The notes: generated by a model not told the origin, from the letters alone. A DNA stretch of 64,000 nt from Kiloniellaceae bacterium (GCA_021776175.1 JAJFGJ010000008.1:62001-126000); one strand, 5' to 3'. Shown: positions 1-64,000, counted from the first letter of the stretch. Made by a program: numbers and translations.

Positions 1-1833
1 TTGAACGCCCTGCGCTTCGGCGACCCCGAACATCCCAAGACCCGGCACCTGGTGGCAGGCGTGGTCGAAGGCATCGGCGGCTACGGCAACTGCATCGGCG
101 TGCCCACGGTCGGCGGCGAGGTCAATTTCGATCCCGGTTACAACGGCAACATCCTGGTCAACGCCATGACCGTCGGCATCGCGCCCCAGGACCGGATCTT
201 CACCTCCCAGGCCAGCGGCATCGGCAATCCGGTCGTCTATACCGGCTCCAAGACCGGTCGCGACGGCATCCATGGGGCGACCATGGCCTCGGCCGAATTC
301 GGCGAGGGCGCGGAGGAAAAGCGCCCCACGGTACAGGTCGGCGATCCCTTCACCGAGAAGCTTTTGGTCGAGGCTTGCCTGGAACTCATGGCGACCGACG
401 CCATCGTCGCCATACAAGACATGGGCGCGGCGGGCCTGACCTCTTCGTCCTTCGAGATGGCGTCCCAGGGCGGTCTCGGGGTCGATCTCGATCTCGACCG
501 CGTGCCGTGCCGCGAGGACGGCATGACCCCCTACGAGATGATGCTGTCGGAAAGCCAGGAGCGCATGCTCATGGTCCTCAAGCCGGAACGCGAGGAACTG
601 GCGCGGCGCATCTTCGAGAAATGGGACCTGGATTTCGCGGTCATCGGCCATCTGACCGACAGCGGCCGTATGGTCTTGAAAATGCACGGCGAGATCGTCG
701 GCGACCTGCCGATCGATCCCCTGGCCCAGGCGGCACCGGAATACCGGCGGCCCTACGTGAATACCCCACAGGCCCCGTCCCTGGCGCCCAGCGAGGTCCC
801 AGCGCCGGCCGACACCGGAGCGGCGCTGCTGCGGTTGCTGGCCTGTCCCGATCTGTGTTCCCGGCGCTGGATATGGGAACAGTACGACCACATGGTCATG
901 GCCGACACGGCGGCGCGGCCCGGCGGCGACGCGGCGGTGGTGCGCATCCACGGCACTAATCGCGGCCTGGCGATCACCACCGACTGCACCCCGCGTTATT
1001 GCCAAGCCGCGCCTCATGACGGCGGTATGCAAGCGGTGGCCGAGGCCTGGCGCAACCTGACCGCGACCGGCGCGCGGCCCCTGGCGGTGACCGACAATTT
1101 GAACTTCGGCAATCCGGAGCGGCCCAAGGTCATGGGGCAATTCGTCGGCTGCGTTCAAGGCATCGGCGAAGCCTGCCGAGCGCTGGACTTCCCGGTCGTC
1201 TCGGGCAACGTGTCGCTTTACAACGAAACCAACGGCAAGGCGATCCCGCCGACCCCCACCATCGGCGCCGTCGGACTGATCGAGGATCTGGCGCGCACCG
1301 CGACCGTCGCGTTCCAGGCCGAGGGCGAGGATATCGTCTTGATCGGCGCCGGCGAGGGACACCTGGGCGCCTCTCTCTATCTGCGTGAGATCGAGGGCCG
1401 GCGCGAGGGCGCGCCGCCGCGCGTCGATCTGGCGGCAGAGCGCCGCAACGGCGATTTCGTGCGTGGGCTCATAGAAAACGGCCAGGTCACCGCCTGCCAC
1501 GATCTCTCGGACGGCGGCCTGGCCGTCGCCCTGGCCGAAATGGCCCTGGCCGGGTCGCTGGGCGCTGTTTTGTCCTTACCGGACGATGGCGGATTACCCC
1601 CGCTTCATGCATGGTTGTTCGGTGAAGATCAGGCGCGCTATCTTGTTACCGTGCCGGCGGCCGGCCCGGTGCTGAAGGCCGCGCGCGGCGCCGGGGTGCC
1701 GGCGGCCAAGGTCGGGACCACCGGCGGTGAAACGTTGACGCTGCCGGGTGGAGCGCCCATATCCTTGGACGAGCTGCGGGCCGCGCACGAGGATTGGCTA
1801 CCGGCCTACATGGGCGATACGGCGGAAAACTGA
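1..1833 (+). CDS. purL: Phosphoribosylformylglycinamidine synthase subunit PurL (5' truncated)
   Basis: PurL catalyses the ATP- and glutamine-dependent conversion of FGAR to FGAM in de novo purine synthesis, working with PurQ and PurS in bacteria that have the short form. About 610 residues are visible. The short form is usually about 740, so roughly the first 130 residues lie before the window. Family hallmarks are the glycine-rich segment near residues 25-45 ([16 protein letters not shown]), the second-half copy of this motif ([14 protein letters not shown], about residue 400) and the C-terminal [15 protein letters not shown] and FGEDQARYL motifs. The two halves show the internal duplication typical of the fold. 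bolA and grxD follow on the same strand, an order common in alphaproteobacteria. Confidence 0.97.
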
Positions 1834-1869
1834 ACCGGCCTTGGCGCCGAAAGAAGGGATCACTTAGGC

Positions 1870-2109
1870 ATGGCGATGTCACCGTCCGAGATCGAGAACT
1901 TGATAAAACAGGGCATCCCGGACGCCCAGGTCAATATCGAGGATCTGCGCGGCGACGGCGATCATTACGCCGCCTATGTGGTATCCAAGGCCTTCGAGGG
2001 TAAGACCCGGGTTCAGCAGCACCAGATGGTTTACGAGGCCCTGCAGGGACGCATGGGCGGCGAATTGCATGCCCTCGCCTTGCAAACCACGACCCCGCCC
2101 GAGAACTAG
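1870..2109 (+). CDS. BolA/IbaG family protein
   Basis: This 79-residue protein has the BolA class II KH-like fold signature, with a helical start (PSEIENLIKQGIPDAQVNIEDL) and a core HYAAYVVSKAFEGKTRVQQHQMVYEAL segment. BolA-like proteins bind monothiol glutaredoxins and share a [2Fe-2S] cluster. The CGFS glutaredoxin gene lies 66 bp downstream, so the pair probably works together in iron-sulfur trafficking or iron sensing. The start is the first ATG after purL, with AAGGG upstream; a second ATG two codons on is possible. Confidence 0.93.
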   Translation: MAMSPSEIENLIKQGIPDAQVNIEDLRGDGDHYAAYVVSKAFEGKTRVQQHQMVYEALQGRMGGELHALALQTTTPPEN

Positions 2110-2175
2110 GCATTTAGGATTTAGGTAAGTGGCCGGACCCAAACGGGCCGCCCGGAAAACAAGGACGCGAGCAAT

Positions 2176-2514
2176 ATGGACAATATGATAGCGAAACGCA
2201 TTCGCGAGGAAATCGACGCCACCGACGTTGTGCTTTACATGAAAGGGACACCCGTCTTTCCGCAATGCGGCTTCTCGGCCGCCGTGGTCCAGGTGCTCTC
2301 GCACATGGGGGTCAAGTTCAAGGGTATCGATGTCCTGCAAGACCCCGGCCTGCGTCAGGGCGTGAAGGACTTCAGTTCCTGGCCGACGGTGCCGCAGCTC
2401 TACATCAAGGGCGAGTTCGTGGGCGGCTGCGACATCGTGCGCGAGATGTTCCAATCGGGCGAGCTGGAAACCCTGTTCAAGGACAAGGGCGTGCCGGCGC
2501 AAGTGGCGTCCTAG
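2176..2514 (+). CDS. grxD: Monothiol glutaredoxin, Grx4 family
   Basis: A 112-residue CGFS-type glutaredoxin. The active-site motif CGFS is at residues 31-34, the cis-Pro TVPQLYI segment is near 75, and the GGCDI glutathione-binding motif is near 88. Such proteins bind a [2Fe-2S] cluster with glutathione and hand it to target proteins; they are poor disulfide reductases. The gene follows bolA, its usual partner. The stop codon TAG merges into GGTCTGTGGACAGG, which resembles the end of the MITE found near 56.1 kb. Confidence 0.95.
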   Translation: MDNMIAKRIREEIDATDVVLYMKGTPVFPQCGFSAAVVQVLSHMGVKFKGIDVLQDPGLRQGVKDFSSWPTVPQLYIKGEFVGGCDIVREMFQSGELETLFKDKGVPAQVAS

Positions 2515-2572
2515 GGTCTGTGGACAGGAAAGCGGCGCGTCTTCGGGTGCCGGGATTACTTGGCTAAACTGT

Positions 2573-2674
2573 CACCCCCACCCCGGCCCTCCCCCATCGA
2601 AGGGGAAGGGAGTTAGAGGAAGAGCATTGCCTTATTCTCCCTCCCCCCTTGAGGGGGAGGGTTGGGGTGGGGGA
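2573..2674. repeat. GC-rich palindromic intergenic repeat, copy 1
   Basis: About 100 bp that begins CACCCCCACCCCGGCCCT and ends in the inverse GAGGGTTGGGGTGGGGG, with inner CCTCCCCC / GGGGGAGG arms. It can fold into a long hairpin. Related copies lie at about 13170-13270 and 21196-21298, always between genes. It is a REP- or ERIC-like dispersed element with no coding potential. Confidence 0.75.
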
Positions 2675-2736
2675 CTTGCGGTTCCGGGAACCTGCTCGGG
2701 CGGGTCCGCATACGACGCGCGATTGAGACTAACTTC

Positions 2737-3147
2737 ATGCCCCTAAAATACCTCGATCACGTCAACATCCGCACGTCGCGGCTTGCGATCATGACGGCAT
2801 TCTATAAGGACGTGCTTGATCTCGACGTGGGTAAGCGCCCGCCCTTCCCCAGAGCCGGGGCCTGGCTCTATACGCCCGATGGCCGGGCGGCGCTGCACCT
2901 GGTCGAGGTCCCCAAAACGCCCGAGGCCGGTGAGCCGCGCATCGAACATTTCGCCTTCCAGGCCGAGCGTTTAGCCGGCTTCCTTTCTCACCTGCGAAAA
3001 TTAAAGATCGCCTATCGGATTTCCCTTGTGCCCGGCTTGGAGCTGCGCCAAATCAACATTCACGATCCCGACGGGAATCACATTGAGATTGCCTTCGCGA
3101 AGACGGAAGAAGCCGACCTCAAGGATTACGCCCCAAACGGAGCTTAG
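2737..3147 (+). CDS. VOC superfamily (glyoxalase/bleomycin-resistance fold) protein
   Basis: From ATG 2737 the product is 136 residues with the paired beta-alpha-beta-beta-beta modules of the vicinal-oxygen-chelate fold. The first metal-ligand position is LDHVNIRT (His 6), and the C-terminal DPDGNHIEIAF carries the usual Glu. The substrate cannot be told from the sequence; VOC proteins include lyases, dioxygenases and resistance proteins. An upstream in-frame start at 2662 lies inside the GC-rich repeat and was rejected because homology begins at MPLKYLDH. Confidence 0.88.
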   Translation: MPLKYLDHVNIRTSRLAIMTAFYKDVLDLDVGKRPPFPRAGAWLYTPDGRAALHLVEVPKTPEAGEPRIEHFAFQAERLAGFLSHLRKLKIAYRISLVPGLELRQINIHDPDGNHIEIAFAKTEEADLKDYAPNGA

Positions 3148-3185
3148 CTCTTTTTCCCAACCACTCCCGCCTCGCCAGGACGATC

Positions 3186-4499
3186 ATGCTCAGCGATTCA
3201 GGATTGCCTACATCCGCGGCGGCGGGTTCCAGAAATCCAACCCTGACGGCGGCCGTGGCCAATTGGCCGCTGTTGGCCGGCATGGCCCTGCTCATGGTCG
3301 GCAACGGCCTGCTGGTCAGCCTGCTCGGCGTGCGGGCAGCCAACGAGGGTTTCGCGAATCTGGTCACCGGCCTGGTCATGTCCGGCTATTTCGCCGGCTT
3401 CTTCGCCGGCACCTGGCTGACGCCCCGGATCATCGAGACCGTCGGCCACGTCCGGGTCTTCGCCGCCCTGGCCTCCATCGCCTCCATCGCCGCCCTGGTT
3501 CACAGCCTCTGGGTCGATCCGGTAAGCTGGATCGCCATGCGCGCCCTGGCCGGATTCAGCTTCGCCGGGCTTTACGTGGTCGCCGAAAGCTGGCTCAACG
3601 CGGGCAGCGGCAACGAGACACGCGGTCGCATGCTCGCGATCTACATGCTCACGCAATACAGCGGCCTGGCCATCGGACAGCTTTTGCTGACCGCCGCCGA
3701 TCCCGATGGATTCGTGTTGTTCATCCTGTCGTCCATCGTAGTTTCGGCGGCCCTGGTGCCGATCCTCCTGAGCCCGCGTCCGGCGCCGCACTTCGAGGTC
3801 TCCTCGCCCTTGGGCTTGCGCGAGCTCGCTCGTATTTCCCCGCTCGGCGCGGTCGCGACCGTGATCAATGGCTTGACCCAGGGCGCGTTTTTCAGCCTTG
3901 GCGCCGTCTACGCCACCGCCATTGGCATGAACGTCGGCGGGGTAGCAATCTTCATGGCCGCGGTCACCCTGGGGGGGTCCTTACTGCAATGGCCGATCGG
4001 GCGGTTCTCGGACGCCATAGACCGCCGGCAAGTGATCGCCCTGGTCAGCTTCGGCGCCGCCGTGGCCTGCGTCGCGGCCGGGGTTCTGGCGGAGCGAAGC
4101 GTGCTCGCCCTGATCGTCGCGAGCAGTATCTTCGGCGGCCTGGCCTTGCCGGTGTATTCCTTGAGCGTCGCCCACACCAACGACCATCTGAAGCCGGATC
4201 AAATCGTCGCCGCCAGCAGCGGCCTGGTGGTGCTGTTCGGTACCGGCTCCATCTTCGGCCCCCTGCTCGCCTCGGCGGCCATGGACCTGAGCGGGCCCAG
4301 CGGTTTTTTCTGGTATCTGGCGGCCGTGACCGCCTTCCTTGGCACCTTCACCCTGTACCGCATGACCGCGAGCGAACCGGTCCCCATGGACGAGCAGGCC
4401 CCCTACGTACCGCTCATGGCCCGCGGCGGCGATCTATCGACCGGCGCCGAGTACGAAGAAGAAGAGCTTTTGGATTCGGGCGAAACTAGCGGCCGATAG
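3186..4499 (+). CDS. MFS transporter, YcaD-like
   Basis: A 437-residue protein with about 12 hydrophobic segments. It carries the MFS inter-helix signature near residues 65-85 (GYFAGFFAGTWLTPRIIETVGHVRVF) and its second-half counterpart (GRFSDAIDRRQVI, about residue 275). The overall pattern (GFSFAGLYVVAESWLN) matches the YcaD branch of inner-membrane transporters, whose substrates are mostly unknown. The last 40 residues are hydrophilic and acidic and probably lie in the cytoplasm. The gene stands alone, followed by a 230-bp intergenic stretch. Confidence 0.92.
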   Translation: MLSDSGLPTSAAAGSRNPTLTAAVANWPLLAGMALLMVGNGLLVSLLGVRAANEGFANLVTGLVMSGYFAGFFAGTWLTPRIIETVGHVRVFAALASIASIAALVHSLWVDPVSWIAMRALAGFSFAGLYVVAESWLNAGSGNETRGRMLAIYMLTQYSGLAIGQLLLTAADPDGFVLFILSSIVVSAALVPILLSPRPAPHFEVSSPLGLRELARISPLGAVATVINGLTQGAFFSLGAVYATAIGMNVGGVAIFMAAVTLGGSLLQWPIGRFSDAIDRRQVIALVSFGAAVACVAAGVLAERSVLALIVASSIFGGLALPVYSLSVAHTNDHLKPDQIVAASSGLVVLFGTGSIFGPLLASAAMDLSGPSGFFWYLAAVTAFLGTFTLYRMTASEPVPMDEQAPYVPLMARGGDLSTGAEYEEEELLDSGETSGR

Positions 4500-4728
4500 G
4501 GGCCGCGCTGGGCCATAACCATCGCTGTAAAGCCATACAACTACTGAGCAATTTCGGCTCGCCTTCACCAAATAGTTACACCTTTAGGGTAACCACAATA
4601 TAAATGTGAATACTATCGCAGGACGTCATATCAACCCGGTTTTTGGCAGGGTGATTTTACGTTCTTAAGAATTCAACACTTCTAATCGCGGCTCGCCGTG
4701 AGGCGGAATCGATTTCAGGAGGTTACCC
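4500..4728. other. AT-richer intergenic stretch before the chemoreceptor pair
   Basis: About 230 bp, clearly AT-richer than the flanking genes. It holds the SD AGGAGG at 4717-4722, just before the PAS gene start, and probably the promoter of the PAS-chemoreceptor pair. No clean -35/-10 pair or ORF could be assigned. Confidence 0.5.
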
Positions 4729-5253
4729 ATGGCACGCTCAACAGCCCAGCTTACAGGGGTCGAGAGAACTTTTCCCGACAGCGAGATCATCGTTTCCAAA
4801 ACCGACCTAGAGGGACGGATCGAGTATGCCAACGATATCTTTCTCGACATTTCGGATTTCACGGAGAAAGAAGTGCTCGGCCAATCGCACAATTTTATCC
4901 GCCATCCCGAAATGCCCCGCTGCGTATTCAAACTGTTGTGGGACACGGTTCAAGGGGGCGAAGAAATATTCGCCTATGTGGTGAATCGCACCAAATCGGG
5001 CGACCACTATTGGGTGAACGCGCATATTTCGCCAAACCTCGATAGCAAGGGACAGATCATTGGCTATCATTCTAACCGGCGCGTTCCAACCAAGTCGGCC
5101 ATGGACGTGATCAAGCCTTTATACAAATCGCTCATTACAGCGGAAACGCAATCTTCGGACCGGAAGCAGGGACTCGCGGCATCCTTTCAAATGCTGCTTG
5201 GCATCTTAAAGGACAAGGGCGTCCGCTATGACCAGTTTGTCCTATCCCTCTAA
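4729..5253 (+). CDS. PAS-domain protein, Aer-type redox/oxygen sensor domain
   Basis: A 174-residue cytoplasmic protein, mostly a single PAS domain of the Aer type. The signature is IVSKTDLEGRIEYANDIFLDISDFTEKEVLGQSHNFIRHPEMPR, followed by VNRTKSGDHYWVNAHISP, which resembles the FAD-binding PAS of Aer. The start has an excellent SD (AGGAGG, 6 nt spacing). There is no membrane segment and no output domain. The chemoreceptor gene starts 41 bp downstream, so the likely role is as a stand-alone sensor feeding that receptor in energy taxis. The pairing is inferred from position only. Confidence 0.9.
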   Translation: MARSTAQLTGVERTFPDSEIIVSKTDLEGRIEYANDIFLDISDFTEKEVLGQSHNFIRHPEMPRCVFKLLWDTVQGGEEIFAYVVNRTKSGDHYWVNAHISPNLDSKGQIIGYHSNRRVPTKSAMDVIKPLYKSLITAETQSSDRKQGLAASFQMLLGILKDKGVRYDQFVLSL

Positions 5254-5294
5254 GGCTTCGTCCCCTTCCCCATCTAGTATAATGGAATGTAGTT

Positions 5295-7115
5295 ATGTCA
5301 AATTTTAGTTCTGTTAACTTGAGTCTCCAGGCCAAAATAGCGGGACTTCTTTTAGCTGCGGCCATTTTGGCGGGCACTATAAATTCGATTTGGACTATCT
5401 TGGATTTACGCGCGACCACCCATCAAATAGCGGTGGACTACGGTACTCAATCTCACTCTGTCATCCCCCTTTTACAGGCGAGCAACGATATCCAAATGGA
5501 CGTTGTTCAGGTTCAACAATGGTTAACGGATATTTCGGCAACCAGAGGCCTTGACGGCTTAAACGATGGTTTCGACTTAGCCGCTGAATACGCAACAAAA
5601 TTCGAGGCCGATATTCGCAAGGCGGAAGCCTTGGCGGCAAAAATACAAAACAACGAGATACTTAACAAACTCACTGCCGCGCATCGCTCATTTTCAAGCT
5701 ATTATGAGAATGGCCAGCGAATGGCCAAGTCCTACATAGCCGAAGGCCCCGCCGGCGGGAATGCCTTGATGAGTGCATTCGATGAGTCAGCGGAAGAAAT
5801 TAACACCAATCTTCATGCAATCAAAATATTGGTCGACGATTTGGTGGCAGCAAATGTCAATCAGGTCGAACACGAAATTGCCGCCGAGGAAGGGCAAACC
5901 ACTAGGGCTTTTATAATCTCCCTGATAATTTCGATTTTAGGCTTGGCGTTGACGGGGATGATCGTCTGGAAAATGTCCTCTATCGCAGCCATCATTTCTC
6001 GCTCGATAGCGTCACTGTCTACCGCGGCGGGCGGGGACCTTAATGCCCGTGTCATCAATTTACGCGGCACCGGTGAAGTCAGGGAGCTGCAACTATGTGT
6101 GAACCGACTGCTCGACCGCACCGAAGCATTCGCCAGAGAAGCAGGTGCCGCCATGGCTTCCGCGGCCAAGGGTGAATTTTTCAGGACCATCCAGCTGACA
6201 GGCATTATCGGCGATTTCAAGACTCGCGCCGCCATCGTCAACAATGGCCTCGATGCGATGAGGAATAAAACCGAGACATTCACATCGGAAGCCAGTTCCA
6301 TGGGCAGCAATCTGCAAGAGGTCGTGCAGTCGCTTCGCGGCATGGCAACCCAAATACAGACGTCCGCGGAAAACATGCAGCAGACCGCTACCGATACCAG
6401 CCAGCAATCGTCCATGGTTTCAAATTCAGCGGGCGAAGCATCGGCCAGTGTGGGTAGCGTGGCGGCGGCGACGGAAGAATTCTCCACCTCGATCGGTGAA
6501 ATTTCCCAACAGGTGGACCGGGCCTCGGAAATGGGTATCGATGCGGTTGAGCGAGTGAAAAGAGCCGATGTTACAATTCAGTCCCTTTCCGCGGCGGCAA
6601 ATAAAATTGGTGAAGTTGTCGGTCTAATCAACGATATCGCCGAGCAGACGAATCTACTGGCACTCAACGCGACTATCGAGGCGGCACGCGCCGGAGAGGC
6701 CGGTAAGGGTTTTGCCGTCGTCGCTTCAGAAGTCAAGAATCTGGCCAACCAGACGGCCAAGGCGACAGAGGAAATCGTTGTCCAAGTTTCCGGCATGCAA
6801 AACGCCACCAGCGAAGCCGTCACGGCCATTGAAAACATTGGCGAGGCGATTAATGAAATCGCGGACACGGGGACGACAATCGCCGCGACCGTCGATGAGC
6901 AACGCTCCGTGGTCAACGAGATAAGTTCCAGCATTCAGCACGCTGTAAAGCAGGTCGGAGTTGTTGCCGACACGATTAGCGGGGTGGCAAGCGGCGCGGA
7001 AACCACGGTAACGTCCGTCGATCAAATTCAGTCTATTGTGCATGATCTGGGGCAGCGCGCGGAATCCATGGACAACGACGTGAATAGTTTCGTCGAAAAG
7101 GTTTCCGCCGCTTAA
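5295..7115 (+). CDS. Methyl-accepting chemotaxis protein
   Basis: A 606-residue chemoreceptor. TM1 is at about residues 12-36, followed by a mostly helical periplasmic domain of about 165 residues, then TM2 at about 208-232, a HAMP-like region, and a long coiled-coil signalling domain. The conserved hairpin tip (IAEQTNLLALNATIEAARAG, then FAVVASEVKNLA) is at about residues 447-485 and is the CheA/CheW contact site. No C-terminal CheR-binding pentapeptide is seen. With the adjacent PAS protein it probably forms a two-gene sensor. Codon use is somewhat AT-richer than in the neighbours. Confidence 0.96.
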   Translation: MSNFSSVNLSLQAKIAGLLLAAAILAGTINSIWTILDLRATTHQIAVDYGTQSHSVIPLLQASNDIQMDVVQVQQWLTDISATRGLDGLNDGFDLAAEYATKFEADIRKAEALAAKIQNNEILNKLTAAHRSFSSYYENGQRMAKSYIAEGPAGGNALMSAFDESAEEINTNLHAIKILVDDLVAANVNQVEHEIAAEEGQTTRAFIISLIISILGLALTGMIVWKMSSIAAIISRSIASLSTAAGGDLNARVINLRGTGEVRELQLCVNRLLDRTEAFAREAGAAMASAAKGEFFRTIQLTGIIGDFKTRAAIVNNGLDAMRNKTETFTSEASSMGSNLQEVVQSLRGMATQIQTSAENMQQTATDTSQQSSMVSNSAGEASASVGSVAAATEEFSTSIGEISQQVDRASEMGIDAVERVKRADVTIQSLSAAANKIGEVVGLINDIAEQTNLLALNATIEAARAGEAGKGFAVVASEVKNLANQTAKATEEIVVQVSGMQNATSEAVTAIENIGEAINEIADTGTTIAATVDEQRSVVNEISSSIQHAVKQVGVVADTISGVASGAETTVTSVDQIQSIVHDLGQRAESMDNDVNSFVEKVSAA

Positions 7116-7168
7116 TACATAGTGCCGGTTCATGAGCCGGCGACGCGCGGTTCGGGGGATTGCGACGG

Positions 7169-7210
7169 ATTACGGTGACAGTGCATTCATTAGAGTGCCG
7201 TCACCGTAAT
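7169..7210. repeat. Palindrome ATTACGGTGAC...GTCACCGTAAT
   Basis: An 11-bp perfect inverted repeat (7169-7179 and 7200-7210) with a 20-bp loop, lying between the convergent chemoreceptor and rpsD genes. It has no U-run on either strand. From memory it resembles REP palindromes associated with RAYT-type (IS200-like) transposases; no such transposase is in the window. Confidence 0.6.
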
Positions 7211-7252
7211 TCCTGCTCCCGCGACAGCCGACGCCATCGCCCAACCCCCAAC

Positions 7253-7287
7253 AAAAAAGCCGCTTAGCGTCTCCGCCAAGCAGCTTT
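7253..7287 (-). terminator. Rho-independent terminator of rpsD
   Basis: On the minus strand a 14-bp imperfect stem (AAAGCTGCTTGGCG / CGCTAAGCGGCTTT) with a GAGA loop is followed by TTTTTT. It lies about 48 bp after the rpsD stop codon. Confidence 0.85.
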
Positions 7288-7334
7288 CCTGATTTTCCCA
7301 CACGCCGCAAGTGCGGCGCGGATGGCTATAACTC

Positions 7335-7949
7335 TTAGCGCGAGTAATATTCGATGACCAGATTCGGTTCCATCTTGACCGGATAGGGCACGTCTTCCAG
7401 TTTCGGGCCGCGCACGAAGCGAGTCTTCATGTCGTTGTGATTGACCTCGAGATAGTCGGGGGTATCGCGTTCGGGCGATTCGACGCCCTGCAAGACCAGT
7501 TCGAGCTCGCGGCTCTTGGCCTTGACCTGAATCTCGTCGCCGTCCTTGACCCGGTAAGAGGGGATGTTGACCTTCTTGCCGTTGACGGTGATGTGGCCGT
7601 GGTTCACGAACTGGCGCGCGGCGAACACGGTCGGCACGAACTTGGCGCGGTAGACGACCGCGTCCAGGCGGCGCTCCAACAACTCGATCAGGTTCTGACC
7701 GGTATCGCCCCGGCGCCGGGTCGCTTCCTGGTAAAGGCGGCGGAACTGGCGCTCGCCGATGTTTCCGTAATAACCCTTCAGCTTCTGCTTGGCCTGAAGC
7801 TGGGTGCCGTAGTCGGAAACCTTGCGGCGGCGTTGACCGTGCTGCCCCGGCGGGTAGTCGCGCTTGTTGACCGGGCTCTTGGGCCGGCCCCAGAGGTTGG
7901 CGCCCAGGCGCCTGTTGATCTTGTATTTGGACTCGATCCGCTTCGACAT
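7335..7949 (-). CDS. rpsD: 30S ribosomal protein S4
   Basis: A 204-residue S4 protein of the usual bacterial length. The N-terminal part ([19 protein letters not shown]...QHGQRRRK) binds 16S rRNA early in 30S assembly. The S4 RNA-binding domain follows at about 95-155 ([11 protein letters not shown]...[30 protein letters not shown]). The gene stands alone, with its own strong promoter (8072-8099) and terminator, so it is not part of the alpha operon here. This monocistronic layout is common in alphaproteobacteria. Confidence 0.98.
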
Positions 7950-8071
7950 GAGCGGGCATCTCCTTTTTATGGCTTTTCGCCGTTGTCCCGGTAGGCCCAG
8001 AGATCTTTAAACCTCATGGGCGGGGCGCAGGGGCAAATCCCTCGGCCCGCGTTCCCGGGAAGAATCGGCGG

Positions 8072-8099
8072 ACTATACGGCCCGGACCGCGCTTGTCAA
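8072..8099 (-). promoter_or_regulatory. Sigma-70-type promoter of rpsD
   Basis: Read on the minus strand: TTGACA (8094-8099), a 16-bp spacer, then TATAGT (8072-8077). Both boxes are near consensus. The implied 5' leader is about 115 nt and could hold an S4 autoregulatory structure, but none was identified. Confidence 0.8.
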
Positions 8100-8127
8100 A
8101 CCCGATTACCCATGTGAGAAGACGGCC

Positions 8128-9027
8128 ATGAGAAACCTGCCCGACCATATCAAAGGCTTGGCGATCACGATCCTGGGGGTTCTGGTTCTGACCCCGGACA
8201 GCCTTCTGGTGCGCCTGATCGGGCTGGATTCCTGGTCCATGGTTTTCTGGCGCGGATTCCTTCTGATGGTGGTTTTGACCCTGGCGCTGGCCGTTATTTA
8301 CCGGGGCCGGACCCTGGCGCTTTTCCTCGCCATCGGTCAGACCGGGCTGGCCATCGCCGCGCTGTTCGCCCTCGGCTCGGTCCTCTTCATCCTGGCACTG
8401 CACAATACCAGCGTCGCCAATACCCTGGTGATCGTGGCCGCCGCGCCCTTGATCACCGCCATCCTGTGTTGGCTATTCCTGAGCGAGCCGGTGCCCACGC
8501 GCACCTGGCTGGCGATCCTGGGCGCCTTCGCGGGCATCGCGATCCTGGTCTCCGATTCTCGACACGGCGGCACCCTGGGCGGCGACCTGGCGGCCCTAGG
8601 CACGGCGGCCTGCATGGCCGGCGCCCTATCGCTGATCCGCCGGGCCAGGGCCCTCAACATGGTCCCCGCCATGGCCCTCAGCGGCGGTTTGAGCGCCTTG
8701 CTCGTGCTCCCCATCGCTTCCCCCTTCTCCATCGCCCCCGGCGAGGTTTGGATCCTGCTGGTCCTTGGGGTGGTGGTGCTGCCGGTCTCCTTCGGTTTGA
8801 CCAGCCTGGGACCGCGCTATCTGCCGGCGCCGGAGGTGGCGCTGATTCTGCTTCTGGAGACCGTGCTGGGTCCATTCTGGGTTTGGCTGGTGTTGGCGGA
8901 GACGCCAAGCGTCCGGGCCCTGATCGGCGGCGCCGTGGTCATCGCCGCCCTGATCCTGCATTCCCTGGCCACCCTGCTGAAACCGCGGGGACGCGCCCCT
9001 AGGGCGCTTGGCGGCCAGAGGCCTTAA
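8128..9027 (+). CDS. EamA/DMT-family exporter
   Basis: A 299-residue membrane protein with about ten hydrophobic helices in two EamA repeats (roughly 10-145 and 155-285). The conserved FILALHNTSVANTLVIVAAAPLITAILCWLFLSEPVPTRTW segment closes the first repeat, and PEVALILLLETVLGPFWVWLVLAETPS the second. DMT proteins export amino acids, metabolites or drugs; the substrate is not evident. It is transcribed away from rpsD across a short shared promoter region. Confidence 0.92.
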   Translation: MRNLPDHIKGLAITILGVLVLTPDSLLVRLIGLDSWSMVFWRGFLLMVVLTLALAVIYRGRTLALFLAIGQTGLAIAALFALGSVLFILALHNTSVANTLVIVAAAPLITAILCWLFLSEPVPTRTWLAILGAFAGIAILVSDSRHGGTLGGDLAALGTAACMAGALSLIRRARALNMVPAMALSGGLSALLVLPIASPFSIAPGEVWILLVLGVVVLPVSFGLTSLGPRYLPAPEVALILLLETVLGPFWVWLVLAETPSVRALIGGAVVIAALILHSLATLLKPRGRAPRALGGQRP

Positions 9028-9120
9028 GAGGGCCTTAAAGGCTTCATGTTTTCATGAGCTTGGGCACAGAGGCGGGGAACCAGGGCCCACCCGTCCAATA
9101 TCGCACAGGCGTTCCAACCC

Positions 9121-10116
9121 ATGCGCGAAGGCAGAATCAGCGTCGTCGTTCCAGCCTTCAACGAGGCGGACAATCTACCGCTTTTGAAGGACCGGCTGAC
9201 GCGCGCGCTTAGCCAGTACGGCGACGTCGAAATTCTGATCGTCGACGACGGCAGCCAGGATCGCACCCCGGCGATTTTACGCGGCTTCGCGGCCGGGGAC
9301 CCGCGCTTCCGCTTCCTTTCCCTATCGCGTAATTTCGGCCACCAGAGCGCGCTCAAGGCCGGCCTCGACCGGGCGAGCGGAGATTGCGTCATTACCCTGG
9401 ACGCCGACCTGCAACACCCGCCGGAACACATCGCCGAGATGGTCGATTGCTGGCGCGACGGCTTCGAGGTCGTGAACATGGTGCGCGAGGACGACCCCAA
9501 GACCCCGGCCTTCAAGCGCTGGACATCGAGGCTGTTTTACCGCTTCGTGAACTCGATCAGCGATTTCGAGATCCGCCCCGGCGCCTCGGATTTCAGGCTG
9601 CTGGACCGGCGTGTGGTCGAGGCCCTGATATCGCTCGAGGAACGCACCCTGTTTTTGCGCGGAACCCTGCCCTGGCTCGGCTTTCGCCAGTGCTACATCG
9701 CCTACACGCCGGATGAGCGCGCTCAAGGGGTGGCGAAATACAACTTCCAGCGCATGATGGCGTTGGCCCTGGATGGGATCACGTCATCCAGCACCCGGCC
9801 CTTGCGGTTCTCGACCTACCTGGGCGTGATCATGGCCGGTCTGGGGCTGACCTACGCGGGCTACGCCTTGCTGCTCAAGCTGTTCGCCGGCTCCGTCATA
9901 TCGGGCTGGGCCTCGCTGCTGGTCGGGATCATGACCTTCGGCGGCGTCCAGTTGCTCATGCTCGGTATTCTGGGCGAGTACCTCGGCAAGGTGCTTACCG
10001 AGGTCAAGGGCAGGCCCAGCTACATCGTCCGCGAGCAAAGCGAAGCGGGCGCGCGATCCCAGGCGGAATTGCCCGTGGCCGCCATGCAGGCGCGGTTAAG
10101 CAACTCGGGTATGTAG
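9121..10116 (+). CDS. Family 2 glycosyltransferase (DPM1/GtrB-like)
   Basis: A 331-residue protein. The GT-A domain (1-225) starts ISVVVPAFNEADNLPLL and carries the nucleotide-sugar motifs DDGSQD (about 42) and DADLQHPPE (about 93). Two C-terminal TM helices lie at about 236-258 and 265-290. This layout is typical of enzymes that load a sugar onto undecaprenyl or dolichyl phosphate. Convergent neighbours at 10135-12263 encode a small EamA-like protein and a GT-C-like membrane protein, so the three may form a lipid-linked sugar transfer set, though opposite strands argue against one operon. Confidence 0.9.
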   Translation: MREGRISVVVPAFNEADNLPLLKDRLTRALSQYGDVEILIVDDGSQDRTPAILRGFAAGDPRFRFLSLSRNFGHQSALKAGLDRASGDCVITLDADLQHPPEHIAEMVDCWRDGFEVVNMVREDDPKTPAFKRWTSRLFYRFVNSISDFEIRPGASDFRLLDRRVVEALISLEERTLFLRGTLPWLGFRQCYIAYTPDERAQGVAKYNFQRMMALALDGITSSSTRPLRFSTYLGVIMAGLGLTYAGYALLLKLFAGSVISGWASLLVGIMTFGGVQLLMLGILGEYLGKVLTEVKGRPSYIVREQSEAGARSQAELPVAAMQARLSNSGM

Positions 10117-10134
10117 CGCTAGCCCGCTTCGGCC

Positions 10135-10452
10135 CTAAATCCGGACGAAAATCAGAACGATGCCCGCCAGGATCAAGGCGATGCCGCCGGTGTGAACCAC
10201 GCGGATGGCCTCGCCCAAGAACACATAGCCGACGATCTGTGTCGCGACCACGAGACTGCCGGCCGCGATCGGGAAAACGACCGACAGCGGCAAGCGGGTC
10301 AGGACGCTATACCAAATCAAGAACCCAGCGCCGTAGAACGCGAATCCCACGATAAAATCGGCCGACAGTAAGCCGCTGGCGCTCTTCAGTTTGAACAACC
10401 CAAAGGAGCTGACCAAAACATAGAGGGTGAACAATCCGATATTGACGATCAT
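10135..10452 (-). CDS. Small EamA/SMR-like membrane protein
   Basis: A 105-residue protein made almost wholly of three to four hydrophobic helices, with the EamA-like ending LPLSVVFPIAAGSLVVATQIVGYVFLGEAIR. It is the size of a half-transporter such as SMR or ArnE/F flippase subunits. It overlaps the upstream gene by 4 nt (ATGA), so the two are translationally coupled. With the nearby lipid-linked glycosyltransferase, a flippase role is plausible but unproven. Confidence 0.82.
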   Translation of the reverse strand: MIVNIGLFTLYVLVSSFGLFKLKSASGLLSADFIVGFAFYGAGFLIWYSVLTRLPLSVVFPIAAGSLVVATQIVGYVFLGEAIRVVHTGGIALILAGIVLIFVRI

Positions 10453-12263
10453 GGCGCCACCCCAAGCTGCGGCCGGTATATGGTGGTGTTGGGCCGGTAG
10501 CGGTAAATGTCGAAGCCGCCCTGGGATGGCAGCGGTTCATAGCGGGCCTGCACGTATTCCATGAGCCGGCGCCCGTTTTCGGTCTCGTAGGGGTCGTCGG
10601 GCCGGAAAAATACCAAGGCCGGGGGGTCGCGCCTAAGTATCCCAAGAACCGACCGCAAGTCGCTTTGCGTTCTTAGGCCGAATGCCGAATTGAAAAAGCG
10701 GGTCGGGTTGCGGCGGCCGGAAAGAAAGTAAAGCTCGGGATTAACCGGCAAGACCAGAATCGCGCCGTCCGCCGGCGTCTCGCGTTCGATAAGCGCGACC
10801 AGGGCCTCGTAGTCCGCGGCATCTTCCGAGTCCATTCGCACTCCGGCCTTCTTTATGCCGGGAGCTGCGAACGTCGGCACGCGCACCCCCGCCGCCACCT
10901 CCGACCATTCCCGGCTCATGGGTTGACCGGCCTGAAAATACAGTCCCGTGGCGCTCAAGAATAAGGCCAGCCCAAGCGATCCCCGGCGCGCCCAGGAAGG
11001 CCCCTCGGCGCAGAGCCGCAAAAAACCCGCGAAAGTCAGGGCCACCGTGTACATGAGATAGATCAGAACCTGGTAGTGAAGCGCGCCCAGGGCATGAAAC
11101 AAGGCCAAGACGGGCAACAGATAGGGACGGGCGCCGGACGCCGCGCCGTGGCGGCGAAGCGCCAGCAGCGTCACGACCGCGGTGACCGGGGCGAGCAGGA
11201 TAAGCACGACCATGTAGCCGCCGTTGACGACGCTTGCCGGATCGGCGGAAAAACCGGCGGACAGCGCCAAATACAGCAACATGGTGCCATAGCCCGACCT
11301 CTCGAAGAAGGGCAGCTGGGTCAGGGAGAAGGCGACGACCACCGTGTCGCCGATCCAATCGGAAACCGATCCGTTGATCAGGTGGTAGCCCAGCAAGGGC
11401 GCCAGGGCGAGGACGGCACCGCCAAAAATATACATCATCATCGCGGCGGTCTCGCGGTTGCGGCAATTCCCGTGAACCCCGGCCCAAACCATGATCGCGA
11501 GAGGCCCCAGACCGTAGAGCGCGGTGGCGAAGGGCGTCGTCTTGGCGAGCAGATAAACCGTCAAGCCCGTGCCCATGATCCCCAGCAAGCCGCGGCTGAG
11601 CCATAGGTCGGCGGAACGGCGCGGTCTTACCGCGCTGGGCGGCGCCTCGCACAGCAAATAGGTCAGCACGCCTATCCCCACCAGTACGCCGGAGAGCTGG
11701 CGGAACAGGAACAGGCCCATGAGCAAGAAACCCACGGCCAATAGCCGCCATGGACTCCGCCGGGGTATCCAAATCAGCGCCGCGATCAGGGTCGTGGACA
11801 GAAAAAGCGCGTACCAGTTGGCGGTCGGTTCCAGAAACTGGACGAAGGACAAGGCCGCCATGGTCACGCCCCCGGCCACGGCCATGGCCGTGCCGCGCGG
11901 CAGCAGGAAGAAGAAAACCAGACAAGTCTGAATGAAGGTCAGAAGCACCAGGGGATAGCGCAGCGCCACCAGCTTGGAGCCGAATATCGCCATGGCCGCC
12001 GCGTTGGCGAAATTGATGTAGCCCGCGTGAATATCCTGAACGTCCCGGTTCAGCACCTCCCCGGCCAAGATTCGCTCGGCGACATGGGCGTAGGCGCCGT
12101 CCGAGGGACCCCACCAAAACCGGTCGTGAAAATAGTACAGCACCACGGCCGCGAAGCCCGCCACGGCGGCCAAGGCAAGCGCCTGGACAGTGCGGGCCGG
12201 GATTTCGCCCAGGCGCGACCCGACGGCGATCCGCCCGAATAACGGATGACTAACTTGGCTCAC
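10449..12263 (-). CDS. Polytopic membrane protein, GT-C-like glycosyltransferase candidate
   Basis: A 604-residue protein with about 11-12 hydrophobic segments and a soluble C-terminal domain of about 140 residues (from about 465). After TM1 there is an acidic loop (FWWGPSDGAYAHVAERILAGEVLNRDVQDIHAGYINF) of the kind seen in GT39/PMT-type glycosyltransferases, which use lipid-linked sugars. The C-terminal part (LVALIERETPADGAILVLPVNPELYFLSGRRNPTRFFN) is also usual in such bacterial proteins. I infer a lipid-sugar-dependent transferase; the acceptor is unknown. The first gene of a two-gene minus-strand operon. Confidence 0.75.
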   Translation of the reverse strand: MSQVSHPLFGRIAVGSRLGEIPARTVQALALAAVAGFAAVVLYYFHDRFWWGPSDGAYAHVAERILAGEVLNRDVQDIHAGYINFANAAAMAIFGSKLVALRYPLVLLTFIQTCLVFFFLLPRGTAMAVAGGVTMAALSFVQFLEPTANWYALFLSTTLIAALIWIPRRSPWRLLAVGFLLMGLFLFRQLSGVLVGIGVLTYLLCEAPPSAVRPRRSADLWLSRGLLGIMGTGLTVYLLAKTTPFATALYGLGPLAIMVWAGVHGNCRNRETAAMMMYIFGGAVLALAPLLGYHLINGSVSDWIGDTVVVAFSLTQLPFFERSGYGTMLLYLALSAGFSADPASVVNGGYMVVLILLAPVTAVVTLLALRRHGAASGARPYLLPVLALFHALGALHYQVLIYLMYTVALTFAGFLRLCAEGPSWARRGSLGLALFLSATGLYFQAGQPMSREWSEVAAGVRVPTFAAPGIKKAGVRMDSEDAADYEALVALIERETPADGAILVLPVNPELYFLSGRRNPTRFFNSAFGLRTQSDLRSVLGILRRDPPALVFFRPDDPYETENGRRLMEYVQARYEPLPSQGGFDIYRYRPNTTIYRPQLGVAP

Positions 12264-12367
12264 TCAACGGTCCGATCGGCAAGGCGGGGCAAGGACTGCG
12301 AGTCTGGGCGCACCTTGGTAAAATTTCCGCTAAGCCGCGGTTCCCGATGGCCGGGGCAAGCCCCTAT

Positions 12368-13147
12368 TCAGCCGGATTTCGGCCGTTTCTTGCCGATCAG
12401 GGCGCTGACGACGCCATGAAGACTGCGGACCTCCTGCTCGGTCAGATCGGCGCGGGTGAAGAGAGCGCGCAGATTGCGCACCATGGCCGGGCGGCGCTCC
12501 GGCGGGCGCAGGAACCCGGTATCCTCCAGCATCTCCTCCAGGCGTTCGAAAAAATTGAGCAGTTCCGCCTTGGTGGCCGGGCGGTTGGCGCCCATGGACA
12601 AGACCCGCGCCGGGGTCTCGTCTGCCGCCTGGTACCATTCATAGCCGATCAGCAGAACCGCCTGAGCCAGGTTCAGGGAGGAAAACGCGGGATTAAGGGG
12701 CACCTGTATGATGGCGCCGGCCAAGGCGACATCGTCGCTGGTCAAGCCGGAGCGTTCCGGCCCGAACAGCAATCCGACCTTGCCGCCCGCCGCCTCCGCC
12801 GCGCGCACCTCGATCGCCGCCTGACGCGGGGTCACCATGACATTGGTCATGTCGCGGGTACGCGCTGTCGCCGCGTACAAGCGCTCCAGGTCGGCGATGG
12901 CATCGCCCAGGGTGTAGAATACGCGCGCGCGCTCCAACACCTCATCGGCGCCCGAAGCCGCCGCTTCGGCCTGGCGGCTGGGCCAGCCGTCGCGCGGGCG
13001 GACCAGGCGCAGATCTACCAGGCCGCAGTTCAGCATGGCCCGCGCCACCATGCCGATATTCTCGCCCAGTTGCGGATCGACGAGGATAACCGCCGGTCCG
13101 CCCTGGGCCGCCGCCTTGGTTTTATCGGTGCCGGCCATTAGCGGCAT
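12368..13147 (-). CDS. trmJ: tRNA (cytidine/uridine-2'-O-)-methyltransferase TrmJ
   Basis: A 259-residue SPOUT-class methyltransferase. The three SPOUT motifs are VILVDPQLGENIGMVARAMLNCGL (about 20-43), VGLLFGPERSGLTSDD (about 123-138) and VPLNPAFSSLNLAQAVLLIGYEWY (about 147-170), which form the trefoil knot that binds S-adenosylmethionine. The TrmJ family modifies position 32 of tRNA anticodon loops. The C-terminal helical extension is the usual length. Confidence 0.9.
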   Translation of the reverse strand: MPLMAGTDKTKAAAQGGPAVILVDPQLGENIGMVARAMLNCGLVDLRLVRPRDGWPSRQAEAAASGADEVLERARVFYTLGDAIADLERLYAATARTRDMTNVMVTPRQAAIEVRAAEAAGGKVGLLFGPERSGLTSDDVALAGAIIQVPLNPAFSSLNLAQAVLLIGYEWYQAADETPARVLSMGANRPATKAELLNFFERLEEMLEDTGFLRPPERRPAMVRNLRALFTRADLTEQEVRSLHGVVSALIGKKRPKSG

Positions 13148-13169
13148 CGATCCGGTGACTGAGAGCGCG

Positions 13170-13270
13170 CCCCCCCACCCTAACCCTCCCCCTCAAGGGG
13201 GGAGGGAACGAGGGGGAATCGCCCTTATTTCTCCCTCCCCCTCGACGGGGGAGGGCCGGGGTGGGGGTGA
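13170..13270. repeat. GC-rich palindromic intergenic repeat, copy 2
   Basis: Same family as 2573-2674: it opens CCCCCCCACCCTAACCCTC, closes GGGCCGGGGTGGGGG, and has CCTCCCCCTC / GAGGGGGGAGG-type inner arms. It lies between trmJ and cimA. Confidence 0.75.
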
Positions 13271-13294
13271 AGCGGTTGTTGTAAGAATCCCGGC

Positions 13295-14905
13295 TCATGC
13301 CAAGGTGCCCCCCGCCGCCACGTCTTCCTGCATCAACTTCCAGGTGATGCCGTCGTGGAGGGCGTTGAAGGAGGCATCGATGATGTTGGGCGACACGCCG
13401 ACCGTGGTCCAGCGCCGCCCGTCCTTGTCGGCGCTTTCGACCATCACCCGGGTGACCGCGCCGGTCCCCGCCTGGGGCGTGAGGATACGCACCTTGTAGT
13501 CGGCCAGGCGCATGTCCTCGAGCGCCGGATAGAGCGGCAGCAAAGCTTTACGGAGCGCGTTGTCCAAGGCGTTCACCGGGCCGTTGCCGGTCGCGACTTC
13601 CATACGCTGCCGGCCGCCGGCTTCGATCTGGACCGTGGCTTCCGATTCCGTGACCAGCTCGCCGCGCGCATTCCAGCGCCGGTCGTCCATGATCCGGAAA
13701 CGGGTCAGCTTGAAATAGCTGGGCACGCTTCCAAAGGCGCGCCGGGCCAGAAGCTCGAAGCTCGCGTCGGCGCCGTCGTAGGCATAGCCCTCGAACTCGC
13801 GCGCCTTGACCTGATCGATCAGGGCGGTGAGGCGCTTGTCGTCGACCGCGACATCGATGTCGAGTTCGCGGAAGCGGGCCAGCACATTGGCCCGCCCGGC
13901 CTGGTCCGAGACCACGAAATGGCGCCGGTTGCCGACCGCGGCCGGGTCTATATGCTCGTAGGTGCGCGGGTCCTTCTCGACCGCCGATACGTGGACGCCG
14001 CCCTTGTGCGCGAAGGCGCTGTCGCCGACGTAGGCCGCGTTGCGCGCCGGCGCCCGGTTCAAGAGTTCGTCCAGAAGACGCGACGCCCTGGTAAGCTGGC
14101 TCAACTGCTCGCCGGAAATGCCGGTCTCGAAATCGGTCTTGAGCTTAAGCGTCGGGATCAGCGAAACGAGGTTGGTATTGCCGCAGCGTTCCCCAAGGCC
14201 GTTCAAGGTGCCCTGAACCTGACGCGCGCCGGCCGTGAGCGCGGCCAGGGAATTGGCCACCGCGTTTTCCGTGTCGTTGTGGCAGTGGATGCCAAGGTGA
14301 CTTCCAGGGATGCTCCGCGTCACCTCGCCAACTATGCGTTCGATTTCGTGCGGCAAGGTTCCGCCGTTGGTATCGCACAGCACCACCCAGCGAGCGCCGG
14401 CATCGTAGGCCGCCTTGACGCAGTCCAGGGCATAGGCCTTGTTGGCCTTGTAGCCGTCGAAGAAATGCTCGGCATCGAACAAAACCTCGGCCTTGTGCTT
14501 GAGGGCGTTGGCCACGCTGTCGGCGATCATGTCGACGTTCTCCGCGCGCGGGATTTCCAGCGCCACGTCGACATGAAAATCCCAGGCCTTGCCGAACAGG
14601 CAAATCGCCCCGGCCTTGGAATTGGTCAGGGCCGCCTGGCCGGGATCGTTGCCTGCGCTACGCCCCGGCCTGCGGGTCATGCCGAAGGCGACCAGGCGCG
14701 CGTTTTCGAGCGCCGGCGGCTCGGCGAAGAAAGCGTCGTCGGTCGGGTTGGCGCCCGGCCAGCCGCCCTCGATGTAATCGATGCCCACGGAATCCAGTGC
14801 CCGGGCGATGGCCGCCTTATCGGCGGCGCTGAAATCGACGCCCTGAGTCTGCGCCCCGTCGCGCAGGGTCGAATCGAAAAGATAAACGCGTTTATCGTTG
14901 CTCAT
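13295..14905 (-). CDS. cimA: (R)-citramalate synthase
   Basis: A 536-residue enzyme of the alpha-isopropylmalate/homocitrate synthase family. Near the N-terminus is the catalytic VYLFDSTLRDGAQTQGVDFS motif, followed by the TIM-barrel metal-binding HLGIHCHNDTENAVANSLAAL and QVQGTLNGLGERCGNTNL motifs, then AFAHKGGVHVSAV. A C-terminal LeuA-like regulatory domain follows (about 400-530). Citramalate synthase joins pyruvate and acetyl-CoA, giving a threonine-independent route to isoleucine. The long form with FDSTLRDGAQ is the CimA type rather than LeuA. ATG 14905 was chosen; an upstream in-frame start would add 20 atypical residues. Confidence 0.92.
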   Translation of the reverse strand: MSNDKRVYLFDSTLRDGAQTQGVDFSAADKAAIARALDSVGIDYIEGGWPGANPTDDAFFAEPPALENARLVAFGMTRRPGRSAGNDPGQAALTNSKAGAICLFGKAWDFHVDVALEIPRAENVDMIADSVANALKHKAEVLFDAEHFFDGYKANKAYALDCVKAAYDAGARWVVLCDTNGGTLPHEIERIVGEVTRSIPGSHLGIHCHNDTENAVANSLAALTAGARQVQGTLNGLGERCGNTNLVSLIPTLKLKTDFETGISGEQLSQLTRASRLLDELLNRAPARNAAYVGDSAFAHKGGVHVSAVEKDPRTYEHIDPAAVGNRRHFVVSDQAGRANVLARFRELDIDVAVDDKRLTALIDQVKAREFEGYAYDGADASFELLARRAFGSVPSYFKLTRFRIMDDRRWNARGELVTESEATVQIEAGGRQRMEVATGNGPVNALDNALRKALLPLYPALEDMRLADYKVRILTPQAGTGAVTRVMVESADKDGRRWTTVGVSPNIIDASFNALHDGITWKLMQEDVAAGGTLA

Positions 14906-14942
14906 GGTTGGGATTTTACAACAAAGAAACAGGGAAAAAATG

Positions 14943-15079
14943 TAACCACGAAGGCGCGAAGACACGAAGGCGTCCAGCCAAACGGGTGTTCATCCCTCGC
15001 ACACATCGGTCTTCGACAAAGAACTTATTCATAAAAAACTTTCTTAGCGTCTTCGCGTCTTCGCGCCTTCGCGGTGATC
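14943..15079. repeat. Inverted repeat of the ACCACGAAGGCGCGAAG type
   Basis: The left arm TAACCACGAAGGCGCGAAGA (from 14943) is answered by TCTTCGCGTCTTCGCGCCTT, then CGCGGTGA (to about 15075). These arms frame about 80 bp of non-coding DNA between cysS and cimA. It is a dispersed palindromic element common between genes in alphaproteobacteria. Confidence 0.65.
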
Positions 15080-15090
15080 CTTTTTGGTAT

Positions 15091-16467
15091 TCACTTTCGC
15101 CGCCATGTGGTGCCCTGAGGCCCATCTTCTAGAATTATGCCGCGCTCCGCCAAGTCATCGCGGATGCGGTCGGCCTCGGCGAAGTCCTTGGCCTTGCGCG
15201 CCGCGATACGGGCGGCGATCGACTGCTCGATCTCCTCGGCTTCGCCATCGGTACCGCCTTTGAACCAGTCCTCCGGAGCTTGATCCAAGAGTCCCATGAG
15301 GCGACCAGCCGAAAGAAGCACGCCCTTGAGCCGGCTTTTTTCCGCCACGTCGGTCGCCTTGTTGAGCGCGGTGCCGATCCTGTGCATCTCGGCCAAGGCT
15401 TCGGGCGTGTTGAGATCGTCGGACAGGGCCGCGATCACACCTTGGGGTGGTCCCTCCTGCAAGGTTTCGACATCCGTTGTCGCACGCAGGGCGAGATAAA
15501 ACCGGTCCAACTGCGCCTTGGTCTCTTTGATCTTGTCGCGCGTTATATCCAACGGTTGGCGGTAGTGGCCGGACAGGAGGGCCAGGCGGATCGCCTCGCC
15601 CGGCCAGCCTTCCTCCAACAACTGGCGCACGGTGAAGAAGTTGCCCAGCGACTTCGACATCTTCTCGCCCTCGGCCACCACATAGCCATTGTGCATCCAG
15701 ACGTTGACGAAAGGCCGCCCGTCGTGGGCGCAAAGCGATTGCGCGATTTCGTTTTCGTGGTGCGGGAAGATCAGGTCCTGGCCGCCGCCGTGAATATCGA
15801 AATGCTCGCCCAGGTGCTCCTCGCTCATGGCCGAGCATTCGATGTGCCAGCCGGGCCGCCCGCGCCCCCAGGGGCTGTCCCAGCCCGGTTGCTCCGCCGT
15901 GCTCGGCTTCCACAGCACGAAATCGGCCGGGTCCTTCTTATAGGGCGCGACCTCGATCCGGGCGCCGGCGATCAGCTCGTCGCGGCTGTGCCCCGAAAGC
16001 CGCCCGTAGTCCGGCATGGAGGGAACCGAGAACATAACATTGCCGTTCGCGTCATAGGCGTGGCCGCGCTCGATCAGGTCCTCGATCATGGCGATCATCT
16101 GCGCGATGTGATCGGTCGCGCGCGGTTCGATGCTGGGCGCCATGGCACCCAGCGCCGCCATGTCCTCGTGAAAGGCTTGGGTGGTCCGCGCCGTGACCTC
16201 CTCGATGGTCTCACCGCTCTCCTTGGCGGCGACCATGATCTTGTCCTCGACATCGGTGATGTTCCGCGCATATTTCACATGATCCGCGCCATAGACGTGA
16301 CGCAGCAGGCGGAACAGCACGTCGAAAACCACCACCGGCCTGGCATTGCCGATATGGGCCAGGTCGTAGACCGTCGGCCCGCAGACATAGAGGCGCACGT
16401 TCTTCGCGTCGATGGGCTCGAAGACCTGCTTCTCGCGGGTCAGGGTATTATGGAGATGAAGAGTCAC
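15091..16467 (-). CDS. cysS: Cysteinyl-tRNA synthetase
   Basis: A class I aminoacyl-tRNA synthetase that charges tRNA-Cys. From GTG 16467 the product is 458 residues, the usual length. Motifs are [20 protein letters not shown] with the HIGH-like HIGN and a zinc-ligand Cys, the zinc-site segment [17 protein letters not shown], and the KMSKS loop [11 protein letters not shown]. The C-terminal DALR-like domain ends in the tRNA-binding tail. An ATG at 16575 would add 36 residues without family resemblance, so GTG is preferred. Confidence 0.93.
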
Positions 16468-16591
16468 GGGATTCCGGGGTGTCCAATTCGAGAAGGAATG
16501 ATCTTGTACTTCGTCCCCCGGCACTCTCCAAGCCTGGAAACCCGGCTTGGAGGAAATCGGGGAAACATCCTGCAACCCGATTCTGTCGAAG

Positions 16592-16635
16592 CCTCATCCT
16601 GAGCCTGTCGAAGCCTCATCCTGAGCCTGTCGAAG
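16592..16635. repeat. Tandem 22-bp REP-like unit, two copies
   Basis: Two head-to-tail copies of a 22-bp unit that begins CCTCATCCTGAGCCTGTC and ends GAAG. The 3' end of the GIY-YIG gene lies inside it. The same unit recurs four times at 17043-17130 and in altered form near 16971-17010 and 60989-61087. Confidence 0.85.
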
Positions 16636-16930
16636 GACGAGGGTGCTCTGTTCGGTTCTTGGCAAGGCGTGACAGGGCCTCGAAATCACCATCTATCAGA
16701 GCTTTCTTCTTCGCCCGGCTCCACCCTTTTAGGCGTCGCTCCGCAGCTATCGCATCTGTAATCCGGTCGAATTCCTGATGGTAGACAAGTTCGACGGGCC
16801 GGCGCGATTTGGTGAAGCCGCCATAGGTCCCGGCATTGTGCTCGGCGACGCGCCGCTCAAGGTCGCCGCGCGTGGAGCCGACGTAGTATAGCCCACCCGA
16901 GCAAACCAGCATATAGACGAACGCACTCAC
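16616..16930 (-). CDS. GIY-YIG nuclease-fold protein (YhbQ/UPF0213-like)
   Basis: A 104-residue single-domain protein. The GIY-YIG motif appears as VYMLVCSGGLYYVGST (residues 5-20), followed by the conserved Arg helix (DLERRVAEHNAG) and a late Glu (AIAAERRLKGW). Small GIY-YIG proteins of this kind have been linked to DNA repair, but most are uncharacterised. The last six residues (PSTGSG) are encoded by the 22-bp REP-like unit, so the original C-terminus has been replaced or extended by the repeat. Confidence 0.85.
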   Translation of the reverse strand: MSAFVYMLVCSGGLYYVGSTRGDLERRVAEHNAGTYGGFTKSRRPVELVYHQEFDRITDAIAAERRLKGWSRAKKKALIDGDFEALSRLAKNRTEHPRPSTGSG

Positions 16931-16970
16931 AAGATTAGGTTTCCGGTTGTAGAGCCACCATGCGGTGGCC

Positions 16971-17010
16971 TGATTTCCTCGTACTTCGACAGGCTCAGCA
17001 TGAGGAAATC
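16971..17010. repeat. REP-like hairpin with inverted GATTTCCTC arms
   Basis: GATTTCCTC and GAGGAAATC frame a reverse-oriented copy of the 22-bp repeat (CTTCGACAGGCTCAGCATGA). It lies upstream of the GIY-YIG gene. Confidence 0.65.
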
Positions 17011-17042
17011 AGAAAATATCCTGTGCCTGCAACCCAACACAC

Positions 17043-17130
17043 CCTCATCCTGAGCTTGTCGAAGCCTCATCCTGAGCCTGTCGAAGCCTCATCCTGAGCC
17101 TGTCGAAGCCTCATCCTGAGCCTGTCGAAG
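17043..17130. repeat. Tandem 22-bp REP-like unit, four copies
   Basis: Four contiguous copies of the 22-bp unit (CCTCATCCTGAGC, T in the first copy, then GTCGAAG) at 17043, 17065, 17087 and 17109. The last three are identical. There are no spacers, so this is not a CRISPR. It lies just after the end of nadE. Confidence 0.9.
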
Positions 17131-17160
17131 GATGGCGGGCCCAGCACCTGCCACCCCCTC

Positions 17161-18849
17161 TCACTCCGGCCCGCGAAAGCGGTTCACTATGGGATAGCGG
17201 CGGTCGCGGCCGAAGGCTCGGCGGGTGATCTTGACTCCGGGGGCGGCCTGGCGGCGTTTGTATTCGGCCGCTTCCAGCAGGTGCCAGATGCGGCGCACGG
17301 TCGCGCGTTCGTGGCCCCGGGCGGTTATTTCGTCGACGCCCATTTCCTCCTCGATCAGGCACTCGAGAATATCGTCGAGCTCGCCGTAGGGCGGCAGGCT
17401 GTCCTGATCGGTCTGGTTGGGCTTTAGTTCGGCGCTTGGCGGCTTGGTTATGATGCGTTCCGGGATGACGCGCCCGCCCGGCCCCATGGCGCCCCGGGGC
17501 AAGGACTGGTTGCGCCAATGCGAGAGGGCGAAAACGGCCGTCTTGTAAACATCTTTCAGCACGTTGTAGCCACCCGCCATGTCGCCGTAGAGGGTCGCGT
17601 AGCCGACCGACATTTCCGACTTGTTGCCGGTCGATAGCACCATGTGGCCCAGCTTGTTGCTGATCGCCATGAGCGTGACCATGCGCGAGCGGGCCTGAAT
17701 ATTTTCCTCCGTGGTGTCGGGGCCGAGCCCCTCGAAAACCGGCCGCAACATGGCCTCGAAGGCGTGCATGGCCGGCTCGATCCCCACGGTGTCCAGGCGC
17801 AACCCGAGCATGGTCGCGCACTCGGCGGCATCATCCAGGCTATCCTGGCTGGTATAGGGCGAGGGCATCATGACGCAATGGACCCGCTCCGGACCCAGGG
17901 CATCGGCGGCGATGGCGGCCGAGAGCGCCGAATCTATGCCGCCCGAGAGGCCCAGAACGATGCCCTTGAAACCGTTCTTGTTGACGTAGTCGCGCAGGCC
18001 CAGCATGAGCGCGCCGTAAAGCGGCTCCATGCCCGCCTCGGGCGCTTCGCGCTGGGCGTCGGCACAAGACCAGACGCCATCGCCGCCGCGCCGCCACGCG
18101 GTGACCGCCAGGGCCTCGCGGAATTCCGGCAACTGGGCGCGCAGGTTGCACGCGGCGTCGAGCACGAAGGAACCGCCGTCGAAAACCAGTTCGTCCTGAC
18201 CGCCGGCCTGATTGACGTAAATCAGCGGCAAGCCGGTTTCGGTGACCCGGGCGACCGCGAGCTGGATTCGCTGGTCGGACTTACCGGCCTCGAAGGGGCT
18301 GCCGTTGGGGACGATCAGGATCTCGGCCCCGGATTCGGCCAGGCATTCGCAGACCTCGCCGTTCCAGATGTCCTCGCAAATGGGAATCCCCAGGCGCACG
18401 CCGCGAAAATTGACCGGCCCCGGCATGGGGCCCGCCTTGAACACGCGCACCTCGTCGAAAACGCCGTAGTTCGGTAAGTCGTGCTTATCGCGCCGGGCCA
18501 GGATCTCGCCGCCGTCGAGGACCAGCACGGAATTGGTGACATGGTGGCGCAGCGGCCCCTCGCGCTCTCCCTCCTCAAGCCAAGGCGCGCCGAGGAGCAA
18601 TCCCGGCCCGCCGTCTCCGGTCTCCGCCGCCAAGAGTTCGACCGCCCGGCGCACCTCTTCCAGAAACGCCGGTTTCAAAACCAGATCCTCGGGCGGATAG
18701 CCGGACACGACCAGTTCGGTCGCGACCAGGAGGTCGGCGCCCAGGGCCGCCGCCTGGGCCCGGCGCGTGCGGATAAGGGCGGCGTTACCGGCGACATCGC
18801 CGACCGTCGGATTGAGCTGCGCCAGGGCTATGCGGAGAGTATCGGTCAT
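17161..18849 (-). CDS. nadE: Glutamine-dependent NAD+ synthase
   Basis: A 562-residue two-domain enzyme that amidates nicotinate adenine dinucleotide in the last step of NAD synthesis. The N-terminal nitrilase domain (1-260) carries the Glu-Lys-Cys triad region: ATELVVSGYPPEDL, RRDKHDLPNYGVFDE and IPICEDIWN. The C-terminal synthetase domain has the PP-loop GLSGGIDSALSAAIAADALG (about 298) and STGNKSEMSVGYATLYGDMAGG. A nicotinate phosphoribosyltransferase lies 2.6 kb further on the same strand, so two NAD salvage/synthesis steps are near each other but not in one operon. Confidence 0.96.
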   Translation of the reverse strand: MTDTLRIALAQLNPTVGDVAGNAALIRTRRAQAAALGADLLVATELVVSGYPPEDLVLKPAFLEEVRRAVELLAAETGDGGPGLLLGAPWLEEGEREGPLRHHVTNSVLVLDGGEILARRDKHDLPNYGVFDEVRVFKAGPMPGPVNFRGVRLGIPICEDIWNGEVCECLAESGAEILIVPNGSPFEAGKSDQRIQLAVARVTETGLPLIYVNQAGGQDELVFDGGSFVLDAACNLRAQLPEFREALAVTAWRRGGDGVWSCADAQREAPEAGMEPLYGALMLGLRDYVNKNGFKGIVLGLSGGIDSALSAAIAADALGPERVHCVMMPSPYTSQDSLDDAAECATMLGLRLDTVGIEPAMHAFEAMLRPVFEGLGPDTTEENIQARSRMVTLMAISNKLGHMVLSTGNKSEMSVGYATLYGDMAGGYNVLKDVYKTAVFALSHWRNQSLPRGAMGPGGRVIPERIITKPPSAELKPNQTDQDSLPPYGELDDILECLIEEEMGVDEITARGHERATVRRIWHLLEAAEYKRRQAAPGVKITRRAFGRDRRYPIVNRFRGPE

Positions 18850-18858
18850 GGCCGGTAC

Positions 18859-19677
18859 TTATACGACCGGGCTCTCGGGTGGCAAGGCATCCTCCCGGCC
18901 CAGGTAGGCGCGCGGGCTGGCCCCCAAGGCCTTGCGGAACATGGCGATGAAGGCGGAAGGGCTGTCGTAGCCCACGGCGAAGGCCACGCCGGTCACCGCC
19001 TCGCCCGCGCTCAGGCGGGCCAGGGCCGCGTGCAGGCGGACCTGCTGACGCCAGGCGCGAAAGCCCATCCCGGCCTCGGCCTCGAACAGGCGGGCCAGGG
19101 TGCGCGCGCTGGCGCCCGCGGCCTTGGCCCAGTCCTTCAGGCCCCGTGGATCGGCCGGATCCGCCAAAATCGCTTCGACAATGGGCCGCAGGCGCGCCGC
19201 CCCCGGCATGGGCAGGTGCAAGGTCGCCAGGACCGGGGCCCGCAAGAGGTCCAGGATAACCGAGGCCAGGCGGGATTCCGGCCCCTGGGGCGCATAGTCG
19301 AGCCTGGCGGCGGTGAAGGCCGCGATCATCTCGCGCAGCAGCGGCGAGACGGATATGACCTGGCAGGCCCCCGGAAGCCCCTCCAGGCTCTCCAGGACGT
19401 AAAGCGAGCGCATCTCGACCTCGCCGACCATGTCGACCCGGTGCCGCATGCGGGCCGGAATCCAGACCGCCCGCTGGGGCGGCACCGCCCAGACACCCAG
19501 CGCCGTCTCGACCCGCATGAGACCGCGCCGCGCGTAGAGCAGCTGCGCGTGGTCGTGGTCGTGGGGCGCGACCACATGGCCGGCCGGGTAGGTTCGGGCA
19601 TAGCCGACAACCGGATGGCCGGCACCGGGCAGCGGACGGCCCTCGGGGTCGAAACTCATTTGGCTGTTTCTCGACAT
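18859..19677 (-). CDS. AraC-family transcriptional regulator
   Basis: A 272-residue regulator. The N-terminal cupin part (about 15-110: HVVAPHDHDHAQLLYARRGLMRVETALGVWAVPPQRAVWIPA) probably binds a small ligand. The C-terminal double helix-turn-helix (about 160-255: LKDWAKAAGASARTLARLFEAEAGMGFRAWRQQVRLHAAL...VAFAVGYDSPSAFIAMFRKALG) binds DNA. It is divergent from the MFS gene at 19894, which is a possible target. It lies 9 bp upstream of nadE on the same strand. Confidence 0.92.
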   Translation of the reverse strand: MSRNSQMSFDPEGRPLPGAGHPVVGYARTYPAGHVVAPHDHDHAQLLYARRGLMRVETALGVWAVPPQRAVWIPARMRHRVDMVGEVEMRSLYVLESLEGLPGACQVISVSPLLREMIAAFTAARLDYAPQGPESRLASVILDLLRAPVLATLHLPMPGAARLRPIVEAILADPADPRGLKDWAKAAGASARTLARLFEAEAGMGFRAWRQQVRLHAALARLSAGEAVTGVAFAVGYDSPSAFIAMFRKALGASPRAYLGREDALPPESPVV

Positions 19678-19749
19678 TATTTGGCATTATGCCGATAGAT
19701 TGCCACGACATCCAAGCCTATCTTAGGCGCTACGCCACATCCACATTGT

Positions 19750-19832
19750 CATTGCCGGGCTTGACCCGGCAATCCATCGCGGTCCGAGACTGGGTTTTCG
19801 ATGGACCCTCGGGTCAAGCCCAAGGGTGACGA
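19750..19832. repeat. REP-like palindromes of the TTGACCCGGCAA / GGACCCTCGGGTC type
   Basis: Two palindromic parts: CATTGCCGGGCTTGACCCGG (from about 19750) and TGGACCCTCGGGTCAAGCCC followed by AAGGGTGACGA (19802-19832). The second part recurs at 21345-21374. The region fills the gap between the divergent AraC and MFS genes. Confidence 0.7.
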
Positions 19833-19893
19833 GGAAAATGTCGATAGATCTCGGAAAGCTCGTGAAATCCACCGTACCCTTGGGAACATCGCC

Positions 19894-21117
19894 GTGCTGA
19901 AACGCCTCGCCGGGATATGGCATAGCCTTCGCAACCGGGACTGGCGTTCGCCGGAGACCCTGTTGCTGCTTTTCGGCGCCGCGGGCTCGCTGTCCTTCGC
20001 CACCTGGATGGCGTTGCTCAACAACTTCGCGGTCGAGCGCGCGGCCTTCACCGGGGCCGAGATAGGGGTGCTGCAAAGTCTGCGCGAGGTCCCGGGCTTC
20101 CTCGCCTTCACCGCCATCTTCGTTCTGCTGATCCTGCGCGAACAGACCTTCGCGATTCTGGCCCTCGCCCTGCTCGGCCTGGGCACCGCCATAACCGGGT
20201 TTTTCCCCAGCGTGATCGGCCTAATCTCGACCACGGTGCTGATGTCTATCGGCTACCACTACTACGAGACCGTGCAGCAGAGCTTGGCGTTGCAATGGGT
20301 CGGCAAGGATCGGGCCCCAATCGTGCTGGGCCGGGTCATCGCGGCGGCCAGCGCCTCGGCGCTGCTGGGATACGGCCTGATATGGACCGCTTTCGAAGTC
20401 TTCGGCATGGATTTCCTGCCGGTCTATCTGGTCGGCGGCGGTTTGACGATCGCCGCCGCTTTCTTCGCTTGGACCGCCTACCCGCGCTTTCCCAGCAAAG
20501 TCGAGCAGCACAAAAAAATTATCCTGCGCAAGCGCTACTGGCTCTACTACGCGCTGGTATTCATCGCCGGCGCGCGGCGGCAGATATTCATGGTCTTCGC
20601 CGGTTTCATGATGGTCGAGAAGTTCGGTTATTCGGTCGGCGACTTGACGCTGCTGTTCCTGATCAACTACGCCGCCAATATCTGGCTGGCGCCCGCCATC
20701 GGCCGCTTGATCAAGCATTGGGGGGAGCGCCGCGCGCTGACCTTCGAATACCTGGGATTGATCGTCGTCTTCACCACCTATGCCTTCGTCGAGAATGCCA
20801 GCCTCGCCGCCGCGCTCTACGTCATCGATCACCTGTTCTTCGCCATGGCGATCGCGATCAAAACCTATTTCCAGAAGATATCCGACCCGCGCGATATCGC
20901 GCCCACGGCCGCCGTCTCCTTCACCATCAGCCACATCGCCGCCGTGGTGTTACCCGCCGCGCTCGGCCTCTTGTGGCTGGTCAGCCCGGCTTGGGTGTTC
21001 CTGACCGGCTCCGGCTTCGCGGTTTGTTCGCTGTTCCTGTGTCAGCTCATCCCGGCGGCGCCGGAACCGGGCAAGGAGACCCTCCTGGCCAAGCCCGCCG
21101 CCCAAGCGGCGGAGTAG
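19894..21117 (+). CDS. MFS-type membrane transporter
   Basis: About 407 residues with 11-12 hydrophobic helices and MFS-like topology. There is a helix-rich first half (LLLLFGAAGSLSFATWMALLNNF...LREVPGFLAFTAIFVLLIL) and, after a hydrophilic loop (FPSKVEQHKKIILRKRYW), a second half (MMVEKFGYSVGDLTLLFLINYAANIWLAPAIGRLIKHWGERRAL). The substrate is unknown. The open frame reaches back to an ATG at 19801, but that start lies in a REP-like repeat. GTG 19894 or a nearby codon is more likely. Confidence 0.82.
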   Translation: MLKRLAGIWHSLRNRDWRSPETLLLLFGAAGSLSFATWMALLNNFAVERAAFTGAEIGVLQSLREVPGFLAFTAIFVLLILREQTFAILALALLGLGTAITGFFPSVIGLISTTVLMSIGYHYYETVQQSLALQWVGKDRAPIVLGRVIAAASASALLGYGLIWTAFEVFGMDFLPVYLVGGGLTIAAAFFAWTAYPRFPSKVEQHKKIILRKRYWLYYALVFIAGARRQIFMVFAGFMMVEKFGYSVGDLTLLFLINYAANIWLAPAIGRLIKHWGERRALTFEYLGLIVVFTTYAFVENASLAAALYVIDHLFFAMAIAIKTYFQKISDPRDIAPTAAVSFTISHIAAVVLPAALGLLWLVSPAWVFLTGSGFAVCSLFLCQLIPAAPEPGKETLLAKPAAQAAE

Positions 21118-21195
21118 GTAATTGCCAGACTTGATCCACTGTTGTCCGGTTTAGCTTTACCGGACCAAGCCCGAACGGGCTCCTGGCACCGCAAG

Positions 21196-21298
21196 CCCCC
21201 CACCCCGGCCCTCCCCCTCAAGGGGGGAGGGAGAAAAAGACAGTGCTCTTTCTCCTACTCCCTCCCCCTTCGACGGGGGAGGGCCGGGGTGGGGGTGA
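21196..21298. repeat. GC-rich palindromic intergenic repeat, copy 3
   Basis: It opens CCCCCCACCCCGGCCCTCCC and closes GGAGGGCCGGGGTGGGGGTG, with a short AT-richer centre (GAAAAAGACAGTGCTCTTTC). This is the best-preserved of the three copies. Confidence 0.8.
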
Positions 21299-21344
21299 CA
21301 GCCTTGCTAAGTCTTTCCAGTTTGCGAAGACGCGCGGCTTTCCA

Positions 21345-21374
21345 TGGACCCTCGGGTCAAACCCAAGGGTGACG
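21345..21374. repeat. REP-like half element, second copy
   Basis: TGGACCCTCGGGTCAAACCC followed by AAGGGTGACG. It differs by one base from the copy at 19802-19831. Confidence 0.7.
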
Positions 21375-21452
21375 GTTTGGTGTTTATTGGGATGAAAATC
21401 CCCAGCAACTAGACGCCCCCGCGTTAATCGCGCGTCATCCCGGAAAGGGGCG

Positions 21453-22619
21453 CTAGGTGTCCCGCAGCAAAAACTCGCGGCCGACCTTGACGCGCGGCTC
21501 GCCGTCGTATTCCACGATGTCGGCGGTGGCGTAGGTCTCGGACCAGATCTCCGGCAGGTAGCTGCCGGTGCCGATCACGTCGATGGGCGCGTTCGCCTCG
21601 GCCATGAGCTTGCACTTGGCGGGCCCGAAGCCGGAGGAGGCGATGATCTTGACCCGGTCGAAGCCTTCGGCGTCGAGGGCTTCGCGCAGGGACCAGATGG
21701 CGGCGGCGGAAACCCCCGGCCCGACCAGGTAGCGCAGCTCGGTCTCGGTCCGGTAGCCGCGCACGGCGGCATGGCTGTTGCGCTCCAGCACCTCGTAGGA
21801 AGCCGGCGGGTCGAGGCCCTCGATAAAGCGGCTGCCCGGCGTATCGAGGCGGATCGACAGGCGCCCCCCGGTGGCGCGCTTGGCGAAGCGCCGGCACACG
21901 GTCAGGGCGTCCGTGACCTCGCGGGCGAAGTAGTCGACCAGCACGGTCATGTCCTCGTCGGGGTAGCAGGTATCGAACATCTCGGCGGCGCGCAGGGTGG
22001 AACCGGCATATCCGATCAAGGCGTGCGGCATGGTGCCCAGGCCCAGTTCGCGGCCGAAGTAGTGGGCGGTCGCGTGGGTGGCGTTGCCGATAAATCCGGC
22101 GGCGCCGACCTTGCGCTTGGCCCGCGCGGAACCGACGGCGGCGGCATAGGCCATGATCTCGGCCATTTCCGTCCCCGCGCAGTGGCGCGCGTCCATGGCC
22201 AGAAAGGCGACCTGGGGCAAATCGGCGCACATGGAATAGGCGTTGTAGGCGGCGACGCAGGGCGGGCCTAGCTTTTGCAACAAAAGCGTTTCCAGATCGG
22301 CGAGGTGGAGGAGCGAACCGGTCACATACATGATCGGCTCGCCGGCCCCGACCCAGCGGCCCTCCTGGTGGCGGAGATCGACCTTGAACGCGGACCCGCG
22401 CCTAAGCCCCACCGCCTCCAGCCAATTCAAGGCCAGGCGCGGCGCGGAAACCACCGGACGGCGCATGAAAACCGCATAGGTGACTTGGGTATCGCCGAAA
22501 CGTTCCACCGCCTGCTTGGTGCGCAGAAAGTACTGGTCGGTCCAGTTGGCGATATCCGCGTCTTCGTCCGGCCAGACACTGGCGGGCCGTAGATTGATTG
22601 GGGCCCCATCAGCGGACAT
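21453..22619 (-). CDS. Nicotinate phosphoribosyltransferase family protein
   Basis: A 388-residue protein of the nicotinate/nicotinamide phosphoribosyltransferase family, which makes NaMN from nicotinate and PRPP for NAD salvage. Features are WTDQYFLRTKQ near the start, a central barrel with GFIGNATHATAHYFGRELGLGTMPHALIGYAGS, DTCYPDEDMTVLVDYFARE and LSIRLDTPGSRF, and the C-terminal VKIIASSGFGPAKCKLMAEANAPIDVIGTGSYLPE phosphate-binding part. It is about 388 residues, shorter than E. coli PncB. Its neighbour downstream in transcription is non-coding. Confidence 0.85.
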   Translation of the reverse strand: MSADGAPINLRPASVWPDEDADIANWTDQYFLRTKQAVERFGDTQVTYAVFMRRPVVSAPRLALNWLEAVGLRRGSAFKVDLRHQEGRWVGAGEPIMYVTGSLLHLADLETLLLQKLGPPCVAAYNAYSMCADLPQVAFLAMDARHCAGTEMAEIMAYAAAVGSARAKRKVGAAGFIGNATHATAHYFGRELGLGTMPHALIGYAGSTLRAAEMFDTCYPDEDMTVLVDYFAREVTDALTVCRRFAKRATGGRLSIRLDTPGSRFIEGLDPPASYEVLERNSHAAVRGYRTETELRYLVGPGVSAAAIWSLREALDAEGFDRVKIIASSGFGPAKCKLMAEANAPIDVIGTGSYLPEIWSETYATADIVEYDGEPRVKVGREFLLRDT

Positions 22620-22650
22620 GGCCGGTCTCCATCTATTGCACCTAGTGCAT

Positions 22651-24036
22651 CTATTGCGCGGCCGCCACCTGGCCGTTGTTGCGCGCCTGACGTTCGCTCT
22701 TGAGCTGTTCCGAAATCAGGAACGCGAGCTCCAGGGCTTGATCGGCGTTCAGGCGCGGGTCGCAGTGGGTGTGATAGCGGTCGCCCAAGCTGGCGTCGCT
22801 AATCGCCTGCGCGCCGCCGGTACACTCGGTCACGTTCTGTCCGGTCATCTCGAAGTGGACACCGCCGGCGTAAGTTCCCTCGGCCCGGTGGACGGCGAAG
22901 AAGCCGCGCACCTCGGCCAGGATACGGTCGAAGGGCCGGGTCTTGTAACCGGACGCGGACTTGATCGTGTTGCCGTGCATGGGATCGCAGGCCCACACCA
23001 CTTTTTGCCCCGCGCGTTCGACCGCCCGCACCAGGGGCGGCAGGCCGGTCTCGACCTTGTCGGCGCCCATGCGCGCGATCAGGGTCACGCGGCCCGGCTC
23101 GTTCTCCGGGTTCAAAAGCTCGATCAAGCGCACCAGTTCGCCGGGGTCGAGGCTGGGGCCGCACTTCATGCCCAGGGGGTTTCGCACCCCGCGCAGGAAT
23201 TCCAGATGCGCGCCGTCCGCTTGCCGGGTCCGGTCCCCAACCCACAGGAAATGGGCCGAGCAATCGTACCACTGCCCGGACAGGCTATCGACACGGGTCA
23301 GGGCCTGCTCGTAATTCAGCAGCAGGGCCTCGTGGCTGGTATAGAAATCCGTCTCGCGCAGTTGATTCACATCTTCGGGCGTGACCCCGCAGGCCTGCAT
23401 GAAATCCAGGGTCTCTTCGATCCGGGTCGCCAGTTCCTCGTAGCGCTTGCCCTGCGGGCTGCCGGAGATGAACTGCAGGTTCCACTGATGAACCTTATGC
23501 AGATCGGCGAACCCGCCTTGGGCGAAGGCGCGCAGCAGGTTGAGGGTCGCCGCCGCCTGGTTGTAGGCGCGCACCAGGCGCGCTGGGTCGGGTTGGCGCA
23601 CCGCCGCGTCGAAGTCTATGCCGTTGACGATATCGCCGCGGTAGCTGGGCAGTTCGACACCGTCCAGCACTTCCATGGGCGCGGAACGCGGCTTGGCGAA
23701 TTGCCCGGCCATGCGGCCGACCTTGACCACCGGGCAAGCGGCGCCAAAGGTCAGGACCACCGCCATTTGCAACATGACCTTGAAGGTGTCTCGGATGTTG
23801 TCGGCCTTGAACTCGGCGAAGCTTTCCGCGCAGTCGCCGCCCTGGAGCAGAAACGCCTTACCCTCGGCGACCTTGCCGAGCTGTTCCTTCAGCCGCCGCG
23901 CCTCGCCGGCGAAGACCAGCGGCGGATAGCTCGCCAAATCCCGTTCCACGGCCTCGACCGCCGCCAGGTCCGGGTAGGTCGGAACCTGCCGGATTTCCTT
24001 ACCGCGCCAACTATCCGGCGCCCATTTCATAACCAT
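22651..24036 (-). CDS. 3-deoxy-7-phosphoheptulonate synthase, class II
   Basis: A 461-residue class II (plant-like) DAHP synthase, the first step of the shikimate pathway, joining PEP and erythrose 4-phosphate. Hallmarks are [11 protein letters not shown] (about 83, metal-ligand Cys), [65 protein letters not shown] and DPMHGNTI. No fused chorismate mutase is present. The start MVMKW is close to the usual N-terminus. Confidence 0.95.
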
Positions 24037-24262
24037 CTCAACCCTCGCTCATACCCATATGCGGCTCCCGCGCCCCCATCCGCGCGCCGCGCTTGGCCGT
24101 GGTTCTAGTCTTCTTACCGATAGTTTTCCACAGGAAAACCCGAGTGCCAAGCAATGCCACCGGAGATCGGCCGTGTCCCGCCAGGGGGTACCGGCCGGTC
24201 TTCCAAGAGGATATGATCGGTAAAGTGCGCTATAGTGCCCAAAGTGTAAGAGGTGAGCCCCG
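24037..24262. other. Divergent promoter region of DAHP synthase and RidA
   Basis: 226 bp between divergent genes. An SD (AAGAGGTGAG) precedes the RidA start. No attenuator or riboswitch was recognised. Confidence 0.45.
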
Positions 24263-24658
24263 ATGAATACGCCATTATTCCACATGATCGCGGGCGGCCC
24301 GGCGCCGGTCGCGCCTTACAGCCACGCGGTCGAGGCCGACGGCTGGGTCTTTCTGACCGGCCAGATACCGGCCGACCCAAACGACGACCCGGCCGCCCTG
24401 CCGGACGGGATCGAGGCTCAAACCCGCCGGGTCATGGATAACCTCGAGATCGTTCTCGGCGGCCTCGGCCTGGGCCTGGAGCACGTGGTTTCGGCGCGGG
24501 TTTTCGTGACCGAATTCAAGCGCGACTACGCGGGCATGAACGCGGTCTATAAGTCTTACTTCCCGGCCGATCGCCTGCCCGCGCGGACCTGTATCGGCGT
24601 GACCGCCCTGGCCCGCGACGCCCTGGTCGAGATCGACATGATCGCCCGGCGGCCTTAG
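24263..24658 (+). CDS. RidA family (YjgF/YER057c/UK114) protein
   Basis: A 131-residue RidA-like protein. Motifs are PYSHAVEADGWVFLTGQIPADP (about 15-36) and the C-terminal LPARTCIGVTALARDALVEIDMIA with the Arg that binds the substrate carboxylate. RidA hydrolyses reactive enamine/imine intermediates made by PLP enzymes. It leads a short plus-strand cluster with a VOC protein and a DUF123 protein. Confidence 0.92.
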   Translation: MNTPLFHMIAGGPAPVAPYSHAVEADGWVFLTGQIPADPNDDPAALPDGIEAQTRRVMDNLEIVLGGLGLGLEHVVSARVFVTEFKRDYAGMNAVYKSYFPADRLPARTCIGVTALARDALVEIDMIARRP

Positions 24659-24669
24659 GAGATAGAGCC

Positions 24670-25056
24670 ATGATGTTCGCGATCGAAGGTCTCGACCACG
24701 TGGTCCTGCGAGTCGCCCATATGCCGCGCGCGCTTCGCTTTTACCGCGATGTCCTGGGCTGCCACGAGGAGCGGCGGGTCGCGAGTATCGGCCTGATCCA
24801 GCTGCGCGCGGGGGCGTCCTTGATCGACCTATTGCCGGCCGATGGCGCCCCTGACGCCGAGGCGGGCAACATGGATCACTTCGCCCTGCGCATCGAACCC
24901 TTCGACGAGACCGCCTTGCGCGCGCACCTGAGCGCCCATGGGGTCGAGGCCGGGGAGGTCGCGAGGCGTTACGGCGCCCAAGGCATGGGCCCCTCCATGT
25001 ATATATCGGACCCCGATGGCAACACCGTCGAACTGAAGGGCCCGCCGCTTGCCTGA
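24670..25056 (+). CDS. VOC family protein
   Basis: A 128-residue glyoxalase-fold protein starting MMFAIEGLDHVVLRVAHMPRALRFYRDVLGC and ending MYISDPDGNTVELKGPP, with the usual His and Glu metal positions and a central DHFALRIEP His. It lies 11 bp after the RidA gene and overlaps the next gene by 8 bp, so the three are probably co-transcribed. The substrate is unknown. Confidence 0.9.
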   Translation: MMFAIEGLDHVVLRVAHMPRALRFYRDVLGCHEERRVASIGLIQLRAGASLIDLLPADGAPDAEAGNMDHFALRIEPFDETALRAHLSAHGVEAGEVARRYGAQGMGPSMYISDPDGNTVELKGPPLA

Positions 25057-25507
25057 ACTGCCCACGGCGCCGGGCGCCTACGTGCTGATCGTCGCCCTGG
25101 ACCGGCCGCTGAGTTTGGCGCTGCCCGGAATGAAGAACGCGGTCCTCGAGGCGGGGGCCTATGCTTACTGCGGCAGCGCTTATGGGCCGGGGGGTATAAG
25201 CGCGCGGGTCCGGCGCCACCTGCGCCGGGACAAGAAACCCCATTGGCATATCGACCGCCTGACCGGGACCGGGCACATCGCCGCCGTCCACGCCATGCCG
25301 GGCGCCAAGGAGTGCGGCCTGCTCGCGCGTATCCTCGCCATCCCGGGCGCGGCGGTGCCGGTCCCCGGTTTCGGCAGCACCGACTGCCGCCGCTGCCCGG
25401 CGCATCTGGCGCGGCTGCCGGGAAAGACAGATGCTGAAGACATGGTCCGGTGGGCAAGTGAGATTTCGCAGAAAGGTGAGATATGGCGACCGACGCGCGC
25501 GGTTTAA
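25049..25507 (+). CDS. DUF123 (GIY-YIG superfamily) protein
   Basis: A 152-residue protein starting PTAPGAYVLIVALDRPLSLALPG, with the DUF123 markers GAYAYCGSAYGPGGISARVRRHLRRDKKPHWHIDRLT and FGSTDCRRCPAHLARL. DUF123 proteins are distant GIY-YIG relatives, sometimes fused to endonuclease III, and have no settled function. The start is a TTG overlapping the VOC gene. The end overlaps the TPR gene start by 25 bp. Confidence 0.85.
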   Translation: MPELPTAPGAYVLIVALDRPLSLALPGMKNAVLEAGAYAYCGSAYGPGGISARVRRHLRRDKKPHWHIDRLTGTGHIAAVHAMPGAKECGLLARILAIPGAAVPVPGFGSTDCRRCPAHLARLPGKTDAEDMVRWASEISQKGEIWRPTRAV

Positions 25508-26862
25508 CGCTCTCGACCGGCAGCGAGGAGGCCGCCGGGCACTTCAACGCCGCCATGGACGACTATTTCCAATACCGGGTCAGCGCCGGCAAGAGGGCCA
25601 AGGCGGCGGTGGAGGCCGACCCCGGCTTCGCCCTGGGGCATTGCCTGCGCGGTTATCTTTTCATGCTGTTCGGTTCGACCGCGTTTCACGGTCACGCGCG
25701 CGCGGCCTTGGAGCAGGCCCAAGCCGCGGCGCCGGGCGCCAGCACGCGCGAACAAGCCCACATCGCCGCCCTGGAGACCTGGCTTGGCGGCGACACGGAA
25801 AAAACCTGCGCCCGGTGGGAGGAAATCCTGATCGCGCATCCCCGCGATCTGCTCGCGGTGCGGCTTCAGCACTTCGCTTTCTTTTGGCTGGGCCGCAGCG
25901 CCGAACTGCGGGGCGCCCCGGCGCGGGTTCTTTATGCCTGGGACAAGGACGTGCCGGGCTACGGCAACATGCTCGGCATGCTGGCCTTCGGGCACGAGGA
26001 ATGCGGCGCCTACGCGGAGGCCGAAGCAGCCGGGCGCCGGGCGATGGAGTTCGACCCGGAGGACCTCTGGGCGCTGCACGCGGTCGCCCATGTTCTGGAG
26101 ATGCAGGGCCGCCTTGAGGAAGGACTATCCTGACTCGACTTTCCCGCCCATGCCTGGGACGACCGCAATCCCTTTCGCGGCCACCTATGGTGGCACCGCG
26201 CCCTGTTCCTTTACGAGCGCGGCGAGCACGATGCGGTCCTGGCGCTCTACGACCACTCCATCCGCTCCGAGAAATCGGATTTCTATCTCGACATTCAGAA
26301 CGCGGCGGCCCTGCTCGCCCGCCTCGAATTCGCCGGCGCCAGCGTGGGCGACCGCTGGGAAGAATTGGCCGATCACGTCGCCGCCCGCCTCGACGACCAT
26401 GTTCTCGCCTTCACCGACACCCACGCCATGATGGCCCTGGGCGCGGCCGGGCGCCACGATCATGGCGCCCGCCTGCTGGCCTCCCTCGAAGCCTTCGCCG
26501 AAACCCCCGGCAACTCCTGCGCGCGCACCATGGAGCCGGTCGCGATCCCGATTTGCCGGGCGATCCTGGCCTTCGCTCAAAAGGATTACGGGCAAGCGGC
26601 CGATCTTCTTCTGCCCTTGCGTCCCGACTATATCCGCATCGGCGCCAGTCACGCCCAGCGCGACATTTTCCATCAGTTTTTGATCGAAGCGGCGATCGGT
26701 GCCGGGCGCCTGCCCCTGGCCCGCGCGCTTCTGTCGGAGCGGACCCTGCTAAAGCCCAAGGGCAAGCCCGCGTGGCGCAAGTACGTTCAAGTCCTGACCG
26801 CCATGGGCGAGCCGGGACCGGCGGCCGGGGCCGGGGCCGGGCCGAGGGTTAATATCAATTAA
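25483..26862 (+). pseudogene. TTC38-like TPR protein interrupted by one in-frame TGA
   Basis: The frame from ATG 25483 encodes 216 residues (LTLSTGSEEAAGHFNAAMDDYFQYR...), then TGA at 26131-26133. The same frame then runs on without another stop to 26862 (LDFPAHAWDDRNPFRGHLWWHRALFLYERGEHDAVLALYD...). Both halves match TPR-repeat TTC38-type proteins, usually about 450-470 residues. At the TGA, related proteins from memory have Trp (GI-x-WL), so a single TGG-to-TGA change is the simplest cause. Either a recent nonsense mutation or a sequencing error fits; TGA is a stop elsewhere in the window. The upstream half might still be made. Confidence 0.85.
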
Positions 26863-27010
26863 CACAACAGCTTAGAGAAATACGGCCTCAATAATACCCC
26901 ACCTCTTAACCGTTCCTTGAGCCGCCGAAGCTAGCCTGCTGGGCAACATAATAAGGCTAGGTTTTCGGGCCGAACCGCCGTGCGCGGCGGCGGCATTACG
27001 ACAGGGGACC

Positions 27011-28708
27011 ATGAGCAACGTGCCCACCGCGAAAGAACCGACCCCCGCGCCCGCCGGAAACGGCCAGGCCGCCCCGATACTCGCGCCACAACAAAGCAAC
27101 GGCGCGGCCGCGCCGGCGACAGAGCCGCTGGAGCGTCTGGGGCGCCTGATTTCGGTGTCCGGCGCCCAAGCAGCCGTGCAGATCGGCCAGTCTCCCGGAT
27201 CGCCCGGCCCGGAGATACCCCAGATCGGCGCCGTGGTGCGCATGCGAACGGCGCTGTCGACGGTATTCGGCATTGTCAGCCGTCAAAACATTCCGGCACC
27301 AAGTCCCGACGGCGGCGCGGCCGAAATGCGCATCATGGAAGTCGATCTGATCGGCGAATCCATCGCGCGGCCCGGCGCCGGAAAGCAAAGCTTCCAGCGC
27401 GGCATTTCGTTTCATCCCGGTTTGGGCGACGAGGTCTTCGCCGCCACCCCGGACGACCTGAAGGCCATCTACGCCCAGCCCGATACGCCCTGCGTGCAAA
27501 TCGGCACCATCTGCCAGGACCAGACCTTGCCCGCTTACGTCACCGTCGACGAACTCCTCGGCAAGCACTTCGCGATTCTGGGCACCACGGGATCGGGAAA
27601 GTCCTGCGCGGTGGCGCTGATCCTGCGTTCGATCCTGGCCCGGAACACATCCGGCCACATCGTTCTGCTGGACGTGCATAACGAATACTCACAATCGTTT
27701 CGCGACAACGCCGAAGTCCTGCATTCCGGCAATCTGGAATTACCGTACTGGCTGCTGAACTTCGAGGAGATGTGCGAGATCGTCGTCGGCGGAAACCGGC
27801 GCGGCCGGGAAGCCGATGCCGCGATCCTGAAGGACGCGATCCTGCAAGCCAAACTCAAGGGTACCGATGCCGCCGACCGGGGAACCTACGTCACCGCGGA
27901 CACCCCGGTCCCCTACCGCCTGTCGGATGTCGTCCAACTCATCGACGATGCCCTGGGCAAGATGGATAAGGCGACCGATTCCGTTTCTTATCTGCGCTTG
28001 AAGGAGCGCTTGAGCACGCTTCAAAGCGACACGAGATACGCCTTCATGTTCCCCGGGGTCACGGTGCGCGATAACATGGCCGCGATTCTGTCGCGCATTT
28101 TCCGGGTGCCGGTCGAGGGCAAGCCGATCACCATCCTCGATCTATCGGGCGTTCCCTCCGAGATCATGAACGTCGTTATCTCCCTGCTGTGCCGCCTGAC
28201 CTTCGACTTCGCGTTGTGGAGCGATCGCGCGGTGCCGATCCTGCTGGTATGCGAGGAGGCTCAGCGCTACATGGGCGCCGACACCACCCAGGGTTTCGAG
28301 CAAACCAAACGCTCCCTGGCCCGGATCGCCAAGGAGGGGCGCAAATACGGCGTGTCCCTGGGTTTGATCAGTCAGAGGCCGGCCGACTTGGCGGTCGAAA
28401 TCCTATCCCAATGCAACACCATATTCGCCATGCGCATGAGCAACCGTAAGGACCAGGATTTCGTCCGCGCGACCCTGTCGGAATCGACCGTCGGCTTGAT
28501 CGATGTCCTGCCCACCCTGCGCACGGGCGAGGCCGTCGCGGTCGGCGAAGGCATGCCGACCCCGGCCCGGATCATGTTCGATCTCCTGCCCGAAGACGCG
28601 CGGCCCCATAGCGGCACGGCGGCCTTCTCCCATGCCTGGCAGAGTAACGACAAAGGCCAGGACTTCGTAGCCGGAGTCGTCGAACGCTGGCGCCGCCAGG
28701 AGCGCTGA
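27011..28708 (+). CDS. HerA-type ATP-binding protein (DUF87 family)
   Basis: A 565-residue ATPase. The N-terminal 35 residues are Pro/Ala-rich, then comes a HAS-barrel-like segment (RLGRLISVSGAQAAVQIGQSP...IGAVVRMRTALSTVFGIVS, about 42-95). The Walker A motif GTTGSGKS lies at about 193-200, a Walker B-type LLVCEEAQRYMG at about 415, and an Arg-rich TKRSLARIAKEGRKYGVSLGLISQRPADL sensor segment follows. HerA helicases pump DNA in end resection with NurA, but no nurA neighbour is present, and stand-alone homologues are common and undefined. A 148-bp AT-richer gap precedes it. Confidence 0.88.
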   Translation: MSNVPTAKEPTPAPAGNGQAAPILAPQQSNGAAAPATEPLERLGRLISVSGAQAAVQIGQSPGSPGPEIPQIGAVVRMRTALSTVFGIVSRQNIPAPSPDGGAAEMRIMEVDLIGESIARPGAGKQSFQRGISFHPGLGDEVFAATPDDLKAIYAQPDTPCVQIGTICQDQTLPAYVTVDELLGKHFAILGTTGSGKSCAVALILRSILARNTSGHIVLLDVHNEYSQSFRDNAEVLHSGNLELPYWLLNFEEMCEIVVGGNRRGREADAAILKDAILQAKLKGTDAADRGTYVTADTPVPYRLSDVVQLIDDALGKMDKATDSVSYLRLKERLSTLQSDTRYAFMFPGVTVRDNMAAILSRIFRVPVEGKPITILDLSGVPSEIMNVVISLLCRLTFDFALWSDRAVPILLVCEEAQRYMGADTTQGFEQTKRSLARIAKEGRKYGVSLGLISQRPADLAVEILSQCNTIFAMRMSNRKDQDFVRATLSESTVGLIDVLPTLRTGEAVAVGEGMPTPARIMFDLLPEDARPHSGTAAFSHAWQSNDKGQDFVAGVVERWRRQER

Positions 28709-28739
28709 CGCCGAACTTCGTCCTATTCGGCGGCTATCT

Positions 28740-30101
28740 TCACGGCTCGGGTACCGGCTCGCGCATGGTGACGAATTCTTCGGCGGCGGTCGGATGAATC
28801 CCCACGGTGGCATCGAAAATCTGTTTGGTCGCGCCCGCCTTTATGGCGATGGCGATGCCCTGGATGATTTCGGGCGCGTCCGTGCCGACCATGTGCGCGC
28901 CGACGACTTTCTGACTGGCGCGGTCGACGATCATCTTCATCATGGCGCGTTCGTCGCGGCCGGAAAGCGTGTGCTTGAGCGGCCGGAAGGCGGAACGGTA
29001 GACATCGACATCGCCGAATTTCTCCCGCGCCCCGTGCTCGCTTAAACCCACGGTCGAAACCGTGGGGTGAGAGAAGACGGCGGCCGGCACGTCGGCGTGA
29101 TCCATGGCCCGCGGGGTGCCGCGAAAGACGGTATCGACGAAGGCCATGGCCTCCTGGATCGCGACCGGCGTCAAGGCGATGCGGTCGGTCACGTCGCCGA
29201 CGGCGTAGATATTATCCTGGCCGGTGCGCGAGTAGGCATCGACCTTGACCGCGCCCTTGTCCGTCAACTCGACCCCGGCCGCTTCAAGCCCGAGGTTTTG
29301 GGTATTCGGCCGGCGCCCGGTCGCGGCCATGACCAAGCCGGTTTCCAGAACTTCGCCATTGGAGAGATGCAGGGCCAGGTTCCCGTCCTTCTTGTCGATA
29401 CGGTCGATGGTCGATTCGACGCGCAAGTCGACACCGTTCTTGACCATCTCGGCCGCCAGCGCCCCGCGCACGTCCTCGTCGAAGCCGCGCAGGATTTGCG
29501 GACCCCGGTATATCTGCGTGACCTTAACCCCCAGTCCATTGAAGATGCTGGCGAACTCACAGGCGATATAGCCGCCGCCGTAGACCGTGGCATGGTCCGG
29601 CAGAGCCTTGAGGTGAAACGCCTCGTTGGAGCTGATGGCGTGTTCCCAACCGTGGCCGGGCGGGAATACCGGATGGCCGCCGGTCGCGATCAGAATCGTT
29701 TGGGCGCTGAGCACCTTGTCCCCAACCTCCACCCGGTGAGCGTCCAGGAACCGCGCGTGCCCGCGATGGATCGTCACCCCGGCATCGTTCAGAAGTTTGA
29801 CATAGATTTTTTCCAGACGGTCGATCTCGGCGTCCTTATTGGCGATCAACTTGGCCCAGGAAAAGCGCGCGCCTTCCAGGGTCCAGCCGAAGCCCGCCGC
29901 GTCCTCGAATTCGCCGTGGAAATGGGCGGCGTAGCTGAACAGCTTTTTCGGAACGCAGCCGCGTATGACGCAGGTTCCGCCATAGCGGTATTCCTCGGCG
30001 ATGCCGACGCGCGCGCCGGTGCCCGCCGCCATGCGGGCGGCGCGCACGCCGCCCGAACCGCCGCCGATAACAAACAGGTCGTAATCGTAATCGCTCGCCA
30101 T
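28740..30101 (-). CDS. gor: Glutathione-disulfide reductase
   Basis: A 453-residue FAD/NADPH disulfide reductase. The FAD motif GGGSGGVRAARMAAGTGA starts at about 13. The redox-active GGTCVIRGCVPKK supplies the CxxxxC pair. NADPH-binding follows (YGGGYIACEFASIFNGLG, about 175), then MAATGRRPNTQNLGLE and the C-terminal HPTAAEEFVTM with the catalytic His. The product keeps glutathione reduced in the cytoplasm, consistent with a GSH-dependent glutaredoxin in the window. The start is the only ATG near the FAD motif. Confidence 0.95.
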   Translation of the reverse strand: MASDYDYDLFVIGGGSGGVRAARMAAGTGARVGIAEEYRYGGTCVIRGCVPKKLFSYAAHFHGEFEDAAGFGWTLEGARFSWAKLIANKDAEIDRLEKIYVKLLNDAGVTIHRGHARFLDAHRVEVGDKVLSAQTILIATGGHPVFPPGHGWEHAISSNEAFHLKALPDHATVYGGGYIACEFASIFNGLGVKVTQIYRGPQILRGFDEDVRGALAAEMVKNGVDLRVESTIDRIDKKDGNLALHLSNGEVLETGLVMAATGRRPNTQNLGLEAAGVELTDKGAVKVDAYSRTGQDNIYAVGDVTDRIALTPVAIQEAMAFVDTVFRGTPRAMDHADVPAAVFSHPTVSTVGLSEHGAREKFGDVDVYRSAFRPLKHTLSGRDERAMMKMIVDRASQKVVGAHMVGTDAPEIIQGIAIAIKAGATKQIFDATVGIHPTAAEEFVTMREPVPEP

Positions 30102-30142
30102 GGATACCTTCCGTTATGCGGATTTTTATTGAAGTGAAGCTG

Positions 30143-31633
30143 CTAGACCCCGCCCATGCAGAGGTACTTGACCTCCAGGTATTCGTCGATACCCATGTGC
30201 GAGCCCTCCCGCCCGACGCCGGATTCCTTGACCCCGCCGAAGGGCGCGACCTCGGTCGAGATGATGCCGGTATTGATGCCGACGATCCCGGTCTCCAAGC
30301 CCTCGCCAACGCGCCAGACCCGGCCAAGATCGCGAGCGTAGAAGTAGGCGGCCAGGCCGAATTCGGTATCGTTGGCCATGGCGATCCCCTCCTCCTCGGT
30401 CTTAAAGCGGAACAGAGGCGCGACCGGGCCGAAGGTTTCCTCGCGCGTGACCTTCATGTCGGTGGTCACCTCGGTCAGAATGGTCGGTTGATAGAAGGTG
30501 CCGCCGCGTTCGTGGCGCGCGCCCCCGGCCGCGATCTTGGCGCCTTTGCTGGTGGCGTCGGCCACGTGTTCCTCAACCTTTTCCAAGCCGGCCTTGTCGA
30601 TCAAGGGGCCTTGGCTCACGCCCTCTTCCAGGCCGAAGCCGACCTTGAGGCCTTTCGCCGCCACGGTCAGCTTGGCCGCGAAAGCGTCGTAGACGCCCTC
30701 TTGCACCAGGATACGGTTGGCGCACACGCAGGTCTGTCCGGTGTTGCGGAACTTGCTCATCATGGCGCCCTCGACGGCGGCATCGAGATCGGCATCGTCG
30801 AAGACCAGGAAAGGCGCGTTGCCGCCCAGTTCCATGCTGACCTTCTTGACCGTGCCGGCGCACTGGGCCATCAGAACCTTGCCGACTTCCGTGGAGCCGG
30901 TGAAGGAAAGCTTGCGCACGACCGGGTTGGCCGTCACCTCGGCGCCGATTTCGCGCGCCGAACCGGTCACGATGTTCAGGACGCCGGCGGGAATGCCGGC
31001 CCGCTCCGCCAGTTCCGCGAGAGCCAGGGCGGAAAACGGCGTTTGCGAGGCCGGCTTGATCACGATCGGACAACCCGCCGCCAGGGCCGGGCCGGCCTTG
31101 CGGGTGATCATGGCGTTGGGGAAATTCCACGGCGTGATCGCCACCACCACACCGATGGGCTGCTTGATCACGACAATGCGTTTGTCGGCCTGGTGTTGGG
31201 GAACGGTTTCGCCGTAGATGCGCTTGCCTTCCTCGGCGAACCATTCGATGAAGCTGGCGCCGTAGGCGACCTCGCCCAGGGATTCCGCCAGGGGCTTGCC
31301 TTGTTCCAGGGTCATGAGGACCGCCAGGTCTTCCTGATTTTCCAGCATCAGGTTGAACCAGGTGCGCAAGATGCCCGCGCGCTCCTTGGCGGTTTTGGCG
31401 CGCCAGGCGGGCCAGGCGCGATTGGCGGCCTCGATCGCCCGCGCGGTCTCGCCCTGACCCATTTTCGGGACCGAGCCCAAGACGTCGCCGGTGGCCGGAT
31501 TGGTGACCTCGAAGGAGGCGCCGTTATCGGCGCCGCTCCATTTACCGTCGATATAGCACTGCTGGCGGAACAGCGAGCCGTCCTTCAGATTTGGGGTGCC
31601 GTTGCCAGATATAGCCTGCGCTTGCGCGGTCAT
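30143..31633 (-). CDS. gabD: Succinate-semialdehyde dehydrogenase (NADP+)
   Basis: A 496-residue aldehyde dehydrogenase. Motifs are TPWNFPNAMITRKAGPALAAGCP, FTGSTEVGKVL, SMELGGNAPFLVFDDADLDAAV with the general base Glu, and NTGQTCVCANRILVQ with the catalytic Cys followed by a second Cys. C-terminal EVAPFGGVKESGVGREGSHMGIDEYLEVKYLC is typical of GabD. It oxidises succinate semialdehyde to succinate, ending GABA breakdown. It is in the same direction as gor, 42 bp upstream. Confidence 0.93.
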   Translation of the reverse strand: MTAQAQAISGNGTPNLKDGSLFRQQCYIDGKWSGADNGASFEVTNPATGDVLGSVPKMGQGETARAIEAANRAWPAWRAKTAKERAGILRTWFNLMLENQEDLAVLMTLEQGKPLAESLGEVAYGASFIEWFAEEGKRIYGETVPQHQADKRIVVIKQPIGVVVAITPWNFPNAMITRKAGPALAAGCPIVIKPASQTPFSALALAELAERAGIPAGVLNIVTGSAREIGAEVTANPVVRKLSFTGSTEVGKVLMAQCAGTVKKVSMELGGNAPFLVFDDADLDAAVEGAMMSKFRNTGQTCVCANRILVQEGVYDAFAAKLTVAAKGLKVGFGLEEGVSQGPLIDKAGLEKVEEHVADATSKGAKIAAGGARHERGGTFYQPTILTEVTTDMKVTREETFGPVAPLFRFKTEEEGIAMANDTEFGLAAYFYARDLGRVWRVGEGLETGIVGINTGIISTEVAPFGGVKESGVGREGSHMGIDEYLEVKYLCMGGV

Positions 31634-32147
31634 TGTCGTCCTCCGGAATTCGATATGGCGGGTTGGCGGGTTGGCCCCATGGGGCCTTGCCGCGACTATA
31701 CGCCCGCCCCGGAAACGGCGAAAGGGCGTCCAGCCTCAGGCAGCGCCTCAATTTGAAGCCCTGCCGGACCAAAGCCCTCTATGTCCGCTTATTCGGGGTT
31801 GATTTTCAGATTTAAGCCCAAAGGCAGACATTGACACAGGATCACTGGCATCTCTGCTTTTGCCCCGGAGCAGAAGCCTAGTCATCCTGGCTACAGGACC
31901 GCAATGCGCTAATGGCTACCACCTCACTTGGATCCACGGCTGACAGCAATGCGGACGAACCAGTCCTTTAGTCATTATCTATCTTGAATAGTTAGCTGTG
32001 AACTCTGTCGGCACAAAGGCATATCATACCGTTGGGCATTAATTTCTGATAGAGGTTGTATTGGCGCAGTGGCATGACGAACCAATTGAGCACGGCAGTT
32101 CTTAAGGGTTTGGACCGATTCCATGGGACAGATTGGGTGGCAGTGAT
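31634..32147. other. Intergenic stretch at the border of an AT-rich island
   Basis: 514 bp. The first part is gabD promoter DNA. From about 31800 base composition shifts sharply to AT-rich and continues into the HEPN gene. It holds short fragments of dispersed motifs (TATGTCCGCTTATTC, AAGGCAGACATTG) but no gene. Confidence 0.6.
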
Positions 32148-33452
32148 ATGGGTTTTTGGAGAGACGGGTTTTCAAATGAAGAAATTCAATATGCACTCGG
32201 CAAGATTAGGCAATTCAGGAAGTTTTCGCCGGACGGCAAGGTGACACTCTCCGGCATTGGTGAGGTAGACGATTGGAGTGCGTTTTTGGTTTCTGCAACA
32301 GGGTTCTGCGTACGTACTGACACCCTTCGGGAAAAAATAATTCGTGGAGTTCTATTCTCATCTGAATTAGACGCAGACTTTTCTGAAACGGATTTCAAAA
32401 ATATTTCATACCAACTGCGAAATAGATACCAAAATGAAGACACCGAAATTTACAAAGTTGTTTTTTCCATTTGGAACAAGCCTAATTTCCTTCAAGGTAT
32501 AAAGAAATTCGATGATGTGACGATCAACTTCTCTCCTTCAAAACGAACGCGCATTTTTAAAAAAATTGCCCAAGAACGCGATCAGCAGCGTTTAGGCCAA
32601 AAGCTCCAGTATTTCTTCACCGAAGAGCGTCGGAACGATTTGAACCGGTGCTCAGTTTGCATCGCTCGTGTGAAGGCAAACAGCCCTGAGGACGCTTACG
32701 AACGCGCCTCTGAAGCGATTTATGAAATATTAGGTCTGATAAATCTCGCAAGAGACGCAGGAAAGGGCTGGCGCTTCTCCTTCCGGGCCAAGGGAATGCT
32801 ACCGGTTTCAGAAGTACTATTGGGCCCTCACACAACCACGCACTTGAAAGATGGTAAGTTAACCCATGATGGCTTTTGGTATGAAAATTGGGTAGGTGCC
32901 CCAAAACTCTTAAACTTGAACGCCAGCTTACAAAGAGCTTGGTCATTGCGATTCAATCAGTTAGTCGAGGGTGTGTCGCAATCAGCATGGCGTCCACATT
33001 GCAAAAGGTCAGCGGCTCGGTATTTCAAAGCATTCTCAAATCCCAATTTGGAGGAATCGTTTCTTGATGGGTGGAGGCTTTTCGAAAATGTGACTGGCTC
33101 ACGATTTGAAAAAGCTAAAGACCAAATTAACCGCGCATCGAACGTATTTGAAGATAATATTGATTACCGGATTGTCGGAAAGCATCTTGCGCTTCGTCGA
33201 AATCTGATCGCCCATGGACATCCGATCAAAACAGATGATGAGGAAGTCTTGGCGTTTCAAATGCTTCGGTTCGTTGTCCCTTACATGGAGGCTTACATTC
33301 TCAACGGATTTTCATTTAAATCGTTGGAGGACTTCTGGGAGTTTTTGGATTTGCCGCATTCCAGAATAGATAGAGATCAGGAACGGAATGAGTTGAATCG
33401 GCGGCTATCACTTCTCGACACTGCGGCTCTATTCCGTGGAGAGAGATCATGA
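32148..33452 (+). CDS. HEPN-motif protein in an AT-rich island
   Basis: A 434-residue protein from ATG 32148 (a TTG at 32133 is also possible). I do not recognise the N-terminal 280 residues. The C-terminal helical part (about 305-400) ends with LALRRNLIAHGHP, matching the R-x4-H motif of HEPN ribonuclease-type domains, and looks like the C-terminal domain of ApeA-like proteins. HEPN proteins often cut RNA in anti-phage or toxin systems. No antitoxin or partner gene adjoins. Base composition is far AT-richer than the flanks, so recent acquisition is likely. An anti-phage role is inference. Confidence 0.75.
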   Translation: MGFWRDGFSNEEIQYALGKIRQFRKFSPDGKVTLSGIGEVDDWSAFLVSATGFCVRTDTLREKIIRGVLFSSELDADFSETDFKNISYQLRNRYQNEDTEIYKVVFSIWNKPNFLQGIKKFDDVTINFSPSKRTRIFKKIAQERDQQRLGQKLQYFFTEERRNDLNRCSVCIARVKANSPEDAYERASEAIYEILGLINLARDAGKGWRFSFRAKGMLPVSEVLLGPHTTTHLKDGKLTHDGFWYENWVGAPKLLNLNASLQRAWSLRFNQLVEGVSQSAWRPHCKRSAARYFKAFSNPNLEESFLDGWRLFENVTGSRFEKAKDQINRASNVFEDNIDYRIVGKHLALRRNLIAHGHPIKTDDEEVLAFQMLRFVVPYMEAYILNGFSFKSLEDFWEFLDLPHSRIDRDQERNELNRRLSLLDTAALFRGERS

Positions 33453-33774
33453 GGAGGAGCGAAGTTGGCGCGTAAACTATAGCGCCTCGAATCGCAAATC
33501 TATCGCCAGTTTTTCCCTTGCCCGTTCGGCGGGCGTCACGGTAGCTATCGGACGCAAACTAACGTTTCTACACTTTCCGCAATGGGGCAGAAGCCTCCTC
33601 TGGGCAGAAGTGGCGGAATGTCGCAAATGGCTATAAGCGATGGTCCCAGCCACGCCGCCGGTACGACCGCTTTCATCCGCTGAACCGACATTCCAATCCG
33701 CTCGGCGCGCCCAGCGTGTCGAATTTCAAACTGAGCCCTACGGCCTCAGCACCGAACTAGCGAATATCTCCGCA
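33453..33774. other. Non-coding stretch after the HEPN gene
   Basis: 322 bp between convergent genes. No coding sequence or clear terminator. It contains CCGCTTTCATCCGCTGAACC near 33668, a motif that recurs after the VOC gene at about 63310. Confidence 0.5.
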
Positions 33775-34332
33775 TCAATAAGCCCAGGCGGCGGCGGTGG
33801 GTTCTTCGTCGCGGCAGTGCACCGCCGGCTTGACCGGCGGGGCCGGGCGGCGGCGCAGACGGGCCGCGGTCGAGCGGGCGTCGGCGGCGGCCTGATAGCG
33901 GACCGTGATCCTGGCCAGCGCCGCGCGCCATGCGTCCGGGGAAATATCCGCCGGCACCTCGAAGGCGTCGAAGCCGCAGCGCACCAGGAACAAGGCCTGA
34001 TCGCGCAAGACATGACCGGCGGCGCGCAGCTCGCCCTTAAAGCCGTAGCGCTCACGCAGAAGGCGGGCGCTGGAATAGGGCCGGCCATCGGTGAATTTCG
34101 GGAACTCGAGCGCGATGACGGTAAAATGCTCCGACTCCTCGGCGATCAGGCGCGGAGATTGATCGCTGCGCAAACGCAGGCCGATGGGCACGCCGGCCTC
34201 CATCAGGCTCTCGCGTTCCGCCTGCCAGCGTTCCAGGCTGACGATCGGCCAGACGCCCGGCGTCAGCGGCGCCTCGTCCTCGAGCGTGGTCCAGGGATCT
34301 TCGACGATCTGCGAATCTTTAATGAGCGGCAT
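33775..34332 (-). CDS. DUF934 protein of the sulfite reductase operon
   Basis: A 185-residue protein (MPLIKDSQIVEDPWTTLEDE...) with the DUF934 core (FPKFTDGRPYSSARLLRERYGFKGELRAAGHVLRDQALFLVRCGFDAFEV). DUF934 genes regularly follow the ferredoxin-type sulfite/nitrite reductase in alphaproteobacteria and are thought to help sulfite reduction; the exact role is unknown. The start overlaps the end of the reductase gene by 14 bp, so it belongs to the same operon. A longer frame to 34440 was rejected because it only reads the reductase gene out of frame. Confidence 0.9.
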   Translation of the reverse strand: MPLIKDSQIVEDPWTTLEDEAPLTPGVWPIVSLERWQAERESLMEAGVPIGLRLRSDQSPRLIAEESEHFTVIALEFPKFTDGRPYSSARLLRERYGFKGELRAAGHVLRDQALFLVRCGFDAFEVPADISPDAWRAALARITVRYQAAADARSTAARLRRRPAPPVKPAVHCRDEEPTAAAWAY

Positions 34333-35974
34333 AGAGCTTCTCCTTGAATGGATCGAACCCGACGCGGGACAAGGCATCGTTAAAGCCTTCGCCGTCCTGG
34401 CGCAGGCCGATGTAGGTATCGACGATGGTCTCCACCGCATCGACCACGGTCTCGGTGGAAAAGGCCGGACCCACGATGCGGCCCAGGGCGGCGTTGTGAT
34501 CGGCGCTGCCGCCCAGGGTGATCTGATAGAATTCCTGGCCCTTTTTATCGACGCCGAGGATGCCGATGTGGCCGACGTGGTGATGGCCGCAGGCGTTGAT
34601 GCAGCCCGAGATCTTGAGCTTCAGGCCGCCGATATCGTGCTGGCGTTCAATCGCCGCGAAGCGCCGGCCGATACGCTGCGCCACCGGGATCGAGCGCGCG
34701 TTGGCCAGGTTGCAGTAGTCGAGTCCGGGACAGGCGATGATGTCGGATATCAAGCCCAGGTTCGCGGCCGCCAGGTCCGCCGCCACCAGGCCCTGCCACA
34801 CGGCGTAGAGGTCCGCTTGGCGGACATGGGGGAGGACCAGGTTTTGTTCGTGGCTGACGCGGATCTCATCGAAACCGAAATCTTCGGCCAGGTTCGCCAC
34901 CGCTTCCATCTGTTGGGCCGTGGCGTCGCCCGGCACCCCGCCCTCGGGCTTCAGCGAGACCGTCACGATGGCGTAGCCGGGCGCCTTGTGGGCCTCCACG
35001 TTGCGTTGCACCCAGCGCGCGAAGTCCCGGTCCTCGAAGCGCTTGGCCTCGAATGCTGCCGAGACCGCCGCCAGGTTCTCGAAGGGCGGCGGCGCGAAAT
35101 AGGATTCGATGCGTTTCATCTCCTCTTCGGGCAGGTCGATGGACCGGTCCTTGAGGTTTAGCCATTCCTCCTCGACCTGTCGCGCGAAGGCTTCGGCGCC
35201 GATATCCTTGACCAGAATCTTGATCCGCGCCTTGTAGATGTTGTCGCGCCGGCCGAGTTCGTTGTAGACGCGCAGGATCGCTTCCAGATACGACAACAGG
35301 TGACGCTTGGGCAGGAACTCGCGGATCGTCGCGCCGATAATCGGCGTGCGTCCCAGGCCGCCGCCCACGATCACCTTGAAGCCGGTCTGGCCGCGCGCGT
35401 CGCGGACTATCTGCAAGCCGATATCGTGAAACTGAACCGCCGCGCGGTCGTTCGGCGCGCCGGTCACGGCAAGTTTGAACTTGCGCGGCAGGAACGAAAA
35501 TTCCGGATGCAGGCTCGACCACTGGCGGATCGCCTCGGCGGCGACGCGCGGGTCCTCGATCTCGTCGGCGGCGGCGCCGGCGAAGTGATCGGCGGTCACG
35601 TTGCGAATGCAATTGCCGCTGGTCTGGATCGCGTGCATTTCGACCTCGGCCAGATCGGCCAGGATGTCGGGCGCTTCCTCCAGCTTGGGCCAGTTGTATT
35701 GAATATTCTGGCGTGTCGTGAAGTGGCCGTAACCGCGGTCGTAACGCCGCGAGATGGCGGCCAGCTTGCGCATCTGCCGGGACGACAAGGTGCCGTAAGG
35801 CACCGCGACCCGCAGCATGTAGGCATGAAGCTGCAAGTAAAGCCCGTTCATCAGGCGCAGGGGCTTGAACTCTTCCTCGCCGATCTCGCCGCTCAGGCGG
35901 CGCGCGACCTGCTCGCGGAACTGCTCGACCCGTTCCTCGACCAAGATGCGGTCGAATTCATCGTAGCGGTACAT
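34319..35974 (-). CDS. Ferredoxin-type nitrite/sulfite reductase (siroheme protein)
   Basis: A 551-residue reductase with two ferrodoxin-like half domains (about 40-110 and 300-370) and two siroheme/4Fe-4S halves. The cluster ligands are CPGLDYC (C-x5-C, about 415) and GCINACGHHHVG (C-x3-C, about 460). It reduces sulfite to sulfide for cysteine synthesis; nitrite as substrate cannot be excluded. The operon also makes its cofactor siroheme (cysG), which favours sulfite and assimilation. It lies 3 bp after the DUF2849 gene. Confidence 0.93.
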   Translation of the reverse strand: MYRYDEFDRILVEERVEQFREQVARRLSGEIGEEEFKPLRLMNGLYLQLHAYMLRVAVPYGTLSSRQMRKLAAISRRYDRGYGHFTTRQNIQYNWPKLEEAPDILADLAEVEMHAIQTSGNCIRNVTADHFAGAAADEIEDPRVAAEAIRQWSSLHPEFSFLPRKFKLAVTGAPNDRAAVQFHDIGLQIVRDARGQTGFKVIVGGGLGRTPIIGATIREFLPKRHLLSYLEAILRVYNELGRRDNIYKARIKILVKDIGAEAFARQVEEEWLNLKDRSIDLPEEEMKRIESYFAPPPFENLAAVSAAFEAKRFEDRDFARWVQRNVEAHKAPGYAIVTVSLKPEGGVPGDATAQQMEAVANLAEDFGFDEIRVSHEQNLVLPHVRQADLYAVWQGLVAADLAAANLGLISDIIACPGLDYCNLANARSIPVAQRIGRRFAAIERQHDIGGLKLKISGCINACGHHHVGHIGILGVDKKGQEFYQITLGGSADHNAALGRIVGPAFSTETVVDAVETIVDTYIGLRQDGEGFNDALSRVGFDPFKEKLYAAH

Positions 35975-35977
35975 GGC

Positions 35978-36253
35978 CTAGTCCTCCCGCCCGCTCGGCC
36001 CGAAGGCGCGTATGACTTCCCGGTTGCTGGCCGGGTGCGGAACCCCGGCCTCCTCGCTCACCGCCATCAAGTAGGGTCCGACAACCCGCGTCGCTTGATC
36101 CAGCGCCTCGGCACGCGCGAGCAAGGCGGAGGCGCTGGCTTGGCCGCGCGCGGTTTCGGCTTGCACGACCTGGCGGGTCCAGGCACCGCCTTGGGTCAAA
36201 TAAACCACCTGGCCATCGCCCAAGCGGTTCGCGGTCACGATCTGCGCGGTCAT
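35978..36253 (-). CDS. DUF2849 protein
   Basis: A 91-residue protein (MTAQIVTANRLGDGQVVYLTQGGAWT...). DUF2849 proteins are small, have no known function, and sit between cysG and the reductase gene in many alphaproteobacteria. The spacing here (18 bp after cysG, 3 bp before the reductase) shows a common operon. It may be an accessory factor for the reductase. Confidence 0.9.
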   Translation of the reverse strand: MTAQIVTANRLGDGQVVYLTQGGAWTRQVVQAETARGQASASALLARAEALDQATRVVGPYLMAVSEEAGVPHPASNREVIRAFGPSGRED

Positions 36254-36271
36254 GTCCGTTAATCCTCCGTC

Positions 36272-37675
36272 CTAAACCGCGAGCGCGCGCGGCTGCGTGA
36301 ATTCGCGGGCGGCTTCGGCGTGGCGGGCGACTTCGCCGATCACGATGATCGCGGGGCCGGTAACGGCCTGTTCTTCCATGAGCGCGGGCAAGCCGCCCAG
36401 GGTGCCGCTTAGGATGCGCTCATCGGCGCGAGTGCCGTTTTCCACGACCGCGACCGGCGTCGCCGCGTCCAGGCCATGTTCGATCAGGCGTTGCGCCGTG
36501 CGCGGCGCGGTCGCGACGCCCATGTAGACGACCAGGCTATGACGCGAGCGGGCGAGCGCGGCCCAATCCAGGTCCGGCTCGCCATCCTTGCCGTGGCCGG
36601 TGACGAAGGTGACCGCCGCCGCGTGATCGCGGTGCGTGAGGGGAATACCCGCGCTGGCGCCGCAGGCGACAGCCGCCGTGATACCGGGCACAACCTGGAC
36701 CGCGATACCATGGCCGCGCAGGTATTCCACCTCTTCCCCTCCCCGACCGAAGATGAAGGGATCGCCGCCTTTCAGGCGCACGACACGTTTTCTCGCTTGG
36801 GCGAGATCGCGCAAAAGGGCATTGATCTCGTCTTGGCTCTTGGCGTGCGCGCCGCGCGACTTGCCGGCGTAAATCCGTTGCGCGTCGCGGCGCGCGCGGT
36901 CCAGAATTTCAGCGCCCACCAAGTTGTCGTAGACGATGACCTCGGCGTCTTGCAGCAGGTTCGCCGCGCGCAGGGTCAGGAGATCCGGATCGCCCGGACC
37001 GGCGCCGACGATGGCGACCGTGCCGTCCACGCGGCGGCGCGGACTCCGGCGATTGACCAGGGCCAGGGTCTTCTCCCGCGCCTTGCTTTCGCGCCCCGCC
37101 AGCACGTCATCGGCGATGGAGCCGTCGAAAAATTCCTCCCAGAAGCGGCGGCGCGCGGTGCCGCCGTCATGGAGCGCCTTGACCGCCCCGCGAAAACTTT
37201 CGGCGAGCCGGGCCAAGCGGCCAAGGCGCGCCGGCAACAGCGCCTCGATCCGCGCCCGCAATTTACGCGCCAGCACCGGCGCCGTCCCGGCGCTCGATAT
37301 CGCCACCAGCACGGGATCGCGGTCGACCATGGCGGGCACGGTGAAGCTAGACAGCGCCGGACGGTCGACGATATTGACCGGCACGCCGCGCCTCTTGGCC
37401 GCTTCGCAAAGCCTGAGATCGAGATCGTCGTCCCCCGCCGCCCCTATGGCCAGGACGCGGTCACGCAAATCGCCCTCGACAAAGCCCCGGCGCCGGATCT
37501 CAACTTCGCCCTTGGCCGCCAGGCGCTCGATCTCTTCGATCGGGCCGCGGGTCACGACGGTGACCAGCGCTCCGGCCCGGCGCAGCAGGCGAATTTTCTG
37601 GGTCGCTCTCTCGCCGCCGCCGACCACGAGGCACGGCTTGCCGGCAAGATCAAAGAAGGTAGGAAAATAACGCAT
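36272..37675 (-). CDS. cysG: Siroheme synthase
   Basis: A 467-residue three-activity enzyme. The N-terminal part (1-115: CLVVGGGERATQKIRLLRRAGALVTVVTR...PVNIVDRPALSSFTVPAMVDRDPVLVAISSAGTAPVLAR) is the dehydrogenase/ferrochelatase. A linker domain with SFRGAVKALHDGGTARRRFWEEF follows. The C-terminal part (from about 215: VAIVGAGPGDPDLLTLRAANLLQDAEVIVYDNLV...VRLKGGDPFIFGRGGEEVEYL) is uroporphyrinogen-III methyltransferase. It makes siroheme for the reductase encoded downstream. A SAM-II riboswitch precedes it; this is fitting, since the enzyme uses SAM and the operon feeds methionine synthesis. Confidence 0.95.
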   Translation of the reverse strand: MRYFPTFFDLAGKPCLVVGGGERATQKIRLLRRAGALVTVVTRGPIEEIERLAAKGEVEIRRRGFVEGDLRDRVLAIGAAGDDDLDLRLCEAAKRRGVPVNIVDRPALSSFTVPAMVDRDPVLVAISSAGTAPVLARKLRARIEALLPARLGRLARLAESFRGAVKALHDGGTARRRFWEEFFDGSIADDVLAGRESKAREKTLALVNRRSPRRRVDGTVAIVGAGPGDPDLLTLRAANLLQDAEVIVYDNLVGAEILDRARRDAQRIYAGKSRGAHAKSQDEINALLRDLAQARKRVVRLKGGDPFIFGRGGEEVEYLRGHGIAVQVVPGITAAVACGASAGIPLTHRDHAAAVTFVTGHGKDGEPDLDWAALARSRHSLVVYMGVATAPRTAQRLIEHGLDAATPVAVVENGTRADERILSGTLGGLPALMEEQAVTGPAIIVIGEVARHAEAAREFTQPRALAV

Positions 37676-37706
37676 AGGACTCCGCTCCAGGTCACCAATT
37701 AAGGGC

Positions 37707-37725
37707 CCACGGAGCGAATCCGTGG
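37707..37725 (-). promoter_or_regulatory. Hairpin between riboswitch and cysG
   Basis: On the minus strand CCACGGA / TCCGTGG (7 bp, TTCGC loop) directly follows the riboswitch. The downstream sequence (GCCCTTAATT) has no real U-run, so it is a weak terminator at best. It may be part of the expression platform. Confidence 0.5.
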
Positions 37726-37780
37726 CGCTTTAGCATTTGATGACGCGGTCGCAAGCTGCCCACTCAAATCCCGCGGGTCC
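37722..37780 (-). promoter_or_regulatory. SAM-II riboswitch upstream of cysG
   Basis: Read on the minus strand: stem P1 CGCGG / CCGCG encloses GATTTGAGTGGGCAGCTTGC. The tail TCATCAAATGCTAAAGCG follows. The loop ATTTGA can pair with the tail TCAAAT to give the H-type pseudoknot, and GCTAAAG is the conserved end. This order (GATTTG, GCTTGC, CGT, GCTAAAG) is that of the alphaproteobacterial SAM-II (metA motif). It should reduce expression of cysG and the sulfite reductase operon when S-adenosylmethionine is high. Confidence 0.85.
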
Positions 37781-37803
37781 ATTTAGGGCCGGACCAAACC
37801 AAA

Positions 37804-37836
37804 CAAAAAACCGCCTTGCGCGTTCGCAGGCGGTTT
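37804..37836 (-). terminator. Rho-independent terminator upstream of the riboswitch
   Basis: On the minus strand AAACCGCC and GGCGGTTT form an 8-bp stem extended by an inner TGCG / CGCA, followed by TTTTTT. It lies between a possible short leader transcript and the SAM-II element. An upstream GGCGGTT (about 37847) can pair instead with AACCGCC, which suggests attenuation. Confidence 0.75.
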
Positions 37837-37924
37837 ATCCATCTAACCGCCGCTTAGCTGAACTTAGCTGAGCGCCCGCAAGCAGACGGACTATAAATCG
37901 GCGCTCGCACAAACAATTGCTCAT
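37835..37924 (-). promoter_or_regulatory. Candidate leader region with short Cys-containing ORF and hairpin
   Basis: The minus strand has ATG at 37924 and 29 codons (beginning MSNCLC) to TAA at 37835, which abuts the terminator. Inside it GAGCGCC (37900-37906) and GGCGCTC (37870-37876) form a 7-bp stem whose loop carries GATTT and GCTTGC, echoing the SAM-II core. TTGACA is just upstream (37932-37937), and TATAGT lies inside. Whether this is a leader peptide, a second aptamer or a small RNA cannot be settled by eye. Confidence 0.4.
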
Positions 37925-38112
37925 TGAAGGCGCGGATGTCAAGAATTTTTTATACACACAAAATTCGCGTAATTATTTCATTTCACACCTAAGATTAGTG
38001 TTTTTTTGTATTTGGCCGAAAGACGGGGACGTGCGCGCGCGCCCGCGCGTAACACACCATGGAGGCCGCGCTGAACCCGTACCCAGGCGCGATCGTTTCA
38101 AAGGAGGCTTTC

Positions 38113-38340
38113 ATGACCCCAAGTTTGAAAACCGCGTTGCGTATCGGCGCCGTTCTCGCCCTCACGGGTTTGCTATCCGCGTGCCATTACTACGCCCCCA
38201 GCCCCCACTACGCTTCCAGGGGGCACCCTGGATACAGCGGCCACGGCTACAGTCAGGGTCACGGATACAGCCGCGGTTACAGGCACGGATACCGCTCGCG
38301 CTATCGCCACCGCCACCGCCGCCGTTCCCACGGTTATTGA
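38113..38340 (+). CDS. Small His/Tyr/Arg-rich lipoprotein
   Basis: A 75-residue protein with a strong SD (AAAGGAGG, about 6 nt before ATG 38113). A lipoprotein signal peptide ends in the lipobox LLSAC (Cys about 24). The mature part is built of YSGHGYSQGHGYSRGYRHGYRSRYRHRHRRRS, low-complexity and strongly basic with many His and Tyr. It may bind metal or envelope polymers; no function is known. The open frame reaches upstream to 38059, but the SD and lipobox fix the start. Confidence 0.8.
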   Translation: MTPSLKTALRIGAVLALTGLLSACHYYAPSPHYASRGHPGYSGHGYSQGHGYSRGYRHGYRSRYRHRHRRRSHGY

Positions 38341-38351
38341 ATCGCCCGCAC

Positions 38352-40175
<1,824 letters not shown>

Positions 40176-40179
40176 GGGT

Positions 40180-41595
40180 TCAGTCCTCTTTTCCCCGCGA
40201 AGCCCGCGCCTCGCGTTCTTTCTTTTCCGCGCTCCGGCGTTCGCGGAAACGGCTGGCCGCGCCCGCCGCGTGCCGCTCCCTCCCACGGACGACGGCGATT
40301 TCGTCCGCCTCGATCTCGCCGCCAATCGCACTCCCGGCGCCGACAATGGCGCCGGCGCCAACATTTACCGGCGCGACCAGGGCGGTATTGGATCCGATGA
40401 AGGCGCCGGGCCCGATGGTGGTCCGGTACTTGGCGATGCCGTCGTAATTGCAGGTGATGGTGCCGGCGCCGATGTTGGCGGCCTCTCCGACCTCGGCATC
40501 GCCGATATAGCTCAGGTGATTGGCCTTGGCGCCGTCGCCGAGGACCGCGTTCTTGGTCTCGACGAAGTTGCCGATGCGCGCCCGCGCGCCGATCTCGGTG
40601 CCGGGGCGCAAGCGCGCGAAGGGACCGACGATCGCGCCAGTGCCCACATGCGCGCCTTCGAGATGGCAAAACGCGCGTATTTCCGCCTCGTCCTCAATCG
40701 TCACGCCGGGGCCGAAGACGACATTTGGTTCAATGGTCACGTCGCGCCCGATTTCGGTGTCCCAGGAAAACCAGACCGATTCGGGATCGGCCAGGGTGGC
40801 CCCACCGTCGAGGGCATGGGCGCGCAGACGCGCTTGCATCAAGGACTCGGCGCGCGCCAGTCCGGCCCTGGAATCCACCCCCAGAACCTCATGGGGATCG
40901 GCCTCGGCGCTGCGCACTTGCAAGCCATCGTCATGGGCCATGGCGAACACATCCGTCAGGTAGTACTCGCCCTTGAAATTATCGTTGCCAAGACGGTCCA
41001 CGAGGTCATAGAGAACCGGACCGTCGCCGAGCAGGATACCGGCATTGCATAAACCGATCCGGCGCTCGTCCTCGCTCGCGTCGGCGTGTTCGACAATGCG
41101 TTCCACTTGACCGTCCGGGCCAGTGACGACCCGGCCATAGCGCGCCGTGTCGCCGGGGCGAAAGGCCAGGCCCAGGATCGCCGTGGCTCGCGCCCCGCGC
41201 CGCGCGGCGCGCATGGCGCTCAGGGTCTCCGGTCGCAGCAGCGGCGTATCGCCGAAGACGATCAGAACGTCGCCGGCGCCGCCGGCGCCGTGAAAGCCGT
41301 CCAGCGCCGCCTTGGCGCAAGCCACCGCGTGACCGGTGCCCAGGCGGTCTTGCTGGACCGCGATTTGGAAGGGCACGCCGGCATCCTTGGCCGCCGCCTC
41401 GACATCCGGCTCCATGCCCGGCGCGGCCACGATCGCCACCCGCTCAGGAGTCAAATGCGCGGCGGCGGCCAGAACATGTCCCAGCATGGTCCGCCCCGCC
41501 ACCTTGTGCAGGACTTTAGGGCAGCGCGACTTCATCCGAGTCCCGAGACCCGCGGCAAGCACAACGACGGCAAGTTTTCGATCCGGCATAGGCAC
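40180..41595 (-). CDS. glmU: Bifunctional N-acetylglucosamine-1-phosphate uridyltransferase / glucosamine-1-phosphate acetyltransferase
   Basis: A 471-residue protein (or 469 from the next ATG). The N-terminal pyrophosphorylase (LAVVVLAAGLGTRMKS...QQDRLGTGHAVACA...VLIVFGDTPLLRPETL) is followed by a left-handed beta-helix of hexapeptide repeats (from about 250: VTIEPNVVFGPGVTIEDEAEIRAFCHLEGAHVG...NFVETKNAVLGDGAKANHLSYIGDAEVGEAANIGAGTITCNYDGIAKYRTTIG). It makes UDP-GlcNAc for peptidoglycan and LPS. The last 40 residues are a basic tail (RERRSAEKKEREARASRGKED). Confidence 0.96.
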   Translation of the reverse strand: MPMPDRKLAVVVLAAGLGTRMKSRCPKVLHKVAGRTMLGHVLAAAAHLTPERVAIVAAPGMEPDVEAAAKDAGVPFQIAVQQDRLGTGHAVACAKAALDGFHGAGGAGDVLIVFGDTPLLRPETLSAMRAARRGARATAILGLAFRPGDTARYGRVVTGPDGQVERIVEHADASEDERRIGLCNAGILLGDGPVLYDLVDRLGNDNFKGEYYLTDVFAMAHDDGLQVRSAEADPHEVLGVDSRAGLARAESLMQARLRAHALDGGATLADPESVWFSWDTEIGRDVTIEPNVVFGPGVTIEDEAEIRAFCHLEGAHVGTGAIVGPFARLRPGTEIGARARIGNFVETKNAVLGDGAKANHLSYIGDAEVGEAANIGAGTITCNYDGIAKYRTTIGPGAFIGSNTALVAPVNVGAGAIVGAGSAIGGEIEADEIAVVRGRERHAAGAASRFRERRSAEKKEREARASRGKED

Positions 41596-41748
41596 TGAAT
41601 TAGAAGCCCTTGTGAATGCGCATTGAGAATGTCAATAAGGTTCCCCGAAACCGGCGGGAACATGGCATAGGTCCCGCCAAGCCGGCAAATCACCAATTAT
41701 TAATTCAAGTTACATTCCGCGCGTTAGCATTGGCTTAACCTTCATACC

Positions 41749-42450
41749 ATGACCCAAGAGACACACCGACCGGCACCGGTTCTGCTGTGCGATCTGGACG
41801 GGACCTTGATCGACAGCCTGCCGGACCTCGCCGACGCGCTGTCGGACCTGCTGGCCGACGCCGGCCGGCGCCGAGTCGCCGAGGACGAGGTCAAGGCCAT
41901 GGTCGGCGACGGGGCCGCGGTCCTGGTCGAGCGCGGTTTCGCGGCCACCGGCTGCGTACCCGCGCCGGAGGACCTGCGCGCCCAGGTGGCCCGCTACCTC
42001 GCCCTCTACGAAAGCCGCATGACCGAGCGGACCCGGGTTTTTCCCGGTGCGCTCGACGCCCTGCGGGCCTTGCGGGCCGAAGGCTGGCGCCTGGCCGTCT
42101 GCACCAACAAGCCGGAGCGCGCGAGCCGGGCAATCGTCGCATCGCTCGGCATGGGCGGCCTGATCGAGGCCATCGCGGGCGGCGATACCTACCCGGTCAA
42201 GAAACCCGATCCGGGCCACATCCTGCGCCTCCTGGAGGCCATGAACGCAGGCCCCGGCGGCGCCATCATGCTGGGCGACAGCGGCAACGACATCGCGGCC
42301 GCCCGCGCCGCCGGCCTGCCGGTCATCGCCGTCAGCCACGGTTACGGCACCGTCCCGGCGCATGAATTGGGCGCCGACCGGACGATCGCGCATTTCGACG
42401 AATTGCCGGGCGCCATGGCCGCCTTGGGCGCGCGATTGGGGCCCCCATGA
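41749..42450 (+). CDS. gph: Phosphoglycolate phosphatase (HAD superfamily)
   Basis: A 233-residue HAD hydrolase of the Gph type. Motif I is LLCDLDGTLIDSLPDLADAL with the nucleophile Asp, motif II is CTNKP (about 120), and motif III/IV is VKKPDPGH...IMLGDSGNDIAAARAAGLPVIAVSHGYG. It has the alpha-helical cap after motif I. Gph clears 2-phosphoglycolate; related members act on other phosphates, so the exact substrate is likely but unproven. Divergent from glmU. Confidence 0.9.
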   Translation: MTQETHRPAPVLLCDLDGTLIDSLPDLADALSDLLADAGRRRVAEDEVKAMVGDGAAVLVERGFAATGCVPAPEDLRAQVARYLALYESRMTERTRVFPGALDALRALRAEGWRLAVCTNKPERASRAIVASLGMGGLIEAIAGGDTYPVKKPDPGHILRLLEAMNAGPGGAIMLGDSGNDIAAARAAGLPVIAVSHGYGTVPAHELGADRTIAHFDELPGAMAALGARLGPP

Positions 42451-42522
42451 ACGCCGGTTCTTGACACCGCTCTCGCCCCTGCCCTACATCAAGGCGATTC
42501 AAGACCAGCCCGTCACCGGGCC

Positions 42523-42597
42523 GGGCGCGTAGCTCAGCGGGAGAGCACTGCCTTCACACGGCAGGGGTCGCTGGTTCAATCCCAGCCGCGCCCACCA
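42523..42597 (+). tRNA. tRNA-Val (anticodon CAC)
   Basis: A 75-nt cloverleaf: acceptor GGGCGCG/CGCGCCC, D-arm GCTC...GAGC, anticodon stem CTGCC/GGCAG with loop TTCACAC, T-arm GCTGG-TTCAATC-CCAGC, discriminator A and encoded CCA. The anticodon CAC reads GUG. Confidence 0.97.
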
Positions 42598-42679
42598 TTC
42601 ATTTCAATATCTTATGAGATTGTTAGGCAGGGTTCGGTCGGTTCATTTGAGCCACTTCAGCCGGGTGAAAGGGACTAAG

Positions 42680-43423
42680 GTGTGGGAGCCTGAGATCGTC
42701 GCGCTGGTCGTCGGCACCTTCCTGCTGGCCGGGTTCATCAAGGGCGTGATCGGCATGGGCCTGCCGGTGGTGGCGCTGGCCTTCCTCGGTTCGACGCTGG
42801 GGATACGCGAGGCGCTGACGATCATGATAATTCCGGGCCTCGCCACCAACATCTGGCAGGCCCTGGCGGGGCCGGCCTTCGGCACCCTTATCCGCAGGCT
42901 GTGGGGCTTTCTAGCGGCCGCCAGCCTCGGCATATGGTTCGGCGTCGGCGTCCTGGCCGGGGTGAAAAGCGATACCATGGTGGCGGTGCTTGGGGTCACG
43001 CTCTGCACCTATTGCGCGGTCACGTTGTTGCGCGCCCAGCTTCCGCCGCCGGGCCCGCGCGAATCCTGGATGTCGCCGCTGATGGGTGGGCTGGGCGGGG
43101 TCATGTTCGGCATGACCGGCATTATGATCGTTCCGGGCATCCTCTACCTGCAAACCCTGGGGTTCCGGCGCGATGTCTTCGTGCAGGCGCTGGGGATCAC
43201 CTTTGTCGCCATCACCCTGGCGCTCGGCGTCTCACTGAGCGGACGCGGCCTGATGACCCAGGACTTGGCGCTGATGTCGCTGACCGTGCTGATCCCCACC
43301 GCCGCCGGGCTAGCGCTGGGCCAGCGCTACCGCCATCACATCTCGGAGGAGAGGTTCAAGCGCATCTTCTTCGTCGCGCTGCTCGTGATCGGCCTCGACA
43401 TGCTGAGGCGCTCGCTGCTCTGA
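42680..43423 (+). CDS. TauE/SafE family membrane protein (sulfite exporter-like)
   Basis: About 247 residues from GTG 42680 (AAGGGA upstream), with seven to eight hydrophobic helices. The first is VALVVGTFLLAGFIKGVIGMGLPVVALAFLG, the usual TauE signature, repeated in the second half (PLMGGLGGVMFGMTGIMIVPGILYLQTLGFRRDVFVQALGI). The family is linked to export of sulfite or sulfonates, but many members have other or unknown substrates. An ATG at 42614 lacks an SD and sits right after the tRNA, so it was not preferred. Confidence 0.88.
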   Translation: MWEPEIVALVVGTFLLAGFIKGVIGMGLPVVALAFLGSTLGIREALTIMIIPGLATNIWQALAGPAFGTLIRRLWGFLAAASLGIWFGVGVLAGVKSDTMVAVLGVTLCTYCAVTLLRAQLPPPGPRESWMSPLMGGLGGVMFGMTGIMIVPGILYLQTLGFRRDVFVQALGITFVAITLALGVSLSGRGLMTQDLALMSLTVLIPTAAGLALGQRYRHHISEERFKRIFFVALLVIGLDMLRRSLL

Positions 43424-43506
43424 GTGGGAACCGAAATGACCCTGTAGGCGTTGCGGGCGGCCGTGGCCTTACCTTCCGGCATCCTTGCTCCCCCGCGGCC
43501 GCCCCG

Positions 43507-43971
43507 CTAGTGGCGCCGTCTGGCCAGAGCCAGCGAACCCGCGTGCGGCACCGGGTCCTGGCCCGCCAACTCGTCGAGCAATTCGGCATTGGGGCAGAAA
43601 ATTCGCGGGGCGTCGTTGTTCATACCCCAGGAAAACCAGTTACGGCACCGTCTGACGTTGGTGCAGCAGGCGCAAACGTGATCGGCGTTTCTCAAGGCGT
43701 TCCAATGACTTCGCGCCGCGTGTTCGCGGTCGACGCCAAAGTGCTTGAACATGTGTGCCAAGCGCAGCCGGTGTTTGGCGTTGCCCTTGAAATCGGTGAA
43801 GAGATCGGGCCGGCTCTTGCCCAGCGAAGCAAGCAGGCGGTCCAGGTCCTTACTTGAGAAGGTGGTAAGGCTCCGCCCCAAGCGCCCGCCCGGCCGGAGG
43901 TTGGCGACCAAGTCCATCACGCGGGAGAACGCAGAGGCCGGTGCATCGGATTTGACCCTAAGCATTGCCAT
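43507..43971 (-). CDS. DUF6455-like cysteine-rich protein
   Basis: A 154-residue soluble protein. Its last third has a Cys pattern ADHVCACCTNVRRCRNWFSW...APRIFCPNAELLDEL, which matches the DUF6455 signature (C-x2-C, C-x2-W, FCPNA). The Cys set may bind a metal. The N-terminal half (LVANLRPGGRLGRSLTTFSSKDLDRLLASLG) is helical. The function is unknown. Confidence 0.78.
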   Translation of the reverse strand: MAMLRVKSDAPASAFSRVMDLVANLRPGGRLGRSLTTFSSKDLDRLLASLGKSRPDLFTDFKGNAKHRLRLAHMFKHFGVDREHAARSHWNALRNADHVCACCTNVRRCRNWFSWGMNNDAPRIFCPNAELLDELAGQDPVPHAGSLALARRRH

Positions 43972-44106
43972 CTCCTTCGTTGAGACGAGATATGCCTTTC
44001 TAGCAGAGGTTAGGTTAACACAATCTTAGCCATAATTGAATTGTGGATTTACCCCACTCGGCATTTTCGCGGCTTTTCCCCGGCTAAAGCGGATGGCTGC
44101 GTGGGA

Positions 44107-44850
44107 TTACTTGGCGTTCAGAACGATGCGCTGGCCGAAATCGTCGAAGGTGACGCGGAAATGTTCCAGAAAACTCATGCCCAGGAGCGCCGTCCGGCCC
44201 AGTTTCTCGTCGGCGATGAAGGTGACCGGGATGTCCTTGACCTCCGCGTGCCCGACCCGGACCGCCGCGAGTTTACCCATGCGCGCCGGCACCTTGCCCC
44301 CGGCGGTCTCGACGGTGCCCAGAACCAAGTCGGAGTCGCGCAAGCCGAGCAAGGGAATCGCGGAAATGGGCAAGACCACGGTGCTGGCTCCGGTATCGAC
44401 GATCATTCTGCGGTTCGCCCATAATCCAGCCGGTCCGATCAAGACCGCGTCGACCAGGTAATGGGCGCCGCGCCGGGTGACGGGAACGCTGGATTCGGTC
44501 AACTTGGGCGCCCCGGCGCGCGCCTTGTCCAAGATGCGGACCCCAGAAACCCGGCCGGCCGAATCGCGGAAAATCATGAAGTTGAACCCGGCCAGCAAGA
44601 CCTGCAGCCGTTGCTCCGGCGCTTGGTTCCCGGAATCCGGGCGGGAAGCCTCGGCGGAGCCTATTTTCTCCAGCCCGGTCACCGCGATGCCCTCGCCCGT
44701 GGCCAGGGCGCGTAATTGAGCCCGCAAGCCCTGGGCATCCTGGGCGGCGGCATCCTGCGCGGCGGCACCCGCCGCCAGGCAGGCAAGCACGGCCGCCGCC
44801 AGGCAGCGGCGGACTAAGCCGGCAAAGTTCTTGGGGGGCCAAGCGTCCAT
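44107..44850 (-). CDS. Retropepsin-like aspartic protease, clan AA
   Basis: A 247-residue secreted or periplasmic protein. A signal peptide covers residues 1-31 (VRRCLAAAVLACLAAGAAAQ). A 110-residue linker follows, then a single retropepsin domain with the active-site MIVDTGASTVVLP (Asp 152) and the closing ALLGMSFLEHFRVTFDD. Single-domain proteases of this type act as dimers. Substrate unknown. Confidence 0.88.
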   Translation of the reverse strand: MDAWPPKNFAGLVRRCLAAAVLACLAAGAAAQDAAAQDAQGLRAQLRALATGEGIAVTGLEKIGSAEASRPDSGNQAPEQRLQVLLAGFNFMIFRDSAGRVSGVRILDKARAGAPKLTESSVPVTRRGAHYLVDAVLIGPAGLWANRRMIVDTGASTVVLPISAIPLLGLRDSDLVLGTVETAGGKVPARMGKLAAVRVGHAEVKDIPVTFIADEKLGRTALLGMSFLEHFRVTFDDFGQRIVLNAK

Positions 44851-44901
44851 GGCCCACAGCTTAACGCGTAAGGGTGTAGCAATACCTTAGAGCATGGCGT
44901 G

Positions 44902-44932
44902 AAAAAAAGACGCCCCGCCGAAGCGGGGCGCC
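44902..44932 (-). terminator. Rho-independent terminator after the small membrane genes
   Basis: On the minus strand GCGCCCCGC-TTCG-GCGGGGCGT, a 9-bp stem with a stable UUCG loop, is followed by TTTTTTT. It lies about 110 bp downstream of the 35-codon gene at 45040. Confidence 0.88.
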
Positions 44933-45039
44933 ACAGGGTCGGGTGGGGAGTAATCAGGGGTGCGCTAGGCGCAGCCCCCTATCGGCCGAACGCGAGCTGG
45001 GGTTGATAGCCGCGCCGGCCAATCCTTCGAATAAGCGGC

Positions 45040-45147
45040 TCAAAACAACTGATTCAGCGTGAAACCGGAGGTTTGGATCAGAATGACCCAGATCAGGAAC
45101 ACGACTAAAACAATCGCCAAGCTGGCATTTAGAAACTGATCGATCAT
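45040..45147 (-). CDS. 35-residue single-pass membrane protein (small ORF)
   Basis: ATG at 45147 to TGA at 45040. It encodes 35 residues: a short polar start (MIDQFLNASL), one hydrophobic helix (AIVLVVFLIWVILIQ) and a short tail. It starts 5 bp after the stop of the 67-codon gene, and a strong terminator follows on the same strand, which supports real transcription. No family was recognised. The SD is weak. Confidence 0.5.
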   Translation of the reverse strand: MIDQFLNASLAIVLVVFLIWVILIQTSGFTLNQLF

Positions 45148-45152
45148 GTTGG

Positions 45153-45356
45153 TTAGCTCTCGATACTCAAACTCGATCCTGCTTTCGCATTCTTTCGCCG
45201 GCAGGGTCTGATGCCGGCCTGTTCCAAAACCGTCATGACCCTGACCCTGCGTTCGCGCCGTTCCTGCATCGCCTGTCTGAAGGCGGCGGCGCTTGGGTAA
45301 GCGATCAAAACGACCATCGAAACGACGATTGTGATTTCCAGTGTCTCACCGATCAT
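45153..45356 (-). CDS. 67-residue small membrane protein
   Basis: One hydrophobic helix near the N-terminus (ITIVVSMVVLIAYPSAAAF) followed by a basic tail (RQAMQERRERRVRVMTVLEQAGIRPCRRKNAK). It is the first of a pair with the 35-residue protein, ending at a shared terminator. Not recognised; possibly a small regulatory membrane protein. Confidence 0.6.
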   Translation of the reverse strand: MIGETLEITIVVSMVVLIAYPSAAAFRQAMQERRERRVRVMTVLEQAGIRPCRRKNAKAGSSLSIES

Positions 45357-45479
45357 GCGCGACCCCCTTGAGCAGGCTTAAAGCTGCCCGATTCCTCATG
45401 GCATGAGCGTGTCAAGGATGTGACAAAGATGGGTTAAGCTTAACGGAAATTAACCCTATTAAGCCCCGTATATGGGCCA

Positions 45480-46019
45480 TTATTCCTTGGACTGGCGGCT
45501 CCGGCGCCAATCCCAAGGTGCCGTGAAAACACCGCGCCACAGACCCTTACCGGACTTCTGGGCCGCCGTTTCCTCGGCCAGGTAAGCGCTCCCCGCCCCT
45601 CGTTCCGCCAGGGCCCAGCCCTGGGCGACCATCCAAGCGGCAACGTCAAGCTGGCCAACGCCGGCCAAATAGCACACGGCGGGGCGAGCCCCATCCCCGG
45701 GCGCTTCTCGCGGCATGGCCTCGGGCACGCAAGTCACCCAGTGTCGGCCGAGGCGGTTGAGCAGCGCCCAGCGCGCTTCGAGGCCGCAGTTCCACTGGGT
45801 ATCGCCAGCGCCGCAGGTTTGCTCCAGCTCAGGCCCATCGACCCCCGATAAATCGACCCGCCGGCCGGCGAAATCCAGCGTATCGGCATCGACGACCCCT
45901 GGGCGCCCCACGATGTGGCCGCCTTGAGCGCGCGATTCCGCCCCGCCCGCCGCCAGGAAGATCGAGAAGGTCATGGCCAGGAGCGAAAATTTTGCCTCAA
46001 GAGGGATGTTTGGAACCAT
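45480..46019 (-). CDS. Thermonuclease (SNase)-like protein
   Basis: A 179-residue exported protein with an N-terminal signal peptide (about 1-32) and an SNase/OB-fold domain (IVGRPGVVDADTLDFAGRRVDLSGVDGPELEQTC...GLEARWALLNRLG...LDVAAWMVAQGWALAERG...YLAEETAAQKSGKGLWRG). The usual catalytic Arg-Glu-Arg set is only partly kept: the first Arg position reads VDLSGVDGPE. It may be inactive or an envelope variant, as in ExoI-like proteins. Confidence 0.82.
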   Translation of the reverse strand: MVPNIPLEAKFSLLAMTFSIFLAAGGAESRAQGGHIVGRPGVVDADTLDFAGRRVDLSGVDGPELEQTCGAGDTQWNCGLEARWALLNRLGRHWVTCVPEAMPREAPGDGARPAVCYLAGVGQLDVAAWMVAQGWALAERGAGSAYLAEETAAQKSGKGLWRGVFTAPWDWRRSRQSKE

Positions 46020-46121
46020 TATCTGCGTATAACCATAGGTCTATCCTGGCACACAGGGACAAAATTAGGTAAGTCTCGACGATTATCGCATTGCAAAGAT
46101 GTCTTGAGGAAGGAACCATTC

Positions 46122-46505
46122 ATGATCCGGAAAATCGCGAAGCTCGCGTTTGCTCTAGTGACCGCCACCGCCCTGATGAGCGGAGCGGCCCTCGCTGGCG
46201 GCGACGCGGCGAAAGGTAAAAAGGTCTTCAACAAATGCAAGGCCTGCCACAGCCTGAAGGCCGGCAAGAACAAGATCGGCCCGTCCCTGAACGGCATCAT
46301 CGGCCGGGCCGCCGCGACCGTGGAAGGCTACAAGTACTCCAAGGCCATGAAAGCTTCCGGCCTCACCTGGGACGACGAGACTTTGCAGAAGTATCTGACC
46401 AAGCCCAAGAAATTCATTCCGGGTACGAAGATGGCCTTCGCCGGATTGAAAAAGGAAAAGCAACGCAACGACGTGATCGCCTACCTCAAAGAAAAGGCCA
46501 TGTAG
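46122..46505 (+). CDS. Class I cytochrome c (c2-like)
   Basis: A 127-residue periplasmic cytochrome. Signal peptide residues 1-25 (ALMSGAALA). The haem-binding motif is CKACH (about 39-43). The sixth ligand Met is in FIPGTKMAFAGL (about 106). It is Lys-rich and of mitochondrial-like class I type (IGPSLNGIIGRAAATVEGYKYSKAMKASGLTWDDETLQKYLTKPKKFIPGTKM). Its likely role is electron transfer to oxidases or reductases. The SD AGGAAGG fixes the start. Confidence 0.93.
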   Translation: MIRKIAKLAFALVTATALMSGAALAGGDAAKGKKVFNKCKACHSLKAGKNKIGPSLNGIIGRAAATVEGYKYSKAMKASGLTWDDETLQKYLTKPKKFIPGTKMAFAGLKKEKQRNDVIAYLKEKAM

Positions 46506-46685
46506 GGCACACCCTACCTTCAACGCCGCGCCAGGGTCGGGTTTCGATAGCATCGGAACCCGACCCTAAGTTATCGATTCGCCGTGTGTCCCGCCCAAAA
46601 CACGCGGGCGGCGTTTGTCCCGTCAATCTTACCCGCCCTTAACTTTTGCGGGGTTAGGCTCCGGATCTTGCAAGGAGCCGTGACA

Positions 46686-47027
46686 ATGCCTTTCGTGGTC
46701 CGCGACCCATCGGGACAAATCTGCGAGGTCCACAACGCCCCCAACAGCCGGGCGCGCGAGGAACTGGCATCGCAAGACCTGGATCTGCGGCGCTTTCTGT
46801 CGCAGGCGGGCGGGCATGAAGTTCAGGGCGCGCTAGGCGATTCCGACCTGGGACTGATCCGGGTCCTCGAGGATTTAATCGCGGTCCTCATCGACAAGCG
46901 CATCATCGCCCTAACCGATCTGCCCGAAGCGGCCCAGCACAAGCTGGCGCACCGCTATGGCCTGCGCAGCCGCCTGGCCGATTTGCAGGGCATCGTCGGG
47001 GATCAGGACGAAATCCTTCTACCCTGA
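46686..47027 (+). CDS. Conserved hypothetical protein, 113 residues
   Basis: SD AAGGAG 9 nt before ATG 46686. A small soluble protein (MPFVVRDPSGQICEVHNAP...) with a helical C-terminal half (GLIRVLEDLIAVLIDKRIIALTDLPEAAQHKLAHRYGLRSRLADLQGIV). Similar alphaproteobacterial proteins are, from memory, misnamed tryptophan synthase beta-like; nothing here supports that activity. No signal peptide or metal motif. Confidence 0.75.
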   Translation: MPFVVRDPSGQICEVHNAPNSRAREELASQDLDLRRFLSQAGGHEVQGALGDSDLGLIRVLEDLIAVLIDKRIIALTDLPEAAQHKLAHRYGLRSRLADLQGIVGDQDEILLP

Positions 47028-47095
47028 GGCACCGGCTCCCAGGCTCGCGCGCGATCGCGACTACTCAAGACCGGGTCCAAGCCGCCTCGCTGTCG

Positions 47096-47115
47096 GGTAG
47101 TGGGTCAGTTTGAAA
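47096..47115. repeat. Left terminal inverted repeat of the IS
   Basis: GGTAGTGGGTCAGTTTGAAA. It ends 3 bp before the stop codon of the NYN gene. The matching right repeat is at 50082-50101. Confidence 0.95.
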
Positions 47116-47118
47116 TCT

Positions 47119-47703
47119 CTATGGCCAATTGACAGCGCGGACGAAATCGCAATGGGCCAATAGATTCGCATGAAGATCGTAGGTTGGTTTTGGAAGTTGA
47201 ATAAGAGCCACCTCGACCCCTGCCTTTCTTGCAAGTTTCATTGCGGGGATCATATCTTGATCGCCAGAAATCAATAGAATTCGATCTACTGTTTTGCGTT
47301 CAGCAAAATTTGCTATATCTAAGCCTACTCGCATATCCACGCCTTTTTGTTCAAAGACGGGACCAAAATCGGCATCCGTAAGCGCGGCACCTGCAATTGG
47401 AATATTTCTGGGTTTCCAACCACGAAATCCAATGGTCCCGCGCCGAACAGCAAAGCGTTCTAATTTAGCAAGATCACGTAGCCACTTATCATTTGATTGA
47501 AAGTTAGTTTCGCCACCTGAAACCGGAAGCTGAACCTTTCCCCTGAATTGGGGTGCGTCGTAATAAAGCACTCGGAGCAAATATTCCGCAGGGTCTATGC
47601 ATTTTGGGGCCAACGCCTCAATAAATGCATTATCGTAAACTTTGCCCGCAGCCTTTACAGAAGCGCGGACATATCCTCCGTCCATAAGTAATGCGGATTT
47701 CAT
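47119..47703 (-). CDS. NYN (LabA/DUF88-like PIN-fold) domain protein, IS passenger
   Basis: A 194-residue protein with the NYN fold: start KSALLMDGGYVRASVKAAGK (first acidic residue), central GVDMRVGLDIANFAE (second Asp), and RILLISGDQDMIPAMKLARKAGVEVALIQLP (third and fourth Asp). NYN domains are metal-dependent ribonucleases. As a passenger of a transposable element it could act in RNA processing, in element control or in host defence; none is shown. ATG 47703 was chosen; the longer frame only translates a hairpin leader. Base composition is AT-richer than the chromosome. Confidence 0.88.
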   Translation of the reverse strand: MKSALLMDGGYVRASVKAAGKVYDNAFIEALAPKCIDPAEYLLRVLYYDAPQFRGKVQLPVSGGETNFQSNDKWLRDLAKLERFAVRRGTIGFRGWKPRNIPIAGAALTDADFGPVFEQKGVDMRVGLDIANFAERKTVDRILLISGDQDMIPAMKLARKAGVEVALIQLPKPTYDLHANLLAHCDFVRAVNWP

Positions 47704-47776
47704 GGTATTGCCCCTAAAGCAAAGCCCCCGCCACGCGTAAGCATGACGGGGGCTGAGAATTGTCACCCCGAAGGGG
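47704..47776 (-). promoter_or_regulatory. Structured leader of the NYN gene
   Basis: On the minus strand two hairpins precede ATG 47703: CCCC-TTC-GGGG (47766-47776) and AGCCCCCG / CGGGGGCT (47747-47754 with 47723-47730). The second hairpin holds an ATG whose 14-codon ORF ends in TGA overlapping the NYN start codon, a set-up for translational coupling. Confidence 0.5.
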
Positions 47777-47909
47777 CGAAAGGATTACGCAGATAATGTA
47801 TATAGGTTATTACCAATTCGTCAATTCCTAATGAAACGATCCACAGGCTTTCCGTCATTCCCCGTATTTTGTCCGCTAATACCGTTAAGCTATTGATATG
47901 TATGATATT

Positions 47910-48779
47910 CTATTTCTTATATGGTCCACGTTTAACCGGCTTTGCCTCGGCATCCTCAACCAGCTTCACAATATCACCAATCTCCCAAAGACGATCAGAC
48001 ACGCCAGCCGCCATGGCCGGGGTCATGCGCAGCTTGGAATGGATGCGGACAAAATTGTAATACATCATATGCAGCGCGACGGCATAGGCGTGGTTCTCGA
48101 CCTTCTTTGAGAACGCATTGGTCAGGCGGGTAAACCGGCGTATGTGCATCCTCATGGTCAGGTTGTGGCGCTCCACATAGGACGTGCTGACGTGCCGGGA
48201 GTCGGGATCGCCCTCGACCCGTGTCTTGCGTGCGCCTATGCACTGTGCGGGGCTGTAGCGGCCCTTGGCATTCTCAGGAGAAGCCCCGTACATCTTGACC
48301 AGCATGGCATAGTCGATATCTGGACCGAACGCGCCTTCAACCGCTTCCAGATATGCCTTATGGCCGTCGCTGGTAAGTTGGACCCGATTGGCTAGGCGGG
48401 AACGTAGATCATCCATGAACCACATGGCGCACTCACCGTCCCGCCCGCCGATCAGGTAGGACACGATTAGCTTTGAGTCGGCATCAATCGCCGTCCAGGT
48501 CCAAGTGTCGCCAGCGCCGTCCGGGGCCGCTTTCGCGCTCGGCACGTTCTTGGCCTTGGCGTAGGTGAAACTCCAAATCTCATCGACCTGGACCCGCTTG
48601 GCCTTCACGTCGCGCACGTTGGCATCGTGGTAGGCCATGCACGCCTTACCAGCGTCGATCAGCAACTTAGTGACCGTGTTCTTGCTGGCACCCGTGATCC
48701 GCGTCACGGCCCGGATGGACTGGCCTTCGCAGAGAAGGTGGAGGATTTGGGCGCGTTTTGATGTTGTTAGCCTGTTCAT
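47910..48779 (-). CDS. IS1-like DDE transposase
   Basis: A 289-residue transposase in one frame. The N-terminal helix-turn-helix is RAQILHLLCEGQSIRAVTRITGASKNTVTKLLIDAG (10-45). The catalytic core has VDEIWSF (Asp about 67), LTSDGHKAYLEAVE (Asp about 137) and SYVERHNLTMRMHIRRFTRLTNAFSKKVENH (Glu about 199), the IS1/InsB-like signature. The continuous frame means no programmed frameshift is needed, unlike IS1 itself. It mobilises the surrounding 3.0-kb element. Confidence 0.92.
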   Translation of the reverse strand: MNRLTTSKRAQILHLLCEGQSIRAVTRITGASKNTVTKLLIDAGKACMAYHDANVRDVKAKRVQVDEIWSFTYAKAKNVPSAKAAPDGAGDTWTWTAIDADSKLIVSYLIGGRDGECAMWFMDDLRSRLANRVQLTSDGHKAYLEAVEGAFGPDIDYAMLVKMYGASPENAKGRYSPAQCIGARKTRVEGDPDSRHVSTSYVERHNLTMRMHIRRFTRLTNAFSKKVENHAYAVALHMMYYNFVRIHSKLRMTPAMAAGVSDRLWEIGDIVKLVEDAEAKPVKRGPYKK

Positions 48780-48785
48780 AAACTT

Positions 48786-48814
48786 AATATGCGTAAGCTA
48801 ACGGTCAGTTTCAA
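48786..48814 (-). promoter_or_regulatory. Probable transposase promoter
   Basis: On the minus strand TTGAAA (48809-48814), 17-bp spacer, CATATT (48786-48791). The start codon at 48779 follows so closely that the mRNA would be nearly leaderless, which would keep transposase expression low. Confidence 0.5.
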
Positions 48815-48910
48815 GGGGTTAATGTGCAAAAATGCAAAAAATACGGCAGATTCTTCGATAATTAAGCACGGTGCATGATTCGGCGCTTGATAAGTGTTGT
48901 AACCCAGGGT

Positions 48911-48951
48911 AAATAAAAACCCGGCAGCGCCGTAATCGCTGCCGGGTTTTG
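48911..48951 (-). terminator. Strong bidirectional terminator inside the IS
   Basis: AAAACCCGGCAGCG and CGCTGCCGGGTTTT form a 14-bp perfect stem with a 7-nt loop. The minus strand continues TTTTTATTT, so it mainly ends leftward transcription. No annotated gene ends here; it may close a small RNA that starts near 49100. Confidence 0.8.
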
Positions 48952-49052
48952 TAACAAGCTCTGCAAAAGGGCCAAGATAGCGAGAGGTTCAAGAAGATGC
49001 CGGTCTTAGGTTAACACCTGCTCCAGAACCGAACGCGACTGGGGCTTGTCGT

Positions 49053-49089
49053 GTGGCGGTATGCGTGATGCGCCGCCACGCGACCCTTA
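49053..49089. repeat. Long hairpin upstream of the winged-helix gene
   Basis: GTCGTGTGGCGG (about 49050-49061) and CCGCCACGCGAC (about 49074-49086) pair over 12 positions with one G-T, around a loop TATGCGTGATGCG. It lies in the 5' leader of the HARE-type gene or within a minus-strand small RNA. Confidence 0.6.
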
Positions 49090-49113
49090 TATATTATATG
49101 GAGTCGCAAAGCA

Positions 49114-49647
49114 ATGACAGATAAATCAAATGCTTACACTATCGTGATTGCTGACCTGAAACGCCAGCGAGACGAAATTGATGGAACAATTACCCGACTT
49201 GAAGCTATGGCAGCAGGAAAGCCTGTGCTGGCAAACCAAGCTGTCCAGCCGTTGCCAGATACTGGTGATCAGGGTCAGCCTGAGCCAGCGGGCGAGGTCG
49301 GCGACAACCCGTATTTGGGCATGTCTATTGTCGATGCAACAAAGTCACTGCTTAAAGCAAAACGTCAACCGCTAAGTCCTGCTGAGATTCTGAGGAATCT
49401 TGAAGCAGGAGGGATGCACCTGTCGGGCGACAATAAGGCCAATACTATAGGTTCCGTGCTGAGCCGCAGACAACGCCAAAAGGGTGATATTGTTAGCCCC
49501 AAGCGCGGACAGTGGGGCCTTAAGGAATGGTATCCAGGCCGAACTTTCGGCAAGAAAAATTTAGAACGGGAAAACACTAGCGAGACCAGCGAGCCTGAGC
49601 AGCCTTCCGAGCAGCATGAGAACGTTGTTCGGCACTCATTCGACTAG
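49114..49647 (+). CDS. HARE-HTH-like winged-helix protein, IS passenger
   Basis: A 177-residue protein. Residues 1-35 form a helix (VIADLKRQRDEIDGTITRLEAM). After a Gln/Pro-rich linker, residues about 68-142 (LGMSIVDATKSLLKAKRQPLSPAEILRNLEAGGMHLSGDNKANTIGSVLSRRQRQKGDIVSPKRGQWGLKEWYPG) look like a HARE/HB1-type winged helix, a domain seen in DNA-linked nucleases and chromatin proteins. The tail is acidic and disordered. It may bind element DNA. The 3' end overlaps the opposite-strand KGG gene by 71 bp. Confidence 0.78.
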   Translation: MTDKSNAYTIVIADLKRQRDEIDGTITRLEAMAAGKPVLANQAVQPLPDTGDQGQPEPAGEVGDNPYLGMSIVDATKSLLKAKRQPLSPAEILRNLEAGGMHLSGDNKANTIGSVLSRRQRQKGDIVSPKRGQWGLKEWYPGRTFGKKNLERENTSETSEPEQPSEQHENVVRHSFD

Positions 49648-49810
49648 CCCTAGTCTTCCCGCCGGTCTTTCCGCCCTTTCGACCCCTCTCAACAGCAGAG
49701 GGGTCTTTTTTATCTAACTCTTCTGCGTCAACGTTATCGCTCGCAATATCAACGATCATCTTAGCGCGTTGGCTAAGGTCGCGGGGGCGGTTGGGTTTGC
49801 GAATCGTCAT
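49577..49810 (-). CDS. KGG-rich basic small protein, IS passenger
   Basis: A 77-residue protein (MTIRKPNRPRDLSQRAKMIVDIAS...). The C-terminal half AVERGRKGGKTGGKTRASRMSAEQRSHAARKAAQARWSR is Gly/Lys/Arg-rich, like KGG-repeat or histone-H1-like nucleic-acid-binding tails. Its ATG overlaps the stop codon of the zinc-ribbon gene (ATGA), so the two are translationally coupled. It converges on and overlaps the winged-helix gene. Confidence 0.72.
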   Translation of the reverse strand: MTIRKPNRPRDLSQRAKMIVDIASDNVDAEELDKKDPSAVERGRKGGKTGGKTRASRMSAEQRSHAARKAAQARWSR

Positions 49811-50025
49811 ATTACCGCTGAAATTCCACATTCTTCGCAGTGAATATCTACATTTGCCATGCTACTCTTATTTCTTACAACCCTGAAACCGTCCGGCAAT
49901 GATCTAATCGTCGTACCGCGATTTCCTTTCATATAAGCCCAGCCCTCTTCTTCAAGGGCGTCTGCGGTGCCGATCTTGCCACATTTTGGGCACTCAAGAT
50001 TAATTTTGAACCGATCTTTTGCCAT
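49807..50025 (-). CDS. Small zinc-ribbon protein, IS passenger
   Basis: A 72-residue protein with two CxxC knuckles: ECPKCGKIG (12-15) and HCEECGI (about 63-66). Together they can hold one zinc. The middle (TADALEEEGWAYMKGNRGTTIRSLPDGFRVVRN) is beta-rich. No specific family was recognised. First gene of a two-gene minus-strand unit just inside the right end of the IS. Confidence 0.75.
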   Translation of the reverse strand: MAKDRFKINLECPKCGKIGTADALEEEGWAYMKGNRGTTIRSLPDGFRVVRNKSSMANVDIHCEECGISAVI

Positions 50026-50081
50026 GTTTAGTAATATGGCGCTCGGTGGGGTTAATGCCAGAGAATGTCAGCCCCGGCCAT

Positions 50082-50101
50082 TTTCAAACTGACCCACTAC
50101 C
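50082..50101. repeat. Right terminal inverted repeat of the IS
   Basis: TTTCAAACTGACCCACTACC, the exact complement of the left repeat. Followed by the target duplication CGCTGTCG. Confidence 0.95.
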
Positions 50102-50181
50102 CGCTGTCGCTTGCCGTTAACGACATAATATTGTATGAGGAATAGCCTGCCCAGGTGTTTTGAGTCCTAGGAAAAGCCCTT

Positions 50182-50850
50182 TTGCCCATCGCGCTGAAAC
50201 CCGGCCCGCACCTGCAGGAGCCCAAGCCGCGTGTGGTTCAATTCAACAACCGCCGCTTCTCGATCCGGCTTGAACCCATATTCTGGCAAGCGCTGGAACA
50301 ACAAGCCGAAAAAAGTAACATGCGCCTCGGCCGCTACGTCGGCGAGCTGGCCGAGGAGTTCAAGGGGCACAACTTTTCGTCCTACCTACGAGTCCTGTGC
50401 ATGCTGGACAGTGAGCGGACACGGGCCCAGGCTAACCTCCGGTCCGGCCGTACCAGCATCCTCGATCTCGTATTGACCGCGTTCGAGCCGGGACTGCTGC
50501 TGTCGCGCTACCGCACGATCATTTCATACAATGCCGGTTTCCGGGACTGGCTGGGGCGCGATTACCGGCCGGCCGCCGGCAGCGAGCTGACCTCCGTCAT
50601 TCAGGTACGCACGCGCAGGCCATTGAACGATATCTGGCTGGAGCTGATCGCCGGCACCATTATATCCGCCGATGTGAACATCCTCCACGTACAGCCCGGA
50701 CGGGTGCTCGCCGCCCCGGCCCGCTTCGTCCGCGTGCCGGCGCAAGAGGAGGCCGAATTCTATGCCGTGTTGTGGATATCGACAGCGCGCAGACAAGGAG
50801 TCGTGGCGCCGCCGCGCGGAGTCGTGGCGGCACCGCGCAGACCTGCCTAA
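50182..50850 (+). CDS. Ribbon-helix-helix domain protein
   Basis: A 222-residue protein from a TTG start with AGGAAAA upstream. Residues about 18-65 (RVVQFNNRRFSIRLEPIFWQALEQQAEKSNMRLGRYVGELAEEF) fit a ribbon-helix-helix DNA-binding domain. The rest (LLLSRYRTIISYNAGFRDWLGRDYRPAAGSELTSVIQVRTRRPLNDIWLELIAGTIISADVNILHVQPGRVLAAPARFVRVP) looks like a PAS-like or ligand-binding part. A gene regulator is likely; targets unknown. The tail has a short repeat (GVVAPPRGVVAAPRR). Confidence 0.75.
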   Translation: MPIALKPGPHLQEPKPRVVQFNNRRFSIRLEPIFWQALEQQAEKSNMRLGRYVGELAEEFKGHNFSSYLRVLCMLDSERTRAQANLRSGRTSILDLVLTAFEPGLLLSRYRTIISYNAGFRDWLGRDYRPAAGSELTSVIQVRTRRPLNDIWLELIAGTIISADVNILHVQPGRVLAAPARFVRVPAQEEAEFYAVLWISTARRQGVVAPPRGVVAAPRRPA

Positions 50851-50882
50851 AACCTGAATTTCCAGCCGCTGGGGCGGCGATG

Positions 50883-51305
50883 TCAGACGCCGCTGGGATC
50901 GTCCAGGATCAATAGATCGACCGGGCTGTACACCGTAAGACCGCTCTCGAAACTATAGTAATGGAGGCCCGTCACCTCCATGCCGCCCATGGTCACGTGC
51001 TCCAGCGCGATACCGGCCCCGGTCAAGGCTTCGCTGGACAGCAAGTCGATCGGGATATCCTCGGCGGCGATCAGGACGACCTCGCCCGCGTCGTCGGGCA
51101 GCAGTTCTTCCAAGGTGAGAGAGACACGCAGGTCCACGGTATCGGAAAGCGTCGCCGCCCGCTCCAAGGCCGCGGAGTCGAGCAGCATGGTCGGGGGAGC
51201 ATCCTCGAACATCCGGGTGCCGGACAACGCGATACCCTCGACCGTCCCCGAATCGGGTCCGGAGTCGCGCGTCTCGTATTCCGCCGTGGGTATCTTTTTC
51301 GCCAT
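50883..51305 (-). CDS. Hypothetical acidic protein, 140 residues
   Basis: A soluble, acidic protein (MAKKIPTAEYETRDSGPDSGTVEGIALSGTRMF...) with no signal peptide and few basic residues. I do not recognise it. It sits downstream of the TolC-family gene on the same strand with a terminator hairpin between, so it is probably a separate unit near the secretion locus. Confidence 0.6.
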   Translation of the reverse strand: MAKKIPTAEYETRDSGPDSGTVEGIALSGTRMFEDAPPTMLLDSAALERAATLSDTVDLRVSLTLEELLPDDAGEVVLIAAEDIPIDLLSSEALTGAGIALEHVTMGGMEVTGLHYYSFESGLTVYSPVDLLILDDPSGV

Positions 51306-51609
51306 GTCGCCCTACCGCGCCCGATCAACCTTACTTGACGTGTATTCTTAGTTATTTACCCTCCCATCATCGAATCACATAGTGGTGATCCATACAAGTT
51401 TAATTGTTTTCAGCATGTTAACCTTAACAACTTGGTGCTCGCGATGAAGAACTTCCGGCCGCCGCGGGCTTTTTGGCCGCGAAACGAATCAGCGGGCTTC
51501 TTGGCCACGAAACGAAAACGGCGCCCGGCGCTGACCGGGCGCCGAAAGACGCGAAACCGCTATTTGCCCCGTCAGGCCCGCAGTGGGCCCCGGCGACGGT
51601 AAAACCTGC
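51306..51609. other. Intergenic stretch with promoter DNA and tolC terminator
   Basis: 304 bp. The left part is AT-rich promoter DNA for the 140-residue gene. The right part holds the terminator at 51511-51544. Nothing else was seen. Confidence 0.55.
51511..51544 (-). terminator. Terminator of the TolC-family gene
   Basis: On the minus strand CGGCGCCCGG and CCGGGCGCCG form a 10-bp perfect stem (6-nt loop), followed by TTTTCGTTT. It lies about 65 bp after the stop codon. Confidence 0.75.
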
Positions 51610-53004
51610 TTAGTCCTTAGTCGGGCTCAAGCCCTCGAGCCAGGATTTATGCTCGACTACCGCTTGCTCCGGCGCCCGCACGTTCACGGTATCCAGCAAC
51701 AGGCCGCCGACCGCCAATATGCGGTACGAAGCCAGAAGCTCGTTGGTCTGCGCCGTGACCAGCTGGCCGCTGGAGACAAAGAGTTCGTTCTCGGCATCCA
51801 GGACGTCTAGCAGGGTGCGTTGCGCGACCTCGAATTGCTGTCGATACGCATCCCGGGTCTCGATATTGAATTGCACCGCGTCGCTCAGATCCTCGACCCG
51901 CTGCCGATTGGCCTCGTACGCGAACCAGGACTGGCGCATTTCCCGTTGCGACTCCAGGTAGGAGCGCATGCGCCGATTCTTGTTTTCGGCCACCCGCGCC
52001 AAGGCTTCCTGCCGGGCCGCGCGGTCGATGCCGCCCCTAAACAGGTTCCAGCGCAGGCGCAGCATGACCTGATTGTTGAACTCGTAGGTATTAATGCCGT
52101 CGCGGCCATCGTTATATTCGCTTTCCGCCTCCAAGGTGACGGCGGGGTAAAGCGGCGCTTCGGCCAAGGAAACCTCGGCCCCGGCGCTGCGCACATCGGC
52201 CTCGAAGATCTTGGTCGTCGGATTGTTGCTGCCGGCTAAGGAAACCGCGGTATCGAGATCGGGCGGCAGCACGCCTTGCGGGAATTCCACCGGCTCCAAG
52301 CTATCGGGGAATTGCCCGACTATACGCGTGAAACCCGCTTCCCCATCGCGCAGGTCGTTGAGGCTTTGGGTCAGCGTCGCGCGTGCGCGCGCCGCTCTGG
52401 CCTCGGTCTGTGCCACGTCGGCCCGGCTGCCGCCGCCGCCGGATTGGCGAAGGCGCACGGCATCGAGAATGGTGAGATGAACGTCGAGGTTGGTTTCGGC
52501 CAAGCGCACCAATTCGCGCTGGCGCACCACCTCAAGGTAGGCGCCGACGGCGTCGAGGGCCAGGAACTCGGCATTTTCCGCCACCCGGCGCGCCGCCGAT
52601 TCGACACGCGATTTCTCCCGTTCGATGGTGCTGTTTGCCTCGAAGCCGTCGAAGATCCGCTGCTGGAGCGTGATCGAGGCTTCTTCCCGGGTCAGGGTCC
52701 GGGATCCGTCGCTGTTGTTCACGTTGGCGCGGCTGGTGCGGTCGTTGGTCCGCTCCTTGCCGATGCCCGCCGCGGCATCGATCTGCGGCAACCATAGACC
52801 GCGGGCTTGCTTCAGTTCCTCGCTGACGGCTTCCCGGTTGCTGGCCACGATCCCAATGTCGGGATTGGTCGAAATCGCGTGATCGACGGATTCCGATAAT
52901 GACATGGCGTGGGCGGTCATCGCGCCAGGAAATGCGAACACCGACACTAGCAGCGCCGACCTAAAAAGGCCTGGCATCCCTGCTTTACCTAAGCGAAATA
53001 GCAT
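51610..53004 (-). CDS. TolC-family outer-membrane efflux/secretion protein
   Basis: About 464 residues from ATG 53004, which has an SD-like AGGGGGGG just upstream. A signal peptide (to about residue 36, MTAHA) is followed by two OEP repeats: LSESVDHAISTNPDIGIVASNREAVSEELKQARGLWLPQIDAAAGIG and LAGSNNPTTKIFEADVRSAGAEVSLAEAPLYPAVTLEAESEYN. The end has FEVAQRTLLDVLDAENELFVSSGQLVTAQ, typical of TolC/LapE. It should form the outer-membrane tunnel of the type I system encoded divergently at 53512-57758. Confidence 0.93.
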   Translation of the reverse strand: MLFRLGKAGMPGLFRSALLVSVFAFPGAMTAHAMSLSESVDHAISTNPDIGIVASNREAVSEELKQARGLWLPQIDAAAGIGKERTNDRTSRANVNNSDGSRTLTREEASITLQQRIFDGFEANSTIEREKSRVESAARRVAENAEFLALDAVGAYLEVVRQRELVRLAETNLDVHLTILDAVRLRQSGGGGSRADVAQTEARAARARATLTQSLNDLRDGEAGFTRIVGQFPDSLEPVEFPQGVLPPDLDTAVSLAGSNNPTTKIFEADVRSAGAEVSLAEAPLYPAVTLEAESEYNDGRDGINTYEFNNQVMLRLRWNLFRGGIDRAARQEALARVAENKNRRMRSYLESQREMRQSWFAYEANRQRVEDLSDAVQFNIETRDAYRQQFEVAQRTLLDVLDAENELFVSSGQLVTAQTNELLASYRILAVGGLLLDTVNVRAPEQAVVEHKSWLEGLSPTKD

Positions 53005-53511
53005 TTCCCCCCCCTCGTAGCTCATACGCCCTGCGGCAGTGGGCCTCTGATTTAAGCAAATCAGTTAGTTAACAGTGCTTATTACGCCGCTTAACCGTAG
53101 TTTGTCAACGAAATCGGACATGGATGAAATAATCAAAGAGAGCAAATAACTCGTTAATCGAAAGAAATTAGCCGGGTTCCAGGCCCGATTCAACACGTTT
53201 GAAAAGAAGTGCCAAACCGCGCCCGGCGCGAATCGCGAGGGACTGGCGCCGGCCCGGCGCCTAGCGGCAGCGGTCCGGCGAACTCACCCGAATCGGGTAC
53301 GGCGGCCATTTTACAATATCTTTACAATATCTTGGGTCCTTTGCCCAAGGCCCGCGCGGTGGGATAAATTAACCTATTCCCAAGGCAACTCGTATAATCG
53401 TGGTGCTTGATGTTAGTGTGACATTTCACGATATTTCGGCGGGCGCGGGCCCGCCAAACTAGGACCCGGGGCATTGGCCACGGGCCGGACGCGGGGGGCG
53501 GACGACTTGGC
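53005..53511. promoter_or_regulatory. Divergent promoter region of the secretion locus
   Basis: 507 bp between tolC and the ABC gene. The part next to tolC (about 53040-53200) is AT-rich. A tandem 11-mer TTTACAATATC occurs twice at about 53310-53331 and could be an operator. The part before the ABC start is GC-rich. No ORF was supported. Confidence 0.5.
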
Positions 53512-56139
53512 ATGACAGCCGGAGAAAGCAAATCGGAGGCCGCCAAGCGTGGCACGGGGGAGCGCCGCGGCGGGGCGGACCCGCGCGCGGAGCCCGCGAA
53601 TCCCAGCCAGGCGGCCGCGCCAAACCGCCCGAACCCAACCCACAGGCTCATTCAAGCGCTCGCCGCCGCCTCCCAACCGGACACGGAGTCGGGCACGGAT
53701 AAGGGCACGGACAAGAACATCGAGCGCGCCCGAGCCCCCCGGGCCGCCCCCGGCCCCGCGGAATCGCCCGCCCCCCGGGCGCCGGCGGTCGAAGCGCCCG
53801 CCCGCGAGGATCGGATTTCGAGCCGCGGCGCGGAGCCTAAAACCGCGAAACAGCCGGATTCTTCCGCGCCCCCGGCGCCAACAAATACGCCCCCGGCGCC
53901 TTCCCCGAAGCCCGCCGCCGCACCCCCGGCGCCAGCAAATGCGCCCCCGGCGGCGCCGCTGACCGCCGGCGAGGTCTTGGAAGAGACCCCCGATTGGCAA
54001 ATCCCTCCCTCCGCCGTCGATTTCATCGATCCGCTGCTATCCGCCTTGACGACTTTATCGGCGATCCTCCAGCGGCCTATCTCGGCGGAGGCGCTAAAGG
54101 CGGGCTTGCCGCACGATACCGCCACCTTCACGCCGGAACTGGCGATTCGCGCCGCCGAGCGCGCCGGCCTGAGCGCCCAGATCACGCGGCGCCCGCGCCT
54201 GACGAATATTCTCCCCGTGACCTTGCCCTGCATCCTGCTGCTCAAGGGCCAGAACGCCTGCGTCTTGCTGAGTTACCCCAAGGCGGGACAGGCGGAAGTG
54301 GCCATTTCCGAAGGCGGCGCCAACACCAAGACGATGCCGCTCAAGGAGCTGGAGGCGCAATACACCGGCTATGCCATTTTCGCCCGGCCGGAATACAAGT
54401 TCGACAAGCGCGCGTCGGATATTCGCCTATCGCAGCCGCGCGCCTGGTTCTGGGGCACCTTGGCGAAGTTCTGGCCGATTTACAGCCACGTTCTCCTCGC
54501 CTCGATCCTGATCAACTTGTTCGCCATCGCCAGCCCGCTTTTCATCATGAACGTCTACGACCGGGTGGTCCCCAACAACGCGCTGGAAACCCTTTGGGTA
54601 CTGGCGCTGGGGGTGGTCACCGTGTTCGTGTTCGAGTTCGTCATGAGAAACCTGCGCACCTATTTCGTCGATGTCGCGGGCAAGAACGCCGACGTCATCA
54701 TCGCCAGCCGGCTGCTGGAACAGCTTATGTCCATGAAGCTGGCGAGCAAGGGGCCCTCGACCGGCGCCATGGCGAATAACTTGCGCGAGTTCGAATCGCT
54801 GCGCGAATTCTTCACCTCCGGCACCTTGGTCGCGTTGGTGGATTTGCCTTTCGTATTCTTGTTCGTCGCCGTGATCTACCTGGTCGCGGGCCCGGTCGCC
54901 TTTGTCCCCCTGGCGGCGGTGCCGCTGGTCATTTTCGTTGGCGTGATCATGCAGTTCCCCCTGCGCAGCGTCATCGAAAAGACCCACCGCGAGCAATCGC
55001 AGAAGCACGCGCTTCTGGTCGAAACCATCGACGGCCTTGAAACCATCAAGGCAACAGCCGCCGAAGGCCGCGTGCAACGGTCGTGGGAGCGCTTCGTCGG
55101 GCTGACCGCCGAATCGTCCGGCAAGGCGCGCTTCCTGTCCGGCCTGGCGACCACCTTCGCGCAGGTTTCGATACAGCTTACCACCGTCGTCGTCGTGGTC
55201 TTTGGCGTCCACCTGATCGCGGCCGGCGAAATTACCATGGGGGCGCTGGTCGCCGCGACCATCCTGGCCGGGCGGTCCCTGGCTCCCTTGGGGTCCGTCG
55301 CCGCCATGTTGACGCGCCTGCAGCAATCGCGGGTCGCGCTGCGCTCTCTCGACGCCATCATGAAGTCCCCGGTCGAGCGCCCCGCCGACAAGACCTTCCT
55401 GCACCGGCCCCGGCTTGGCGGCGAGATTGAGGTCAAGGAGGTCAACTTCAGCTATCCCAATCAGGAAAGCCGGGCCTTGGACAATGTGTCCTTTATCATC
55501 AAGCCGGGAGAACGGGTCGGTATTCTCGGGCGCATCGGTTCGGGCAAGAGCACGATCGCACGCCTGCTGATGGGATTGTACGACCCGGAGGAGGGCTCGG
55601 TCCTGGCCGACGGCACGGATATCAGGCAGATCGATCCGGCCGATCTACGCCGCAACATCGGATACGTCTCGCAGGACAATTACCTGTTCTTCGGCACGGT
55701 ACGCGACAACATCGCCTTCGGCGCCCCGCATTTGGACGATCAATCGGTGCTGCGCGCGGCGGAAGTCGCCGGGGTGACGGACTTCATACGCACCCATCCC
55801 CACGGCCTGGACATGCAGGTCGGCGAGCGCGGCATGAGCCTTTCCGGCGGCCAGCGGCAGTCCATCGTGATCGCCCGCGCGCTGCTGCTCGACCCGCCCA
55901 TCGTGGTGCTGGACGAGCCGACCAGCAACATGGACAATTCCTCCGAGGCCATCTTCAAGCAACGCCTTGGCGACATCATGCGCGATAAGACCCTGGTGCT
56001 GATCACCCATCGCAGTTCCCTGTTAAGCCTGGTCGACCGCCTGATCATCTTCGACGGCGGCAAGGTCGTGGCGGACGGCCCCAAGGACCAGGTCCTGGCG
56101 GCGCTGAAACAGGGCCAGATCCGGTCGAACCGGGGTTAG
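53512..56139 (+). CDS. Type I secretion ABC transporter (permease/ATPase, LapB-like)
   Basis: An 875-residue exporter, about 150 longer than usual. Residues 1-160 are a Pro/Ala-rich disordered extension. Residues about 165-285 are a C39-peptidase-like domain with no catalytic Cys, as in RTX exporters. Six TM helices span about 315-590. The nucleotide-binding domain has Walker A GRIGSGKST (about 680), signature LSGGQRQSIVIARALLL, Walker B IVVLDEPTSNMD and H-loop ITHRSSLL. It exports RTX-type or adhesin proteins with the HlyD and TolC partners. The stop TAG coincides with the left edge of a MITE. Confidence 0.95.
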   Translation: MTAGESKSEAAKRGTGERRGGADPRAEPANPSQAAAPNRPNPTHRLIQALAAASQPDTESGTDKGTDKNIERARAPRAAPGPAESPAPRAPAVEAPAREDRISSRGAEPKTAKQPDSSAPPAPTNTPPAPSPKPAAAPPAPANAPPAAPLTAGEVLEETPDWQIPPSAVDFIDPLLSALTTLSAILQRPISAEALKAGLPHDTATFTPELAIRAAERAGLSAQITRRPRLTNILPVTLPCILLLKGQNACVLLSYPKAGQAEVAISEGGANTKTMPLKELEAQYTGYAIFARPEYKFDKRASDIRLSQPRAWFWGTLAKFWPIYSHVLLASILINLFAIASPLFIMNVYDRVVPNNALETLWVLALGVVTVFVFEFVMRNLRTYFVDVAGKNADVIIASRLLEQLMSMKLASKGPSTGAMANNLREFESLREFFTSGTLVALVDLPFVFLFVAVIYLVAGPVAFVPLAAVPLVIFVGVIMQFPLRSVIEKTHREQSQKHALLVETIDGLETIKATAAEGRVQRSWERFVGLTAESSGKARFLSGLATTFAQVSIQLTTVVVVVFGVHLIAAGEITMGALVAATILAGRSLAPLGSVAAMLTRLQQSRVALRSLDAIMKSPVERPADKTFLHRPRLGGEIEVKEVNFSYPNQESRALDNVSFIIKPGERVGILGRIGSGKSTIARLLMGLYDPEEGSVLADGTDIRQIDPADLRRNIGYVSQDNYLFFGTVRDNIAFGAPHLDDQSVLRAAEVAGVTDFIRTHPHGLDMQVGERGMSLSGGQRQSIVIARALLLDPPIVVLDEPTSNMDNSSEAIFKQRLGDIMRDKTLVLITHRSSLLSLVDRLIIFDGGKVVADGPKDQVLAALKQGQIRSNRG

Positions 56140-56432
56140 GGCCTGTGGACACTTAGGATGCCGTCGCGGTTGGGCCAAAATGACGCGAGGTTAGGAGCGA
56201 GGACGCAGGACATGCAGCGCATATTCAAGAACGAGCGACGCGGCCTCGCGTCTAAGGACGAGCGACGCGGCATCGCGTCATTTTGGCCCAATCCCGTTGG
56301 GACGGGTCGTATTATCCCACCCGCCGCGTCGCGAACGGCTTGTGGGGGGCCTGCCACACGGCGCCGCCCGCTCCTAACGGGTGGGATAATCCGATCCCGC
56401 CTCGGCGCCATCCTAAGTGTCCACAGGCCCTA
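56137..56432. mobile_element. MITE with IS630/Tc1-type features
   Basis: A 292-bp element (56139-56430) with about 22-bp perfect inverted ends (GGGCCTGTGGACACTTAGGA...), flanked by TA on both sides, as after IS630/Tc1-mariner insertion. Inside are further inverted pairs (GGGCCAAAATGACGCGA, TTATCCCACCCG) and a direct repeat ACGAGCGACGCGGC. No transposase. It separates the ABC and HlyD genes; without it the gap would be about 8 bp. Confidence 0.85.
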
Positions 56433-56438
56433 GAGCAC

Positions 56439-57758
56439 ATGTCCAGTCATCGAGAAGATCTTTTTTTCATGCCCGACGTGCACGCGGCGGCGCGCCGGCG
56501 CGGCCACCGTTTCGCCGGCATCTTGACGGTCATGACCTTCGTCTTCATTGGCGTGATGGGCGTTTGGGCGCACTACGCCATTTTGGACGAGGTGACCCGC
56601 GGCGAAGGCCGGGTCATCCCGTCCAGCAAAACCCAGGTCATCCAGAATCTCGAGGGCGGCATCTTGGCCGAAATCCTGGTTCGCGAGGGCGATGTCGTGC
56701 AGATAGGCGATATTCTGGTGCGAATCGACAATACCGCCGCCCAGGCCAGCTTCCGGGATCTTCAATCGCAACACTATACCCTACTCGCCACGGTCGAGCG
56801 CTTGGACGCCGAGCAGCAGGGCCGCGATATGAACATCAGCGCCGAGATGCGCGACAACGCCCCGATCGCGGTGGCCGATCAAGAATCCCTGTTCGATTTC
56901 CGGCGCCGCCAAATGCAGGCTCAGATCTCGGTCCTTGAGTCCCAGGCCACGCAGCGCAAGCAGGAAATCGCGGAAATGCGTAGCCGCAGCAAGCAGCTCA
57001 AACGCAGCCTCAATCTCGCGCTCGAGGAACGGGCGATCACCGCGCCGCTGGTTAGCAACGGCGTCATGCCGCGGGTGGAACTTATACGCATCGATCGTCA
57101 ACTCTCCGATCTGGAAGGCGAGATCAGCACCATCGGCCTATCGATTCCCCGGCTGCGCGCGGCGGCCAAGGAAGCCAAGCAGCGAATCGAGGAAGTCCAG
57201 CTTAGCGCCAAGAGCGAAATCACCAACGAGTTGAACCGGGCACGCGCCGAGTTGAAATCGGTCCGCGAAACCCTGTTCGCGGGCGCGGACCGGGTCACGC
57301 GGACCGAGGTCCGCTCGCCGGTTCACGGCACCATCAAGGATCTAAAGGTCACGACTCTCGGCGGCGTTATCCGCCCTGGAGAGGACATCCTGGAAATCGT
57401 GCCCCTGGACGACCGCCTGTTGATCGAGGCGCGTATCCGGCCAACCGACATCGCCTTTCTGAGTCCGGGCCAAACCGCCGTGATCAAGGTGGCAGCCTAC
57501 GACTTTTCCATCTATGGCGGCCTAAAGGCCAGCGTCGAGCAAATCAGTGCCGATACGATCAAGGACGAACAGGGCGAAAGCTTCTACCGGGTCTATCTGC
57601 GAACCGACCTAAATTCCATCACCCACCAAGGCGCCGAATTGCCGATCATTCCCGGCATGACCACGACGGTCGAGGTCCTGACCGGCAAGAAGTCGGTCCT
57701 GGACTATCTCCTGAAACCGATCCTCAAGGCCCGCGACCGCGCCCTTCGAGAGCGCTAA
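56439..57758 (+). CDS. HlyD-family type I secretion adaptor
   Basis: A 439-residue membrane-fusion protein from ATG 56439. A short cytoplasmic tail is followed by one TM helix (FAGILTVMTFVFIGVMGVWAHYAIL, about 27-51), a lipoyl half-motif (VIQNLEGGILAEILVREGDVVQIGDILVRI), a long coiled coil (about 110-290), the second lipoyl half (VRSPVHGTIKDLKVTTLGGVIRPGEDILEIVPLDDRLLIEARI) and a beta-barrel end. It links the ABC exporter to the TolC tunnel. The longer frame from 56283 reads through the MITE and was rejected. Confidence 0.94.
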   Translation: MSSHREDLFFMPDVHAAARRRGHRFAGILTVMTFVFIGVMGVWAHYAILDEVTRGEGRVIPSSKTQVIQNLEGGILAEILVREGDVVQIGDILVRIDNTAAQASFRDLQSQHYTLLATVERLDAEQQGRDMNISAEMRDNAPIAVADQESLFDFRRRQMQAQISVLESQATQRKQEIAEMRSRSKQLKRSLNLALEERAITAPLVSNGVMPRVELIRIDRQLSDLEGEISTIGLSIPRLRAAAKEAKQRIEEVQLSAKSEITNELNRARAELKSVRETLFAGADRVTRTEVRSPVHGTIKDLKVTTLGGVIRPGEDILEIVPLDDRLLIEARIRPTDIAFLSPGQTAVIKVAAYDFSIYGGLKASVEQISADTIKDEQGESFYRVYLRTDLNSITHQGAELPIIPGMTTTVEVLTGKKSVLDYLLKPILKARDRALRER

Positions 57759-57967
57759 GCGGACCGGAATATGGTTAAGCGAACCGCCTGCCGCCGCACC
57801 GGCGGCAGCCGGCCGTGGAGGCCGCGATCCCGCCGTTAATCATTGATTGTCACCTATGTTCTATCTGTGGCTAACCATAGTCCGAAATCTTTTTTTCACC
57901 AGAACACGCGAGTCTGAGGAGACCCGGCCCATGCCGTTCCGGCGTTCACAGGTAGAGCGAAACTCAG

Positions 57968-58768
57968 GTGTTGTTCTGGCGCAAATCATCGGCTGTCTAT
58001 GCGGCCCTCATCTTGGGGCTCGCGATCTCCGGCGCCACGCCGGCGCGGGCGCAAACCCTGGGCGATCTGGCCCGCGCCAGCAAGCAGCACGCCGCGATTC
58101 CCGGCACGCCGGGGACGTCGCGCGCGGGGCCGTCGCGCGCGGGACCGGGCGGGGCGCTGTTCGGCACCTCGGAATTCCGCTCGGAATCTCTCAAGGGCCT
58201 GCCGCAGTGGACCCGCGTGCTGAAAGAGGGGCGCCGTGAGCAGACCCGCTTCGCGGCCTGTATCCGCGACGCCGCGCGCTGCGCCACGCCGACCCTGCGC
58301 AACTGGCGCAAGATCATCAAGGCGGCTGCAAACATGGACCGCGCCGGCAAGATCCGCGCGGTCAATGAGTTCTTCAACCTCTGGCCCTACAAGGAAGACA
58401 GCGAAATCTATGGCCGCAGCGAGTATTGGGCGACGCCGGGCGAGTTCATGGCCCGCTCGGGCGATTGCGAGGATTTCGCGATCGCGAAGTACTTCGCCTT
58501 GCGCCAACTCGGATTCAGCGAACGGGAATTGCGGGTTGTCATCCTGATGGACGAGATTCGCGGAATCGGCCACGCGGTACTGGCTATTTACGAATCGGAC
58601 GAGATCATTATTCTCGACAGTCTGTCCAATATGATTTTGCCGCACGCGCGCTATAAGCATTACCGTCCACAGTACTCGATGAGCGAGACCATCCGCTGGG
58701 CCCACGTCGGCGGTTACAAGAATAGGCCGGCGCCTGTCTACAAAGGCTTGGTCGCCCGCAAGAACTAA
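57968..58768 (+). CDS. LapG-like transglutaminase-type cysteine protease (BTLCP)
   Basis: A 266-residue protein with a signal peptide (to about 28, TPARA), so periplasmic. The catalytic triad is Cys 167 (RSGDCEDFAIAKY), His 202 (IRGIGHAVLAI) and Asp 217 (IIILDSLSN); the 35 and 15 residue spacing is close to that in Pseudomonas LapG. W/Y-rich WPYKEDSEIYGRSEYWATPGEFM precedes the Cys. LapG cuts the N-terminus of LapA-type adhesins, freeing them from the cell, unless held by c-di-GMP-bound LapD. The start is GTG (AACTCAGGTG). It lies between the secretion genes and the degenerate HD-GYP gene. Confidence 0.9.
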   Translation: MLFWRKSSAVYAALILGLAISGATPARAQTLGDLARASKQHAAIPGTPGTSRAGPSRAGPGGALFGTSEFRSESLKGLPQWTRVLKEGRREQTRFAACIRDAARCATPTLRNWRKIIKAAANMDRAGKIRAVNEFFNLWPYKEDSEIYGRSEYWATPGEFMARSGDCEDFAIAKYFALRQLGFSERELRVVILMDEIRGIGHAVLAIYESDEIIILDSLSNMILPHARYKHYRPQYSMSETIRWAHVGGYKNRPAPVYKGLVARKN

Positions 58769-58815
58769 GACCGAACTTAAGATCGAGGCCCTTAGGTATA
58801 ATTCGGAGTTAGACG

Positions 58816-60960
58816 ATGGACCCGGCGGTGGGAATGGAGGCTCCGGGCACGCCCAGCCCGATGTCATCTGAAATACCGGCCGCCGCGGCGCGCCCCGGCG
58901 GTCCCCGCCTCCTCTTGGCGCGCGCCGGCTGGGCTTTCGCGATCGTCGCGGCGCTGGCCGTCGCGGTTCCCGTTATCCTGATAAACCTGGAACGCGCCAG
59001 TGTCTTGGACGGCCTGGAGCGCCGGTTGGGAATCCTGGCCCAGGGCCGGGCCGCGGTCATGGAGACCTGGCTGGAGGGACTGACCCACCCGGTCGACAAG
59101 GTGGTCGATAGCGAGTTATTCCGGCTGTTCGCGACTGAGGTCGACTTGTCCCTGGCCGACATGTCCGACTTGGCGAGCGGCACCCGCGACGCCGGCGCGA
59201 GCGCCAAGCCGGCGGAAAACAAACGCGCGCGCGGGGATACGATCGACGTTCCCCTGACCGCGCAAATCCCCTTCATGTCCCAGGTCCTGACCGATTTCGC
59301 CAAAAGCGAGGGCTATAGCGCCGCCGCCTTGCTCAACCGCAAGGGCGTGGCCTACGTCAACAGCGCCGGGGCGCCCGAGATCAGCGACCGGCAGCGCGCC
59401 ATCGCCACCCAGACGCTCAAGAGCGGCGTCTTGCACTACGGGCCGCTTCGCGAAACTCCAGGCGGCTTGGCCCTCGACATTTTCGCCCCGGTGCTTAGCG
59501 CCCAAAGCGGAACCGACCGCGGCGCCCCGGTCGGGGTCGCGCTCCTGACCGCCCCGATCAACGAGCGCTTGAAGCAGCTTTTATCCCCGTCTCCCCTCAC
59601 CCAAGCGGGCGAGCGGCTTAGACTGGTTCAGTCCACGGCGGGCGCCGCCTACGAGGTCGCCCCGCGCGAAACGCCGAGCCTGCGGCCGCTGGACAACAAA
59701 GCCTGGGATGGGCCGGCGCCGGTTACCGCCTTCGCCAAACGCGACGGCATCGCGGGCGTGGAGGTGTACTCCCTCGGCGTCGCGGTAAGCGGCCCGGCGT
59801 GGCGCGTGGTCCAGGAAATCGACGCACTAGCCGTGAGCGAACGTCTGAGCGGTTTCATCGCCGTCACGGTCACGGTGGCCGTGCTCATGGTTCTGGCCAT
59901 AGCGGCGGTCTTCGGCGCCTTCTGGTGGCGCCTGGCCAACGAACACAGCACCGCGCTGGCGGATCAGTTCCGCCGCCTCGCCGCCCGGATCGAGGCCCAG
60001 AAACGCCTGCTCGACAGCATCAACAACACCATCACCGACCACATCGGGCTGAAGTCCCTGGACGGCACCTACCGCTATGTGAACCCCGCCTTCGCCCGCA
60101 CCATCGGCAAGGACGTGGAAAGCGCGGTCGGTTTGGACGACGCGGCCATTTTCGGAACCGGCACGGCGCAGCGCTTGAAGTCGTCGGACCGGCGCGCCCT
60201 GGCCTCCGGCGCGGCGGTGACGGTCGGCGAGGAAGTTTACCTGGGAGCCAAGGCGCACCATCTGCAAATCACCAAGGTCCCCTATCGCGACGATGCCGGT
60301 GTCTTTTCCGGGATCGTGTCGGTGACCCGCGACGTGACCGAACTGGTCGAGGAACAGAAAAAGCACGAGCGGGCGATTCGCCAAACCACCGCCGCCTTGG
60401 TGCGCGCGGTCGAATTGCGCGATCCTTACCTGGCCGGGCATTCGCGCCGCGTCGCCGGTTTCGCGGTCGCGGTCGCGCAGCGCCTGGGCGCGAGCCCCGA
60501 GGAAATCGCCACCGTCGAGATCGCCGCCGATCTATCGCAAATCGGTAAGCTGGGGGTGCCGCGCGAATTGCTGAACAAGCCCGGCCGCCTGACCCCGGCG
60601 CAAATTAAAAAGATGCAAGGCCACCTAAGCCACGCGGAGGAGGTCCTGCGCGATATCGATTTCAATCTGCCGGTGCTGGAAACCATCATGGCCATGCACG
60701 AACGCCTGGACGGCAAGGGCTATCCCCAAGGTCTGTCCGGCGGGGAAATTTCCCTCGCCGCCAGGATCCTGGGGGCCTGCGATGTCTTCTGCGCCCGCCT
60801 GGAGCCGCGCTCCTACCGCCGCGGAATTTCGCTCGAAGCGGCCATGGAGATTCTGGAGAGCAACGCCGAACGCTACGACCCCAAGGTCATCGCGGCCCTG
60901 CGCGAAGCCGCGCAATCCGTCGCCGGCGAAAAACTGCTGGCCGACCTCGGCGCGGCTTAG
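58816..60960 (+). CDS. Membrane PAS/HD-GYP protein with degenerate catalytic site (LapD-like role proposed)
   Basis: A 714-residue protein. TM1 at about 35-58, a periplasmic sensor domain of about 280 residues, TM2 at about 343-368, PAS at about 395-510, and an HD-GYP domain at about 525-705. The GYP loop is intact (HERLDGKGYPQGL, GYP at 635-637), as is GHSRRV (His 542). But the catalytic HD reads S574-Q575 (ADLSQIGKLGVP), HHE reads MHE, and ADVFDA reads CDVFCA. So it should bind but not cut c-di-GMP. It starts 47 bp after the LapG-like gene. By analogy to LapD (periplasmic domain plus dead c-di-GMP domain), it may hold the protease when c-di-GMP is high. The role is inferred. Confidence 0.85.
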   Translation: MDPAVGMEAPGTPSPMSSEIPAAAARPGGPRLLLARAGWAFAIVAALAVAVPVILINLERASVLDGLERRLGILAQGRAAVMETWLEGLTHPVDKVVDSELFRLFATEVDLSLADMSDLASGTRDAGASAKPAENKRARGDTIDVPLTAQIPFMSQVLTDFAKSEGYSAAALLNRKGVAYVNSAGAPEISDRQRAIATQTLKSGVLHYGPLRETPGGLALDIFAPVLSAQSGTDRGAPVGVALLTAPINERLKQLLSPSPLTQAGERLRLVQSTAGAAYEVAPRETPSLRPLDNKAWDGPAPVTAFAKRDGIAGVEVYSLGVAVSGPAWRVVQEIDALAVSERLSGFIAVTVTVAVLMVLAIAAVFGAFWWRLANEHSTALADQFRRLAARIEAQKRLLDSINNTITDHIGLKSLDGTYRYVNPAFARTIGKDVESAVGLDDAAIFGTGTAQRLKSSDRRALASGAAVTVGEEVYLGAKAHHLQITKVPYRDDAGVFSGIVSVTRDVTELVEEQKKHERAIRQTTAALVRAVELRDPYLAGHSRRVAGFAVAVAQRLGASPEEIATVEIAADLSQIGKLGVPRELLNKPGRLTPAQIKKMQGHLSHAEEVLRDIDFNLPVLETIMAMHERLDGKGYPQGLSGGEISLAARILGACDVFCARLEPRSYRRGISLEAAMEILESNAERYDPKVIAALREAAQSVAGEKLLADLGAA

Positions 60961-60988
60961 GGCGCCGAATAAGGGTATTCACGGCAAC

Positions 60989-61087
60989 CATCCTTCGAGA
61001 CGCCCACTTTCGCGGGCTCCTCAGGATGAGGAATATCAGTAACCTGACCTCATCCTGAGCCGGGCCGTAAGGCCCGTGTCGAAGGAT
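60989..61087. repeat. REP-like element related to the 22-bp unit
   Basis: CATCCTTCGAGACGCC...CTCAGGATGAGG followed by CCTCATCCTGAGCCGGGCC-GTAA-GGCCCGTGTCGAAGGAT. It is a palindromic relative of the units at 16592 and 17043. Confidence 0.65.
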
Positions 61088-61126
61088 TGGCGCTGTAATT
61101 CCCGAGTTTTTCAGCAGCCTGTTCGA

Positions 61127-61262
61127 GCACTTTCCGCTTATACGGGCCAAGGCTCTGAACGTCTTCCTTTTGGCGGGCCGTGTCCGATTTTCCCTCAACG
61201 GCGGGCCTTGGCGCGGGGGCATTGAAATTTTAGCTCCTGACCCAACCCGGACTTCGATGCTG
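61127..61262. repeat. Duplicated non-coding block, copy 1
   Basis: About 135 bp, beginning CACTTTCCGCTTATACGG and including CTCTGAACGTCTTCCTTTTG and TTGGCGCGGGGGC. It is closely similar to 62640-62775. In the second copy it directly follows the HD-GYP fragment, whereas here about 165 bp of REP and IS-end DNA separate it from the gene. Confidence 0.75.
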
Positions 61263-61296
61263 GGACTAAATTCGCCATAACAATATCTTCCAGCTG

Positions 61297-61749
61297 TTAA
61301 GATAGTCCATGCAGTCCGTAGCTATCTGGTTGGGCGCCTGCGCTTGACCCATTGTATCTCGGCAACTGATCGGCAACATCGAACCACGGGATGCGTTCGC
61401 CATACATTACATGCCGGTCTGGAACGAATGCCGCAGGATCGTCGAACGTACTGACGTAAACTTCGATAATGGTATTGCCGCCCCAATCCCCCTCGTATGA
61501 AAGAGGTGTGCCGCATTCTTGGCAAAAGGTACGCCTCACGCCGGGGGATGAGTTGTACACTTTCCGCTCGCCACGGATGAACTGCACGGCACTTGCCTTA
61601 AAATTGACGAACAGCACCACGGGAGCGCCAGTCGTCCCCCGACAGGAAGCACAGTGGCAGTATGGGACATAAAGCGGCTCGCCCGTCGCTTCGTAGCGGA
61701 TTGCACCGCAATGACAGCCACCGTAGGTCTTCTTCGGTTCCTGACTCAT
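61297..61749 (-). CDS. GFA-family (glutathione-dependent formaldehyde-activating-like) zinc protein
   Basis: A 150-residue protein of the GFA/CENP-V fold. Zinc-binding Cys are in YGGCHCGAIRYEA (13, 15), PYCHCASCRG (about 31-36) and FCQECGTPL (about 76-79). The founding enzyme joins formaldehyde to glutathione, but most relatives are of unknown function. SD AAGGAGG precedes ATG 61749. It lies between two IS-like ends in a rearranged region and may be a recent arrival. Confidence 0.9.
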   Translation of the reverse strand: MSQEPKKTYGGCHCGAIRYEATGEPLYVPYCHCASCRGTTGAPVVLFVNFKASAVQFIRGERKVYNSSPGVRRTFCQECGTPLSYEGDWGGNTIIEVYVSTFDDPAAFVPDRHVMYGERIPWFDVADQLPRYNGSSAGAQPDSYGLHGLS

Positions 61750-62015
61750 GACGATCCTCCTTCGGCACAGGTTGCATTGCTTTAGCTATTCGAGGCATCT
61801 CCTCAACATTAGTCCAATATACACATCCTTGGGATGGGTGGCGTTTGGTCGTCAAATCAAGGTCTCTTAATAGCTGAGGCTGTTGAACAACTCGGATTTA
61901 GGCCAGCCTTTTGTGTCCGCTTATAGTAGGAGCGGGCATTTTTGGTGCCGCCGCCGGCCGCTTCGAGAGCGGTTTTGTGTTCTCAGGCTATTGGCTTCGG
62001 GTTTTTCGGCGTTGA
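61750..62015. other. Intergenic stretch with IS end
   Basis: 266 bp upstream of the GFA gene. GAGGCTGTTGAACAACTCGG at 61876-61895 looks like an IS1182/IS5-type terminal sequence, inverse to the one at 61101. No gene. Confidence 0.5.
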
Positions 62016-62156
62016 TCATACGGTTATTGGTATTGGCGGTGGTATGGCCGCGAGTTTTACCAGGCGTTTGAGGTTTTGAACGGTGGCAGCCAGCAGGAAC
62101 TCGTCGCGCGCTCCGGTCAGGCCGCGCAATCGGAGCCTTGTGAGGGCGAGGATGCG
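62016..62156 (-). pseudogene. Transposase C-terminal remnant
   Basis: The minus strand encodes 46 residues (RILALTRLRLRGLTGARDEFLLAATVQNLKRLVKLAAIPPPIPITV, stop at 62016), the typical end of a DDE transposase of the IS1182/IS5 kind. The frame is lost at 62154, where the duplicated HD-GYP fragment begins. With the terminal sequence at 61876 it forms the right end of a broken IS. Confidence 0.8.
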
Positions 62157-62639
62157 CAGCGCCTGGGCGCGAGCCCCGAGGAAATCGCCACCGTCGAGAT
62201 CGCCGCCGATCTATCGCAAATAGGTAAGCTGGGCGTGCCGCGCGAGTTGCTGAACAAACCCGGCCGCCTGACCCCGGCGCAAATTAAAAAGATGCAAGGC
62301 CACCTCAGCCACGCGGCGGAGGTCCTGCGCGATATCGATTTCAATCTGCCGGTGCTGGAAACCATCATGGCCATGCACGAACGCCTGGACGGCAAGGGCT
62401 ATCCCCAAGGTCTGTCCGGCGGGGAAATTTCCCTCGCCGCCAGGATACTGGGGGCGTGCGATGTCTTCTGCGCCCGCCTGGAGCCGCGCTCCTACCGCCG
62501 CGGAATTTCGCTCGAAGCGGCCATGGAAATTCTAGAGGGCAACGCCGAACGCTACGACCCCAAGGTCATCGCCGCCCTGCGCGAAGCCGCGCAATCCGTC
62601 GCCGGCGAAAAACTCCTGGCGGATATGGAAACGGCTTAG
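62076..62639 (+). pseudogene. Truncated duplicate of the degenerate HD-GYP domain
   Basis: From 62154 to 62639 the DNA repeats 60475-60960 without indels (offset 1679), encoding the C-terminal 161 residues of the PAS/HD-GYP protein. A few residues differ (AAEV for AEEV, EGNAE for ESNAE, DMETA for DLGAA). It keeps SQ in place of HD and the intact GYP. The first 26 codons of the open frame come from the antisense of the transposase remnant. Lacking its TM, periplasmic and PAS parts, it is probably non-functional, though a free cytoplasmic fragment could be made. Confidence 0.85.
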
Positions 62640-62775
62640 AACGTTTTCCGGTTATACGGACTAACGCTCTGAACGTCTTCCTTTTGGCGGATCGTGCCCG
62701 CTTTTCCCTCTACGGCGGACCTTGGCGCGGGGGCGCTGAAATTTCAGCTCCTGACCCATAACCGACGTCGGGCGT
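62640..62775. repeat. Duplicated non-coding block, copy 2
   Basis: Similar to 61127-61262 and directly joined to the end of the HD-GYP fragment, so the original duplicated unit was the gene end plus this block. Confidence 0.75.
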
Positions 62776-62850
62776 CTTTTTTGATTGGTATTTTGGATGC
62801 AGAGTCCAAACCATAATATAGAGCGTTCCGCATCACTCGGAGTTACGACT

Positions 62851-63246
62851 ATGAAGCAGATTACGGGAATCAACCACGTTGGGCTCAGGGTTCGAAGCCT
62901 GGAGACCGCAAGAGCATTTTACGAACAGCTCGGATTCGAGTTCATCGTTGGTCCGATCGGACCTGAACCAGTCGCAGTGATGTTACACCCTTCGGGTGTC
63001 AATATTAATTTCATCCTAAACGCAACATCCGATGCCTCGGCGAGCAATGTCCTCATGGACATACCGGAAAAACACACGGGGTTTACGCATATTGCACTCG
63101 AGGTCGATGATCTTGACGCAGTTCAGCAGCAACTAGCCGCTCGTGAGATTCCTATCACCGAAACCGTAGAACTACCGGACGGGACAGTTTTCATCTTTGT
63201 TCGCGATCCGGACGATAACGTCATCGAATTTCATAAACCGGCCTAA
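62851..63246 (+). CDS. VOC family protein
   Basis: A 131-residue glyoxalase-fold protein from ATG 62851 (GGAG 10 nt upstream). It starts MKQITGINHVGLRVRSLETARAFYEQLGFEF, has a central His in KHTGFTHIALEVDDLDAVQQQL, and ends FVRDPDDNVIEFHKP. AT-richer than the core genes. The substrate is unknown; a longer frame from 62785 lacks homology. Confidence 0.88.
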   Translation: MKQITGINHVGLRVRSLETARAFYEQLGFEFIVGPIGPEPVAVMLHPSGVNINFILNATSDASASNVLMDIPEKHTGFTHIALEVDDLDAVQQQLAAREIPITETVELPDGTVFIFVRDPDDNVIEFHKPA

Positions 63247-63461
63247 GATGAATAAAGAATGTCCGCATCTGGCTATACCCGGACTCTCTCCCCGAACAGG
63301 AACGACCACCGCTTTCATCCGCTACTCCGACATTCTCCCCCGCTTTCGCTGAATTGCAGGTTATGCTACGGTCTTCGGTGAATGATGGAAGTCTTCCGGG
63401 AATCCCAGATAAAACATAAGAAAACCGGAAGACAACAAACAATAGGCGACAGGGGGAAATC

Positions 63462-64000
63462 ATGAAATTCAGTCTCGTGTTCTTTGCGGCCGCTTTGTTC
63501 GGATTTATCGGAACCGCCGCCGCCGATACGACCGATTCGAAATGGCAAAACCAAGTCGTCATCGCCAAGCAGGGCGGCCACTGCGTTGACGATCCGCGAT
63601 GCTTCAACCGCTATCACCCGGACATCCCCACGGTCGCGCGGGCCAAGCCCGGCGACATGATCGTGTACCATACGCGCGACGCGCTGGATTCCGACCTGAG
63701 CCTCGATTCCGTCGCCGACGACGTGACCGCCGTCGATCTCAACCTCGTGCATCCCATGACCGGGCCGGTCCACATCGAGGGCGCCAAGCGCGGCGACGTG
63801 CTCGCGATCACGCTGGTCGATATCGCGCCGGACGAATACGGCTACACCGTCATCGTTCCCGGCTTCGGCTTCCTGCGCGATATCTATACCGAGCCTTACC
63901 TGGTCAATTGGCGGTTGACGCGCACCCACGCCGTATCCGATCAGATGCCGGGCATCGAGGTGCCCTACGAGGCCTTCATGGGTTCGGTCGGGGTCCTGCC
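63462..64000 (+). CDS. Acetamidase/formamidase family protein (3' cut by window end)
   Basis: ATG 63462 with SD AGGGGG. 179 residues are visible and the frame is open at the window end. A signal peptide (MKFSLVFFAAALFGFIGTAAA) suggests a periplasmic form. The body (KPGDMIVYHTRDALDSDLSLDSVADDVTAVDLNLVHPMTGPVHIEGAKRGDVLAITLVDIAPDEYGYTVIVPGFGFLRD) fits the FmdA/AmdA family, which hydrolyses formamide or short amides to acid and ammonia. Full members are 300-400 residues. Confidence 0.88.
   Translation, partial: MKFSLVFFAAALFGFIGTAAADTTDSKWQNQVVIAKQGGHCVDDPRCFNRYHPDIPTVARAKPGDMIVYHTRDALDSDLSLDSVADDVTAVDLNLVHPMTGPVHIEGAKRGDVLAITLVDIAPDEYGYTVIVPGFGFLRDIYTEPYLVNWRLTRTHAVSDQMPGIEVPYEAFMGSVGVL

Follow-up and report, generated by a model that had tools for sequence, protein, structure and literature searches.

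The window, the whole 64,000-nucleotide stretch of Kiloniellaceae DNA analysed here, contains a T1SS block that ends in a protease–receptor gene pair. The block opens with a TolC/LapE-like outer-membrane channel (51610–53025, minus strand), an open reading frame divergent from the remaining genes, for which phmmer found orthologues in the same place in relatives. On the plus strand follow a LapB-like T1SS ABC transporter (53512–56139), assigned from its Pfam domains (ABC_tran, E = 5.9e-32; ABC_membrane, 5.1e-22) and conserved synteny and carrying a degenerate C39 domain that falls below the Peptidase_C39 cut-off, and a LapC/HlyD-like membrane fusion protein of 439 residues (56439–57758; HlyD_3, 8.2e-19). 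The start of the latter was set at the ATG at 56439 because its orthologues in relatives measure 439–449 residues, the longest open reading frame opening with a TTG at 56283. After a further 209 bp begins the gene of a DvhG/LapG-type periplasmic cysteine protease (57968–58768, plus strand), whose stop at 58768 lies 47 bp from the ATG at 58816 of a DvhD-type receptor (58816–60960, plus strand), a spacing already given correctly in the earlier note. Together the two genes make up the regulatory end of a locus for Lap-type adhesin export.

The protease (266 residues) is a member of the BTLCP family (C93), scoring 62.7 bits against Pfam PF06035 (E = 4.5e-17; cut-off 27) and matching the LapG structure 4u65 with E = 7e-20; on the stricter NCBIfam equivalog model for LapG it scores 98 bits, short of the cut-off of 320. 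Its N-terminus is a cleavable Sec-type signal peptide in which AxA precedes Q29, and its triad consists of C167 (GDCED), H202 (GHAVL) and D217 (LDSL), the GDCED calcium/active-site motif being intact. The LapG-like protease with a C-H-D triad recognised in the earlier note is thus confirmed.

The receptor comprises 714 residues. Hydropathy places TM helices at about 31–60 and 342–370, enclosing a periplasmic part of about 280 residues (58–337), and Pfam assigns PAS_4 to residues 408–511 (60010–60351, E = 4.3e-17) and HD_5 to residues 528–691 (1e-40) within a degenerate HD-GYP domain (60361–60954), in agreement with the two-TM layout with large periplasmic, PAS and HD-GYP domains described previously. 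The periplasmic domain (58987–59826), unrecognised by Pfam here, is assigned as dCache from its structural matches, its helix break and its conservation. When the sequence was compared with solved structures, the top matches were all three of the fragments crystallised from Desulfovibrio vulgaris DvhD: 9rc0 covers PAS/HD-GYP (E = 4e-77), 9rbz covers HD-GYP together with c-di-GMP (5e-51), and 9rc2 covers the periplasmic dCache domain (7e-27). AlphaFold2 modelling from 22 sequences of the window and the loci gave a mean pLDDT of 80; in a fold comparison with the PDB, the six best matches of the model were likewise DvhD structures, the TM-scores being 0.82–0.90 on their length and 0.87 between the dCache domain and 9rc2. 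The first dCache helix of the model is broken at residues 98–99 into segments 30–97 and 100–112, a break by which DvhD differs from KinD and SpdE, its nearest relatives among dCache domains (PMC13090378). Helix 100–112 corresponds to the α1′ segment, the predicted DvhG-contact helix in DvhD, and bears a conserved LFRLFAxE motif, the conservation of which in the scanned loci is partly built in, LFRLFA being one of the two peptide patterns of the relative scan; LFA.E or a close form occurs in six of nine co-directional loci found by HMM and is absent in the divergent type. Judged by its sequence, the receptor is a full-length homologue of DvhD.

Several further elements lie downstream of the receptor. 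Just past it, positions 60974–61103 hold imperfect inverted repeats (29-nt arms 72% complementary, 12-nt arms 100%) that resemble a mobile intergenic palindrome. A small protein encoded on the minus strand at 61297–61749 has CHCGAIRYEA and C-x2-C motifs like those of GFA-family (formaldehyde-activating) enzymes, and beyond it lies a partial duplicate of the C-terminal 161 codons of the HD-GYP domain (62154–62639, plus strand; 486 bp, 95.9% identical), in which 13 of 20 differences are synonymous and dN/dS is about 0.19. The duplicate extends into 62645–62758, 114 bp that are 88.6% identical to DNA from downstream of the receptor; the repeats are missing from it, and its flank at 61880–62153 is single-copy in the genome and resembles, by inspection only, a minus-strand transposase remnant. 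The duplicate is probably a pseudogene fragment outside the working system.

Within the HD-GYP domain of the receptor, identified by structure matches, alignment of relatives and residue comparison, the motifs read G541-H-S-R-R-V, S574-Q575-I-G-K (S574 and Q575 encoded at 60535–60540), M627-H628-E629, G635-Y-P and C655-D-V-F-C-A, so that all substitutions listed in the earlier note (SQ for HD, MHE for HHE, CDVFCA for ADVFDA) and both retained motifs (GYP, GHSRRV) are present. In PmGH numbering, the metal ligands H221, D222 and H276 are lost (S574, Q575 and M627), leaving the receptor without the full set of HD and HH ligands of active HD-GYP phosphodiesterases, while H189, H250, H277 and D305 are kept. 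H628 and D656 are still present, whereas both are lost in DvhD, in which these two metal positions are N. Alignment of the HD site shows HD in none of 66 DvhD-like relatives, the position reading SQ/AQ/CQ, MN/LN or similar, and for this reason the degenerate residues cannot be attributed to chance. Of the c-di-GMP contacts in DvhD, P567, L577, R650, Y652, R653, Y621 and Y523 are conserved (P582, L592, R665, Y667, R668, Y636 and Y538 in the window receptor) and K520 is R535; changed are M646 (R661), K582 (I597), E668 (N683) and R569 (E584). This pattern of lost, kept and changed residues makes catalysis very unlikely and c-di-GMP binding likely and leaves nucleotide preference uncertain, since with several contacts changed the affinity or preference could differ from that of DvhD.

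DvhD of D. vulgaris is a catalytically dead HD-GYP receptor that controls the LapG-like DvhG in cells (PMC13090378, Nat Commun, April 2026). Its HD reads SQ and its HH reads M and N, it showed no hydrolysis with any ion tried, and c-di-GMP occupies its canonical and bridging sites with a Kd of about 99 nM; c-di-GMP is its preferred ligand and the one it responds to in cells, 3'3'-cGAMP being bound more weakly, and in its crystal structures the PAS domain and stalk belong to the dimer axis (PMC13090378). PMC11784015 gives a summary of a 2024 reconstitution and proposes the names BfsD/BfsG. The statement in the earlier note that no system of such make-up had been described therefore did not survive, the D. 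vulgaris pair having been published in 2024–2026 (PMC13090378), while its central proposal, a dead HD-GYP domain serving as c-di-GMP receptor in place of LapD, is well supported by homology to DvhD. The PAS domain may be an added input, as the note also proposed. In PMC13090378 the main text mentions Desulfovibrionales only, and alphaproteobacterial members may already figure in the class-level distribution of its Fig. 9b.

With DvhD/DvhG (BfsD/BfsG; DVU1020/DVU1019 of D. vulgaris Hildenborough; PMC13090378, PMC11784015) the window locus shares the gene set (TolC, LapB-, LapC-, LapG- and DvhD-like), the domain order dCache-PAS-HD-GYP, SQ for HD and M for the first H of HH, the broken α1/α1′ helix of the model and, as candidates only in the window's genome, substrates with a retention domain and [T/A/P]AAG. 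It differs in its alphaproteobacterial host, in a receptor about 33% identical to the crystallised DvhD segments with the altered metal positions and nucleotide contacts given above, and in an operon that itself lacks an adhesin gene; in addition, DvhG of D. vulgaris is TM-anchored, whereas the window protease has a cleavable signal peptide, as most DvhG orthologues do. The LapD/LapG pair of the Pseudomonas fluorescens LapA system is similar in circuit logic, T1SS type, BTLCP protease and AA-cleavage motif in the adhesin, but Pfam finds neither LapD_MoxY_N nor HAMP-GGDEF-EAL in 58816–60960, where dCache-PAS-degenerate HD-GYP is found instead. Active HD-GYP phosphodiesterases (PmGH 4mcw, PA4781 4r8z, VcGAP3 5z7c) share the HD-GYP fold and GYP motif with the receptor, but not its loss of core metal ligands, and the tree separates them from DvhD-like proteins.

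The pairing of LapG-like and HD-GYP genes recurs in other genomes. A scan of GTDB genomes with periplasmic and PAS patterns from a four-row alignment, in which LapG was not a criterion, returned 35 true receptor relatives (L054–L088), and three further hits (L089–L091) were set aside as unrelated PAS proteins. The hosts include Kiloniella, Pelagibius, Kiloniellaceae and other alphaproteobacterial MAGs, Sneathiella, Desulfovibrionaceae, a Desulfobacteraceae MAG and other 'Deltaproteobacteria' MAGs. A LapG-type gene adjoins the receptor in all 33 relatives with enough contig, usually with LapB and LapC upstream. The nearest relatives are Kiloniellaceae MAGs (82–83% over full length), beside which the window receptor is placed in the tree and which make a Kiloniellaceae bacterium the most likely host, and all DvhD-like HD-GYP domains fall on one side of a 100/99 branch separating them from two active phosphodiesterases.

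Statements on the window's own genome rest on family searches of an assembly that is 89.65% complete. This genome encodes one LapG-type protease and one complete HD-GYP protein plus a fragment. An intact LapD elsewhere would have spoken against the reading of the earlier note; none was found, as a profile search detected no LapD_MoxY_N domain in the 89.65% complete genome and four EAL matches inspected did not qualify. The sole GGDEF-EAL protein (C30:234395-235624) is a PAS-GSDRF-EAL protein without TM or periplasmic domain, C30:26605 encodes a short-TM EAL protein, and the matches on C28 and C15 are weak and EAL-like only; an unseen LapD is possible in the incomplete genome. With six GGDEF motifs intact and an EAL protein that retains most of its catalytic residues, this host can make c-di-GMP and can probably degrade it.

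Three RTX proteins of this genome share a retention-like N-terminal domain followed by an AA motif and are likely candidates for DvhG substrates. The nearest candidate adhesin, about 7 kb downstream of the receptor and outside the window (C37:129880-131658), is a short, acidic-repeat-rich protein of 592 residues with TAAG at 113–116; a second (C29:72116-82705) has 3,529 residues and TAAA at 135–138, and the third (C30:113502-115355) has AAAA. The same domain with TAAG or PAAG occurs near dvhDG in relatives L055, L057 and L073, in the last of which, a Desulfobacteraceae MAG, it sits upstream of TolC. A 4,057-residue RTX/cadherin-repeat protein encoded outside the window (C17:34176-46349) was rejected, its N-terminal domain aligning poorly and having FecR instead of the AA motif; it is possibly a T1SS substrate outside DvhG control.

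With a whole-length TM-dCache-TM-PAS-HD-GYP architecture of DvhD type lacking metal ligands, a neighbouring BTLCP protease whose C-H-D triad and calcium motif are intact, and T1SS genes alongside (51610–57758), the window most probably holds an alphaproteobacterial (Kiloniellaceae) DvhDG (BfsDG) adhesin-release system, a reading to which we assign a probability of roughly 0.87. By homology, we infer that the properties of D. vulgaris DvhD/DvhG (binding, lack of hydrolysis and protease control) hold in this organism. Through the TolC/LapB/LapC T1SS a large RTX adhesin would reach the cell surface, with the retention domain at its N-terminus held in the periplasm, and DvhG, as a periplasmic Ca-dependent cysteine protease, would cut after that domain at [T/A/P]AA[G/A] and free the adhesin. 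DvhD would bind c-di-GMP via its catalytically dead HD-GYP domain, and the change so induced would travel by way of PAS/stalk and TM helices until it reached the dCache domain, which would restrain DvhG. Adhesin would thus be kept at high c-di-GMP and released at low c-di-GMP.

Other readings of the pair would assign the receptor a different role. It is improbable, though the least so among these, that DvhD is mainly an outside-in sensor in which DvhG activity is set by a ligand of the dCache or PAS domain rather than by c-di-GMP, the HD-GYP domain acting as dimerisation element or as binder of another nucleotide such as 3'3'-cGAMP. The dCache and PAS folds are both sensory, four of the c-di-GMP contacts of DvhD are changed in the window receptor, and DvhD itself binds 3'3'-cGAMP, albeit more weakly (PMC13090378); yet nearly all relatives of the window's type retain R665, Y667, R668, L592, P582 and Y636, and D. 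vulgaris DvhD has c-di-GMP as its preferred ligand, to which it also responds in cells (PMC13090378). A still slimmer chance attaches to an active phosphodiesterase that lowers c-di-GMP locally beside lapG, a role for which one might cite the strong HD_5 match and the presence of GYP, GHS, H603, H628, D656 and K578. The substitution of H221, D222 and H276 (PmGH) by S, Q and M argues against it, as do the lack of HD throughout the 66 relatives and the failure of DvhD, also S, Q and M, to hydrolyse with any metal tried (PMC13090378).

Least probable of all is a decayed or cargo locus that gene erosion has rendered non-functional. The truncated receptor copy at 62154–62639 and the imperfect repeats at 60974–61103 would fit such a history, but the reading frames of both full genes are intact, their catalytic or binding residues are conserved, and the T1SS block is complete and intact, matching that of cultured Kiloniella and Pelagibius species.

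Four models were run against a sample of 289 alphaproteobacterial genomes: PF06035 (LapG-type) was found in 80, the LapD periplasmic domain in five (two of the 80 PF06035 genomes) and a DvhD-like periplasmic domain in 48 (42 of the 80). Counting the 24 receptor-bearing genomes outside the model-building set, LapG presence was enriched with the receptor (18/24 vs 44/247; Fisher p = 1.5e-8, uncorrected for shared ancestry), and LapG lay next door in 13 of them. Neighbour analysis of 60 regions placed most alphaproteobacterial DvhD-like receptors in a second, "MN" clade (support 100/100), whose periplasmic domain occurs in 42 of the 289 genomes and whose loci (L126:1758-3962, L146:5812-7947, L155:2481-4601 and about 22 others) encode dCache-PAS-degenerate HD-GYP proteins with DvhD as best PDB match. 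These have MN or LN for HD, S for H250 and a hydrophobic residue for H276, and have usually lost GYP; they keep R650 and R653 in 25/25 and P567 and L577 in 24/25 (DvhD numbering), and their genes usually run divergently from that of an active LapG.

Both receptor types occur in one locus in L126, L127, L128 and Sneathiella L084, where the SQ type accompanies a LapG without the catalytic cysteine (GDSED, GGSRD) and the MN type a GDCED LapG. The cysteine-less proteins, beside SQ-type or SQ-derived DvhD, lie at L126:10661-11362, L127:10298-10978, L128:10134-10826 and about L084:9060-9822, some 5–6 kb from the active GDCED LapG in these four loci, and also at L072:4076-4804 (GDSED) and L130:5106-5885 (GDDED). 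They are likely pseudoproteases, and their pairing with such receptors, outside the window, is the most unexpected observation of this analysis. It is an even call whether, throughout the Alphaproteobacteria, LapG mainly partners with DvhD-like receptors rather than with LapD. These would fall into two clades: the SQ type of the window, located in the T1SS operon, and the MN type, which is more degenerate, has usually lost GYP, differs in its dCache surface and is usually divergent from an active LapG. On the same footing, the placement of SQ-type DvhD with cysteine-less LapG where genomes carry both would suggest a two-tier protease/pseudoprotease control of adhesin release. A limited literature search found no paper on the class-wide prevalence, MN subfamily or pseudoprotease pairing, and these may be new.

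Judged by sequence, dead-HD-GYP control of an adhesin, worked out in sulfate reducers, is also encountered, in the same gene order, in culturable marine Alphaproteobacteria (Kiloniella, Pelagibius). The survey suggests that DvhD-like receptors largely replace LapD in this class, and this offers a testable proposal for the regulation of the many LapG proteases that Alphaproteobacteria encode without a LapD.
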